Below are positions 1-64,000 of a stretch of DNA of 64,000 nucleotides, piece by piece. The stretch lies in contig NC_092678.1 of the NCBI RefSeq assembly GCF_964355755.1, positions 25,710,365 through 25,774,364 of the forward strand, in the 5' to 3' direction. The stretch comes from Antedon mediterranea (taxonomy: Eukaryota; Echinodermata; Crinoidea; Comatulida; Antedonidae). The position numbers were made by a program, and so were the translations under genes. The notes under the pieces are model-generated. The model did no database searches and was not told the origin of the DNA. It worked only from the letters and a program-made list of their open reading frames with translations. Position 1 is the stretch's first letter. Every line of letters starts with the position of its first letter.

Positions 1-134
1 GTTACACAGCGTTCATGTCTTGGGAGGACCCGTATCCCTTGGATACCAACTACATCGGGTACGCGAGCGTGGACGGTGGTAACTTGGCAATTATCTTTGA
101 CAAGAGAGATTTTGTTACAGTTTATACAAAGTAG
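1..134 (+). CDS. 3' end of a plus-strand gene, possibly a farnesoic acid O-methyltransferase-like (FAMeT) domain protein
   Basis: Reading frame 3 is open from the window edge to TAG at 132-134 and encodes about 43 residues ending DFVTVYTK. The stretch FMSWEDPYPLDTNYIGYAS resembles the conserved end of Methyltransf_FA (FAMeT-like) domains, which have a W-x-D-P-x-P-L-x-x-x-Y-[IV]-G core. That resemblance is from memory and no search was run. The other two forward frames are not convincing: one stops early and the other gives no recognisable motif. The gene starts upstream of the window, so its size and domain order are unknown. A non-coding exon end or a chance open frame cannot be excluded. 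Confidence 0.5.
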   Translation, partial: YTAFMSWEDPYPLDTNYIGYASVDGGNLAIIFDKRDFVTVYTK

Positions 135-334
135 TTTTTATTGGTTAAAAGGGTTTTGTCTGCGTCAGATCGTCTGCGAAAACGGTGTAATTGTAGGGCC
201 CGTTCAGACCTTGTAATTTACCAGGATAAGTTGACCTCCCACGAAAGTTAGCGATAATTAGTCCATGAAATAACTTAGTGGGTAAATTAATTGAGCCTGA
301 ACGGCGGGATCATAGTGTGTAGGCGCGTATCACT

Positions 335-473
335 AAAGCTCTGTCTACATTATCAAACTAGTTTGACAAAAAAAGTGTGCCAAAATGTTCGAGTAATTTA
401 ACATTATCGTGTTCCTGTATGGGCACATCACATTTGTTTTTCACATAAAGTTTGATAGTGTAGACAGAGCTTT
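335..473. mobile_element. MITE family 1 copy (CTCTGTCTAC termini)
   Basis: Inverted ends AAGCTCTGTCTACATTATC at the left and the complement of the same motif (GTAGACAGAGCTTT) at the right, about 139 bp apart, with TATGGGCACATCAC inside. The same structure recurs at least six more times in the window, mostly in introns. No coding capacity. Confidence 0.8.
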
Positions 474-622
474 ATCTGTGTGTGTATCTATTTCTTTTCC
501 TTTACCAAATACTAGCCAAAATCGGACTGCTTATTATATCTATCTGGTGCCCCGTCGTGTGATACAAATCTCTGTTAGACACTAGATCTGTTTTTTTCTT
601 GTTTAATTTACTATTTTTTCAA

Positions 623-985
623 TTTAGTTCCTCTTTGATTGTAGTTTCATTAAATATGTTGTGTTTTAAAATGTGTGATGATGCATTGTATATTTTGAAT
701 CAGTATTCCAACCTGTTGAATTATTATAGTTTGGCAAGTACGGTATTGGGTACGTGTTGGGTAATTGATTACGTCATAATTTAGTTCGTCTTTGATTGTA
801 GTTCTTCTTAATTTGTGTTTATTTCATTAAATAAGTTGTGTTTTAAAATGTGTGACGATGTATTGTATATTTTGAATCAATAGTCCAATAGATAGTCCAA
901 GACATTGAGTTGAGTTATTATAGTTTAGGCAAGAAATGCTGTAAAATGTATGATGGACAAATTGGTACGTGTATGGGTATATGAT
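623..985. repeat. Two-copy direct duplication, AT-rich
   Basis: Two diverged direct copies begin TTTAGTTC[CG]TCTTTGATTG at about 623 and 780. Both contain GTTGTGTTTTAAAATGTGTGA and TGTATATTTTGAATCA. No coding sequence or known element was recognised. Together with the flanking MITEs this accounts for much of the 135-1843 gene-free stretch. Confidence 0.65.
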
Positions 986-1009
986 TACGTCACGAGTTCA
1001 CGTTTTAAC

Positions 1010-1137
1010 TTGGTTCTAGGACGCAACGCAAGGACGTAAACGCAACGCAAGCGTATTGACCAATGGTGACACGTGACGTAATCATTCGCTTGTGATTGGT
1101 CAACTCACTTACGTTGCGTCCTAGTGAGAACCAAGCT
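1010..1137. mobile_element. MITE family 2 copy (CCAAT-box-like core)
   Basis: TIRs TTGGTTCTAGGACGCAACG (left) and the complement of CGTTGCGTCCTAGTGAGAACC (right) flank a core with TTGACCAATGG and GTGATTGGTCAA. About 128 bp, non-coding. Confidence 0.75.
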
Positions 1138-1550
1138 TTAATAACAACTAAAACCAGTTATGTGTTGTGTACTCAACCGTATCGATATTTTTTATTCATA
1201 ACGTAACGTAACGTAATTAATTATAACAATATAATACAATATAAATTGAAAGAAGCTAGTATCATAAACAAATCAATGAACTGATAATTAACGTGCATCG
1301 CAATAACAATTAAACATTGCGTTTAAAATTAGCTTACTCTATGTGTTAAATATTAAAACGGACTAATAAAAATAATGAACAAAATGTGTTAATTCGGTAA
1401 AAATGTTTTATTTAGCGAGAACTTTCAGCTGACTTAATTTCTGCAATCTGCAACTCGTGATTATGATTACAGTCGATTTTTGTTATTTTTTAATTTTTCA
1501 TAAATCACACAAGCCAATGTAAAAAACTATATACGACGTAATATAACGTG

Positions 1551-1654
1551 GTTCTCATTTTAGAAGTTAACGCAATTAATGTAGGATGATGCGACGCTTG
1601 TGATTGGACAATGCTTGCGTTGCGTGTGTGCTGCGTCCTAGTGAGAGCCAACTT
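1551..1654. mobile_element. MITE family 2 copy
   Basis: Left end GGTTCTCATTTTAG is diverged. The right end GCGTCCTAGTGAGAGCC and the inner GTGATTGGACAA match family 2. Confidence 0.6.
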
Positions 1655-1843
1655 AAGTTAATGACGTAAGCTAGCAGATGTTGTAGTCACATGATGCCAA
1701 TCTGTATAAAAAAATAAAAAAATAAGAGAAAAACAAATTTATGTAAAAACCAAAACGTACAAAACAAAACATTATAAGGGGCAGAAATGATATTTATCAG
1801 CGTTTATTTACCATATTTATAGCAGGTCTTTAAAAAGTCTTAT

Positions 1844-4800
1844 TTACCTTTCTGGTAGACGTGGTTTCTGTGCTCCAGACACTCTGTAGTTTTTGAATTC
1901 AGCTTTCACTGTGTCATGTAGACAGCGACATCTGGCGCAATGATCGACTACAACATAACGTCTCTCTTTAATAACGAAACGATCTCCTGATAAACTAACT
2001 GCTATACAATTCCCTGCAATAAAAACAAATTATAGTTGAGTTGTTGTTTTATAGACACAGTGGTAACTCCATTTGACCAATCACAGACGATTGATTATGA
2101 GAACTTTCGCTTGTCATTGGTCAACTTGCTTGCGTTGCGTCTACGTCCTTGCGTTGCGTATCTACTGGTAAAGCGTGGTTCCCACTAGAGACGCAATCAA
2201 GGTCGTACGCGCAACGAGTTGACCAATGACAAGCCACTGTTTGAACAATTCATCGATTGTGATTTGTCAAATTGTTGCGTCGCTAGTAAACAAACAAAGC
2301 TTAACTCATTTATTTAACATGTTGATCAATAATAGGCCTATTGAAATACAGTAGTTAGTTACCTGCATTACAAACAGGGCACCCGCATTCGTCAAGTTCT
2401 GGATTGGTGCACTTATTTGATATTATACATGGTTTGTTATCACATGAGCTGGGTATCCCACCTGAACCACCGGTTGATCCTCCTGAACCACCGGTTGATC
2501 CCCCTGAACCACCGGTTGATCCACCCGAACCACCGGTTGATCCTCCTGAACCACCGGTTGATCCCCCTGAACCACCGGTTGATCCTCCTGAACCACCGGT
2601 TGATCCTCCTGTACCACCAGTTGATCCTCCTGATGAGCCACCGGTTGATCCCCCTGAACCACCGGTATTACAGGCATCAGTATTGCAGACTGCATTTCTG
2701 AAACACCAATTTATTTTGTCTATTATGCCATTTATATTCCATTATTGCAGACTATACTACTAAAATCATCATGTGTTTAATTTAGTACAAACAGTATATG
2801 CATATATCACGGTACTATTTTACGTAGAAAACACCCTCCTCCTCCCTCCCTCCCTCCACCCTCCCCTCCCAATTGGCAAAGAACGGTAGTAATGCTAACC
2901 TTTGTGAGACAGCTGGTGGTTGGCTTGCTGGTACCCAGTATGCCGAGAAGAAAACGGGTTCGGAGACGGGATTGCATTGGCAGACGGCACAACCATTAGG
3001 GCCTAAGGTTTTTGGACCATCGTCATCAATCAGATAAAAAGAGTCACCCACGCTAGCAATACAATTTCCAACTGAAAAAAAAATAAAATATACATTTATG
3101 AATACCTTGAGGGCGGGCATCATCAAACTTGTCAATGTTTCTTTGCTGAATGTGCAGAGTATGATGTTTCTATGACGTTGCAAATACAGCCAAATAAACT
3201 TGTTTAAAAGTGTGACGTGGTAGTGATATGACATCATGTGTCCATACGGGCACATCAAATGTTTGTGTGACAAGTTAGTTAGTGTAGACAGAGCTTTACA
3301 ATCAGCTTTCCTTATGGTTTTTTTGGGGGAAAGTTTCAGGTATACCTGTGTTTTCCTCAAAGAGAATCTTACCTTCTGGGCAAGTTGGACACCCACATCC
3401 TGGACGTGTTGGTCTAAAACATTTGTTCGTGACAAAACATGGTGCCGGGTCGATACAAAGACCAATATCATTGTCAGTGAGGCAGAAACAGCCGAATGTA
3501 CAAGGAGGTATATCACTTGCTGATGGGTACACCAGTGACGGATCGGTGCCGGCACATGCTGGCGTTGGAGTTGTCACAATACACGCACTTGTGTCACAAA
3601 CAGCTCGTCTAATGAAACAAACAAAATTGATAAACTTAATACTTAATATAATAACATTTATTATTATTTACGAAACGTAACGATGTAAGTAAAACATCTG
3701 ACCAATCACAAGTGATTATCTGAACTGTCGCTTGTTATTGGTCAATTTGCTTGCGCGATGCGCGTACGTTCTTGCGTTGCGCGTCCTAGTGGGAACCAAC
3801 TAACATCGCAGGTTTATATCCTTACCTTTGAGGAAGTTGAGGACGACCACTACCTCGCCAATATAAATGATGGTTAGCAGTTTCTGGAGCTTCGCATTGA
3901 CATACTGCGCATCCTCCTACAACAGTGGGACCATCATCACTGATTGTCACCTGTTCTCCGTTTGGCCCTTCAGCAATACAAGAACCTATATAAAAAAAAG
4001 GATGACATTATAATTCTAGTTATTGTCGGTTGTAGTAACTAGTGTCATCTTTAATATTGTCATCGCCGTCGTACTTTGTCGACGTCATCACCGCCGTCGT
4101 ACTTTGTCGACGTCACCACCGCCGTCGTACTTTGTTGACGTCATCACCGCCGTCGTAATTTGTCGACGTCATTCTCGTTGTTTTCAACGTTGTTGTCATA
4201 ATAATGCTGTATTACATTACCTCTTTCGTTTGGTGGACATGTTCCACACCCACATGGTCCGTCGACAGGATTTGAACACCGATTCGAAAGTCTGCATGCC
4301 GGTGGAAGAAAACACACCGTTTGACCACTTTCCAGCGAGCAGAAGCAACCGAAATCGCACTGTTCAATATCAGCTTCTGAATTTCGGGACTGACTTGCGG
4401 TTGCGCAGTTTGCAAAATGCTTAGAGTTGACATCAAATCCACCACCTCCATCAGCGCCATCACGACCAGGTCCAAACTTAGTTGCGTCTTCGCCATCTTC
4501 ACCGTCTATTCCATCGATGAACGTTGGTGGGCAAAACTGATAATCGCATTCGGCTTCCCTAAATACATAAATTGTACTGATTTATGTGTTTTTTGTCACT
4601 GAACTTTTGAGTTACTAATTGCGTTATGTTTGTCCCACTGCCTTGTGTGTGAAAGTGTGTGAAACCAAGCTTGTGTGTGAAAGTGTGTGAAACCAAGCTT
4701 GTGTGTGAAATTGTGTGAAACCAAGCTTTACTATTTCTCTTTTATGTGAAATAAAATTATACAAACCTTATTTCTAAATTTCCAAGATCAAGTTTATTGT

Positions 4801-6567
4801 TTACAATATCAACAAAAACAGACGAAATTGGAACATTTTGGCAGCTACATATTGCACAACCAACAGCTACATTTGTAGCTCCCTCTGCAACTTTGACAAC
4901 TTCTTGATTCTCATTTAAGGCAATGCAATGGCGACCTAGAAGAAAGTACCAACATTTGAATGAAAACACCTGGAATTGAATGGTAAGTTAAACCCCTCCA
5001 CACACTTTGTAAGGACACTTGCCTCAAGAAGCACTTCACCATATGTTCTAGCCTAAACAATGATATCTCAATAGCATATGGCATTTGATTCAGTGAAACA
5101 TAACATTGTCTCTAATCATAATTAATCCACATTTTAATTAAGTTTTATATGAAGGGTGTTGTCAGTTACAAGGTGACGTGAAGGTCTCGTGCCATCATTT
5201 AATTTAACTTGAAATTAAAGACGAATGTAGAGTAGAGATATGTACCGTAAGAAACAGCCGATTCTATGTCGAGTGTGAGAGATGCGCGTTCTCGTTTGAT
5301 GCGCGTTCTCGTTAAGATGCGCGTTCTCGTTAAGATGCGCGCACGCTATGATGCAGAACACCCCCCCCCCCCCCCAATGACACTTCTAAAAGTTACGTTT
5401 TGAACCGATGTGTATTTTTATTAAATCAGTATGTAAATCTAATATATCTAAAACAACTCCCTGATCTAATTAATTAAAACACAACATAAATCATACATAA
5501 TAATAAGTTACACTCAAGTTTGCGAGTAAATCTTGAGTCTCACTTTAAGAGCAATATAGTGACGTCATGCACGCACAAACAACTGAGTAGTCAAGAGTCA
5601 ATGATGACAATACAACGTTTCGTGACACTTAGTTCACAAAATGTAAGTTAAGTATTGTTCTTACAAATATAAGTTAAGTATCGTTCTTTCAACTCAATTG
5701 TACACTTAATTGTATTGTTCTCAGAACAAATAATTTTATTTATTGTGTAATCAATAAATGAAATATATGTTATGGTACTCTTAAGAACGTTGTTTGTCAT
5801 CGTATTATGTATTTATAAAGCGTCCTTCCAATAAAGATCAAAGCGCTGTACAGATTCGACTAACATATAAAAACTTTTTTTAAAGCACTACTTTGTTTTG
5901 AGGTTTTAAAAAGTACACGAATCCTGGCAAATTACCAAGGAGATGCTATTCATATTAAAATCATAATAATGATTAAATGTATCAATTATTTTTTTTCAAT
6001 GTATTTCATTAAATTTGTATCATAAACTTTCAAAATTAAGTTAGAATAATAATTAAAAACTTGTTTTAAACAGTGACGCACAAAAAGATGAAACACAATC
6101 ATTACTCTCAATTAAGCAGCAATAAATAATATATTTAATAGATGAAGTTTTAAAAAAGGGTGTAGGATGTTGCCCAGTGGAAAGCAGCCTCCTGTATCCA
6201 ATTGTATGGATAGATTATCAAATTCTATAATATAGGCCTAAAATCAAACAAATGCAAAGACACGGAGCCCTAATTTGTTGCCCTCTTATCCGCCCTGTTG
6301 CTTACCTTGTGAGCAGCTTGGGCACATACAGCCAGGCTTGATATCTGGATCTGAGCATTCGTTTGAGACCAAACAAGACGTCGGTTCGGCTCGGCATTCA
6401 ATTCTTGCAACTCCCGCTTTACTGATACAAAAACAACCGTACATACATTCTGGTATTGCGTCTACGTTTTGTACGTTTGTACAGAGCGAGCCTTGGGTTT
6501 GGCCGTTTACAGATGATAATATACAAATGATAAATGAAAGTTGGAAAAGTAATCGCGTGTTCTTCAT
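1844..6567 (-). CDS. Secreted cysteine-rich multi-module protein (VWC-like), eight exons
   Basis: Exons 6567-6306, 4935-4767, 4558-4221, 3985-3826, 3608-3373, 3071-2900, 2697-2363 and 2013-1848 join in one frame with consensus GT/AG sites, giving 612 codons. The start at 6567 opens a clear signal peptide (MKNTR, then a long hydrophobic run ending SSVNG). Two module types then alternate four times. Module A (phase 2-in, 1-out) has C-x3-GCFC, a spaced C-x5-C pair and a closing C-x-C-x2-C. Module B (phase 1-in, 2-out) has G-x-C-I-A and later C-A-x-C-x-C. Both look von Willebrand factor C-like, so an extracellular or matrix role is inferred. I do not recognise a named family. After exon 8, reading on into the intron gives a TAA at 1846-1844, so the protein either ends there or has a further exon I could not find. 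Confidence 0.75.
1848..2013 (-). CDS. Cysteine-rich gene exon 8: module B4
   Basis: Acceptor ATTGCAG|GG, donor-like AAAG|GTAAAT. Encodes GNCIAVSLSGDRF and HCARCRC. Phase 1 to 2. Without splicing, the frame stops two codons later. Confidence 0.75.
2056..2300. mobile_element. Two adjacent MITE family 2 copies
   Basis: One copy at about 2056-2172 (TTGACCAATCACAG, CGTTGCGTCTACG), followed by a second at about 2173-2300 that opens TGGTTCCCACTAGAGACGC and contains GTTGACCAATGACAAG. Both lie in the intron between exons 7 and 8. Confidence 0.6.
2363..2697 (-). CDS. Cysteine-rich gene exon 7: module A4 with Gly-Ser repeat
   Basis: Acceptor TGTTTCAG|AA, donor GCAG|GTAAC. Opens with two cysteines (AVCNTDAC) and runs into about 70 residues of GGSGGST heptads. 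It resumes with CDNKPCIISNKC and CGCPVC. The central C-x3-GCFC part of the other A modules is absent, apparently replaced by the repeat. Phase 2 to 1. Confidence 0.8.
2461..2667 (-). repeat. Coding 21-bp minisatellite (GGSGGST heptads)
   Basis: About ten tandem copies of a 21-bp unit (plus strand CCTGAACCACCGGTTGATCC plus one base). Seven codons per unit keeps the frame. It has one 3-bp insertion and a few base changes. The Pro-rich open frames on the plus strand are shadows of it. Confidence 0.9.
2900..3071 (-). CDS. Cysteine-rich gene exon 6: module B3
   Basis: Acceptor TTTTTTCAG|TT, donor AAAG|GTTAGC. Encodes GNCIASVGDSF and GCAVCQC. Phase 1 to 2. A longer open frame across the neighbouring intron (2815-3555) is incidental. 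Confidence 0.8.
3225..3300. mobile_element. MITE family 1, right-half remnant
   Basis: ATGACATCATGTGTCCATACGG leads into GTGTAGACAGAGCTTTA. The left half is missing or too diverged to see. Confidence 0.55.
3373..3608 (-). CDS. Cysteine-rich gene exon 5: module A3
   Basis: Acceptor TCATTAG|AC, donor GAAG|GTAAG. Twelve cysteines including CTFGCFC and CGCPTC, with a short Thr/Pro spacer (VTTPTPA). Phase 2 to 1. Confidence 0.8.
3690..3802. mobile_element. MITE family 2 copy
   Basis: CTGACCAATCACAAG and TTATTGGTCAA in the core, with right end GCGTCCTAGTGGGAACCAAC. Lies in the intron between exons 4 and 5. Confidence 0.65.
3826..3985 (-). CDS. Cysteine-rich gene exon 4: module B2
   Basis: Acceptor ATATAG|GT, donor AAAG|GTAAG. 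Encodes GSCIAEGPNGEQ and GCAVCQC, ending RPQLPQR. Phase 1 to 2. Confidence 0.8.
4054..4180. repeat. 28-bp intronic tandem repeat
   Basis: Four copies of CGTCGTACTTTGTCGACGTC plus about 8 bp, starting at 4067, 4095, 4123 and 4151. Each contains the palindrome GTCGAC. Intronic. Confidence 0.85.
4221..4558 (-). CDS. Cysteine-rich gene exon 3: module A2 with Asp/Gly-rich spacer
   Basis: Acceptor TATTTAG|GG, donor GAG|GTAATG. Twelve cysteines. A Gly/Asp-rich, loosely collagen-like segment (GIDGEDGED, GRDGADGGGG) sits between the second and third cysteine, before CDFGCFC. Phase 2 to 1. Confidence 0.8.
4642..4729. repeat. 28-bp tandem repeat, three copies
   Basis: CTTGTGTGTGAAAGTGTGTG plus AAACCAAG repeated three times in the intron between exons 2 and 3. 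Confidence 0.85.
4767..4935 (-). CDS. Cysteine-rich gene exon 2: module B1
   Basis: Acceptor TTCTAG|GT at 4936, donor AAG|GTTTGT at 4766. Encodes RHCIALNENQE and GCAICSC. Phase 1 to 2. Confidence 0.8.
4936..6305. other. First intron of the cysteine-rich gene
   Basis: No coding exon seen. It holds a short tandem run of GATGCGCGTTCTCGTTA (four partial copies, 5281-5345), a poly-C tract at about 5350-5364, and AT-rich sequence with repeated AAGTTAAGTATTGTTCTT motifs near 5643-5690. Confidence 0.7.
6306..6567 (-). CDS. Cysteine-rich gene exon 1: signal peptide plus module A1
   Basis: ATG at 6567-6565. Hydrophobic leader of about 22 residues, then a 10-cysteine module with CMYGCFC and CMCPSC. 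The donor is G|GTAAG at 6305, phase 1. Confidence 0.8.
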
Positions 6568-7710
6568 CTTCTTTGATGGTCAGATTCTCTGATCAAAATA
6601 CTTCTTCTTTTTCTTGTTGGTAATATTTCAGATTAATCTCAAACTTCTCCTGCACTTGCCTTATATGGCCATCCCTGTCCTTGACTGTCAATGGTGGACT
6701 TATATTTTTGAACTTCAATAAAAACTTAAGTATTCTTACTTGTGTATACCCCGGATGTACCACCTTATGCACGCATGCATGATAGAAGCAAGTTTTGAAA
6801 AGTTCGTAAATTAATACGATAATTCGGTTCCGGTATCTACGAAAGCTTATGGTTGGCACGTTTCAAACATTGTGCATGTTCATTCATTTTGGTATATCTA
6901 TTCTATAGAGTTACAGCCCTGTAAAAGTTACATTTGGGCTTCTGTAAGGAATAGCTTCGAAAGTTTTATGACCAATCATCACGATCCGAACTGTCGCGCG
7001 CTTGTGATTGGTCAACCCACTTACGTTGCGCGTGCCTACGTTGTTGCGTGCGCCTAAGTCCTTGCGTGCGTCAAAGTGGATACTACGCGGTTGATATACT
7101 TTCACTGTCAGTGCCCGTGCCCGTGCCCAGCTACCATGCACCAATTGAGCGTAGCTAAGCATCCCATATTGACCTGGTATAAAGTTTTTCTCATGATAAT
7201 ACGTAAATATTAAAGGATGTCCTGTTTACAATAAGTTACCACCTCCACAAACCGTATCGCCAGCACCTCTTGAATGCACTACAAACGCCTCGGATCCGTC
7301 TACTTGGTTGACTCTATCAACGTCCGAAAGGAGAAACCGGATTTAATTTGAACTATTGCCATTCTCAACATTATGTGAAATTTATTATAAAACTAAAATT
7401 GCCAGTAGACGCTGGTTGTTTAGTTCGAAAGTGTGAAATTATAGTTCTTCTTAAGCTTGGTTCTTCCCACTAGAGACGTAACTCAAGAACGACGTAAGCG
7501 CAACGTACATGATTTGACCAATCATAAGCGATGGATTATTCGAACTGTTGTCATTGGTCAACTCTCTTGCGTGGAGTCTCGTCCTTGTGTGCGTCTCTAG
7601 TAATTTAATAACAAAAAAAGTTTTGCGATCAAACCGATGGATTTAGTGAATGATTAATGTGCGTTTATCTTAATGTTATTGGAAGGGACAAATTTAAAAA
7701 AAAAAAGATT
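6568..7710. other. Upstream region of the cysteine-rich gene; two MITE family 2 copies
   Basis: No convincing exon. Family 2 MITEs lie at about 6955-7090 (TGACCAATCATCACG, GTGATTGGTCAA) and 7455-7602 (TTGGTTCTTCCCACTAGAG, TTTGACCAATCATAAGCG). No clear promoter element could be assigned. Confidence 0.5.
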
Positions 7711-7792
7711 CGCTGCGAGCAGGGTTCGAACCTGCGCGGGAAGATCCCATTGGATTTCAAGTCCAACGCCTTAACCACTCGGCCATCACAGC
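7711..7792 (-). tRNA. tRNA-Ser(TGA)
   Basis: The minus strand folds as a class II tRNA. The acceptor arm GCTGTGA pairs with TCGCAGC. The D arm contains GGCCGAGTGGTTAAGGC, the anticodon loop is CTTGAAA (anticodon TGA), a long variable arm follows, and the T arm is CAGGTTCGAACCCTG. No intron. An A-rich run (T-rich on the transcribed strand) follows the 3' end and could terminate Pol III. Confidence 0.95.
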
Positions 7793-7855
7793 TGGTTGGG
7801 GTATACACTGATTCTTTATTGTGTCGAAAACTCCAAACTGATAATACTGCATAAT

Positions 7856-8673
7856 GGGATATGACCGGTTGGGCCGCCGACAAGTTGAGCCGCCGGTAAT
7901 TTCTATGAAACGCCCAGTGCGTCTTTTACGACATTTCGCGTAGTGATAGAGGGGTGTCCTAGTACATAAGTTCATGGTCTTTAGGTTTATTGTGTCATGA
8001 AAATAAATAATAATTACATACTACAATTTTGTCGGTTTGAACCGCCATAACAACACAGCAAAGGAAAGTAGTCATATTTAATAATTTAATTGTTTTTAAT
8101 CTTTCAAGGTAAAAATGCAGTGCACTCCATAATATTTTTCTCGCGTAAAATCACGTTGTCTCTCAGGACTAATAGAGTATTGATACTCTTCGAATGAGGT
8201 TAAATAATTATTGTTTTTTATCTACTATCTTTTAATAATAATATCATATTTTATTGAATTTTACAATGTTAATACACAAAATATTTTACTAAAAAACGGT
8301 GATTTTATGCAATTATTTGACCGAAAAATGGAGTAGGCCTAGTTCATACAACTGCCGCCTAAGGGGGCAACATGTTTACGTAATTTTTGGCTAAAAACGA
8401 TCATTTTCGGTCATGTTTTAGGCCTTATATTTTGGAATCTACAAGTCAGATATTCATAATTATTTCTCTTTAATTATAATATTTAATAATATATACTAAA
8501 AACCGTGATCTATAAACTTTGGAATATACATCGTTATATCTAATAATTAATATAAATAGAACTTCTATTAAATAGAAACGAGCACCGGCGAAAGTAAGCA
8601 TTTGGCGTTTCATAGAAAATAACGTTTTTCTGGCGGCGGCTCAACTTGTCGGCGGCTCAACTTAGCCTAATCC
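7856..8673. mobile_element. 0.8-kb TIR element, non-autonomous
   Basis: Left end has GCCGCCGACAAGTTGAGCCG and TTTCTATGAAACGCC. The right end is the inverted counterpart (GGCGTTTCATAGAAA, CGGCTCAACTTGTCGGCGGC). Flanked by an 11-bp direct repeat TACTGCATAAT (7845-7855 and 8674-8684), probably the target-site duplication. The interior is AT-rich with no open frame. Superfamily not assigned. Confidence 0.8.
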
Positions 8674-8684
8674 TACTGCATAAT

Positions 8685-9112
8685 AAAGTCTTTTGTTTTA
8701 TTAGATCAGCCAAACGTTATTTTACCAAGAAATATCGATTGTGAATAACCCAATGTTTTTATAGCCGACAACTGTCATCACGTGATAACTATTATAGCCT
8801 ATTTATATATTTTTTTCCAAAAAACTAATAATATAAAATAAATAAAAATGCAAGTAATATTAAACTTGATTTTATAATGTATTTTGATTTTTTTGTATCA
8901 TGTTTGTTTGTTATTTCTATATTATTATTAAAGAGTGTAATTGATTTATCTGCTAACTAGGACTGTATTTATTATTTCATTATTCAACCAACTTGGGCCA
9001 TACTGAATAGTATATTGGTCAGTAAAATTTAACGACAATTTTAAAATATAGTTAAAACAAAATATACTACACCGGTAAAATAAAATAGCAAGATATATAT
9101 AAAAAAAATACG
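8685..9112. other. AT-rich spacer between the TIR element and tRNA-Pro
   Basis: Nothing recognisable: low-complexity A/T sequence. Confidence 0.6.
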
Positions 9113-9184
9113 GGGCTCGTCCGGGAATCGAACCCGGGACCTCTCGCACCCGAAGCGAGAATCATACCTCTAGACCAACGAGCC
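9113..9184 (-). tRNA. tRNA-Pro(CGG)
   Basis: Minus-strand cloverleaf. The acceptor arm GGCTCGT pairs with ACGAGCC. The D arm contains TTGGTCTAGAGGTATGA, the anticodon stem is TCTCGC/GCGAGA with loop TTCGGGT (anticodon CGG), and the T arm is CCGGGTTCGATTCCCGG. No intron. It lies 153 bp upstream of the PSMD6 start, in the opposite orientation. Confidence 0.95.
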
Positions 9185-9337
9185 AACCACCAAAAGAGGG
9201 CGTTTCTTATCAATATGAACACTTAAACAGGTGAACAATAGACTTTTTTTGCAATTAATTAGTGAAGCGTAGCGCGTATTATATTTATAGAGGGCCATTT
9301 CTTTATTTTTTTTGCTCGTCATCGAAGAAAAAAAAAC

Positions 9338-9485
9338 ATGCCGGTTACAGAAAATTTCGAAGCCGAAGGGCTTGAAAAGAATCCAGATTTAAACTTGGCC
9401 CAGCTAAAATTTCGCTTAAGTATAGATGGAAAAAATTCCACCAAAGAAATAAAGAATGAGTTGCTTGAAGGTATCTCCAATCACA
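9338..9485 (+). CDS. PSMD6: PSMD6 exon 1
   Basis: ATG in context AAACATGCC. Encodes [18 protein letters not shown] and on to ISNH. The donor is CACA|GTAAGT, phase 1. Confidence 0.93.
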
Positions 9486-12400
9486 GTAAGTATTAACGAT
9501 ATTTAGGCTAGGCTAGGCCTCTAGGAAGAGTTCCGTAACTAAACTAAAACCAATATCCATCGCCTTGTTTGAGTGATGTTAGTGGCCAGTTGGTAAGCTC
9601 TTGTGTGGGCCTATGCAGATTTTCTTGCTTTTCTAAGCTTATTCTACTTTTGAAACATTATTATTGTATTGTTGTGTAGGCCTAGGCTAGCTAGGACAGG
9701 TACTGTACTATCCAAGGCCTAGCTAGGCCTAGGCCTAATCTAAATCAATTGAATCAAGTGTATTGATAATGTATTGTTTGTTGATGGTTTATATTATTAA
9801 TCATTGGATCCAAGTTCTTAATTATTATTTATTAAATGTTTTAATTTATTAATATAGATATGGCTCCATTCTATGAAATTGTTTGTAAAGATCTGTCATG
9901 GAAGGTGGACCAAAAGTTGTTGAATAAAATGAAAGAAGAAAATGAGACTGAGCTTAAACGGCTTGACTCTCAAATAGAAGATGCACAACAGAACCAGGGT
10001 GAGACAGAAGTCAGAGATGCATTACTCGCAAAAGCTGAATACCTCTGTCGTATTGGAGATAAAGTATGAATTTCTGATCTTAGATCCTGTCTAATAAATT
10101 AAGTGCAGTATAGTAGTTCATGTATCTCCCAACTTTGTGTACAATGATTTACCATTAAATTGATTTAACACAAAGACAAAATGTGTTTAGAAAACAAAAG
10201 TGCAATTTTTCCTCAATTATTTAATTATTTTTATTTCCAGGAACCATGTCTAAGTGCATTCAGAAAAGCTTTTGAAAAAACAATAGCATTAGGACACAGA
10301 CTGGATGTGATATTTCATCTCATACGAGTTGGACTATTCTGGGGTGATAACGATCTTATTACACGTAACATAGAAAAGGCCAGAGAGTAAATATATTATC
10401 ATCCATTTTTTTAGAATGATAGAAGAAGTAAAAGTAGCATATATTATGTACATGTTGTAAAAGCTGTAATTGCATTTTTTATATTGATCATATGCACAAA
10501 ACTGATCTATTTATCGCTATCTATTTTAAATTCTTTTAGAATGATAGAGGAAGGAGGAGACTGGGATCGTAGAAATCGTCTCAAAGTTTACCAGGGTCTT
10601 TACTGTATGTTCACACGGGACTTCAAAGCAGCGGCCAATCACTTCCTTGACACCGTGTCCACATTTACATCGTACGAGTTGATGGACTATAAAACATTTG
10701 TCACTTATACAGTCGTTATTTCGGTTGTCGCTTTAGACAGAAATGATCTCAGAAATAAGGTAATTTCTACTCATCTTTACTTGCCTAGTATTCTCCAGAT
10801 AACGGTTATAGTATAGCATCGTAATCTATGATATAAGTTTGCTTAGAGTTGTTTGAAAAGTATATTTATTATGTAAATATCTTTGGCTGCAAATATGGAA
10901 TACAACAAAGTACTTCAATAGAATTGTAATACTGTTATTCAATGTGCTTATCCAGGTTGTGAAAGGAGCAGAGATCCTTGAGGTGTTACACAGCCTACCA
11001 GAGATCCGTAAATATCTGTTTTCTCTCTACAACTGCCAGTACAAAGACTTCTTCCTTTGTCTATGTAAGTTTTTATTCCTCATTCATTTTAGTCATTATT
11101 ACTAACACTCTGTACTGTACACTATCACATTTTCTTTCTCAAACTAGTTTGTCATGTCATGTATTAATTTAATTTTGTTAAGGTGGCCAAATACTGTAAG
11201 AGCTTTGCTCTTTTTTTGGTCATCCTTCCATTTTTTATGCATTATTTACACTATGTTTTATATTGCAAAATAAAAACTGAAACTGATTGTGTAGACAGTC
11301 ATTGAAGTATTTGCCTAATCTTTAGTTACAAATATATGTATCTCACCATATTTGGGCATATCACTGCCATATTTGGGCACATCGCGCTTTTCGTAATCTT
11401 TAGTTACAAATGTATGTATCTCACATTTTCACAGGTGAATTGGAGCCTATGTTGAGGAATGATCGTCTGTTGAATGTACACTATCGCTATTATGTACGTG
11501 AGATCCGCATACTGGCATACACACAGCTTTTGGAGTCTTACCAAAGTTTAACTCTACAGTATATGGCCGACGCCTTTGGCGTTCGTGTGGAATTTATCGA
11601 CAAGTGAGTTAATTAACCAAATTTTTTTTTAAATACAGGACACTACTGGACTGACTTATTAGAGAGGTTTCGCAGTCTTACGAATACGATAACGAAAACG
11701 GATACGTCACACACACGTATTCGTTTTCGTAAGCCATAAAAAAATCTGTTTCGCATGGCAACGAAATATTGAGGCGCGTCCAAAATATGACTGCGGTAAA
11801 TTTGAGCGAAGCGCAGGTATGTGTTGCTTGGTGCTTGGCTGCCTAGGCCTAGCGTAACATCAAAGCGAGTGAGGACTTTAAAAACTGCTATTTATCAAAA
11901 TTGACTTGGCATTTTAGTAAATTACTTTAGTAAATTACTTTCAATAAATCTATAATTATATTATAATCATGAATCATTCCTGATTCAAATGCAAAATGTG
12001 CAAAATAGATCAAAAACTATACTCGTTTTGTAGTTACGAATATGACTGGTGATATTCGTCAACACGAATACGCTTTACGAATATGAAATGGGGATCAGCT
12101 CAAAAGTTTCACAAATGTATGACGTATCCGTTTTCGTTATCGTATTCGTAAGGTTGCGAAACCTGCCTAATATGTCTGGTTTTACGGAAAGTTTAGTATT
12201 TTAATGGTAAAAGAATTTTGGATCTTGAGAATTTGGTATTGGGAGAGTTGACTGTATTATTTATTGAAAGAGACTTTTAAATTTATAAATTGTGCTTTCC
12301 TTTTATTTAAAAAATTAGAGAGTTATCAAGATTTATTGCGGCTGGTAGGTTGCATTGTAAAATTGATAAAGTCGGAGGAATTGTAGAAACAAACCGGCCA

Positions 12401-15400
12401 GACAGCAAGAATTACCAGTATCAGGTATTTATTCAGAATGGAAGATATTAACAATAAAGGAATGGATGACAAATTTCGTTTTTGTAAAAGCACAAGTTAA
12501 CGGAGTACTTACTCGAACGTTTCGATCTCTATCAGAGATCCTTCTCAACTGACTGCGGAGTGTTAATGCAGCTTGGTCATTCTTGACGTCATCTGTTGAT
12601 GACGTTGTACGCCTCCGGTTGTAGGTTGGAGGTTGTGCGGGGCTCGGCCAGGTGATGTGTCTATCAAATCATTGTACAAATGCGAGAGTTCGTGGGCTCC
12701 AGTGTCCCGGTTCATGGTCTTCTCTTTATTTCTCCTTATATGTAATGATTCTCTAATCTGTCTGTCTTTGCGTTTAGGCTCTTTGGTTAAGATGGTAGCC
12801 TCCCAGTTCGGTACATGATTGTGTTTTATGACATGTTCTGTAATGGCAGATTTGTGTATGATCGAAGATGTGGATGTTCTGGAGGCCCTAGTCATTACTC
12901 CCCCCGTGTTTGTTGTAACATCTTTTTTGTGATCATTAATTCGTGTTTGTAATGCCCTCCCTGTTTCCCCAATATAAACTTGTGGACAGTTGCGGCAGGT
13001 GACTTCGTAGATTACTCCACATGTATCCATCTTCTCGATTTTATCTTTTGGGTGGACGAGGCTATTCTTGATTTTATTTTGGGGTAGGAAATAGGTTCCG
13101 ACATTGTGATAGGAGAGAGTGCGTCGTATTCTTTCTGCCATTCCTTTTACATAGGGGATTCCTATGCTACCTCGCATCTTGATCTTTTCCTTCTGTGGTT
13201 CGTGTCCTTTGTTCTTTTTCCTTTTTCGGTTTTCCATAACTCTCTGGAAGGACCACTCTGGATACTGGCAGTTGTGTAACGCTTTCTTGATGTTATCCAT
13301 CTCAACTTTCCTCAAATCCATATCTCCCACTACCTTCTCAGCTCTGTCCACAAGCGTGTTTATAAGCCCCAGTTTGTGTTCGAGTGGATGATGTGAGTTG
13401 AAATGTAAATATTGGTCTGTGTGAGTGGGCTTCCGATAGACTGAGGTGGTAACTGTTCCATTGTCATTGAGTGTGATGAGCATGTCCAGGAAAGGTATTG
13501 TGTTGTTTGTCATCGATTCTGTGGTGAACTTGATATTGTCAGTTATATCGATGTTATTAAGATGTGTGTTAAATGTATGTACTGTACCTATGGGGATGAT
13601 AGCTAATACATCATCAACGTATCGTTTCCAATACACAGGCTTGATGTTAGTGGGTGCCGTGTTTATGGCTTGATGTTCGAGCCACTCTAGATACAAGTTC
13701 GCCAATATAGGACTTATTGGGCTTCCCATAGCAATGCCTTGTATTTGCCTATAAATGTTACCATTGAACGAGAAATAGGTTTTGTTCACAATTAAACCGA
13801 GGAGCTCCATTATGTCTGTCACATGTAGTTTAGTTCTATCCAGAAGTGTCGGATCTGTTGTTAGGCGATTTTCGACAACTTTGAGGGCCTCTTCTACTGG
13901 TGTTTTTGTAAACAGAGATACTACGTCAAACGAGACAAATGTTTCACTTGGTTTGACTATTATTTCTTTTAGTTCACTCGCCAACTCTCCTGAGTAAGTT
14001 ACATGATGTTCTGTGTTTCCGACAAGCGGACCCAGGATTTTGGTGAGGAATTGTGCAACGGTGTAAAAAACGGTGTTGATGTTATCTACTATAGGTCTTA
14101 ATGGCCAATTTGGTTTATGTATCTTCGGAAGACAATACAACCTAGGTACAATTTCAGCCGTGGGAAACAGCCATTCTTTCTCTCTGTAGTTGATTTTCTT
14201 TTCTTTGAACAACCTGCCTATGATGTTGACCACTTTTCGTTTATAGTTTTGTGTTGGATTACGTTTTAGCAGTTCGTAAACATTAGTGTCGCTCACCATG
14301 GTTCCCACTTTATCTTTGTAATCATTAGTATTTAGGATGACAGTAGATCTACCTTTATCCGCTGGGAGAATAAGAATAGATTTATCTTTCTTCAAGTTGT
14401 TTATGGCCTTTCGTTCTTTGGGGGTTAAATTTGAAGGTGGTAGAGTGGTAGATTTTACAATAGCTACAATTTTACTGCGAACGGTGTCTTGTTCTTCCAG
14501 GGGGACGAGATCAGCCGCTTTTTCAGCCGCTACTATGAGATCGTCAATGGGCATGGATCGTGGGCTCGCCGCATAGTTCAATCCCCTTTGTAATGCTGAT
14601 ATTTCGTCCTCACTAACCAACTTACTAGACAGATTTACTACCCATTTTTCTCTTAAGATCTTACCGGATAAATCCTGTTCTTGATGTAAATCTCTAGCTG
14701 CGTTTTCTGCTTTGTTTTTCCACCACAACAGTTTGTTTTGTTGTCGTGATCGGCATTTTAAGAATTCCGCTTCACACACTTTGTTTACGTGATTACATAC
14801 ATTGGTGATGTCCCCTCCGTTGGGAATTAGCGATACGATTTCCTCATTTAAATCTTTCTTTTTGCCTTCTAACTGTGTGATTTTGTTGGTGGTGATTCTT
14901 ATTCTCTCACGTAAAAGCTGTCTTTCTGCATGTTTTATTATTTCCTCTGCTTTAGACGATTTGATCGGTCGATATAATTTCAGGCTCGGAGGGGTAATGT
15001 CCAACCGCTTACAATGAAGGGAGAATACCCGGTGATTTCTCTGCCGTGAAATTTTCTTCGCGATATTTTCCTGTTTGCGTACGATGTTGATGGTTTCTTG
15101 ACCATATTTTTCTCTTAAATCTTGAAAGAATTTCATTTAGCTTCGATTTTGTATAGATGACAAATTTCGTTTTTGTAAAAGCACAAGTTAACGGAGTACT
15201 TACTCGAACGTTTCGATCTCTATCAGAGATCCTTCTCAACTGACTGCGGAGTGTTAATGCAGCTTGGTCATTCTTGACGTCATCTGTTGATGACGTTGTA
15301 CGCCTCCGGAGGCGTACAACGTCATCAACAGATGACGTCAAGAATGACCAAGCTGCATTAACACTCCGCAGTCAGTTGAGAAGGATCTCTGATAGAGATC

Positions 15401-15816
15401 GAAACGTTCGAGTAAGTACTCCGTTAACTTGTGCTTTTACAAAAACGAAATTTGTCATCTATACAAAATCGAAGCTAAATGAAATTCTTTCAAGGAATAA
15501 AGGAATGAATTGAATAAACACTAAATACAACAAGCATGCTTGTATTGTTGTCAAATCATTTTGTTTCCTAATTTGTTCTATGATTTATGAATACTAGACA
15601 TAAGAACACTTTATTATCTCCAACAATCTGAAGATATTACAATCAAGCATATATACTGTGGAAGATATATCAAAATGTAAAAAGACAATGTCAACATATT
15701 ACAAGGGTTTCTTACTGTTCAAATATACATTATTTGTTTTGTTTTAGGCAACTATTAAACAAGGGGATATTCTACTCAACCGTGTACAAAAGCTGAGCAG
15801 AGTTATCAACATTTAG
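9338..15816 (+). CDS. PSMD6: 26S proteasome non-ATPase regulatory subunit 6 (Rpn7), complete, eight exons
   Basis: Exons 9338-9485, 9858-10063, 10241-10386, 10540-10759, 10956-11064, 11435-11603, 12319-12424 and 15748-15816 splice in frame into 390 codons, against 389 in human from memory. Recognisable conserved runs include [93 protein letters not shown] and [18 protein letters not shown]6/Rpn7 is a PCI-domain subunit of the 19S lid. The helical repeats occupy the N-terminal two thirds, the PCI winged helix is around residues 190-350, and the C-terminal helix joins the lid helical bundle. All key regions are intact, so the gene should be functional despite a 3-kb retroelement in its last intron. 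Confidence 0.97.
9858..10063 (+). CDS. PSMD6: PSMD6 exon 2
   Basis: Acceptor AATATAG|AT, donor AAA|GTATGA. Encodes [18 protein letters not shown] to LCRIGDK. Phase 1 to 0. Confidence 0.95.
10241..10386 (+). CDS. PSMD6: PSMD6 exon 3
   Basis: Acceptor TTTCCAG|GA, donor AGAGA|GTAAAT. Encodes [14 protein letters not shown] to [13 protein letters not shown]. Phase 0 to 2. Confidence 0.95.
10540..10759 (+). CDS. PSMD6: PSMD6 exon 4
   Basis: Acceptor TCTTTTAG|AA, donor ATAAG|GTAATT. Encodes [15 protein letters not shown] to DRNDLRNK. Phase 2 to 0. Confidence 0.95.
10956..11064 (+). CDS. PSMD6: PSMD6 exon 5
   Basis: Acceptor TATCCAG|GT, donor CTAT|GTAAGT. Encodes [17 protein letters not shown] to KDFFLCL. 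Phase 0 to 1. Confidence 0.95.
11435..11603 (+). CDS. PSMD6: PSMD6 exon 6
   Basis: Acceptor TTCACAG|GT, donor GACAA|GTGAGT. Encodes [19 protein letters not shown] to FGVRVEFID in the PCI domain. Phase 1 to 2. Confidence 0.95.
11662..12166. mobile_element. 0.5-kb element with about 48-bp TIRs
   Basis: Left end has AGGTTTCGCAGTCTTACG then AATACGATAACGAAAACGG. The right end is the close inverted copy (CCGTTTTCGTTATCGTATT, CGTAAGGTTGCGAAACCTG). Lies in PSMD6 intron 6, with no coding capacity. The flanks look like TTA/TAA, so the target duplication is short and uncertain. Confidence 0.8.
12319..12424 (+). CDS. PSMD6: PSMD6 exon 7
   Basis: Acceptor AAATTAG|AG, donor TATCAG|GTATTT. Encodes [20 protein letters not shown] to NYQYQ. 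Phase 2 to 0. The Penelope-like element starts 40 bp downstream. Confidence 0.95.
12465..12618. repeat. Penelope pseudo-LTR, downstream copy
   Basis: 154 bp beginning GATGACAAATTTCG and ending GTACGCCTCCGG. Identical by eye to 15156-15309. Encodes the last residues of the RT/EN ORF. Confidence 0.9.
12563..15136 (-). CDS. Penelope-like reverse transcriptase with GIY-YIG endonuclease, 857 aa
   Basis: Single uninterrupted ORF. The N-terminal region (1-240) is basic and helical. RT motifs follow: [12 protein letters not shown] near 257, [20 protein letters not shown] near 331, SFDVVSLFT near 402, [19 protein letters not shown] near 467 and the catalytic YVDD at 506-509. A Lys/Arg-rich linker lies near 637-655. 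The C-terminal GIY-YIG nuclease starts at VIYEV near 708 and reaches YIGETGR at 721, with probable catalytic Arg732 and Glu796 and a CxxC (714/717) just before. This domain combination is diagnostic of Penelope-like elements, which use the nuclease for target nicking. The stop falls inside the terminal repeat. No frameshift or premature stop seen, so it may encode an active protein. Confidence 0.95.
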   Translation of the reverse strand: MKFFQDLREKYGQETINIVRKQENIAKKISRQRNHRVFSLHCKRLDITPPSLKLYRPIKSSKAEEIIKHAERQLLRERIRITTNKITQLEGKKKDLNEEIVSLIPNGGDITNVCNHVNKVCEAEFLKCRSRQQNKLLWWKNKAENAARDLHQEQDLSGKILREKWVVNLSSKLVSEDEISALQRGLNYAASPRSMPIDDLIVAAEKAADLVPLEEQDTVRSKIVAIVKSTTLPPSNLTPKERKAINNLKKDKSILILPADKGRSTVILNTNDYKDKVGTMVSDTNVYELLKRNPTQNYKRKVVNIIGRLFKEKKINYREKEWLFPTAEIVPRLYCLPKIHKPNWPLRPIVDNINTVFYTVAQFLTKILGPLVGNTEHHVTYSGELASELKEIIVKPSETFVSFDVVSLFTKTPVEEALKVVENRLTTDPTLLDRTKLHVTDIMELLGLIVNKTYFSFNGNIYRQIQGIAMGSPISPILANLYLEWLEHQAINTAPTNIKPVYWKRYVDDVLAIIPIGTVHTFNTHLNNIDITDNIKFTTESMTNNTIPFLDMLITLNDNGTVTTSVYRKPTHTDQYLHFNSHHPLEHKLGLINTLVDRAEKVVGDMDLRKVEMDNIKKALHNCQYPEWSFQRVMENRKRKKNKGHEPQKEKIKMRGSIGIPYVKGMAERIRRTLSYHNVGTYFLPQNKIKNSLVHPKDKIEKMDTCGVIYEVTCRNCPQVYIGETGRALQTRINDHKKDVTTNTGGVMTRASRTSTSSIIHKSAITEHVIKHNHVPNWEATILTKEPKRKDRQIRESLHIRRNKEKTMNRDTGAHELSHLYNDLIDTSPGRAPHNLQPTTGGVQRHQQMTSRMTKLH
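15121..15494. repeat. 187-bp perfect inverted repeat at the ORF start of the Penelope element
   Basis: The arms meet without a spacer at CGCCTCC|GGAGGCG (15307/15308). Each arm contains a pseudo-LTR plus the first codons of the ORF. Mirror-image open frames at 15009-15341 (minus) and 15274-15513 (plus) are consequences of this palindrome, not genes. Confidence 0.93.
15748..15816 (+). CDS. PSMD6: PSMD6 exon 8 (terminal)
   Basis: Acceptor GTTTTAG|GC. Encodes [19 protein letters not shown] then INI and TAG at 15814-15816. The end of this exon is the start of a 64-bp tandem repeat. Confidence 0.95.
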   Translation, partial: ATIKQGDILLNRVQKLSRVINI

Positions 15817-16045
15817 AGTGAATTTCAGTTACTTGATTGAATTTACTCTACAGAAGCTGAGCAGAATTATCAACATGTAGAGTGAATTTCAGTTATTTGA
15901 TTGAATGCACTCTACAGAAGCTGAGCAGAGTTATCAACATTTAGAGTGAATTTTAGTTATTTGATTGAATTTACTCTACAGAAGCTGAGCAGAATTATCA
16001 ACATTTAGAGTGAATTTCAGTTATTTGATTGAATGTACTCTCTTG
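15791..16045 (+). repeat. 64-bp tandem repeat containing the PSMD6 stop codon, four copies
   Basis: Units start at 15791, 15855, 15919 and 15983, each opening AGCTGAGCAGA[GA]TTATCAAC, the codons for the last eight residues, followed by a stop. Copy 1 is used for coding; copies 2-4 lie in the 3' UTR. Copy 2 reads ATGTAG in place of ATTTAG, and there are other point changes. Confidence 0.93.
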
Positions 16046-17684
16046 CGGCATTTTTGTATGCTGTCATGGAAATTGTTTAATTTAAGCGTAATTGTGAAGC
16101 TTTATCTTATTTCTAAGGCAGATAATAGGATATTAATAATTATGCATTGTACTGTTTATGAATAATTCAGCTATACAGCTCTATTGTCATTTTCCGGTTT
16201 TTGTTTTGTACAAAACTAATTATTAAAAAGAAAATAAAAACATTGTAACTGTTTGTCTTCTGAAATGTCAGGAGTAGTGACACTTCCACTTCAACCCATA
16301 CAATGTCATAGGTGTATTTAGTTGTACACTCTAAAATAAGTTTAGCAGCAATGACCTTTGAACCACACAAAAACATATATAATTCCTAACATTGGCATAT
16401 ATGTTGTTTCACATCCTATCTACCTATTGTTTAGTCCATTTTGAGCTGTCTGGAGTTTATGTCAATTCATCGTCGTTGACAAAGCAAACTTAGATCAGAT
16501 TCTTCATCAGTACTTTATGAATGGATGATTAGGAGGGAACATGAACGCTAGTTGATCATACCCAGTGCCGTTTTGATCGTACAATTAATCTGGAAATCAC
16601 CTCACAACAGTATTCTGAAACCATCTCCTTCAGAATCTTCAGAATGATGACTGGAGATCGCTGATTTTAGCACTATAATCCAGTGTGTTTGCAGCTTACG
16701 GTACGCCACGTGCGCTCGGTTTTATTTATTTATCTATGAACTTTTTATGAATTTATCAAGGGCTTGCTCAAATGCGGCTTCCTGTCTTCTGTCATCATAC
16801 TTGCTTGATCCATTGAGCACAATTAGTATTAGTTACACTTTACCCCACACCAGGCTTGTACACATAAAAGGAAAGATAAAGTTAGTCAAGCCATTTTCTC
16901 TCCATTTTAACACTATACATTGTTGTAGGCATGATATTTAACAATTTCCTTTACCATTGTGTAATTTGATAATACCACCAATTACCTAGCTGGGCAGAGT
17001 TTGACAGTCTTGTTCTTGCACTGGGCATTCATTTTGCCAATTACAGTTTCCACCTCTCAAGACAATATTACAAGTAAAATATTAGAAATGTTATTCCCGG
17101 AGCCCACCTTTAATATTATTTTAACGACGCCCTCTATAAATTCCTCCACAGTGCATAAATTATAAGAAAAATTTACATCCTAATGAATATTCAATGATCT
17201 CATATGAGGAGACCAATTACTGAACCATGCAATGGAATATTCATTCATAATATAAGGTGGTGGTCCTCGTGGGTGTTGTGAACCGTTCTTTGGTTTATTT
17301 ATTATAATGTTAAAAGAAGAAAAAATGCAGCTCATACTATAAAACATAGTTGCCAAGAGGTTTCTGCATGTAAATTTAAGGTAAACAATCGTTTTATTTG
17401 CTACCTGACTTCCATGTGTAGGCTAAGTTTTGTCGAAGTTGAATTTGAAGCCTGACTTACCCTTGTATCGTGGTGGTTAGGTAATGCACCTGTCTGTGAG
17501 TGAGGTACGTCTGACGGTCTGTGTGTAAGCAGGCGATTGATACATCGGTGTAGTACCCGGTGTAGTAGTAGCCTATCAATAGAACATTTTAAAGTAGTAT
17601 TCTGTTTTTTTTTACCTTAGTAACAAGCACATTGATCTTAAGCATAAATAATGCGTTTTTGCGAATGAATGCTCTCTGACCTTG
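16046..17684. other. Intergenic region downstream of PSMD6
   Basis: No gene recognised. The PSMD6 3' UTR probably continues into the start of it. A tRNA A-box-like GTGGTGGTTAGGTAATGC at about 17470 could be a worn SINE head, but no matching B box was found. Confidence 0.5.
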
Positions 17685-17692
17685 GGGAAAAC

Positions 17693-19137
17693 CAGGGGTG
17701 GCGCCAAGATCTTCCCGACGCGGGGGCTACATTCCCCGACGAGGGGGCTATGCGAGAATCACTAGGCTGGGGGTCGAGGGGGCGAAGCCCCCGGAAGCAA
17801 CGCGTTCTAGCGTCATTTGAGGTCATTTTAATCAGATTTAGGGTAGCCATTTTTTCCATTTTTTATAATGCATAAATAAAATACTGCGTGCAAAAAAACG
17901 ATGCGCGATGATTGTTTCAATCCATATTTTTCAATTTAAAAAATAAAAGTTCAAAGAAAATTTAGAAATTGGACTTCTTGTACTTCGAAATATGACCAGC
18001 TTTATTGTTGGAGCTGAGCTAAGAACTGTTTAAAACTAGAGCTGCGGGTCTTCAAAAAATTGCATTTTATACTTTGGAAACATCAGGCCTAGAGGCTTAA
18101 AAAACGCAAGCGTAGACCTTTTTCAGTCGGGGAAATAAGTTTATTCCTCCCAAGTGTATGCGTGCGTACTATCTGGACTTCCGAGTGGTGAGAAATTCAT
18201 GACATACAAGACATTGAAAATGTAATAACTTAGCTATAATAAGATGTTGGCTAAGCGAAAATGGCATGTTTTTTTGTTTAGTAATGGATGAAAAATTTAT
18301 TTTAGGTGCCCCACGGTACAGAAGGTTAGTTGTAAATTAAAAAATTGGTGAACATACGAACAATTAACATAATTCGTTTTTGCTGTAGTGTAGCGTACGT
18401 CGACGCAGTACACGACGTAACCGTCAGTAAACTTCGCCTGGAAAATAGTACACATTTTGGTCCCTTGATGGAACATGATATCACGCGTCTCGACCCAACG
18501 TTGAACAATTCGTACAAAGGGATACCGCCAGACAAGTGCGAACCTAGCTATTGTTTAGTAGTAAGTTAGGTCGCTGGCAATAATGAATGCATATATAAAG
18601 TGCATAATATCACTCTGACGTACTCTCACGGTCAATGAAACGTCGTGGTTTTCTAGGCGCTGAAGCTAGCTACGAAGTGAACGCGAACGCTTTTTACTGT
18701 ATATTATATTCCCCGACAAAAAGTACCCGTGTTCCCTTCGGTAACCGTCGGTAAACTTCGCCTGGAAAATAACTACATTACACATTTTGGTCCCTGTATG
18801 GAACTTGATATCACGCGTCTCGACCCAACGTTGAACGATTCGTACAAAGGGATACCGCCAGACAAGTGCGTACCTAGCTAATGTTTAGTAGTAAGTTAGA
18901 TCGCTGGCAATAAATGAATGGATAAAAGTGCATAATAGCCCTCTGACGTACTCTCACGGTCAATGGAACGTCGTGGTTTTCTAGGCGCTGAAGCATGAAG
19001 TGAACGCGAACGTTTTTTACTGTATATTATATTCCCCGACAAAAAGTACCCGTGTTCCCCGACGGGGGTGCTAGGTTCCCCGACGAGGGGGCTAGAGCCC
19101 CCGTAGCCCCCCCCCCCCCTTGCTGGCGCCACCACTG
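17693..19137. mobile_element. hAT-like non-autonomous transposon, 1.4 kb
   Basis: TIRs CAGGGGTGGCGCCA (left) and TGGCGCCACCACTG (right), flanked by an exact 8-bp duplication GGGAAAAC (17685-17692 and 19138-19145). An 8-bp duplication with CAG-type ends is typical of hAT. Subterminal GC-rich TTCCCCGACG[AC]GGGGGCT motifs repeat at both ends. Inside is a roughly 340-bp direct duplication (about 18395-18730 and 18738-19055). No transposase remains. Confidence 0.88.
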
Positions 19138-19536
19138 GGGAAAACCCCAACAATACGTTATTTCGGGAAACCCCCCAAATGACATACTGCTGTACGTGTT
19201 TTTTTCTGAAACTTGAACTTCTATTCAGATACCCATGTGTATTTTAACTACTTTTGTCTATCACACCTTTGCCATATTGACTATGTGGATTATATAATTA
19301 CAGTATTAAGCTGTCCTCCTAGATGCATGTCAATCCTGATCTCAATTAATCTTAGTGGTTCTTCTTTAAACTTTTGTCCTCACATTTTATTTGATCAAAT
19401 TAATTAAGAATTCAATTTTTGTGGACCACCATTTTGTTTTTGTCTTTTTTGTTGTTGCTATTTCAGTAGGATGTGACCCAGATACCACACAAAACAGAAT
19501 CGGCCGTCGACCATTACTAGAACCGAATTACGCATC

Positions 19537-19961
19537 ATGAAAAAAATAGTGCTTTCCTTGTCTCTATTTGTTCATTTCTGTTTAGTAATTTCTGACGAAA
19601 CACAGACTTATGAAACGGTTACAGACATTACTACCGTGAATGAGACCGATATTAGTACCACCGATTCTTCTGATATTGGCTCGACGGCTTCCACGACAAA
19701 CGTAACCAAACAAACTTTTTCACCTACAAGTATTTCAACGCAGAAATTAACACTAAGGACGTTAAGTAGTCAACCAAGTTTGACGAATATTTTGACAAAA
19801 TCAAAATCATCCAATAAAAAATTAAAGCCTAAATCAACAAGTAAGCCCCCATTTGCAAGAAGGAAAAAGAAACGTAGTATTTTACTAATAGTTTTAGTAA
19901 TTCTTTCTGGACTGTTCTTCATATTTGCATGTGTTGTTCCGTACTTAAAGAAGAAAATCAA
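19537..19961 (+). CDS. SMIM29: SMIM29-like exon 1: signal peptide, Ser/Thr-rich ectodomain, TM span
   Basis: ATG context CATCATGAA. An acceptor-like CTATTTCAG ends at 19466, suggesting an upstream non-coding exon. The donor is ATCAA|GTAAGT. Confidence 0.72.
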
Positions 19962-22938
19962 GTAAGTATAGAATTGAAATATTGCTTATTATCCTTTGTT
20001 AGAGCATAATACTAATACCCCTTTCACATTGCTTATCGAGATTACAGAGTTTAAACATACCAGGGCACACAAAACACCGGTGTTGACCCTCAAAAGTGGG
20101 TGTGGAAACTCCGGAGTTTAAACATACCAGGGCACAAAAAACATGAAACACCGGTATTGACGCTCTGGTGTGGGGGTGTGGAAACTCTGGAGTTTAAACA
20201 TACCAGGGCACATAAAACACAAAAACACAAGTTGACACCATGATGCGAGTCTACTTTAAACTGCACAGTTTAAACATACCAGGGCACACAAAAACACAAA
20301 ACACCAGTGTTGATATCCCGCTGGGGGTGTGTGTGGAAACTCTTGCGTTTCCTAGGCGATTTGAAAGGGTATAACTAACCTTTTCCATTTCCAGATTTAT
20401 AGCAAGTTATAAATTTATTTTAAAAGCACCTCTGAAATGTACCACTCACTATCCTGCTATCATTTGTCACTACATAGTACGTTCCATGCATTATTGTTTG
20501 ATTTTTATCATGGAATACTAAAGGGGTGCAAGTGCTGACTGCAGTGAAAATAAAATATTTTTTATAAATTATTTTAAACCATTTAACATTCTCAATTCTG
20601 TTTGTCCATTTAGTATAGTTTCTGATTTTATATGATTTTAAGTAAGCACACACAAGTCCTTCATGATCAGATATTCCATCATATATTAGCAAGTGAAGAA
20701 AATTTGTCATTTTTTAATGCCCACACATTGTTAAATCTTAGTTTATAAAACCATATTGTTTTTATATTTTTTTCGAAGAGGAATATAGCGATATTCTACT
20801 ATTGGTGTTATTAGCATAATGGGTATCTGATTTGTACGAATGACATTAAACTTGTGATCTATGGTATTATATTACTATATTAACATATTTTGCTGATAAA
20901 TCTTCAATATAATAATGAGATGAAAGCTATAACACAAGCTGTAAGTCCATCATGTATTTATACTTGCTTAATGTCTATTTGCTATTTACTGTTAGTAAAT
21001 ATTGAGCTGGTTTTTGTAGGCTTATACCTGCATCAATGCAACCCACAGACTTGAACGTTGATATTTTAAGTTTACAAGACAGTTTGGTTTGAGGCATATA
21101 GAATTTATGAGGCTATAATTCTTCTGTTTTTTGAAAGCATATAGATTAATTTTATTCTTAATAAAAGTGGCAAGTGGTAGAATTATTGATTAACTTGCTG
21201 ATAATAATCTATAATGATATGTAGTTAGAGGAGGCGCAGTTGTTATGTTTTAAGTTATCGGCATATTTAGTATGCCAACTGTACGATGCCGCTATAAGGT
21301 CACATCTGGTATTTAGCCGTTTAGCGAAGATGAATTATAATTTATAAGAAATCTTAATGCTAACATTTATCTATTTCGTGCAACATGATTGGATACATTT
21401 TAGAAATTAAACGCCGTAATTTGCAGTTACAAAAGAAAATATTATTTTGAAAAATTCTTGTTACGTTAGTATAATTACTTGTATCATTATGGTGAGATTT
21501 TATTTATATTATTTTAAATATTAATATTTTAAATAATAATTTGAGTAATCATTTTAATGGTAGCCTCTATTCACTTCTTTAAAAGCTATCTCTATACACA
21601 TCTAGATATAAGTGTTGGTTTTTTTTAACATTAATTTGACAATTTCCCAAAAAACATCCATAATGTATTCGTCTATTAAAGCTCATTAGCCCAATAATTA
21701 CCATTGAAATTAAAACATTAACCCACTGAGCAAACAATAATGCAATTAATAATGTTTATTAATAACATTAATGTTTGTTTATTAGTCCTTCACATGCAAT
21801 AAATGTTAATAACTAATATTAATGTTATTTTAGTCCTTCACATGTTTTTTTCTCTCTTCTCCTTTCTTTACTGCACACCGAGTCCCGTTACGTTTGTCTG
21901 ACTAGGTCAGCATTTTGGGAAATGTGACGACGTCAGTGATTGTCGTCGTCGGAGACTGTAAATCCTCAATTGTGATAAATTACCGTTTTGGTGCTCCGTG
22001 TTGTGATGGTGGTTATTTGTTTGCATGCATGGCTGATTTCAGTGAACATTTCACCGATGCAAAGCTGCTTTAATAACCAATATGTGAGAGAAGTCAGAAT
22101 ATGTACATTATCCATCGCCGCGGTTTCTTTGACGTCATTCAAACGTCTGCTTGTTTTCATGCTAATTAACATCATCATACGTCATTATTATTTTCTATTT
22201 CTCCCACCAATATTTTTGATTTATTCATTTTATAAAACTAGTTTATTTTAAATTTTATGTCAAAATGAATTTAATGAAAATTTGTTTTTGTATAGCATGG
22301 ACCCTCCCATCATATTATCATAATATAATGTGTTGCCATCATTTTAATGTTTGGTGTCATTGTGGATCTATGAGCTAAAAATTAAAATAAACCCTTGATA
22401 TATATAAACCCTGTATAGTGTGCGTTATATTTAAATGTCTACAGTAGGTTGTTAATTAAGCAAGGCCAGGCATCAACCTTTTTTTTCACATTAAATATCA
22501 GTGTGTCAAAATTCATACAATTATTTATTATTCATAACTGTATATAATACTTGATTGGTTATAGGGTCAACTTTAATATTAATTTCTCAATTCAAATTAT
22601 TTTAGAATTTAAATTATATCACTTCTAGATAAAAATGTTTTAAGCCCCATTAAAATAATTAAGTTCCTTTAGAACGCATAATAAACACATGTAAGTGTTA
22701 AATGGCCATAAAACACATTTTAATTAATATCACAAATTAGAAAATTTAATTCTTATATTAAGTAATTAATTTGTAATTAACAAACAATTATATTTAATTA
22801 GGATGAGCAAATTACGACATCATCTTGTACCGGTGTACAGCTTTGAAGCCGAGGGAGAGGATTGGGAAACGGAGCTTTTAACTGAACACAAGGACAGTCA
22901 GCAGACAGACGGTACCACACCGCGGGTAAGAGCACATT
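19537..22938 (+). CDS. SMIM29: SMIM29-like small integral membrane protein
   Basis: Exon 1 (19537-19961) and exon 2 (22802-22925) join in phase 2 (AA|GTAAGT to TTAG|GATG). Exon 1 gives an apparent signal peptide (MKKIVLSLSLFVHFCLVIS), about 85 Ser/Thr-rich residues with N-glycosylation sequons NET and NVT, a basic stretch ending RRKKKR, and one membrane span (SILLIVLVILSGLFFIFAC). Exon 2 gives the cytoplasmic signature LRHHLVPVYSFEAEGEDWE, close to LRHHLLPMYSYDPAEELHE of human SMIM29 as I remember it. The vertebrate protein has a very short N-terminus, so the ectodomain here is unusual. Reading through the second donor stops at 22938. Human SMIM29 has further C-terminal residues, so a later exon may exist but was not found. 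Molecular function is unknown. Confidence 0.72.
20014..20372. mobile_element. Small TIR element with internal tandem repeats
   Basis: Ends ATACCCCTTTCACATTG and TTTGAAAGGGTAT are inverted relative to each other. Inside are four copies of a roughly 75-bp unit, each with AGTTTAAACATACCAGGGCA (starting near 20047, 20114, 20191 and 20268). Lies in the SMIM29-like intron. Confidence 0.7.
20373..22801. other. Rest of the SMIM29-like intron
   Basis: AT-rich, no exon seen. A degenerate duplication around TAATGTTTATTAATAACATT and TTAGTCCTTCACATG occurs at 21735-21850. Confidence 0.55.
22802..22925 (+). CDS. SMIM29: SMIM29-like exon 2: conserved cytoplasmic motif
   Basis: Acceptor TTAATTAG|GA, donor CGCGG|GTAAGA. 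Encodes MSKLRHHLVPVYSFEAEG to TDGTTPR. Confidence 0.75.
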
Positions 22939-22939
22939 G

Positions 22940-25375
22940 ATCATTTTAATCATTTATTTTTCTTTACGATAGTGAACAATTTCATGTTCTTTCTACAGTA
23001 TCTCTCCAGTACTTTTAAATTTGCTTCTTCCTATCTCCTTTATTTCCAAAGCATGTTATTAATCCTATCTAGTTAATTTAGCATTCAGATTCTGTTCAAG
23101 ATATATACTGTTTAGTATAGAATATGCTTTACAGAATATTACACCATACAAACTGTATACCTGTATAATACAGCAGTACAGCTTTAAATATTGACATACA
23201 ATATAACATCATTTTGATGTTATCCTCTGTAATCACTGTGAATTCTAGGTGGTCTTATCTTAATGTTTAACTGCTTTAATTTATGCAATTGACATACAAA
23301 ATAACATTTTATTTAAATTGTATTATTCAATAGCAACTTACTGTAGCTAAATATGGTTATTACACAACTGAAGACATCTGCATAGAGACTAATACGTAAT
23401 GGAGCCTATTACATTTCATAAATTCAAATTAAAGAAATTATTGTAAAAACATCCATATTTTATGAAGCAGAACATTCCAATTTGTTTCATATTTAAGTTC
23501 TTAGATTTTGGGAATAATTGCTATTGATTTTGTAATCCACATTGAGATTGAACAAAGATTCAGGAAAATACCTGGAAATTATTTTAACATTGTCATTAAA
23601 AGTCATAATTATGGTTAATGTGATAACAAGGAAATTAAAGTTGAGATCATAGGTCATCTAAAAATAAAGACTTTGTAAAATATATATTGAATGAATACTT
23701 ATAGTAAGTATCATATCGTATCATTTATTTCGTCAAATTTTAAAAACAGTACAAAGTAAGACATAAAACAGTACAAAAGTAAATCAATGAGGCAGGATTA
23801 CCTAAAAGTTATAAATAAAAATAACCATTTCAAGTCAATTTGTCATTTCTCTAATTTCCAAATATGCACAGCACAATTATTTGCTATTTACAAATGAACT
23901 ATTTCTATCTATTACTACTATCATTTGTTATTTAATAATTGAATATTATATATTTTAAGGCTACTATTGTTCGAGAAGCTCCGCAGTTGCGCCATCCTTC
24001 GACCTCGTCTTGCGCCGTGTGAAATACAAACAAGGATGCACCTGAACAATCGCAAAACTCTATCATTACTTAAGCAGCCGTATTGTTTATTTAGCCTATA
24101 ATGTCTGGGAAAATAAAGCATTATGAGTGAAAATTATGAGATCATTGAAGTATCTTCGCAAAGATACTGTGCTGCAGTCTGTTTGTGTGTTTGATCAGAA
24201 AATGTGCAATGAACAGTAAAAACTAGATGATCGGATTTTGTTCAATTGTGATATTCGTCAAAATATTCTTCCAATTGTCTGGCTGAATGTGCCTTCTGCT
24301 ATGGCATATATACTCTGTGCAAAATATCGTACAACAATATCGTGTTTGAGAACAGCTTGTAACGCTTGCTGCCATGCTGGCGGTTGTGAACTGATCGTTG
24401 TTAGATGTTCCATCATGCCGTTGCCATGGTGAGCGTGCGTTTTAATTACCTGTATCATAACCATGTGAGTCAGTATCCCAGAATGCTTTGTAATAATGTC
24501 TGTGATGTTTACTATTTGAACAGTCTTGTTTGAACAAATCAATGAGCAAGTGCTATACTTAAAAATCCTGTTGCTATATTAATAGCAGTAGGTGAAATAC
24601 TCTGCAAGAACATGTGTGTTAAGTATTGTACTTACAAATCCTGTTGCTAAGCCTATATTATTAAAGCAGTAGGTGAAATTACTGTACAAGAAGTACTGTA
24701 CTTAAAATCCTGTTGCTATATAAGCAGTAGATGAAATACTCTGCAAGAACATGTAATCTAGTAACTGTATTTAGAAATCCCTGTTGCTATATTAATAGCA
24801 GTAGGTGAAATTACTTAGCAAGAACATGTGTGCTAAGTACTGTACTTACAATCATGTTGCTATATTATTAAGCAGTAGGTGAAATTACTACAAGAATAAG
24901 TGTTATTTACTATATTATTTAAGTATGTTGTGAAACAAGTATGCACACTCTTTCAACGCCTGAGCATGATTATTCATGAAAGGGACGCTATAGAAATGTG
25001 GTATTATTATTACCAGTATGTTGGTATTATAAATATATGTTATTTTGCATTCCATGATAATATTATTATTTATTTATATTATAATCCTCACTAATTGTTA
25101 TATGTGTGTATAGTTGTGATGTAATTTAATAATAATATTTTATATTTTTATAACTTTAGTTTACTGCTATATGTAATTGAGATGTTGAAATAGAAACTGA
25201 AGAAGAAAAAAGTAATTACATAAACCTTCCCGCCCACTAATTTGGAAATATTAGAAAATCCTCCGACTGAACATAAATAATGTTTTTGAATTTTGCGGAG
25301 GTTAACGCAAATTATTTTTTTAAAAAATCCTGTTTTAAGAAATATTTTCAGCATAAGTTCAGCATTTATAGAAGT
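22940..25375. other. Intergenic or 3' region after the SMIM29-like gene
   Basis: No recognised exon. A possible last SMIM29 exon could lie here but none stood out. The 94-codon minus frame at 24258-24542 has no recognisable domain. Confidence 0.45.
24550..24900. repeat. Degenerate tandem repeat, about five copies
   Basis: Units of roughly 65-85 bp share AAGTACTGTACTTA, AATCCTGTTGCTAT, AGCAGTAGGTGAAAT and CAAGAACATGTG. Confidence 0.8.
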
Positions 25376-25382
25376 TAATCAT

Positions 25383-26308
25383 CATCATAACGTGTACATG
25401 TGTACATGCAGCTGATTAACATAATAACGTGAACATGTGTACATGTAGCTGATTAACATAATAATGTGTACATGTGTATATGTAGCTGATTAACATAATA
25501 ACGTGTACATGTGTACATGCAGCTGATTAACATAATAACGTGTACATGTGTGTACATGTAGCTGATTAACATAATAACCTGTACATGTGTACATGTAGCT
25601 GATTAACATAATAACGTGTACATGTGTACATGTAGCTGATTAACATAATAACGTGTACATGTGTATATGTAGCTGATTAACATAATAACGTGTACATGTG
25701 TACATGCAGCTGATTAACATAATAACGTGTACATGTGTACATGTAGCTGATTAACATAATAACGTGTACATGTGTACATGTAGCTGATTAACATAATAAC
25801 GTATACATGTGTACATGCAGCTGATTAACATAACGTGTACATGTGTACATGTAGCTGATTAACATAATAACGTGTACATGTGTACATGTAGCTGATTAAC
25901 ATAATAACGTGTACATGTGTACATGCAGCTGATTAACATAATAACGTGTACATGTGTACATGTAGCTGATTAACATAATAACGTGTACATGTGTACATGT
26001 AGCTGATTAACATAATAACGTGTACATGCAGCTGATTAACATAATAACGTGTACATGTGTACATGTAGCTGATTAACATAATAACGTGTACATGTGTATA
26101 TGTAGCTGATTAACATAATAACGTGTACATGTGTACATGCAGCTGATTAACATAATAACGTGTACATGTGTATATGTAGCTGATTAACATAATAACGTGT
26201 ACATGTGTACATGCAGCTGATTAACATAATAACGTGTACATGTGTATATGTAGCTGATTAACATAATAACGTGTACATGTGTACATGTAGCTGATTAACA
26301 TAATAACA
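25383..26308. repeat. 37-bp minisatellite, about 25 copies
   Basis: Near-identical units GTGTACATGTGTACATGTAG plus CTGATTAACATAATAAC. A few units are shortened. Variants alternate between GTAGCTG and GCAGCTG and between GTACATG and GTATATG. Each unit carries overlapping palindromes (TGTACA, ACATGT). Confidence 0.97.
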
Positions 26309-26689
26309 CATTATAAGTGTTGTATGTTGTATCTAAGCGGGTGTGAGATTGTTTTATGTTTCATGGGCGAGAGAAGCTGGTCAACATTCAAGACCCAAAA
26401 TAGTGTTCACCAAAAGATATTTGATAACCTAATGTTGTATTAGTAAGTGCTTTTAGTTTGATATTTTAACCAAATTTTATTTAATTACTTGTAATTATGT
26501 ATTTTATTTTACCTTGATAATTTGAATGCCCTGACATATAGGATCTATCACTATCTTACTCATTATGTGTTGAATTGTAAAGTGTTATTGTCAGTGTTGT
26601 TTGCCCGGTGATAATACACCGTTCAGTACAGTCTGTATCCTGGTGTACAATCTGCTAAATCATTTTTCGGATGAGATGTTTAGTTGGTT

Positions 26690-26800
26690 CCTCAAGACAA
26701 TAAATGTTCCCCCAGGGTTCACCCTCCCCAGGGTTCACCCTCCTCATGGTTCGCCCTCCCCATGGTTCACCCTTCCCATGGTTCACCCTTCCCTGATCAC
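26690..26800. repeat. 18-bp tandem repeat (GGTTCACCCTCCCCATGG type)
   Basis: Five diverged copies of GGTTCACCCT[TC]CCCATG. The open frames across it are repeat artefacts. Confidence 0.85.
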
Positions 26801-29800
26801 TACCAACGTATGTAGCATGTGTGTTCCCAATTGCCAGCATCTTTCACCATACTTATTGTGTGTAACCTCACTAGTGCAGTATATATTATAGGCCTACAGT
26901 AAATATGAACAGTATATTTGTTATTATTGTGCATAGATGGTATAGAAATATTATTTTTTAGTGCAATCATCAAAATGTATGCATGTGTATGAAATGAAAA
27001 CATAAACATTTAATTTGTTTTTATAACATTTATTTATTCCGAGAAAAATATTTTATGTTATGGAATATTGATATGATTAGCAAAATAAAATTCTGAAAAC
27101 TAGATATTAATATTCATATTTATACAGTACGAAATATAATGCTACGGATAAAGAAAAGGCAACAGCGAAAATATGGACATATTATAATTTATGAGCTAAT
27201 AATAAAACCACTAGAGTGAATCAACCCAGTTTTTACTCCAAAATACTATAGCGCCCTCTATTATTATTATTTCAATGTCTGAAAACTTTTCTCCGGCCGT
27301 CCGATCAACACATTTTTTAAGTCGTTTACGCATGTCCGGTCTAAAAAAGAAATACCCCTTGATTAATTAAACGTGATGGTTACTGACAAAGTCGTTGCTT
27401 AGTAACTGCACGCGAAAATTGTGCGTCAGGCGAGGTAAAAAGTTGCGCCAACTTAAGTAACGCACGCAATTTAAGCACGCGATTTTCTACTTATTTATTA
27501 TGTTGTTTATTTTATTGTTTATTTTAACATGATTTATTTTATAGTATGTGAATTATAAATATCGCAATTATTATTATCGGATCCGAAGTCGGAACGGGAG
27601 GTTAAAAGTAGGGTTGGTGTTAGACGTTCTCAGCCGCAATTTAATCGCCAATCACCTTACATCAATATAACCTTTAACCTCTATATGCACTTAAGCAGTT
27701 CTGCCTGCTGTGGGATAACCCACAGTTGATGTTTGTGTAAACCCGATGCATTCCGTGTAGACTGCTTGACAGCCGCGTAGGTAGACAATCCCGCAGCAAT
27801 TCAGGTAACTTATTTTTTTAATTTTTTATTTACCGTAATTTGTATGTGTATAGATAGGTAACTATGTAACTCTGTTAAGTTTGTTATGTGTGAACAGGTC
27901 TCAACAACATTTAGACAGATACATATCATATTTTGAGTGTTTATGCGTATTAACGTACGGTATACTTTACGCGCACGCACCGGTACTCGCGAAAACAGTT
28001 TGAAGGCGTACGACTTTAAAGCGTTAACATTACGGTATTTTTAACTTAAAGCTATATGCTCCTAATGTTTCTTTCATTTCCTAATGCGAATGTTTACATT
28101 CTCAAATCCCGACAACTTGCATTTTAAACATTGGGAAACGCAAAGATCGAAATGGTACCTTTATCATAATTAACCCGATGTTGATTATGTAATCTATTGT
28201 TTTGATAAAAACAATAAATATTTTCTTTTTAATTCCAAAGCTCTTGTTATTTATGTGAATCGTTTTTGGACTCGACGACGATTAAGACAACACTTGAAAA
28301 CCGCGACACACCTCATCACTAGACTATAGCTCAATTACTTCCGGTCATATTTCCTTAATTAAACACGTACAAATATCGTCTCGTTATCAATATAATAATT
28401 TACATGAACTTTATTAACAAAATAATAATTTTTCGAATAATAATAAATTGTTTGACGGGAGACGGTTAATAATTTGTCAATAAGCTCATTAGGCCCACTG
28501 ATTCGATGGTAACAATGGTTTTTGGGAAATAGTTTGGTTCGATCAATTTGTGGATGTACAAAGTTAAAACCAACAAAGAGCATCCGACCAGACAGTATGT
28601 TGTAACGTGATCGAAATCATCTTCACGTTCATAACCCAATGTTGACAATTTTCAAGGTAATGTGACTATATTCATTATTTTGTTGTTGGCGGGAGGTAAT
28701 GTTTGCTAAAATATCGTATTGGGTAACACTACAACGTCTCTCACTGTCTACGGTTAAATTCCAATCAAATCCAATTTTTCATTTTAATGAAGATAAAAAA
28801 AAAGAGTGAAACAACATTTTTGTGGAATTATTATGTCTACAATTTGAAAACGAGTTATGTCGCATTCTTCCGAACTTACGTCGTCCTCCTCAAATAAAAT
28901 CGTTGATATGGACAATTGAAAGTTATCGATCTTTATTTTTATTTAAGCGGACAGAATTATGTTTCCCTCTACACGAAATATTTCTTTAACTTAATTTATT
29001 AGTTCATATCTGTCATACACCTTGATATTGGAGAGACACAACGATATTATATTGACATTTTGCGTCTGAGATGATCAGTTGTAATCAAAATCGGTCTGCC
29101 GCCCTCTATAATTAAGAACAGCTCCAAATAATCACACATGGAAAATTAAGCAATTTCTCACTGATGAGCATTCATTATCTGCCGGTGATCGTCTGCCTAA
29201 AATGGCTGCTTGGTAACAAAGGTGAGTTAGTCTGAAATTGCATTCAAAAGTATTATATTTTATAAGTTATTTAATCTAATGGTCTTAAAAATATTGTACA
29301 GTGGCTAGAAATAGTGTAGGCCTATGCAATACCGACATACCTGAAAGATTAGGGCGGACTTTATAATTTCATTTACTATAAAGTTAAAAATGTTTGACAT
29401 GATAAACATTATGATTTAAATTGTCAAATTAAAATGAATTGATGTTGACTTGATTTTATAAATCTGACGCTATCAATATCATTGCAAAACGTTTGATGTG
29501 CATTTTGTGTTGTGCATGTTGAACTAGGCTCAGTGTCTTCGTCATTATCGCAGTGTGTTAGATTTCTGCCCATAAACGGACATGAATCGGTAAACACCAA
29601 CTTTTTTAATTAGTTACGTTAATTAACGAAAAGTAATATTTTAAAATCAAGATGTATTTTAATATCTAAGTAGTAGGCATACTCAGATTAAGTACGTACG
29701 GTACAAAATACTGTTCTCATGCTACAGTGAGGTAACGCGAAAAACCCTTTTTAACGCGGGCGCGTTTTCTGACGCGCAATGTACTTGCACCGGATTTCCG

Positions 29801-30709
29801 GGCGCATATATGCACGCGTACGCACATAAATAAAACTTCTCTTCATATGCCATGTGCGTTTGCTGTTTTATCGTGCGTGTTTTATCACAGTAATTATATT
29901 AATGCTTTATGTTTTTTCCTTAAAATTTGAAGGGAAAAATTATATTCGCGCAAAATAGAAGAATATTTAATGTTAATATAATGAAATCTTTATATATATT
30001 TTTGGCGATTTTGTGGCCTGTATGACATACCTGTGTTATTAATACATTGCAATGTGTACAACAACATACTATTGCGTTATGTCAGTGGAATGTCACCTAT
30101 GTTCATCGATTTAATCATTATATTACAAAAACCATCCCCTTATTAAAAGCTATATTGTTTTTAAGTTTCGTAATATAAGAAATTCTGAAACTATATAAGA
30201 ACTATATGAAAGTTTTAAGAGTGATAAGCACTGTGGTGGAGGATGACTTACAAGATGAGAATGAACGACGATGTATGACCATATTTGGAACTCGTCACTG
30301 GCAATGTCCCAGCTCGCGCATCTGTACGAAAGCCGAGCGATCAAACAAATTAAAAACTAATGGGACAACCCTTGTGTTGGGTCGACCAATCATCAAACTG
30401 ATTCATAACAGACAAGATGTATGGTTTAATATTACGACGTAGTCTGCTGCTGTCATTATACATTTAATTAAAAAGGTGAAGATAGTCAAATGATGACATC
30501 ATTATGCTATTAATAAAATATCTCGTAGTTGGATTCTTTAAAGGCCATACGACTCCAATCCAACATCTGGCACATTCGATGATTCGGTAACTCATTCGAC
30601 AGATCGCACGTTTGACTTCCAAAAACTTTTGTTTTTCGTGAGTGAAGTGACATAAAATGTTTTTCCCTACCTAGATAACTTTTACCCTTTTAAAATTTTC
30701 TTCACAGTT
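26800..30709. promoter_or_regulatory. Intergenic region upstream of filamin, with candidate non-coding first exon
   Basis: No protein-coding exon recognised. AAAATGGCTGCTTGGTAAC then AAAG|GTGAGT at 29202-29228 has a good donor, and TTTTCTTCACAG at 30698-30709 is a good acceptor ahead of the filamin ATG. A spliced 5' UTR is therefore plausible. No TATA box can be assigned. Confidence 0.3.
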
Positions 30710-30998
30710 GGTGAAAGCATCGCAAAGTGTAAAGTTACGCGATTCCAATTTACATCCACAGTTTCGACATTACCGGAAGTTTAGTAGATATTTTCTTTCC
30801 AGTCTCGCCAGCATCCCAGGTAGAACGCCGGTTTAAGACCAATTCCCGACCGTGAGTAATAGTAAAAAGTCTAGAAATAAGTATATAAAGATAAGTAAAT
30901 AAACTGCCTCCCACTACTTGCGGTTCGCATTTATTTACATCGTATTTAAATACACTACTTCCGTTCAACCGAGTGAGGGCCGCAATATAAAAGCCAGA

Positions 30999-31377
30999 AT
31001 GAGTTCTAACGGTGAACCATACGAGTATTGTGATTACCAAGACGAGATAGTCGAACAGAAACGTGAATTGGAAGAGGACGAAGAAATGCCTCTTGCGGAG
31101 AAAGATCTGGCTGATGATGCCCCTTGGAAGAAAATCCAACAGAATACGTTTACAAGATGGTGTAATGAGCATTTAAAAGTCGCAAATAAGCATATAGGAT
31201 CGTTAGACACCGATTTATGCGATGGCCTACGGTTGATTTCGCTGGTTGAGGTACTGTCGCAGAAGCGAGTTGGCCGCTTCAACAAACGCCCCACATTTCG
31301 CACCATGAAGCTAGAGAATGTCACGGTTGTCATGTCATTTTTGGAATTGAAGGAAAACATCAAAATTGTAAATATCG
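30999..31377 (+). CDS. Filamin exon 1: N-terminus and CH1
   Basis: ATG chosen at [16 protein letters not shown]. The frame is open 27 codons further upstream, but that part is not filamin-like. Contains CH1 through ENIKIVNI. The donor is ATCG|GTAAGT, phase 1. Confidence 0.93.
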
Positions 31378-34300
31378 GTAAGTGAAAACTATTTTATGTT
31401 ATTGTTGATTTCTATAAATGTGTTGCTTCGTGAAAAAATGACCATAAATGTACGTTAGTCACACACACTTGTTGATTTACGGTAATCCGTTCCGGTAGCT
31501 AGGCGGCCTTTTAAACTTTCACCGGACTGGGCCTAAGTAGTCACTTGATCTCCAGGTCAGTCTCTTCACATAAATCGACTACTTTGTTTACATTTAATAA
31601 TTAAGAAGTACATTACCAGCAGACTAAATGTCACGCCTAGCTAGGGCCTTTATGAGCCTCACCTTTGGCTTTGATGTTTTGGAGGAACTTCAGTTAGGAG
31701 CATATAGCTAGCTAGGTACTGTAGTCTACATACCATCATCTGCTGTCACTGCCAAAAACCTAGCATGTTGTATTAGGAGTAAAGTGGGAGGGATCCAAAA
31801 CTCAAGGGTGAGGTCCTCCAGCTCTTGAACAACTTCTTCTTTCTGCGGTGGGGATAATGCTATTATACTATTAATGACATATTATTATTTACTCCTTCTA
31901 TGACCAACTTAATTAGTTACTTAAAATTAATTAATAAACGTATAAGAATTAGTTTAATAAATAAATGAAAGCATGTTTCTCATTAACATTTTTTTTAGCA
32001 TGATGTTGAGAAAATCTATATTGTTGCTATATAAAGACTACCCATCATTTGCAAATTTACGACTAAAACCAAGCTACTTAAGCATACCACCACTCCTTAG
32101 ACATAATCTTTTGTCACTTGCTTAGAATTATTTTTTTTTTTACAATAAAAGTATTCAGACCCCCCACAAGGAAATTTTACAGTATGTTGAAACACATTGT
32201 TGCTCGCATTTAAAGTCATGCCACCCCGCGCTTCTTATTATAATATTAGACGGATTTTAATTTTGAAGAAACTCTATTTTTTTCAGTCCAAGTTAAGGTT
32301 ATAATATGGTATTGGTAGCAGACACACATTCCATTGAAAATTATGTTAAGTTGATTATTGAATTGAACACTGTACATGGTTGAATAATAACCCTGCTGTT
32401 AAGTAGAATTCTAGCAAATTATTGAAGGCTATCAATCTAGGATTGTTGTTCACATAACCAGCTTGGTGTCTCACAGCCTAAGCAGGCGTGTCTACTCACA
32501 CAATGTATGTAATACAGTTGTAGAATCCCTATTAAAGGGGGACACATTCCAGATGTTGCATTCATTGTACACATGAGATTCAATATTAAAGATACTTAAT
32601 TGACCTTTGACATTGGAACATTTTGATGTTTGTATTCTGTGGTACTACCAGATGGTTAACGCCATAAGCCTTGTAACCATGGCAATAACCACAATAAAAC
32701 ACTTGTTTCTGTTGAGTATTAAATGTTGATAGGATAGGCCTTCCAGCGTTTTATCATCATAATACTTTAATGTTGATGATTAATGCCTAGTAGTTTTTCT
32801 AATTATGTGCCGTGCCATTCTGTAATTTACCTTAAAAATTAGGAAATTCATGTTTTTTCTGGTCAGTGGGTACAACATACGCTTCAAATCATTCTTAAGC
32901 TCTGTCTACACTATCAAACTAGTTTGATAAAAAATGTGTGATGTGCCCAAATATGGTAATGATATGCTTAAATATGGTAGTGATATGACATCATCATCAT
33001 CATTACTCATCATAGGGTAGTGTGGACAGAGCTTAAAAGATTCTACAGTGACGATTGATTCTACAATATATTGCATACACTCTAATTCTATACATTTTTT
33101 ATTACACTATTTTAATATCAGCAGCCTTGTTAGTATTATTATTCCTATTGTATGTTAATAGTTTTTTGGGATCAATATTTTAAAATAGCACTTGAAGACG
33201 CCGGGCGGCCTTGTATTTTGTAAAACATAGGAATATGGTATTTTAGATAAAATCAATAGATTTTTAAAGATGTTGTAGGTGATAAATAAAAGCATATACG
33301 GTCGGTATACTATAATATAACATAAGACCAACGTATAGTAGTAGATGGCGCATACAACTATGACATTTTTTCAACCGGTAGTACTTTTAGTATAGTACAC
33401 TGGCTATGATTATAACACTGCCAACATATTGTATTATTCTGCATGGCTTGTATCAGGGTTTCCCCCAAGCAATTCAAGGCCCTTGCTTTATAATGATCAT
33501 TGCAAGTCACTCAAGTGGATAATTGGTAAATGGGCGTACAGTCTAGTAGATCAAGTGCATTGCTATAGACAACAAGCTGTTGTTTTATCTCACAGATACA
33601 AGCTCTTGGAGTAATTGAATAACATAATTATTTTGCTTAGATTTTGTTGTTGATCATCAATCCTCGCAAAGAATTATACGGCCTCTCATTTTTACTCTTT
33701 AAATAACAATTTTGACCATCAACCAACAAATCAAATTTCAGTTTACTGTAGCATACTGGATGTCTTCAGTGCTTTCGTCAAAACATTTTTGCTGAACACT
33801 TTGCTGTGACAAAACAATATATATCAAAACATATTTCCATAGATCTGAACATGGCCTAAGTATTAGAAAATTCAGATTAGGTGACGTGATAATTTAACCT
33901 GGTTGATCTCACTTTTTCCTCATACCAATCTTTATTATTAGCTTCTCACTTGTAAATGAGTCATGCTGTCCAGTGCCTAGAGAAACCCACAGGTATTCAA
34001 GCCATGAATTATCACCTCATATATGGTGTATTACCTCACAGATTGAGTGGGTGTATAAGAATGCAACAACCAATGAATGGAAATTAAACCAATATCCACC
34101 TGTTGTCTGTATACAGTAGGTATAACTGAATGAAAGAAACTTCATCAAGTATGTGTGCAGTAGCCTACAGCGTATTGTATGTACTACTGTAGGCCTACGG
34201 CATATTGTACTACTGTATGCTTGCAGTACTACTAGACAGTGATTTGGCTTAATAATATATGCACACATGGCGTGTCATAGCTACCGTACTGTAATCGGAA

Positions 34301-37300
34301 AAAATGTAAATGTCCACTAGAAACTATGCTTTTACTACATACTTGTGGCAAGTCCACTATTGTACAACATAAGCGTATTCAGTGGATTTTCCAGAAGAAT
34401 TATGCCACAAAATACAGATTTTCGCCATGAAAAGTCTTCCATACTTTGTTCCCGTACAAAAATAATACCAAACTTAAGTAGGTACTGTAAGTAATCCTAG
34501 TAGAAAGTTTAGAAAGCTAATCATGGATTAGTAAAAAGAAACTTTAAGCCTATAGGATTAAAGACCAATTGAAAGAAACATCTCTTAAAGCATCTCTTAA
34601 CACTTTGACTGCCAAACACGAAGATCTTCGTTTTTGGAAACACAACGCTTGACTGCCAAAAACGAAGATCTTCGTTTTTCGCGTTTTTTTACGAAATCCG
34701 GTAGATAGGTTAATTATTGGTATATACTAAAAATATGAACACTATATTCGGTCTGGACCGTCAATATTTTACAATTTGAAAGTAACTAATCTGGTTACGA
34801 ACGACTGTCAAAATGGTACCTGTCGAAATAACAAACACCGCGCATCACAGTAGCGCGTAGAGCGATGGCTTGGCGCATTGTGTATCGGTCGCGCGCTAGC
34901 TATGCCGCCGAAGCATTACAAAGGTTTTTGTGGATTGACATGTTTGTTTGTTATCTGAATAAAAAATAATGGAGTCATTTTCAATATGAAGTCTTTAATT
35001 TTATTATTGTATGTATACCCTAATTGTTTTGGTGTTTTACTGAAAGTGACCGAGTTTCACGCAACAAACTTGTTTTGAAATGGTATGGTTATTATCATCA
35101 GTTTATTATCTCTTAGGCCTAGGCTAGTAGTACTAGGCTATAGCCTAGCCCTAGTCGTAAAACGGTTCCGGACCAACTTTAGGCCTGGTTTACTAGGCCT
35201 GGTGTCTTTACTATGTGGATTTTGGCGAAACATTGATGTAAGATTTATGATTTATAAAATGTAATACATTTTTCGATAGTGATAACTTGTTTTTATAGGC
35301 CTATCGGTGCCGTGTAAGTAACTTTTTCATTGTTTGTTGATCTCACCGGGCGATATTTTCATATTGTGATGTCTTGCACAAAATCGCGATTATCTCGACT
35401 TTCTTGCGCGAAACTACGAAAAATTCAAAAAGTGGGTTACTTTCATTTTACTATTACGATTTACATATTGCGATTTAAAAATCGTTCTTGGTACCATTGT
35501 AAAGCTAAAATCTTTATGATTATTTTAGTCTAAATTACATATAAATCAGATCACATACATGGTTTCAATCAGCTTTAATAAAAACATCGAATTGGGCTAA
35601 AAACGCTGGCGGTGGCAGTTTCTAACTGGAAAAACCTCTGGCAGTCAAAGTGTTAAAGCTTATCGTACATTATCAGCAATAAACCTTTTGTTTTTACAAT
35701 ATTTCCGCTAACAAAAATTTCTGTACAGTATTTGGGTTATTGAATTTCATGAAACATAATCCAGTTATTGGTACTGAACTTGAGATTTGAAGTTTATATA
35801 TAGGGCTTCACGTGTTTGGGTGAAACCGCTACATTTTGCACCCTACATGTGGCATTCTATTTTTAGGAAAATGCATACTTTTGGATTGTTTTTATTTGCT
35901 GATATTCTGTTTTGTTGTAGTAAATAGTTTCCTTTATAATTGGGAGAAGAAATTTTACTTTAGAATTGATAATAGTTGTCGCTAAAAAAAGCAAAAAGGA
36001 ATCTTTTAAACAAGTTTTAAGGTTCTATGACCTGTAATATTAAATTGCTTCTAGCTGCTCAAGTACTATTCCAAAGGTATGTTGATAGTATTACCAGTTA
36101 ATTTCCCATACTGCACTTAATATTTATAAACACATTCTATGTGAAAGCAGATAGCATTGTTCTCAACTACTACAACTTGTGGACTACAAAAAAGCTAAAA
36201 GTGAATTCTGAACCTCGTCTTTATTAATTCCACACTGTTTGATGCTACTAGGTCTGACCTTGTTAATAAAATTATTACTTTGGTATCAAACCTAAAGAAT
36301 TATAATGTTATATAAGTTAAAAAGTTACCACCTGAACTGGAACATCTATATAGAATAGAAAAAAAGATGAACTGACTAGATAACGAAGATAACCCTGTTG
36401 ATTATGATCTGATTTGTTGATATGGATTTGTACTATAATTTTATTTCTTTTCAATATATCCCAGGTCTTTGATAATTGGAATATTAAAAATGTATATTCT
36501 TGGAGATCTAGTTGTTGAAAATGTCAACATAACCACGTTGAACTTAATTGGCTCTCTATAGATATTAATTATTAATTTTTTCCTGTTATTTGCCCGACTG
36601 TATTAATTATGTAAAAGCTTTCTTTCAAAATGAACTTTAAGTTAATTACTGTATATTTGTGATAGTTTACTAAACTAATTTTCAATTTACCAATTAATTG
36701 GCATCTTGTTTGTTATTGAATAGTTTATAAAATCACCAGAACTTTACTGTTTGTGAATAAGTTCAGGTGTGTGAATAAGTTCACCCAATAGATATTGAAA
36801 TTTGAACATAGCCAATTAGCAGAAAAGAAATCTGATGTAGTATGATTATAGACATGAATACTAGTACAAGTTGTAGAGAAGGTGTGTTTTACATTGGTAT
36901 TGTTGCATGAGTACCTACGGTAGGTGTGTATAGTGTACACCAACATGACACTTAGGTCGTGTTTATACAACACCCTAAATTTGAACACGGCTTAAATTTT
37001 TAGCGTGTTGTTCGGACCGAGGTCAACCCACCTTAACGTTTGCTGTTATACTAGAAATCACGATACCGTGTTGTACCGGAAGTTTCATCAACACGCAGTG
37101 CATGCTAGGATAAAAGGTCAAATTGTTGATCGCTTGAATTGAATTGTTGGCTGGGTTGTTGTCAACAAATCATCGTCGCCTCCTCGCTGTCCGATGTATT
37201 CGCGCGGTTTTTACCATTTTCATTATTGTATTCGTTCACGTTTGCATTGTTGTTTATTTTGTTCTCGGTTCATTTAAATTAATAAAAGTTATTTTAAGGG

Positions 37301-40300
37301 TTTCATTGTTTCATCTATACACTATGGAAGAAGATGCCATTTTTGCGATGTTATTTTTTATTCTGTTTGGAGTGGGAAACGATAGTCTATAGAGGCCTAC
37401 TACCACTACGAGTTGGCCCTACCAGGCTAGGCGTAAGACGTGGTAGGAGGATGATTGCTGGCAGCGAAGCAGCAATAAATGGGCCCAATCTTGTTAGACG
37501 TCGCATGACATGATTGATATTACGACCTGTTTTAACGAGAGGTCAAAATATACCCTGAGGACACTTCCAACACGGTAACGGCGACCGGGAATCCACCAAA
37601 TTTTAGGATTCAGCCAAGTAGCCTTTTTTGCAATTAAAATCTCATTACACGGAATCTCTTTGTTGTTATACAACACACTTCTCGTAGGCGTGTAGAATAT
37701 GCGTGTAATAGCGTGTTGTATAAACGCGCCCTTAAATGACATTGTTTACTTAAGAATAGCAGACTGCGTCCAGGGTAGTTGAGTCAGTTTCAATCACAAC
37801 TAAGACTATTGTATACAAGAACAAAACTGGGATCCTTTCTCAGTGTTTGTATTCAATATGGGATTACAGGGTTAAGTCCTGGCAAAGTTTATGCTTACAA
37901 TTGAGAATGCAAACTTGTTTACCTGAGAATTCTACAGTGCTGTTTGCATTGCAGTATTGCATAATTAATCCCCAAGGACAAAGCTATTTAACCCCTTGTT
38001 AAAGTAATTGGACATTTTAAATCTTAGGTCGTGTTTATACAACACCCTAAATTTGAACACGGCTTAAATTTTTAGCGTGTTGTTCGGACCGAGGTCAACC
38101 CACCTTAACGTTTGCTGTTATACTAGAAATCGCGATACCGTGTTGTACCGGAAGTTTCATCAACACGCAGTGCATGCTAGGATAAAAGGTCAAATCGTTG
38201 ATCGCTTGAATTGAATTGTTGGCTGGGTTGTTGTCAACAAATCATCGTCGCCTCCTCCTCGCTGTCCGATGATTCGCGCGGTTTTTACCATTTTCATTAT
38301 TGTATTCGTTCACGTTTGCATTGTTGTTTATTTTGTTCTCGGTTCATTTAAATTAATAAAAGTTATTTTAAGGGTTTCATTGTTTCATCTATACACTATG
38401 GAAGAAGATGCCATTTTTGCGATGTTATTTTTTATTCTGTTTGGAGTGGGAAACGATAGTCTATATAGAGGCCTACTACCACTACGAGTTGGCCCTACCA
38501 GGCTAGGCGTAAGACGTGGTAGGAGGATGATTGCTGGCAGCGAAGCAGCAATAAATGGGCCCAATCTTGTTAGACGTCGCATGACATGATTGATATTACG
38601 ACCTGTTTTAACGAGAGGTCAAAATATACCCTGAGGACACTTCCAACACGGTAACGGCGACCGGGAATCCACCAAATTTTAGGATTCAGCCAAGTAGCCT
38701 TTTTTGCAATTAAAATCTCATTACACGGAATCTCTTTGTTGTTATACAACACACTTCTCGTAGGCGTGTAGAATATGCGTGTAATAGCGTGTTGTATAAA
38801 CGCGCCCTTGGTTTTGAATGTGTTGAAAATTCAAACTTGAATTAAATCATGCAAGCATACCTCAAGCTCTGTCTACAATATCAAACATTATGTGACAAAA
38901 AAATGTGATGTGCTAATATATGGTAGTGATATGACATCATCATTTTTTGTCACATAAAGTTTGATATTGTAGACAGAGCTTTATAATTGTTATAGAACTT
39001 ATGCTACATTATTTTATGTGAACTATATTTCATAGAATTATTATCTTTATCATTATGATATCAAAGACTTTAAATGAGTTTTAATGGCAAAGATCGAAGA
39101 TTGTCGCGCATACCGTGAACCTTACTCGGAAAGAATGTAAAACTTGTAGAATTACAGTAATAAGGATGTGGTTTAAAGTGATTGATACGTGTCGTTTATT
39201 TTGATGTCCGGAGGGGAGGGGTTCAATCCCCTGTCAGTCATTCTTTGTGAATCATAGAATTAGCTGATTAGTGTTCTAATATCAAGTTTATTCACTCTTA
39301 AATGGTTTTGTCATATTGTGCTATTAGTACTGTACAAGTTAATACAGCCATAATAATCATTGCACATGTTGAAGGCTATCCTATTCTATACTTTTGGTGC
39401 TAAGACGTGTCCGATAAGAACTTAAACTAAAGGTCCGGTGAATACATAAATAAACCATTGCATCTTTTGAAAAGAGAGTAGGAGTTCAGTTAATTAATCA
39501 TTGCATCAGGTAATGACACTATCAGTTCAATCACTTTAATACGGACTCTCCCCCCCTCCCCTATGGTAGTAGTACAAAACAAGACTTTTCAGATAAGAAC
39601 TGAAGGTCCGGTATATACATCAATAAACCATTGAATTTTTTGAAAACTTAGGAGTTAATTAATTTCAGTCACTATAATCATTGCATCAGTTATTATCAGT
39701 TTAATCACTTTACCCTTCCACCCACCCCTCTCCCTCCTTCATTGAAGATGATCAATAACATTAACAAATTGTACAAAAGGCTCCCTGTTAGGTTTGTCAA
39801 CGCCCACCCAATGTCCACCATCATGGTTTTCAAACTGGAATAAATATCCAGGGATGTGACTCAAGACGCGTCCAGGTTAGTGATGTCACATGGTGTAACC
39901 ATGGTAACAATACTTACAGTTTTACCAACTGAGCTTATGAGTAGCTTCTTTGTTTTTTTTAAAGCATTAGTATCAGGTCAGCTTATGTTGTTGAGAATTG
40001 TCTGTGGTACTAAAGTACAGAACTTAATGTTAAGTACAGTACTACCGGTATTATAAAGAAAGATGATATATTTACTGTATGAAATTAAAAATGTAATGAT
40101 GTATACATACAGTATACATTACAGTTTCCTGTTTATACTGTATAATGATAGTTAAATATCATTAAACTACCTTTACCTCACCTTAAAGTAATTAGGTCAT
40201 TTTCCACAATAAGTATACAAGAGCTATCCAGTAAATGTACAGGCATAAATCATACAGTAAATCAACAGCCTGGTAATTAGGCTTTAATTGGTCAATACCC

Positions 40301-43300
40301 TAATAATCATTTTCCTTGTTATTATCACTGCCTGCCACAGTTTGTAGTAATCTTTGATTTTTTATTTGTTACTATATAACCAAATGCTGTGTATTTAAAT
40401 GTACACTGCGCTGTTTTCACTTGTATAGTGGGTTGGACGTCAACATTTACTTGTGTATATAGTGGGTTCGCTGGACGTCAGCATTTACATGTATATATAG
40501 TGTAGTCATTGCATCAAAATTTACTTGTGTATAGAGTGGGTTCATTGGACGTTAACATTTAATTAAGTGTACTGTATAGTGGGTCCAGTGCATTGCAAGT
40601 CAAAACAGATTTAATTAATAGGACATTTTATTACATATAGTAATAAATGAAGACAACATGGTTTAATTGATATGTATTTTTACCAGTGTAATTTTCGCAG
40701 TTTAGTTCCAAATTGCCTGTGATGTTATATACTGATTTCATACGAGCTATGAATAACTAGTACCATCATCCCCTTTTGATTAGTTATCATTTAAGATCTA
40801 GCAAAATGTGGGTCAGAGCGCGTCTGATCTACTTCCTTCACCGTCATTCACAGTCTATCCCTTGTTTTAACTTTCCCTCAAATGTCTACAGTACCTGGTA
40901 GTCATTTAGCCACACTCATCGGAAGTATATAAAATATACATGCAGTGCTGTACTGCAACTATTCCCATAGGGACATGTACATTATGAGTAGATATGTTAA
41001 GCTTGTCAAAATGTTGATTTATTGAAAAGATGTTTTCTGTTGCTGTAAAGTTAACTATGCTTTGTTGGATGGAGACTCTGTCAAAATGTTAGCAACAAGA
41101 TGTTTACCATCAAGCTGCTGATGTACTGTAACTAATAAACTGCTTCCTTTTTTAATATTGATTGAGATGGTTTAGATAATTTAGGCTGTTTTTAATTTAT
41201 CCTTTAAATTATTATTTCCTGTGGAATTTATTATTAACTCAAACTGTTTAAGGTTTTAATCAACATTTTATTTTTAATTTAGTAAGTAAGCAAAATAAGT
41301 TTGCTGAGACTGCAATACCCTGACAATAGCATTCATGGAGCTTAAATAGCTTTCCTGCATTTTGTTAACTTGGACCACACATTTACAAAGTTATTTGTTA
41401 CTCTGTTTTACCATGGTTTTACAAAAATTACAGATTAAATTTCATTGCATATCAATTTATATTCATGATAATGTATTCTAATTTATTTTAATGTCAAGTG
41501 GAATATGTCGGCGTGTACTCATTGATATAATCCACATGTTTAAACATGCTACTTAAACCTGCATGCTACTTACGTTCCTCACCTTTTTAATACCGACATC
41601 TATTCACTTCATAAATTACAATTGTTCAGCGCTTAGAATTGGCCTGCATTTTGCGTTATATAAATTGTACATTATTATTATTAATTACTTGAATTTTATT
41701 GTTAATATTCACTTGTATTAATATCAAATTTGTTGATTGTTTACTACAGATAGTTCAGATATCGTGGATGGACGTCTGAAACTGATCCTAGGCCTAATAT
41801 GGACATTGATTCTACATTACTCAATCAGCATGCCAATGTGGGATGAGGAAGATGAAGGAGAAGATGACGGAACAAAGAAACGAAAGGAAACGCCAAAAGA
41901 AAAACTCCTTGGATGGATTCAGAGTAAAGTACCAGATTTACCAATCAAGAATTTCAACAAAGATTGGAATGATGGCCGTGCTGTCGGTGCATTGGTTGAT
42001 GCATGTGCTCCAGGTAAGCTTTAATGCATTACTATTACCCTGGATGAAAGAAAAATGTGTTAATGCATAGTTTAGCCTGTTTAAGAAGGATGGGGGAAAC
42101 TCTGACTCATTGTCTGGCCGTACTATACTGGTTTACTGTTAAGCTCTGTCTACACTATCAAACTTTTTGTGACAAAAAAATGTGATGTGCCCATATATGG
42201 ACATAATGATGTCATAGCACTACCATATTTTGGACACATCACATTTTTTTTGTGTAAAACTAGTTTAATAGTGTAGATAAAGCTTTACGTTTTCCTTGAG
42301 AGGTAACATGACCTAATTTCAGGCGTTTTTTGTGAACTTATTACTCGATCGACATTTTTAACGATTGACTTGTAAAAAATAAATAAGACTTTGGATATTG
42401 TATATAAATGTTGTAATATGAATCTTGTGATTTTGTATACTATTTTTAAAAACACATGTTTTCATTAATAGGTCTGTGTCCTGACTGGGAGGACTGGTCA
42501 CCTGAAAACAAACTTGCCAATGCCAAAGAAGCCATGCAACTTGCTGATGATTGGTTGAATGTACCACAGGTAAGTCTATGTAATGATTCTGATTGGTTGA
42601 ATGTACCAGTGTAGTATTGTGAGCTGTAATTTGAATAATAGGGCAAAGTATATCTTAGAAGGTTCTTAAGATCAAAGACTCATTTAGTAAATCTGGCCAT
42701 TGAAGGATGTTATGATTATAAATGTACTTAAAACTTACTTAGCCAATATTAACTACATTTGTGTTCAGGGTTGCAACTTATAAAAACTATACATATTTTA
42801 ATATACTAGATTTTTGGCAAGCTAGGCTATGTCTGTCATAGGGAATCCATTTAGTCTAAAGTACCTTCTCTCACTGCAAAAAGTTCCATAATGCATTTGC
42901 TTCAAACATATAATTTGGATTTAAATTGTAGATTCCTTTGTATATAAGGTTTGTAGTATGATTTTAAACTGATAAACTAGGCAACACATTACTCAATACG
43001 TTGAATTACAATTACAGTCATTGATAAAATGATAGATATGACGTCAACGTTTTATGTGGCTTTGACTGGCATTATCTGTATAACTGATTTTGACCCATTT
43101 TTTCAACCAAATAATCAGTTTGTGACGCTTGCATTATGCCAACATAATGGTATTATTCTGTGTTGTGTAAATCCTCCCTTTTAATGAAGTAAGCCGTATA
43201 TCACTGTGCTGCAGTGTACTAATGCACGATTCTATTCTGTTAAAATGTCCTCTTTAGACTTTTAGCTCTAAATTGAGAGCTCTTAACTTTTTTTTAATCC

Positions 43301-46300
43301 TACGATAAATACAAGAAGGGGCAATAGACTCTACAATACAATTGATGTTTAAAACCAAAATCCTACCAGGAACTAACTACTTATAATGGCCAATAAAAAC
43401 AAGTTTATGAATGAAATTCAATGTTTTTTAGTCCTTTAAATGAATTTTGTAAAGTCGGCCTTTGTATACAAAATGTTTGACATTCAGAACCAGATAATAA
43501 TCTAATAATAACAATCCATAAGATTTTTAAAAACATTACTACTGTACCAGAAAGTAATAAGACAAACTATAAGACATCACCTTTACCACCAACAGGTTAT
43601 CCTAGTACAGGCTGTATTTCCTTATTGCTATGCCATAGGGTGTGATAAGTTATTAACCTTGTTTTGTGGAAATAATGGATAAAATGTGACGTCAGTCCAG
43701 ACAAGCAATAAAGAAAATATTTAATGCTTTATGTAAACACTTTCCTATTTGTTTTGGAGTGAAATAATGAAATATTGTATGGAAGTTGAAAGAAAACCAC
43801 AAACCAGCCAAGAATTTAATTCATAAATAATCATGACCTTATAAGGAAGTCTATCAAAAGAAATCCTTGGAAAGTTATTAAGAGCAAACATAATGCGAAG
43901 AAAATGATTCCAGATTCTTTCAAATATTTTTGTATGCTTCAATATTTTTACAGAATTTAAGGAATTTCTAAAAGTACATACATAAATTACTGGGCATATA
44001 TAGTGTAATGTACCTGAGTAACATAATTAAAACATTAACTACTAAACATGAGTTGTTATTTAGTATTTTTCAAGATAAACTTAGTGGGTCGTAAGACTTG
44101 TCATTTTTACAGAATTTAAGGAATTTCTAAAAAAGTAAAATACATATAAATTACCAGGCACCTTATAGTGTAATGTACCTGAATAACATAATTAAAACAT
44201 TAACTACTAATCTTATTTAATATTTTTCAAGATAAACTTTAAAACATTAGTGGGTCGTAGGACGTGTCATCGTCAAGGACACGAGGAACGGATCAATTGA
44301 ACAATTTGGAAACAATCAGGTGGGAGCTAAAAGCCATACTTCCACATGAATTAATCAAACGCATTAACACATGAGTTACTATGACTATACATGGAATTTT
44401 GAATCTGAAATTAATTTGAGCAGTTATTTGGGCCAAACCAAAATGACATTTGTTGTTTGGTTGTCAAGGTTACAAGTCAAATTGATACTGTCTGCACCAT
44501 ATGGTGGATCTCATCGTTTTCTAATATTTCATGTTTTTGCCAAATTAACATTTTGTTGGAGTTATAGATCTTGTTGGAATCTAGGTTTGCTTCTTTGGTT
44601 TGGACTACAGGGTTAGGGTTAGGGTCAGGGTAGTCACTAAAAATAGAATTGTGAAACTATAGATATCAACATCATAAACATGGCATCATCATTTGTTGGT
44701 TTGAATGTGATTGATTAATAAATGTGAACTCATTAATGTTAAACCTGTATAGTTTTCAAAGAATGTGATACATTAGTTATTTTAGAGTTAGGATAAAAGC
44801 TAATTAATGTGTAACATACAATACATCATTAAAGGGATTTAAATAAGAACTTATATTGATGTATCATTGAAGTAATGTTGTTAATTAATCTATCATTAAT
44901 CATAATTAATGTTATTAATGTCCTATGATACGACATACAATGCATTTTAGTAGTATCACGGCCTAGAATATTGTTAGAGGTCACAATAATACATATAATG
45001 TGTATGAGAAATGATGTATGGCAGTGATAATGGTAATTGACAATGTGAAGGATGCTTCATGAAATTAAACAGATTCAAATTCCTAGGAATTCCTGATCAT
45101 GACATAAATAATGTTAAAATATTAATCGCATAATAATGCCATGATCCACTAATGACAACTTAGTAAAACATTCGGCGGACAATTTTTTTAACATTGCCGT
45201 ATAAATTGTATGATTCATTGTAGTTTAACCGCAATGATATATCCTGGGTTATCCCTTATTCATTGTAGTTTAACCGCAATGATATATCCTGGGTTATCCC
45301 TTATTTTTGTATAGAAATTCAGATTAATCATTGGTTTTATATTGTACTACAATAGAATTGTAACAAACAATAGGATGGTAATATTGGTTAAGAATTACTA
45401 TAAATTCATCATTTGTTTGTCTCTATTCTATTAAGTACGTATGTAAGTCGGTTGACAACTCCATTAAACTTGATCTAATAATGGTTATCATTTTCTTTAT
45501 AATTTTAGGTGTGACATATTTTAGTTGCTTTTTAAAATCACACTTTTAATTTTTAGTTTTTTCAACGCCATCAATACATATGCTAGATTTAGTTTTGAAT
45601 AATGGTTGTTGCTTATCTTTTAAAGTTAAAGAGATATAGAAGTGTAGTTAGAGAAGTAAGTTCACAATAATTAATCCTTAATCAAACGTTATCTAGTGGT
45701 AAAGGTAGATTACTGTGTCTAGACCGTCAACTTTATCCAACCAGTGCTTTGTAAAACTCTAGAGGGCAGTAGAAACTTTCTGAAAAAAAGTTCAATGGAT
45801 AAGAAAGGAATTTATTACTGAATACCATACAATTTATTATAGGTGTGGCAATTTTTTGTCGTTTGAATGAATTGTATAGTATAGTTTTATCCTTTTAAAA
45901 TTAACAACTATATATATTTATATTTAGAATTTTTTTCATTTGGTTAGATGATAAAATTTGAACATTTTTTTTTTAAAACTTTGTTTTTTAAAATCAATAT
46001 TTAATAATAATATTTAATTGGCCATTTTTCGAAAAAAAAATCTCTGACTAAAACCCTTTCTCTTTAAATGCTTTAGAAAGATTGATATGATGTAAATTAA
46101 ATGCATCCTTTAAATGCTTTAGAAAGATTGATATGATGTAAATTAAATGCATCTTCCACCGATATTGGGTATCGTGGGTTATGTCAACTTTACATACAAA
46201 AGGAGAAGGTGAAGTACTACCATATATGGTAGTCAAGGTCATAGCCTTTAGGCAATGTTATGTCTACCAAGTTTTTTGTTCATTCTTATTGGGTGAAAAA

Positions 46301-49300
46301 GTACCATAGAAATCTTACTGAAAAAAGTACCCTAGAAATCTCATTGTAAAAAGTACCATAGAAATCTCATTGTAAAAAGTACCCTAGAAGTTGTATTGTA
46401 AAAAGTACCCTCAGTTAAATCAAACAAGACTCCTACTCCGATGATGATGATCCACGCATTGACATTGTAAAAAAGGATCAGCCATTTTGGTTGCTAGACA
46501 GACAGTGTAGTCAGCTGTTGTTGGCATAATTTATATCGTGCATTCCTGGCATTTTTCTTCCCTGTGGGGTTGAGTTGCAAAAAGGGTGTTTCCTGGTTCA
46601 CCAAATATAATATAATGTATTGTAAACATTTAGCAAAAAGTAAATGTAGTTTGGGATACCTACCACAAATACCTTTGATTCCATTTATAGACCATTTGGT
46701 CCTCCTGTTTATTTCATTGTTTTGTGTTGACCTACAAAAGTATGGGTGATATTTCAATTGGTTTTAAAAAGTTAAAAAAATGAAAATTTGTAAAAAGTAA
46801 CTTTTAACAATGATTAAATATTCAAATTCAAATAGATTAAAAATTGAATAATTTATTATTATTATTATTAAAATCATAATCATATCAATTTCTACTTCAA
46901 TATGTAGCGCAGTTCATAATGTGTGATCATCTCCCTGGTGTGATTAAGTTAAATTTTGATTCAAGTATCTCTTTACTAGTTAATCTAGTTTACTATTATA
47001 AATTTCTCTATCTGTAGAGTAGTACAGAGTTGGACTAGAGTCTGTTGGAAAGGAGCTGGTCATCTCGCTGTAGTGCTTTCAAACATAGTAAATTTACACA
47101 GTTATGCAATTTTATTCAGAATAAAACTTTGTTTTCTTGCAGTTGTTGGCGCCAGAAGACATGGTCAACCCAAGGGTCGACGACCTCAGTATGATGACAT
47201 ATTTGTCAGAGTTTCCAAAAGCCAAGTTGAAGCCAGGCGCTCCATTGAGGCCAAGATCAAACTCAAAGAAAGTAAGTACAAACTGTATTGGTGGTATCTG
47301 TACATAGTTCTTTACATTAAATAATTCATGAATACGTACGTGAGTGACGTTTCGACTTGTTTTCAACAAATCTTCATGTATTGGTGGTGTTAATGTGAAA
47401 GGGACTTTATTTTGTAAACTTGTACACTAAACCTATTGTAACTTGTAAATTTAGATTACTTCATTTTTTTTACCAGACTCTGATACACCTTGTTTTATCT
47501 TTCAGGTACGTGCCTATGGACCAGGTATTGAGAAAGAGGGTAACGCCATCACAAGACCCACCCACTTCACTGTTGAGACATATGCAGCCGGTAGTGGAAA
47601 CGTCACCGTGAAGATCGTTGGCCCAAACGGTCAAGAAGTACCTAGTGAGATTAAATTTAACAAGGATAAGAATAAGACCTACACTGTAGAGTATACCCCT
47701 AAATTAGTCGGAGTACATACGGTAAGTAAATTCATTTTACAAAGATATATTTGACAGGAAAATAGGTACAGCAAGCATGTGGTATGATGTTAAATTTAAG
47801 GCCAATTTACACAGACAAGTGGTAATAGTGATAAAAATATAGAATCTATGTTATTCCTTATGACCATTTACAAACAACGCGGAGCGGACGGGCGGCTTAT
47901 GATATACAGATTCTATACTATGCAGTTTTTGTACGCTTACCGTTACCGCTCGTCTGTGTAAATTGGCCTTTAAGCTGTGAAAATTGTGTAAACATTTTTC
48001 TGAAATTGGTCAACAGGTAAACGTATCTTTCAACAATGCAGTCATTCCAAAGGCTCCATTCACAGTAGAAGTTGGTGAATTACTCACAGATCCCAGCAAA
48101 TGCTCAGCAGAAGGCCCAGGCCTACAACCCACCGGTGTCATGCTTGACAAATCCACTCATTTTGAAGTATTCACTGCTGGTAAATTAGTTTGTATTTATT
48201 TTAATTTCACCTTATTTATAGAGGGTGACCCGAAACAGCGTATGCTGACAATCAAGGGGCCCTCTTGATGAGTTTTTATAAGTGTCCGTGTGTGACAGTG
48301 ACTGTGTGTGTACTAGTACACCGAGGTAACCCCCCCCCCCCCCTACTCGTCTCAAAAGATGTACTGGTTTTTTAAAGTGCACATGAGCTAGATGTGTACA
48401 TCAACAAAAGGTGTATTACTCCGGTATAATTTTCTGTGACTTCAGAGAAGACATACTCAGTACACTGAAGTAGTTGAGTTATGTATATTCTGTAACTGAT
48501 TTTCTTCATTGGTTGCTTAGGTGCTGGACTTGGAGATGTTAGCATAACAGTAAAAGATCCAAATGGTGACACTACCACATCTAAGCTGACTGTTGAGGAT
48601 AAGGGCAAGGGTGTTTACTACTGCCAATACACCCCTACCATGATGGGAACATACATCATTGAGATCACATTCTCTGGTGCACCCATTCCAGGAAGTGCCT
48701 TCGAAGTTAAAGTTGTTCCAGGTAAGGTTTATTAATTTAATGTGGAATTTGGACAGTTTTTATGAATATTTATTGGCGTGGTATTTCACATTAAATACAC
48801 ATAATTCATTCATTATTCAACCATTTAAGCAAGCAGATTCACTTTTCACTTCACTACTTGGATTTTAATGTATTATTTATAATTATTTGTTTTTTCAGAA
48901 TTCAATTCTCAGAAAGCGTTTGCTTACGGTAGAGGCATACAACAAAAGGGATTACGTGCTAAGGAGAACTGTGTATTCTACGTGGATACAAAGAAAGCTG
49001 GAGAGGCTAATCTGAAAGTGCACATTATTGGACCTGGTGAGAACTAAGGGCCTAAGTACTAGTGCTCAATAAGGGCTGCAATAGAAATCATATAAAGGAA
49101 AAGACAGATATTGATGAGATGTATTGAGAAATAAAGAGTGGAAAAGAATGTAAAATGAAAAGATAAATGATAGTATTATATTGTTTTTAAAAAGTTTATC
49201 AATTTTCTTGTTGGTTCATTTTATTTTATTTTTTTTCTAAAATTTAAATTTCTGGTGGTGGTATTGGGATGATGGGAAATGGTTTCAAAAATAATTTATT

Positions 49301-52300
49301 AGCATAATTAATGTTGGTTTGCGACTAGTGAGAAATAAAAGTGTGTTTATTGTAGTTCATGTTTGGGTAGTTGGAGGATGATGTTGTAATGTTGTCATGT
49401 TGTCATGTCATTCTTTACTATTTGTTCATTCTTATCGTTCATCTTATGTCATCTTTCTCATCTAACTTTGTCCAAAAATGTATCAATGTTACCAATTCAA
49501 ATCCTGGATATGAAATTATTACCATATTTGGTAGTAGAAAATTCCCCAAAACAAGTGTTACTCATTTCACCAATCACCTGTGAAAAGAATGCCAACTTGA
49601 AATTACTGATGATAACAGCGTCTGATAAACATTACTCCTAGAGGGCACTCTTGTCGATAACATTATTAAACTATAATAATCTATTTCTATATGACAAACT
49701 ATATTGAATGAAGAATTGTATTGAAAAATGAATTGATTGTATACAGAATATGTATATAGAGCCGGTCATGTAAATTGCATTTGGTATTCCACTATAACAT
49801 AAACAAAGTTTCTTATTTGTTTACAATAATGTATAATATGACACTGATAGCAGCTAATTGAAAGGGCTCTTGATGGGTATTTCAAATATTTTTTTTTTAT
49901 GCACTAATGATATTAATTTAAATATTGCAATTCAATGTTAATTTTCCCAGAATTCATTTGATATTGTCACCTATTTTTGTTAGCAGCTCATAAACCCATC
50001 CAAATGTTACTAACTGAATCTAAACCTACCTTAAATTTTGTTTAGCTATTACTACTTATATGTTTATTTCAGTACTAACTTTGAGTTTGCTAATACTTCC
50101 ATAAAGATGTACTGTGTTTTGAAAACCAATGAATTTGATGTCTCTATTGATTACTGCAGTAACTCATAGTGATGTTAAATTTATTGTACATAATCTGTAC
50201 ATTTTTCTGTTTAATGTTTGTAATGATTTTCTTAATACTAACCTTATTTTGTGCACAGTAGTTGGTAGTGATGTTGATTTATGTATGACACAACAAGGTA
50301 GATAACCTGTCTTTTTCTTTTGTTATGGTTTGCTCATATTTAGTACTAACTTGGTGATCGAACCTTAGCCCTTACCAGAGCCAACAACGCGCCCTTCCAT
50401 GATTACCTTATCCATATTTAAATGGTTTTACTTATACAAGTGGTAGATGTGTTGTTAATTTTGTTTTTAACTTTATCCGTATAAAACCCAAAGTTATAGA
50501 ATGTTGTACAGAGTGTTTGGATGCACATCCAAGTTACATATTCACGCCGAGAAAAAAATATTTCCTCCACTAAATGTAAAATGAACGTTTTAGAAATGCA
50601 TTCACTCAGTTGTATTGATGGATGGTATATTGGTACTAATATTACTAAACTTATTTATTGGATATACAGTATTATTAATGATAAAAGCCTCGCATTTCCC
50701 AACTTATTACTTTAATTATCTCCATGTATCAATGTTTAATCATGTTACCAATACTTTGCCTAGGTGGAATTGACGAACCTGTGAAAGTGACCGACAACGG
50801 TGATGGTACATTCACTTGTACATACAGTCCATTCAAGCCTGGACGTTACATCGTCCACATTACCTACGGCAAGGAACACATTCCTAAGAGCCCCTTTACT
50901 GTCCACATTTCACCAGAAGCCCAAGGACAAATTAAGAATGTCCGTGCATTTGGCCCAGGGCTAGAAAGAGGTGTGGCTGGAAAGCCATGCACGTTTACAG
51001 TGGAGACAAATGGCGCCAACGGAGCTTTAGGTGAGACTTGATTTTTAAATAATGTTTAAAATAATACTGTACAACTGAATCCAATTGTTATGACAACAAA
51101 CATGTGTTGTCTTTATATGCTTACTGATTTTTATTTATTTAAAACAATAAGTAGTTTGAACCATGTAAACCAAACATGTGTTGTCTTTATATGCTTACTG
51201 ATTTTTATTTATTTAAAACAATAAGTAGTTTGAACCATGTAAACCAAACATGGGTTGTCTTTATATGCTTACTGATTTTTATTTATTTAAAACAATAAGT
51301 AGTTTGAACCATGTAAACCAAACATGGGTTGTCTTTATATGCTTACTGATTTTTATTTATTTAAAACAATAAGTAGTTTGGACCATGTAAACCATACTTT
51401 CTAAGAAATTAATCATCATCATGACCACAAAAATAAATAATTACGTGTCATGTCAAAAAGGTCACCACTCCTTCCAAGAAATGAACATTATCCGTCCATA
51501 AATGACTCCTTTGGGGTGGTAATAAATGTAGGGATTGTTATGGCATACTGATTTTAATCCAGGAAGTAACCTATGAATGTAACCACGTCATACCTGAGCC
51601 CTATCCTGTATACTAAAACCTACTTTATTGAAATTCCATTCCTATGACATCACAGGATTTATTGTTTCACAATGGTGTCACCTATAATAAGAACCCAGCC
51701 CATATCATGTTCCTTTTGGCTGTATGTACTTTACTTGGTAAAATGCTAGTAGCAAAAAGATGATTCATGGCGTCTGTATCTTTATCCCTAACCAACGCCC
51801 ACACGCCAAAAACAAGTTATGAGAATGTTATTCAATCTGGTTTGATTGATGGCCTAATAAAGTTGTATTGAATTCACCTATTTATCTCCTGACTGTCTTG
51901 AGAGGTACCGATTGGGAATTTCATTTCTGGGTTCAATGGTTTATGCTTAATTGTTCAAAGCTTGAGACATGAAAGAAGAGAAGATCATAAACCAAATACC
52001 TCACCCTCCTTCCTGTCTCGCATCACATTGTCACAATTTTGTAACAGTTATGAACATTTTTTATCAACTTTTAGGTTTTGCCATTGAGGGGCCTTCTGAG
52101 GCTGAAATCCAGTGCGTAGATAATGGAGATGGGTCATGCGAGGTCACCTACTACCCAAAAGTCCCTGGAGAATATGCCATCCATGTCACATTTGATGAGG
52201 AAGACATTGAAAACAGTCCATATATGGCAAAGATTACACCGGACACTAATGACTTTGATGCCGGAAAGGTAGGGACAATACAGCATTATTTAAAATTATA

Positions 52301-55300
52301 TTGTAGTTGGTAGAAACATGGCACATTGCAGTGATCTCTAAATAAATTAAGGCAGGGGCGCCGTTTACCTTACCTGTATTAGAAACATGGCATGTTGCAT
52401 TGAATTGATCTCTAAATAACACTAATTACATTCATGTGTACCCGTAGGTCACTGCTTCGGGACCCGGTATACAACCCGAAGGTCACGTAATGAACGAGAA
52501 GACCGAGTTTACAGTTGACGCTCGTGCTCCAGGATGCGGAAGAGCGGAACTTGAGATTATGATATTCGATCAGCTCGGTAACAAAGTTGAACCAATCGTG
52601 CGTGACAATAAGAACGGAACATGGACCGTGAGCTACACACCCACCAACCCACTCAAACACACTGTGTCTGTCACATGGGGCAAAGTGTCCATCCCCAAGA
52701 GTCCTTTCAGGGTAAGTCATTTCGTACATTGATTTCCCTGTTAAAATAAAACTTTCTGTATCTTTAGTATTAAATAAATCTGTAAAGCGCTACCTATTAG
52801 CCATTTAAACAACATAACTTTGTTATGCTCAATATTTTATCTCTATCTATATTTATTTTATTGTTTATTGATTTATTTTTCTTTTCATGTATTATACATA
52901 TATGTATTGTAGGGGCAGTCATGAGACAAGCTTTTGCTTCTAGTGCGGGCCCCAGTTATGTGTATGTATCCGAACAGTTTCTAATAATTTTTCTTGTATA
53001 GATTACAATTGGAGCAGGTGCTGGTGGTGTTAAGCTGTATGGACCTGGCCTGGAAAGCGGCAATGTGAAGTCAAAAGAACCAACTGAGTTTACTGTTGAT
53101 TGTGAAGAAGCAGGAAAAGGTACATTTAGAAAATAAAACAGTTTACGTTAATTTGAAATCTGTTACTGTTCTTGTAGCCGCCTTCTTAAGAGACATGGCT
53201 GTCATTTTGAAATCATAACAACTATGTTTGTATTGTTATTTTAGGACCGATCCAAGTAAAATGCACGTCTGCTAAGGGTGTAAATGCTAACACAGAAACA
53301 CCGATCAAATGCGATGTTATTGACAACAAGGATGGCACTTACACGGTTCACTACACACCACAGAAGCCGGGCAACTACATTGTAGAGGTCAAGTTTAAGG
53401 GCAAGGAGATCCCATTGAGTCCAATCAGTGTCCTTGTTGTACCTACAGTAGATGTTAGTAAGATTACAATCGACGGACTTCAAGAACGTAAGTATTGTTT
53501 TTATAGTATGCTAGTTTAAATATTTTGTACAATATTGTAATTGTTTTGAATTATTACATTGGAAATATAAATTTTATTTAAAAATATTTGAATAATTAAT
53601 GTCTTTTATTATGTGTAACTTGAATCTGTATTTGGAGTGTTCTCTTTTATGAATTTTATTAAACTAAAATTCTGAAGTGTTGTTTGTTTACAAAATATTG
53701 TCTAACTTTGAACTCTTTCCTTCTGTAAACAATATGGCTGCAGGCAGTTTCTATGGATACCATGACAAAATGGATGCGTGTGTGACATTTGCTGTGTTAC
53801 TGTAGTCCAGTAAAGCATGATAATCATTTTGAGATCCAAATTTTGAAATCCTAATTCATGACATCTAACTCAGAATGTGTTTGTGTTTCTAATGTTATTC
53901 TTTGACATTAATTATGTTGTTTTTTCTGCATGTTAATTTTTGTGTGATTTTTTTTTTATAATACATAGCAATACAAGTAGGAAAAGAACATACATTTATG
54001 GTGAATACTGCCCCAGCTGGTCCAGGGGATCTTGAGGGTGAAATGACAAGCCCATCCGGCAGGAAGTTGCCAATAACAATAACGCAAACACCTCGAGGTC
54101 ACGCTGTAAAATTCACACCAGAAGAAGAAGGCCAGCATGTTGTTGGTCTAACATACGCAGACGTTCCACTAACAAGACAAGCTTTCATAGTCCAACCTAA
54201 GACAGACGCTGGTAAAGTAATAGCTAAAGGAAAAGGACTAAAGGGTGGTCCAATCAACGAACCTGCTCGCTTTAGTATTGATACCAGAAAGGCTGGTATT
54301 GGAGGCTTAAACTTGACCGTAGAAGGACCAACAGAGGCGGTGATTAAGTGCGATGATAATGGTGACGGAACCTGCAAGGTAACGTACACCCCAAATTCTA
54401 TTGGAACTTACAAGATCAATGTACTCTACGCCGACAAACACATTCCAGGATCACCATTTGATGCAAAAGTGTTTGATCCCTCAAAGGTGAAAGCACATGG
54501 CCCTGGTCTAGAACCAGCCAAGACTTTTGCCACGTGCCCATGCACTTTCAAAGTGGATGCGCGTGATGCCGGAGAACCACCAATCAAAGCACAGAAGTTA
54601 TCTCCCGAAGAGTCATCCTATGGACCACTCAACGGAGATGATTTAGAAGTTAACGAACCAATGATTGGTGCGACCAAAAAAGGACCTGGAGAGTTTTCAA
54701 TTCAATGGCCAAATGAGCCTAATGCGGTGAATGAAGATCCAGTAAAAATGGACAGAGTTTTGCCGGCGCGATCCGCTCCAGGAAAAGAGAACGGCATCGG
54801 AGAAGATCCCTTTAATGACTTTCACACCCCTCATTCCAGTTCTCCACTAAACGATAAAGATAAAGCAGTGGCTGAAGACTTAATTGAATCTACCCAAATG
54901 AAACCTAAACAGTTTTCACACAAATGGGACGACGACGATAAACCAGTAACGGAAGAACCAATCTCAGCGGGTAAACAAAAACCAACTCTTTCACGAAAAC
55001 TAAGTCCTCTTGATGATTTCCCAGTGCTTGAGGATTCTTTAACTGCTGAAAGAGTTCTTCCAGTTGAATGTAACGCCGTCGGACCAGACGGTAAACCACT
55101 CGATGTCGACGTCAAAGACAACGGCGATGGAACATACGACGTCACATATGTGCCAACAGAAGAAGGTCCAGTTGATTTAGATGTCAAATTTGGCGACCAA
55201 TCTATTCCGAATTTTCCACGCAAATCTAAAGTTGGATCTCCACTTGATGTTAGTGACGTGGATGTATACGGCCACGGTGTTGAACCGGGTAAAGTACACG

Positions 55301-58300
55301 TATGATATTGTCATGCCTGACTAAACACCATGTCTTCTCAACTCTATCTCTATATTCTACTATTCTCTAATGCTTATTGGTGAAGGATCACACAAAGCAA
55401 CACATAGCTACATTTTATTCAATGTTTTGCACACTGCACTGAAGTACCAATTGTTTTACCAGCACACCCCACCCTCTTGCCTCCCAATAAACACGCTGCA
55501 CATTTTAATCAGAACTGTCCCTTTAACTTGTACTGTTACACTTGTGACTGTACAGTTAAACTTTAAAGCTATCCTATTGCAATGGTTCTCCCAGCTATAA
55601 CACACCAAACAAAAATAGCAAAGCAGGCTGCCTTTGCTGGAAGGAATAAATTATTCTGGCAAGCCTCAAAGTAAAACCAATGCTGCAACACATATCCACA
55701 GCTTATCATGCTTATAACATATTTAATTTTGAAATTTTTTGTTTATTAATCATAATTTTGTTTTTGTTATAGCCTAATTTCATTTTTGTTTCAAACACAC
55801 ATTAATAATTCATTTTTCATATTGTTTATGACACAAGTGTTCCACCAAATATCTATTTAACCATAAAATGCATCTGTAAAAATTTAAAATACTTAATCAA
55901 TTGTGTAGTACCACCATTAATGTATTAGCTTATTTCCCCAATCATGATTCTGTGTAATCTGTCTATATGCATGTTTAATGTAAATCCATTCATACCATGT
56001 GACCTAATCCAGTCTAACCAATCAGATGAATTAACATCATGAATATTCATTTTGCATGTTGCATATTTATGACATTAGTAAAAAGACATTGTTGATTGGC
56101 TGAATTGACATGGTAATCAATTATAGTAATACATGTTCAAACTTTCCAAAATCTGTTGTAGAATATTAATGTTTAATGCATAAAATATTGACTTGAATGT
56201 TGAATGTACTCTTCACTAAAACAAAATGTTATCAACACACCATTTTGACATCATCATTATTGTCAACTAATGTTGTGTTTTATTACAATATACAGAGGTG
56301 TTTGTAGGCTGCCCAACTGAATTCACAGTCAATGCAAAGCCAGTTGGACCACAGGCCAACCAGTTGAAGGATCTTATTGACTGTACTCTGCAATCACCCA
56401 GTGGAACTCCAATTAAACCTGTCATCACTGATAACAAAGATGGCACCTATAAAGCTGAATACACACCCGTGGAAGAAGGCCCTCACAAACTGGATGTGAA
56501 GGTTGCCGGGAAACCAGTTGGAAAGTCTCCATACAACATTGGTTCAAAGAAAGGATGTGATCCAAGCAAGGTGAAGGCCTACGGACCAGGTCTGGAGACT
56601 GGATTGACCGACAAGCCAGCTACGTTTACAATTGAAACCAAAGGAGCTGGTCAAGGTGGCCTAGGAATAGCAATTGAAGGTCCTTGCGAGGCAGAGATGA
56701 AATGTGTTGATAACAATGATGGTAGCTGTACAGTTGAGTACATGCCAACAAAACCAGGAGAATATGACGTACACGTTACCTTTGCTGATGCTCCTATTCC
56801 AGGTACTTTATCTGCCTCAACATTTGAATTAGGCTATACAGAAACTTATTAGGAATTGTCATTTTCCAAACATCATTAGTTTAATTGTTTTTAAATATTT
56901 GTGTTTTGTAAATTAGGAAGTCCATTCAAGCCTGTTATTAAGGATGTAGTTGACCCATCAAAGGTGGTAGTAAGTGGTCCTGGTGTTAGCCCAACTGGTG
57001 TGCGTGCCAACATCCCAGCACCCTTCCATGTTGATACCACTAAAGCAGGCCAAGCACCTTTGGAATGCACCATCTTACCAGAAAGAGGTAAATTTATACT
57101 TAATATGTATTAAGTATATAATAAGTCTGAATGTGCATGTTGATATCAAAGGTCCTGAATATTATGTTTGCACCTACTGTTTAGAATAGCATATTGTTTA
57201 TTATGTTGTGTATTATTGGTTGTACATTTAATTCTTTATCTGATATAAAAGGGCCAGTTAAAACTTATTTTAATCAGGTCAGTTGGTTCATGAGCGCTGA
57301 TTTTGGTTGGAAGGAACCAACTTAGCAGGTTAAATAACTCAACATGAACAGGCTCTTGGGCTCCCTAATCAATTATCAATGATGTTGCAAAATATTACCA
57401 ATAAATGTTAAGAAATGGTTCAAATTTTAGGTAAAATATTAAGTATACCTGTTACTAATGTCAGTGTTTGTTTCAGCTCCTAAAGAGAATGCTCAGGTGT
57501 GTGATAACCAGGATGGTACATTTGATTGTAGCTACGTTCCTAAGAATGAGGGATGTAAATGTGCTGTAGAAGTTAAATATGCTGGAAAGCATGTTCCTGG
57601 AAGGTTAGTTTAAATAACAACCAAAACATTTATTCATTATTTTTCACTAGATTATGTTTCTCATAATGCATTTAATTTTTTATCATGTCATTTACTGCTG
57701 TCGCATTAAGCTCTGTCCACACTATCATACTAGTTTGACCAACAAAAAATGTAATGTGCCCAAATATGATAGTGATATGTCCAAATATAGTAATGAAATG
57801 GCATAATTATGTCCATAATGGGCACATCACATTTGTTGTCGCATAAAGCTTAAAACTATTGATACTGCTGCACATACAGAGATAGATACGATCTACTTGT
57901 CAGTTCTGGATATGCTATTGTACAATGAATCTATCATTTCTTGCAGCCCATTCAACACCAAAGTGCTACCTCAATTTGATGCTAGCAAAGTGAAAGTAGG
58001 AGGAGCTGGTGTTCAGCCTACAGGGGTGTTGGCTAGCTTCCCTGTGGAGTTTGTCATTGACACCTCAGATGCAGGTGAAGCCCCATTAGCTATATCTATT
58101 GTTGTAAGTATACATCCGTTTTATTACACATTAACATGCAGAGCTTTTTATTTATTTATTTACCATCTTTAAAGGTGATCACCCGTTTCATTTAAAAGAA
58201 CTGATATTAAGATCCGCTGTTAAGAGAAGTCGTATGCATAAAAAGGTGCAACAACCTGTAATGTGAATTTTGTTTTGTTTTATTTATTTACAATCTTTAA

Positions 58301-61300
58301 AGGGGATCACCCGTTTCATTAAAAATGAACTGATATTAAGATTCTCTGTAAAGAGAGAGGATCTATTATATGTGACCCTTGATGGGGGAAAGAATTTGTA
58401 CAGCAATTAAGTTTGCTTCTGTTTAATCCTGTCGCCGTCTTGGGTTTTGTTTATTTGTTTTGTTTTATCATGTTTTAATTGACGAAATAAATGAAATGAG
58501 TTGTATGCATAGAAAGGTGCTGCCACCTGTAATGTAAATTTTGTATTGTTTAGGATCCTAATGGCAAGCCAGTAAAACCAACCATTGTTGACAATGGTGA
58601 TGGTACCTATTCAGTTTCCTACACACCAAAAGATATTGGTCCCTACACCATCCTCATCACCTTTGGTGGTAACAAGGTACCAGGAGCACCATTCAATGTA
58701 GCTGTGTCACCAACCGGTGATGCTTCTAAGTGTCGCATTGTGGGTAAGTCATCATTGCATTACATTTCTATTGCTGTCCCAAAAGTGGAATAGCCATTAG
58801 CAGAATAATATAATTATGTTGCCCTGAACCCTTGGCAAGGCGAGCTAACAGGAGCTGTAACCAGTAGATATGTACATCATTTTTAAGTGCAATAGCCTGG
58901 TCGCAAACTTTCGGCAACCTGACTAGAATTACGATATACTGTCAACTTGAATCCACATAGCCAGTAGGAGCTGTGACCAGTAGGTGACTCTGTAAAACAA
59001 TTGAAAGTGCTAAACTGGCCATCATTAGCACCCACATTCACCGTCACGACACCCGTCACGACACCCGTCTTGAAGCACTACGCAATGTATTAGTATGATA
59101 ATGTGTAATTTATTATTTAAAATTAAACAATGCAACAATTTATTGAATTAAGTCCTATATTCACAATGCTAATTCTTATATTTGATTATGACTACATTTG
59201 TGCATGAACCATTAACAAATGTTTCTTCCTTCAAAACCATTATCAATCACAAACAGGATGTAAAAGCGGTGGCCTTGATATTCCAGTTAAAAATGGTAAG
59301 AAATGGTTTTGTACACGTCACCCACTGCTTCATCAACTATGCTTGGAATATTCATATAAATAGCTTATGTATATTGTATATTGTGCAATATATATATTAT
59401 AGTAGTACTGTATGTAGAGAGAGGAGAATATTGTAGAGAAGTGCATACAACAGTTAGATGTCCATGTTTAAATTACATCTAGATAAACCAGTGTTGTATG
59501 TCATTATTATACAGTATAATCCTAATTCATCCATGGTATAATCATATACCTATTGTACTTAAAATTAGTACTTTCCAATATTCTCCTCTTTATATAATCA
59601 TTAAGCCTTGTCTACATTATCAAACTTTATGTGACAAAAAAATGTGATGTGCCCATATATGGACATGATGGATATGATGATGTCATATCACTACCATATT
59701 TGGGCACATCACACTTTTTTTGTCAAACTAGTTTGATAGTGTAGACAGAGCTTTGTTGTATAGCTTTAGTAAAATTCTGCTATCTTTCTCTTGCACTCTA
59801 CCACCACACCAGGTGTACAAAGTGGTCCATATGAGATACCTGTGCGACGCCAAAGCGTTAGCTCTGAGAGCACAACTACTACACGTACTACCACCACACG
59901 TACAACTACCACAAGTAAGGGGTGTGAAAACCTTTGCCATCCTCCCCTCTTAACTTTAATCATTTTGCAAGATTTATGTTGGTTGATGTGTTTTTTATTG
60001 TTAACTATATAAATTAAATTTTTTAAATCCAAATTTGTAAATTGTGTATCATAATGTTATTAAATCCTGAAGAACAATTTAATTTTGGGGAGGATTGGCT
60101 AGATAATGTTTTCCCTCTGCATGTCACATGATTGATTACAACCAATTGTCTTCTTTGAATTAATTACCCAATCATATGCATCCAATTTTGATATCCTTAT
60201 TTGGTCTTGTTTAAGTACATAATTACTTGTTTTTAATCATTCACAAACTTTCTTATAACTTTTTGTTTTCTAACTTTCATTTATGATTTAACATTTTAAA
60301 TATTTACTTTTTTTATGTTCATTATTCATTACTATAATTTCATGCTTGTTCTTCACTCCTAATATATAAATGTTTAAAACCGCTATAAACGCAATTTGTT
60401 TTTATGTAGTTGGTTTAGTTTTCGCCAACAAAGGCAGACTGCTTGGTTTGTTTGTGTCAGGTAAACATATGCATGCAATCTAGGATACGCTTGCTGCTGC
60501 ATTTAAAGTTATTGATTGCATTGTAGCTAAAAATTGACGGTGACTCACTTAATTTGTTCGTGCCAATTTGGGACTTGGTAGCTAAATGAATCTAAGATTG
60601 GAAAAGACAAAAGTCAATTGTACACTTGTATTTGCTTGTTGCATGATTGTATAATACATTTTATTTTCATTAATAATTGCACATTTCTGATGACTTGTTA
60701 AATTTTAAAATATTAAATATTATTATTATTATTTCCTGGAGTTTGCGTTTTATGTTTTTACATATTGCTAATAATGCAATGTATTTGAAACTTTTTAGTT
60801 GGTAAATGTAGTGGTTTTGTTGAGATGTTTGCACTAAATGCATATCAGGCTTGTTTTGTTTTACTGGTAATATTTCTTTGGGTTATTTGTCCTAAACCCC
60901 GAACAGTTTATTTCTGTACTTTCATTCTGAAAGACCGATTTTCAACCAACATCAGTTGATTATCATGATTTATCATTGTTGGCTGGTTTGATTAAATTAA
61001 AGAAATATTACCAAAGTTTATAATAATAATGTGGTTGAAATCAAAATGTTTATCAAGACTTGAATATTTTAATAGGAGAGACGATCACAAAGACTGTAGT
61101 AGTAGAAGAAGAAACAGTTATCAAGATCAACTCGGAAGATGCTGGACGTGGAATGGTCACTTGCGCCATCGTAGGACCAGATGATGCGGAAATTGAAGAT
61201 GTCCAAGTCATCGATAACGGAGACGGTACCTTTGACATCGTCTGGACATGTCCAATGCCTGGACGATACAACTTGGACATGAAGTTTGGCGGTATGCCAA

Positions 61301-61326
61301 TTACAGGAGGCCCATTGTCTGTCGGG
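30999..61326 (+). CDS. Filamin (actin cross-linking protein), 5' part, at least 20 constitutive exons
   Basis: Twenty exons (30999 to 61326) splice in frame into 1799 codons; the gene runs off the window. Domains: acidic N-terminus (about 45 residues), CH1 ([18 protein letters not shown], an actin-binding surface), CH2 ([14 protein letters not shown]), then 14 filamin Ig repeats, each with a [GA]xG[VIL] strand A, AGxG, an NGDGT/DNKDGT turn and IPxSPF at its end. Filamins cross-link F-actin and scaffold integrins and signalling proteins at the cell cortex. Vertebrate filamins have 24 repeats, so about ten more plus the dimerisation repeat should lie downstream. Compared with the vertebrate order as I remember it, the repeat equivalent to human 7 is missing. 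Oddities: a disordered insert in repeat 9 and three cassette exons before repeat 14. Which vertebrate paralogue (FLNA/B/C) it matches is not meaningful here. Confidence 0.97.
32895..33036. mobile_element. MITE family 1 copy
   Basis: TIRs AAGCTCTGTCTACACTATC and GTGGACAGAGCTTA. The core has TGATGTGCCCAAATATGG. Confidence 0.85.
34601..35652. mobile_element. piggyBac-like MITE, 1.05 kb
   Basis: Flanked on both sides by TTAA (34597-34600, 35653-35656), with TIRs CACTTTGACTGCCA and TGGCAGTCAAAGTG. TTAA target duplication plus this end is typical of piggyBac. Near the left end, AAACGAAGATCTTCGTTTTT-like palindromes occur twice. No transposase. Confidence 0.88.
36955..37731. mobile_element. PIF/Harbinger-like non-autonomous element, copy 1
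   Basis: TIRs GGTCGTGTTTATACAACAC and GTGTTGTATAAACGCGCCC (inverted), flanked by TTA on both sides. A 3-bp TTA/TWA target fits PIF/Harbinger. The internal frame [18 protein letters not shown] could be a remnant of a transposase-region start, but this is speculative. Confidence 0.8.
38027..38807. mobile_element. PIF/Harbinger-like non-autonomous element, copy 2
   Basis: Almost identical to 36955-37731, same orientation, 295 bp downstream. Differences seen are small indels (an extra CTC, TATA for TA) and single bases. Left flank TTA, right flank TTG. Confidence 0.85.
38874..38982. mobile_element. MITE family 1 copy
   Basis: TIRs AAGCTCTGTCTACAATATC and GATATTGTAGACAGAGCTTT. Shorter (109 bp) than most copies. 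Confidence 0.85.
39410..39720. repeat. Two-copy direct duplication in filamin intron 1
   Basis: AAAGGTCCGGTGAATACAT and GAAGGTCCGGTATATACAT head copies about 180 bp apart, each followed by AATAAACCATTG and ATCATTGCATCAG. Confidence 0.7.
40425..40585. repeat. Degenerate tandem repeat, four copies
   Basis: Units of about 45 bp share GTATA[TG]AGTGGGTT, GGACGTCA and CATTTACTTGTG. Confidence 0.7.
41750..42013 (+). CDS. Filamin exon 2: CH1 end, linker, CH2 start
   Basis: Acceptor TACTACAG|AT. Encodes [20 protein letters not shown], an acidic linker, [13 protein letters not shown] and LVDACAP. Phase 1 to 1. Confidence 0.96.
42141..42287. mobile_element. MITE family 1 copy in filamin intron 2
   Basis: TIRs AAGCTCTGTCTACACTATC and AATAGTGTAGATAAAGCTTT. 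The core has TGATGTGCCCATATATGG. Confidence 0.85.
42472..42569 (+). CDS. Filamin exon 3: CH2
   Basis: Acceptor TTAATAG|GT, donor CACAG|GTAAGT. Encodes [19 protein letters not shown] to WLNVPQ. Phase 1 to 0. Confidence 0.96.
43950..44270. repeat. Two-copy direct duplication, about 160 bp
   Basis: Both copies start TACAGAATTTAAGGAATTTC and contain TATAGTGTAATGTACCTGA, AATTAAAACATTAACTACTA and TTTTTCAAGATAAACTT. Confidence 0.85.
45199..45303. repeat. Exact tandem duplication, about 50 bp
   Basis: ATTCATTGTAGTTTAACCGC then AATGATATATCCTGGGTTATC occurs twice head to tail. Confidence 0.9.
46060..46162. repeat. Tandem duplication, about 48 bp
   Basis: TTTAAATGCTTTAGAAAGATT then GATATGATGTAAATTAAATGC occurs twice. 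Confidence 0.9.
46310..46410. repeat. Tandem repeat of about 28 bp, four to five copies
   Basis: Units AAAAAGTACC[CA]TAGAAATCT plus CATTGT. Confidence 0.85.
47143..47271 (+). CDS. Filamin exon 4: CH2 end
   Basis: Acceptor TCTTGCAG|TT, donor AAGAAA|GTAAGT. Encodes [20 protein letters not shown] to [13 protein letters not shown]. Phase 0. Confidence 0.96.
47506..47721 (+). CDS. Filamin exon 5: Ig repeat 1
   Basis: Encodes [13 protein letters not shown] to PKLVGVHT. Phase 0 to 0. Donor ATACG|GTAAGT. Confidence 0.96.
47800..47968. mobile_element. Small MITE in filamin intron 5
   Basis: TIRs GGCCAATTTACACAGAC and GTCTGTGTAAATTGGCC, flanked by TTTAA on both sides (47795-47799, 47969-47973). 169 bp. 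Confidence 0.85.
48017..48179 (+). CDS. Filamin exon 6: end of repeat 1, start of repeat 2
   Basis: Acceptor TCAACAG|GT. Encodes [17 protein letters not shown] and [19 protein letters not shown]. The donor is GCTG|GTAAAT, phase 1. Confidence 0.95.
48521..48721 (+). CDS. Filamin exon 7: repeat 2
   Basis: Acceptor TTGCTTAG|GT. Encodes [16 protein letters not shown] to [11 protein letters not shown]. Phase 1 to 1. Confidence 0.96.
48899..49036 (+). CDS. Filamin exon 8: repeat 3, first half
   Basis: Acceptor TTTTTCAG|AA. Encodes [17 protein letters not shown] to LKVHIIGP. Phase 1 to 1. Confidence 0.94.
49037..50763. other. Filamin intron 8, 1.7 kb
   Basis: No required exon: exons 8 and 9 join correctly without one. 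A 37-nt GT/AG-bounded segment (about 50268-50297) was considered and set aside. Confidence 0.6.
50764..51030 (+). CDS. Filamin exon 9: repeat 3 end, repeat 4 start
   Basis: Acceptor TTGCCTAG|GT. Encodes [18 protein letters not shown], then [17 protein letters not shown] to NGANGAL. Phase 1 to 1. Confidence 0.96.
51096..51393. repeat. 74-bp tandem repeat, nearly four copies
   Basis: Units carry ACCATGTAAACCAAACATG, TTGTCTTTATATGCTTACTG and AAAACAATAAGTAGTTTG. Copies start 74 bp apart (51107, 51181, 51255, 51329 for the TTGTCTTTA motif). Filamin intron 9. Confidence 0.93.
51394..52074. other. Rest of filamin intron 9
   Basis: No recognisable element or exon. Confidence 0.5.
52075..52268 (+). 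CDS. Filamin exon 10: repeat 4 end
   Basis: Acceptor ACTTTTAG|GT. Encodes [20 protein letters not shown] to DTNDFDAGK. Phase 1 to 0. Confidence 0.96.
52448..52711 (+). CDS. Filamin exon 11: repeat 5
   Basis: Acceptor ACCCGTAG|GT. Encodes [18 protein letters not shown] to VSIPKSPFR. Phase 0 to 0. Confidence 0.96.
53002..53119 (+). CDS. Filamin exon 12: repeat 6, first half
   Basis: Acceptor CTTGTATAG|AT. Encodes [19 protein letters not shown] to CEEAGK. Phase 0 to 1. Confidence 0.95.
53245..53487 (+). CDS. Filamin exon 13: repeat 6 end, repeat 7 start
   Basis: Acceptor TTATTTTAG|GA. Encodes [17 protein letters not shown] to [12 protein letters not shown], then [13 protein letters not shown]. 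Phase 1 to 1. Confidence 0.95.
53969..55288 (+). CDS. Filamin exon 14: repeats 7, 8 and 9 with large insert, start of repeat 10
   Basis: A 1320-nt exon, much longer than its neighbours. Repeat 7 ends [12 protein letters not shown]. Repeat 8 runs from [15 protein letters not shown] to [11 protein letters not shown]. Repeat 9 runs from [15 protein letters not shown] to [11 protein letters not shown], is interrupted by about 159 disordered residues (54586-55062), and resumes at [15 protein letters not shown] to [10 protein letters not shown]. Donor CCGG|GTAAAG. Phase 1 to 1. Confidence 0.93.
54586..55062 (+). repeat. Repetitive disordered insert in filamin Ig repeat 9 (coding)
   Basis: About 159 residues, rich in Asp, Glu, Pro, Ser and Lys. 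Degenerate units of about 22-28 residues can be aligned on [DN]-x-x-V-x-E-[DE]-x-[IL]-x-A/S followed by P-x-x-[FL]-S-x-[KQ]-[WL]: for example [51 protein letters not shown] and [15 protein letters not shown]. Confidence 0.75.
55289..56295. other. Filamin intron 14
   Basis: About 1 kb, AT-rich, no exon or repeat recognised. Confidence 0.6.
56296..56802 (+). CDS. Filamin exon 15: repeats 10 and 11
   Basis: Acceptor ATATACAG|AG. Encodes [17 protein letters not shown] to VGKSPYNI, then [16 protein letters not shown] to DAPIP. Phase 1 to 1. Confidence 0.96.
56917..57087 (+). CDS. Filamin exon 16: repeat 11 end, repeat 12 start
   Basis: Acceptor GTAAATTAG|GA. Encodes [18 protein letters not shown] to CTILPER. 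Phase 1 to 1. Confidence 0.95.
57477..57603 (+). CDS. Filamin exon 17: repeat 12
   Basis: Acceptor TGTTTCAG|CT, donor GGAAG|GTTAGT. Encodes [17 protein letters not shown] to KHVPG. Cys-rich for a filamin repeat ([11 protein letters not shown]). Phase 1 to 2. Confidence 0.94.
57707..57852. mobile_element. MITE family 1 copy in filamin intron 17
   Basis: Left TIR AAGCTCTGTCCACACTATC. The right end is diverged (CATAAAGCTTAAAACTATT). The core has AATGTGCCCAAATATG. Confidence 0.75.
57947..58103 (+). CDS. Filamin exon 18: repeat 12 end, repeat 13 start
   Basis: Acceptor TTCTTGCAG|CC. Encodes [19 protein letters not shown] to APLAISIV. Phase 2 to 0. Confidence 0.95.
58150..58553. repeat. Diverged duplications in filamin intron 18
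   Basis: GATCACCCGTTTCATT followed by AACTGATATTAAGAT occurs at about 58178 and 58304. GTATGCATA[AG]AAAGGTGC followed by ACCTGTAATGT occurs at about 58231 and 58503. Confidence 0.75.
58554..58743 (+). CDS. Filamin exon 19: repeat 13 end
   Basis: Acceptor ATTGTTTAG|GA. Encodes [18 protein letters not shown] to [17 protein letters not shown]. The donor is GTGG|GTAAGT, phase 1. Confidence 0.95.
59257..59295 (+). CDS. Filamin cassette exon a (39 nt)
   Basis: Acceptor CACAAACAG|GA, donor AAATG|GTAAGA. Phase 1 to 1, encoding [12 protein letters not shown] between flanking glycines. Skipping or including it keeps the frame. Confidence 0.75.
59603..59754. mobile_element. MITE family 1 copy between filamin cassette exons a and b
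   Basis: Ends AAGCCTTGTCTACATTATC and TTTGATAGTGTAGACAGAGC. The core has TGATGTGCCCATATATGG. It ends about 58 bp upstream of cassette exon b. Confidence 0.85.
59813..59914 (+). CDS. Filamin cassette exon b (102 nt, Thr-rich)
   Basis: Acceptor CCACACCAG|GT, donor CACAA|GTAAGG. Phase 1 to 1. Encodes [19 protein letters not shown] followed by a TTTTR-type repeat. The start aligns with cassette exon a (x-x-S-G-x-x-x-I-P-V-[KR]), so the two look like a duplicated pair. Confidence 0.75.
60410..60460 (+). CDS. Filamin cassette exon c (51 nt)
   Basis: Acceptor TTTATGTAG|TT, donor GTCAG|GTAAAC. Phase 1 to 1, encoding [16 protein letters not shown]. Weaker than a and b because it has no homologue I recognise. 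Confidence 0.5.
61076..61326 (+). CDS. Filamin exon (repeat 14), last seen in the window
   Basis: Acceptor TTTAATAG|GA, donor TCGGG|GTAAGT. Encodes [19 protein letters not shown] to ITGGPLSVG, matching the vertebrate repeat 15 region (IGEETVITV). Phase 1 to 0, so the gene continues past 64000. Confidence 0.95.
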
Positions 61327-64000
61327 GTAAGTCTTAAATCTTTTGTTTTAATGAAATTGATATTATTAATTGAATAAAGAATGCCCTGCAATGTAGTACG
61401 CATTAAACAAAATACAATAAATGACATAAATAAAACATTCATATTTGTCAGTGCAAATGTAATTTAGTTAAGTAGCATCAATACATTAATGTGCTGTGCA
61501 TGTACTACTATTATAACATTAATTCATGTTGAATGAAACCGAATGTAATTCATACACATAAATTGTGTCAAATTGCTTTTAAGTTGATATGTAAAACTAC
61601 ATTAATGAATTAACTAGATTTATGGAGTTGTTATAGCGGACTTTAATGGAACTAAAATGAGTATGCAACTTTAGTAGTGAAGAACTAATTAATAATCCAG
61701 TCTAATATGCCCTTAATTTGTTTCAGTAATTATTTTTTGTATCATAAAAAAAATAATTATTAATTATATCAAGGTTGTATTTTGTGTATGTAATTTTAAG
61801 TTAGTTCATGAATACAACATCCTTAATTTATTTCAGTCAATATTTTTAGTATTATAAAAAAAGAAATTATTAATTACAATATTCAATACAAATTATCAAA
61901 ATTATTCAATTCATTTGTTTCAACCAAATCAAATTGTAAGTTTAGTCCATGAATACAACATCAAAACAACAATGATAGTACAAAAGCTTGTATACTACAC
62001 CTCTCTCCATATATGGTAGTTGTGTAACATCTTGGTTGTCCATAGGGATATGTCTGATGTATTAGGTTCCAGTGTCTTGACATTATATTAACCTGATCTG
62101 TGTCATAATCAACACCTTAATTAAGTACCGATTAATCTTTAATTGGTCAAAGTTTGTTTAAGTCGAGTCAAAGCCCCTGGCACGTGCCTCCAGTACACAA
62201 AATTTGTTTTTCTAAGAAAGTGATAAAAAAAATGAACATTGATTTAATGAACTTAGAATAATGTTTAGTTTGCTGAGCTGTCTAGTTGAGTAACGAATAG
62301 CATTACTAATATTTAGTTTGCTGAGCTGTCTAGTTGAATAACGAATAGCATTACTAATGTTTAGTTTGCCGAGCTGTCTAGTTGAATAACGAATAGCATT
62401 ACTAATGTTTAGTTTGCTGAGCTGTCTAGTTGAATAACGAGTAGCATTACTAATGTTTAGTTTGCTGAGCTGTCTAGTTGAATAACGAATAGCATTACTA
62501 ATGTTTAGTTTTCTGAGATGTCTAGTTGAATAACGAATAGCATTACGATTTTGAACAAATGTCAAATTTTTTCAAAATGATGCTGGATTGTTATAATATA
62601 TTTTAGCACAAAATGTTTTGCTTTTACCTTTATAATATGAGCGAGTGATGTGAAATCAATTTTATAATAAACTTAATTCTTTGATATTTAACTGCTGCTG
62701 AGCAATGAACAATAATATTATATTCTTACATCAGCAGGCAAAACAAACCAGAAATGCGTTGTCAAATAATTGTTATTAGTTTAACAGCAGTGTGCTTGTT
62801 AGCATTACTCCCTCCTACCACACTCACCTCTTAATAGGTGTAAACAAGGTACTAGTAGTCTAGGGTTATCATACTCCTAATGTGTAAATTAACCGTGACA
62901 GATTGAAATTCTTTCTTGAAATTAGTAGTGGTGAACCATCATTAAGTCTGTCGTCCGTCAACATCTCTTTCAATAACTGTGCGTCTCCAATTATCGTTGT
63001 GTCGCAAACCTTATAGGGATCTCTGCCCTCTCTGTTTTATTTTCAGCGCTTATGAATTTATAAACTCCTCTTAGTGATTTATGTTCTTAGATATGTATAT
63101 GTTTTTATGACTATGGATATTGAGTAGCCTTTTGTAGATAGCAGCCACACAAATTTATACAGAAAATCGTATGCTAGTATTGGTACCTGGAAAGGTAAAT
63201 CACAAGATATAATGATGAAGGATCAGATAAAGTTAATAAATTCAAAATTTTACTTTCCTTGCAAATTTTTTTCTTTATTAGCAAAAAAATACAAATATAC
63301 ACAATCTGAGAAGGCAAGGAATAACCACAGTTTAAAATAAAACTTTGACCCACCGGCTGGTTACTCCATCACAGAGGGTTGTAAATATGCATGTAATTTG
63401 TTGAACAATAAACTTAATATGTAACATAAACTTTGTCAAATTAACCTTAATTAAAACAACTTGTTAAACTTCAATCAAATTAAATTACAGTCTATTACTT
63501 GTTTGATTAGCGCCACCCGCTAAAGCAACCGTAGGTTTTAACAGGCCAGGTACGGTACCAGTTAACTGCTTCCGGAATTTCCCCTTTAAAACCGCTAACT
63601 CTATACTGCTGGCATTCCATTGGCTATTAGAGTCTTTTAAACACATTTTGGCATTTGAGCTATGTCCAGGATGACTATACTACACCACCATTTAAGGCTA
63701 CAAGCCTAGAACTATGGAGCTAGGCCGCCAGGGGCTGATGAAAGCACGACATAGTCAGGGTGTAAACTGATATGCTAACTACATCATCTTCCAGTCATTA
63801 CAACCAGTAGGGGGCTAAACTTCTCAAATTTAATCTCAACTATTATGTTTTTTTTAATGTTTATTATTGTTTGATTATGCATTGTATGATGAAAACAAAG
63901 TACTTATATGAATGTGTATCTTAGTTATTATTGTGTTTATTAATTTGTCAATAATGATCAATCAAGCGTTTAATTTTAAATAAACATGATTGACGTTTAG
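61327..64000. other. Filamin intron after repeat 14, to the window end
   Basis: No further filamin exon was recognised, although the gene must continue. Contains a 48-bp minisatellite and AT-rich duplications (TTAATTTATTTCAGT[CA]A near 61710 and 61825). Confidence 0.6.
62260..62547. repeat. 48-bp minisatellite, six copies
   Basis: Units ATGTTTAGTTTGCTGAGCTG plus TCTAGTTGAATAACGAATAG and CATTACTA, 48 bp apart. Because 48 is a multiple of three, a minus-strand frame stays open across it; this is a repeat artefact, not a gene. Confidence 0.95.

Follow-up and report, generated by a model that had tools for sequence, protein, structure and literature searches.

Filamins are giant actin cross-linkers whose rods are usually pictured as strings of compact beads, with partners bound at the CD groove or at the hinges. 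The closest described system is vertebrate FLNC, in which Ig repeat 20 carries a regulatory insert of 82 residues that targets and regulates FLNC via partners and kinases (PMC7216277, PMC7244511). This insert is kinase-regulated, and its domain binds Xin, myopodin, myotilin, NRAP and FILIP1 (PMC7216277, PMC7244511). The partners are those of the Z-disc, and phosphorylation is carried out by Akt and PKC (PMC7244511). In rod 1, FLNA R10 alone decorates F-actin (PMC7216277), and the BC loop of repeat 10 is the site of the human FLNC myopathy variant Ala1186Val (PMC10887408). The insert of 159 residues described here also lies in a filamin BC loop, but in a different bead from that of FLNC. No earlier account of inserts in invertebrate filamins was met in the open-access literature, to which the search was limited.

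The analysed window is a stretch of 64,000 nt at C9:25710365-25774364 of a genome of 354 Mb in 18 contigs, which was searched as a whole. Its plus strand carries an invertebrate-type filamin gene with 14 filamin Ig repeats (PF00630), named A to N, at 47503-61329, and further repeats follow past the window end (L032, L033). Two N-terminal CH domain matches lie upstream of the Ig repeats on the same strand, near 31134 and 41890. The gene product is a filamin by its tandem PF00630 repeats, its two CH domains and its vertebrate-like repeat order, and the gene appears to be the sole canonical filamin of the genome. Outside the exon at 53969-55288, the gene structure was derived from simple splice scores, and the CH-to-CH splicing was modelled in part. 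A second filamin-like gene on the minus strand of C5:24799001-24839000 (L034-L037) is strongly diverged and has CH domains and apparently two tandem sets of Ig repeats. It was rejected as an outgroup for repeat I, being too diverged and built differently. Dozens of other long open frames hold one filamin Ig domain each; these are probably of the TRIM/NHL type and form clusters on C9, C7, C3 and C5, a large family expansion.

The repeats were scored against R1-R15 of human FLNA, in a sequence whose R10 is identical to PDB 3rgh. The best matches of A to N run R1-R6, R8, R9, (I), R11, R9/R12, R13, R14 and R15, so that 12 of the 14 repeats match the FLNA repeat expected from the order. The two exceptions are K, which prefers R9 over R12, and I, which scores 200 with R13, 176 with R14 and 158 with R10, the last not being its closest sequence. 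Repeat I sits between H (R9) and J (R11), and it shares with FLNA R10 (3rgh) the rod order, the Ig fold and the motif IPNFP/VPNFP near the end. The order and this motif, rather than the closest sequence, suggest that repeat I is the counterpart of vertebrate repeat 10. No counterpart of vertebrate repeat 7 was found among repeats A-N in the comparison with FLNA R1-R15, and thus the ninth repeat here would correspond to vertebrate repeat 10. The original prediction, which placed the insert in the ninth repeat, was correct in its count for this gene; in vertebrate numbering, order gives repeat 10. By the same order-based assignment, the loop holding the insert would be that of FLNC Ala1186Val. 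Repeat F (window 53029-53487) matches FLNA R6, and the next repeat is already the R8 counterpart; rod 1 would be one repeat shorter, with R7 seemingly absent.

The insert and its surroundings are as follows (positions in the window).

53969-55288, plus strand: exon of 1320 nt, phase 1 at both ends, without a stop; acceptor ...catag/CA at 53969 and donor GAACCGG/GTAAAG after 55288.
54484-54585, plus strand: strands A-B and the start of the BC loop of repeat I (KVKAHGPGL...); HMM match, PDB filamin matches and AlphaFold strands at residues 5-7 and 22-27.
54586-55062, plus strand: insert of 159 residues in the BC loop of repeat I, predicted to be disordered; no family or PDB match, pLDDT 40-58, coding statistics.
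55063-55233, plus strand: strands C-G of repeat I (...IPNFPRKSK); HMM match, AlphaFold pLDDT 82-96, Foldseek matches including FLNA R10 (3rgh).

The exon is open in one frame over its whole 1320 nt, through repeats 8 and 9 and the insert, as had been predicted. It contains most of repeat G (the FLNA R8 counterpart), H (R9), I (R10) with the insert, and the start of J (R11). HMM and PDB matches confirm that the host repeat is split after AGEPPI (54585) and resumes at 55063. The GC content of the insert (43%) is close to that of the flanking exon parts (46-47%), compared with 31% in the 13 introns of the gene. The reading frame has no stop in 159 codons, whereas 10 and 18 stops interrupt the two remaining forward frames. 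An open frame of this length occurred in none of 472 intron windows and in none of 20,000 intron-like simulations, and in 6 of 20,000 insert-like simulations. The codon score of the insert is 0.49-0.51 bits per codon, within the range of the exon flanks (0.44-0.58); the best intron window reaches -0.25. The score from synonymous choices only is small (0.02 bits), indicating that the codon signal comes from the amino-acid content. The codon signal, the absence of stops and the exon-like GC still set the insert clearly apart from the introns.

AlphaFold, run on repeat I with an alignment of 19 other filamin-type Ig domains of the same genome, gave an Ig core with pLDDT of 82-96 and an insert with pLDDT of 40-58 that is essentially without secondary structure. 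Strand C comprises residues 196-201 and starts at 55063, the boundary drawn in the original prediction. The best full-domain Foldseek match is FLNC Ig14 (TM 0.76 by target length), and FLNA R10 (3rgh) is among the first hits. FoldIndex values are -0.14 for the insert and +0.12 for the neighbouring repeat, and TOP-IDP also agrees with disorder. The insert has no Cys, 19 Pro and 31 acidic versus 19 basic residues, with a net charge of -12. Prediction of disorder and structure thus yields a disordered insert and a retained host domain; the model is one of an intact filamin Ig fold around an unstructured BC-loop insert. The super-repeat of the insert, modelled alone with an alignment of two rows only, gave a pTM of 0.17 and one possible short helix. 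A folded repeat domain, considered as another description of the insert, is unsupported by the AlphaFold models, that of the super-repeat resting on these two rows.

The degenerate repeated unit of 22-28 residues that had been claimed for the insert resolves into six units of 23-26 residues, three to each super-repeat of 73 residues.

54616-54687, plus strand: unit 1, 24 residues; self-alignment and leave-one-out test.
54688-54765, plus strand: unit 2, 26 residues; self-alignment and leave-one-out test.
54766-54834, plus strand: unit 3, 23 residues, the weakest; leave-one-out test, with 6 of 232 shuffles as high.
54835-54906, plus strand: unit 4, 24 residues, counterpart of unit 1 at +73 residues; self-alignment, genome search and leave-one-out test.
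54907-54984, plus strand: unit 5, 26 residues, counterpart of unit 2; self-alignment, genome search and leave-one-out test.
54985-55062, plus strand: unit 6, 26 residues; self-alignment and leave-one-out test.

The best ungapped self-alignment of the insert pairs residues 11-63 with 84-136 at an offset of 73 residues (18 of 53 identical) and scores 86, compared with a mean of 29 and a 99% point of 44 in 3000 shuffles, none of which reached 86. A second offset is 26 residues. The genome search independently recovered the second super-repeat copy (33% identity, E 0.06). In the leave-one-out test, five of the six units scored above every shuffle, unit 3 being the weaker one. The units share the core V-x-E-[DEP]-[PLM]-[IVFL], and units 2 and 5 contain FSxxW. 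The label of low complexity given to the insert was wrong, as its entropy is 3.96 bits and its lowest 12-residue window has 2.46 bits, where the SEG trigger is <2.2 bits in 12 residues.

The array arose as a motif of ~25 residues was duplicated in tandem, probably to three units first and then to six. Older copies agree at 49% of first, 62% of second and 33% of third codon positions (32% by chance); their dN/dS is 0.31, with pN>=pS in 1.2% of bootstraps. Other copy pairs have a dN/dS of 0.60-0.74, not significantly below 1, and for the pair at offset 73 (0.60) the bootstrap interval just includes no difference. This is modest evidence that the copies have been under some purifying selection at the protein level. 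A search of the 354 Mb genome gave no second copy of the insert, as DNA or protein, and there was no match above the Pfam cut-off and none in NCBIfam or the PDB. A match to DUF4634 (E 0.035) is below the family cut-off and was taken as chance. A transposon or a shuffled-in domain was rejected as the source, given the lack of a second genomic copy and of a family match. Derivation of the unit from elsewhere in the same gene was also rejected, since the unit profile gave no other convincing match within it. A search limited to viral contigs found no relatives of the insert there.

Three sibling repeats have introns in the BC loop, as located by splice modelling.

53120-53244, plus strand: phase-1 intron in the BC loop of repeat F (GKG/PIQVKC).
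51031-52074, plus strand: phase-1 intron in the BC loop of repeat D (GALG/FAIEG).
48180-48520, plus strand: phase-1 intron in the BC loop of repeat B.

The insert ends in the acceptor-like sequence ...ttcttccag/TT, which is in the same phase and scores -0.6. These introns and this end would be in keeping with an old exon that once lay in a BC-loop intron and, after loss of the introns on either side, is now part of an unusually long exon. BC-loop length also varies in other filamin-type domains of the same genome. The BC-loop intron of repeat D holds a 74-bp unit in four copies that are 99% alike (window 51097-51394).

Compared with the FLNC insert, the present one is likewise a long extra segment between strands B and C with possible phosphosites, and the fold of the host repeat is kept (predicted here). 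It differs in its position in the repeat-10 counterpart of rod 1 instead of repeat 20 of rod 2, in being twice as long, and in forming an acidic tandem array where FLNC has a segment with a basophilic RxRxxSxxS motif. No sequence homology between the two inserts was detected, as 166 of 500 shuffles score as well. The insert resembles that of FLNC in place and build but is not a member of its family, given the different host repeat and the lack of sequence homology. Human FLNA R10 has a short BC loop (AGSAEL), whereas repeat I has 159 extra residues after AGEPPI. The linkers of filamin hinges 1 and 2 (PMC7216277) are also flexible rod segments, but they lie between repeats and the insert lies inside one.

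The phase-1 introns of repeats B, D and F and the acceptor-like end of the insert would be in keeping with a retained, alternatively spliced or recently exonised intron, in which case the mature protein would always or sometimes do without it. However, the GT sites at 54553-54660 score -3.5 to -6.3, compared with 1.9 to 7.4 for the real donors of the gene, and every frame-preserving splice pair with both scores >0 would either damage a repeat or fail to remove the two ends of the insert. The splice-score scan found no usable pair that excises the insert and restores repeat I. Together with the exon-like GC and codon statistics throughout the insert, this shows that the segment is coding and makes intron retention very improbable; the original prediction, which preferred an evolved disordered loop to a retained intron, is supported by the GC, codon score, open frame and splice sites. 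A coding segment might still be a neutral or near-neutral spacer, tolerated in the exposed BC loop, shaped by tandem expansion and drift, and contributing only extra length or flexibility to rod 1. The variable BC-loop lengths in the genome and the several dN/dS values of ~0.6-0.7 are compatible with such a spacer. On the other hand, the 159-codon frame is still open after the copies diverged to ~34% amino-acid identity, and the older units are saturated at third positions and not at first and second ones. Furthermore, an Ala to Val change in the same loop of human FLNC is pathogenic (PMC10887408), indicating that the BC loop is not freely tolerant in human FLNC. A mere spacer is considered unlikely.

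An acidic flexible loop could also act as an entropic or electrostatic brake that weakens or gates the F-actin contact along the rod and requires no specific partner. The host repeat is by order the R10 counterpart, between those of R9 and R11, and FLNA R10 is the repeat that decorates F-actin by itself (PMC7216277); the excess of acidic residues would be increased by phosphorylation. However, a repeated motif in which V, E, P, F and W positions are conserved would be superfluous in a mere brush, and repeat I, whose actin binding in this animal is putative, is closer in sequence to FLNA R13/R14 than to R10. The brake is a rather doubtful explanation, if one to be reckoned with. The reading that we favour, tentatively and at somewhat less than even confidence, is a constitutive disordered tether on the R10 counterpart that may serve multivalent docking and is perhaps phospho-regulated. 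It is suggested by the repeated motif, four SP/TP sites, the predicted disorder and the precedent of FLNC repeat 20 (PMC7216277, PMC7244511). The insert would leave the BC loop without breaking the fold, which is predicted to be retained. Its units would offer a cytoplasmic partner several weakly binding copies of a docking motif and thereby bring that partner to the actin lattice. The SP/TP and acidophilic-kinase sites could modulate this docking, in the manner of the FLNC repeat-20 insert with its partners. The short linear motifs of the insert comprise one DPF, the four SP/TP sites and two CK2-like sites, and no other known motif stands out; in an acidic segment as long as this one, sites of these kinds often arise by chance. 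If docking or gating holds true, the motif array beside strand C of the counterpart of an actin-binding repeat would be an added route for recruiting or gating partners of rod 1. The loop is shared with the FLNC repeat 10 Ala to Val myopathy change (PMC10887408), and the folding of repeat I with the insert is thus directly testable.

Another BC-loop segment was found 7 kb past the window end, in the counterpart of repeat 20. It is a likely exon of 429 nt (143 codons, phase 1-1) at L032:7148-7576 (~C9:25781512-25781940), with an acceptor score of 1.9, a donor score of 4.4, a codon score of 0.56 and a GC content of 46%, compared with 27-32% in its introns. The exon is located in the BC loop between CDLGLKIP and GTDPLDMTAQ, and the frame is kept with or without it, so that it can be skipped in frame. 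Its composition is rich in proline and lysine and disordered-looking. The exon ends in ECDIAVKMP, echoing strand B of the preceding exon (QCDLGLKIP), and may thus carry a strand B of its own. No second genomic copy was found, and similarity to the R10 insert or the FLNC insert does not exceed chance. The 82-residue FLNC insert is located between CDLNLKIP and DMTAQV, the same spot as this exon; it was placed using an FLNC sequence in which the extra residues counted equal the published 82. The exon and the R10 insert are both phase-1 BC-loop segments of disordered-looking composition, but the former is a separate, skippable Pro/Lys-rich exon without similarity to the latter. The BC loop could be a standing insertion port used more than once per gene, for a constitutive R10 docking array and for a skippable exon at the FLNC repeat-20 position, although this generalisation is speculative and improbable as it stands. 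The two segments provide a handle on the age of the FLNC insert. Conservation of the repeat-20 exon in other animals would mean that the muscle-specific insert of vertebrate FLNC is an ancient trait of filamins that FLNA and FLNB have lost, not an invention of FLNC.

The window contains two further tandem arrays: a 37-bp unit in 25 copies that are 93% alike (25383-26307), and a 48-bp unit in six copies that are 96% alike (62259-62546). The latter has an open frame on the minus strand and lies inside the filamin gene, in the stretch that separates the R15 counterpart from the repeats after it.
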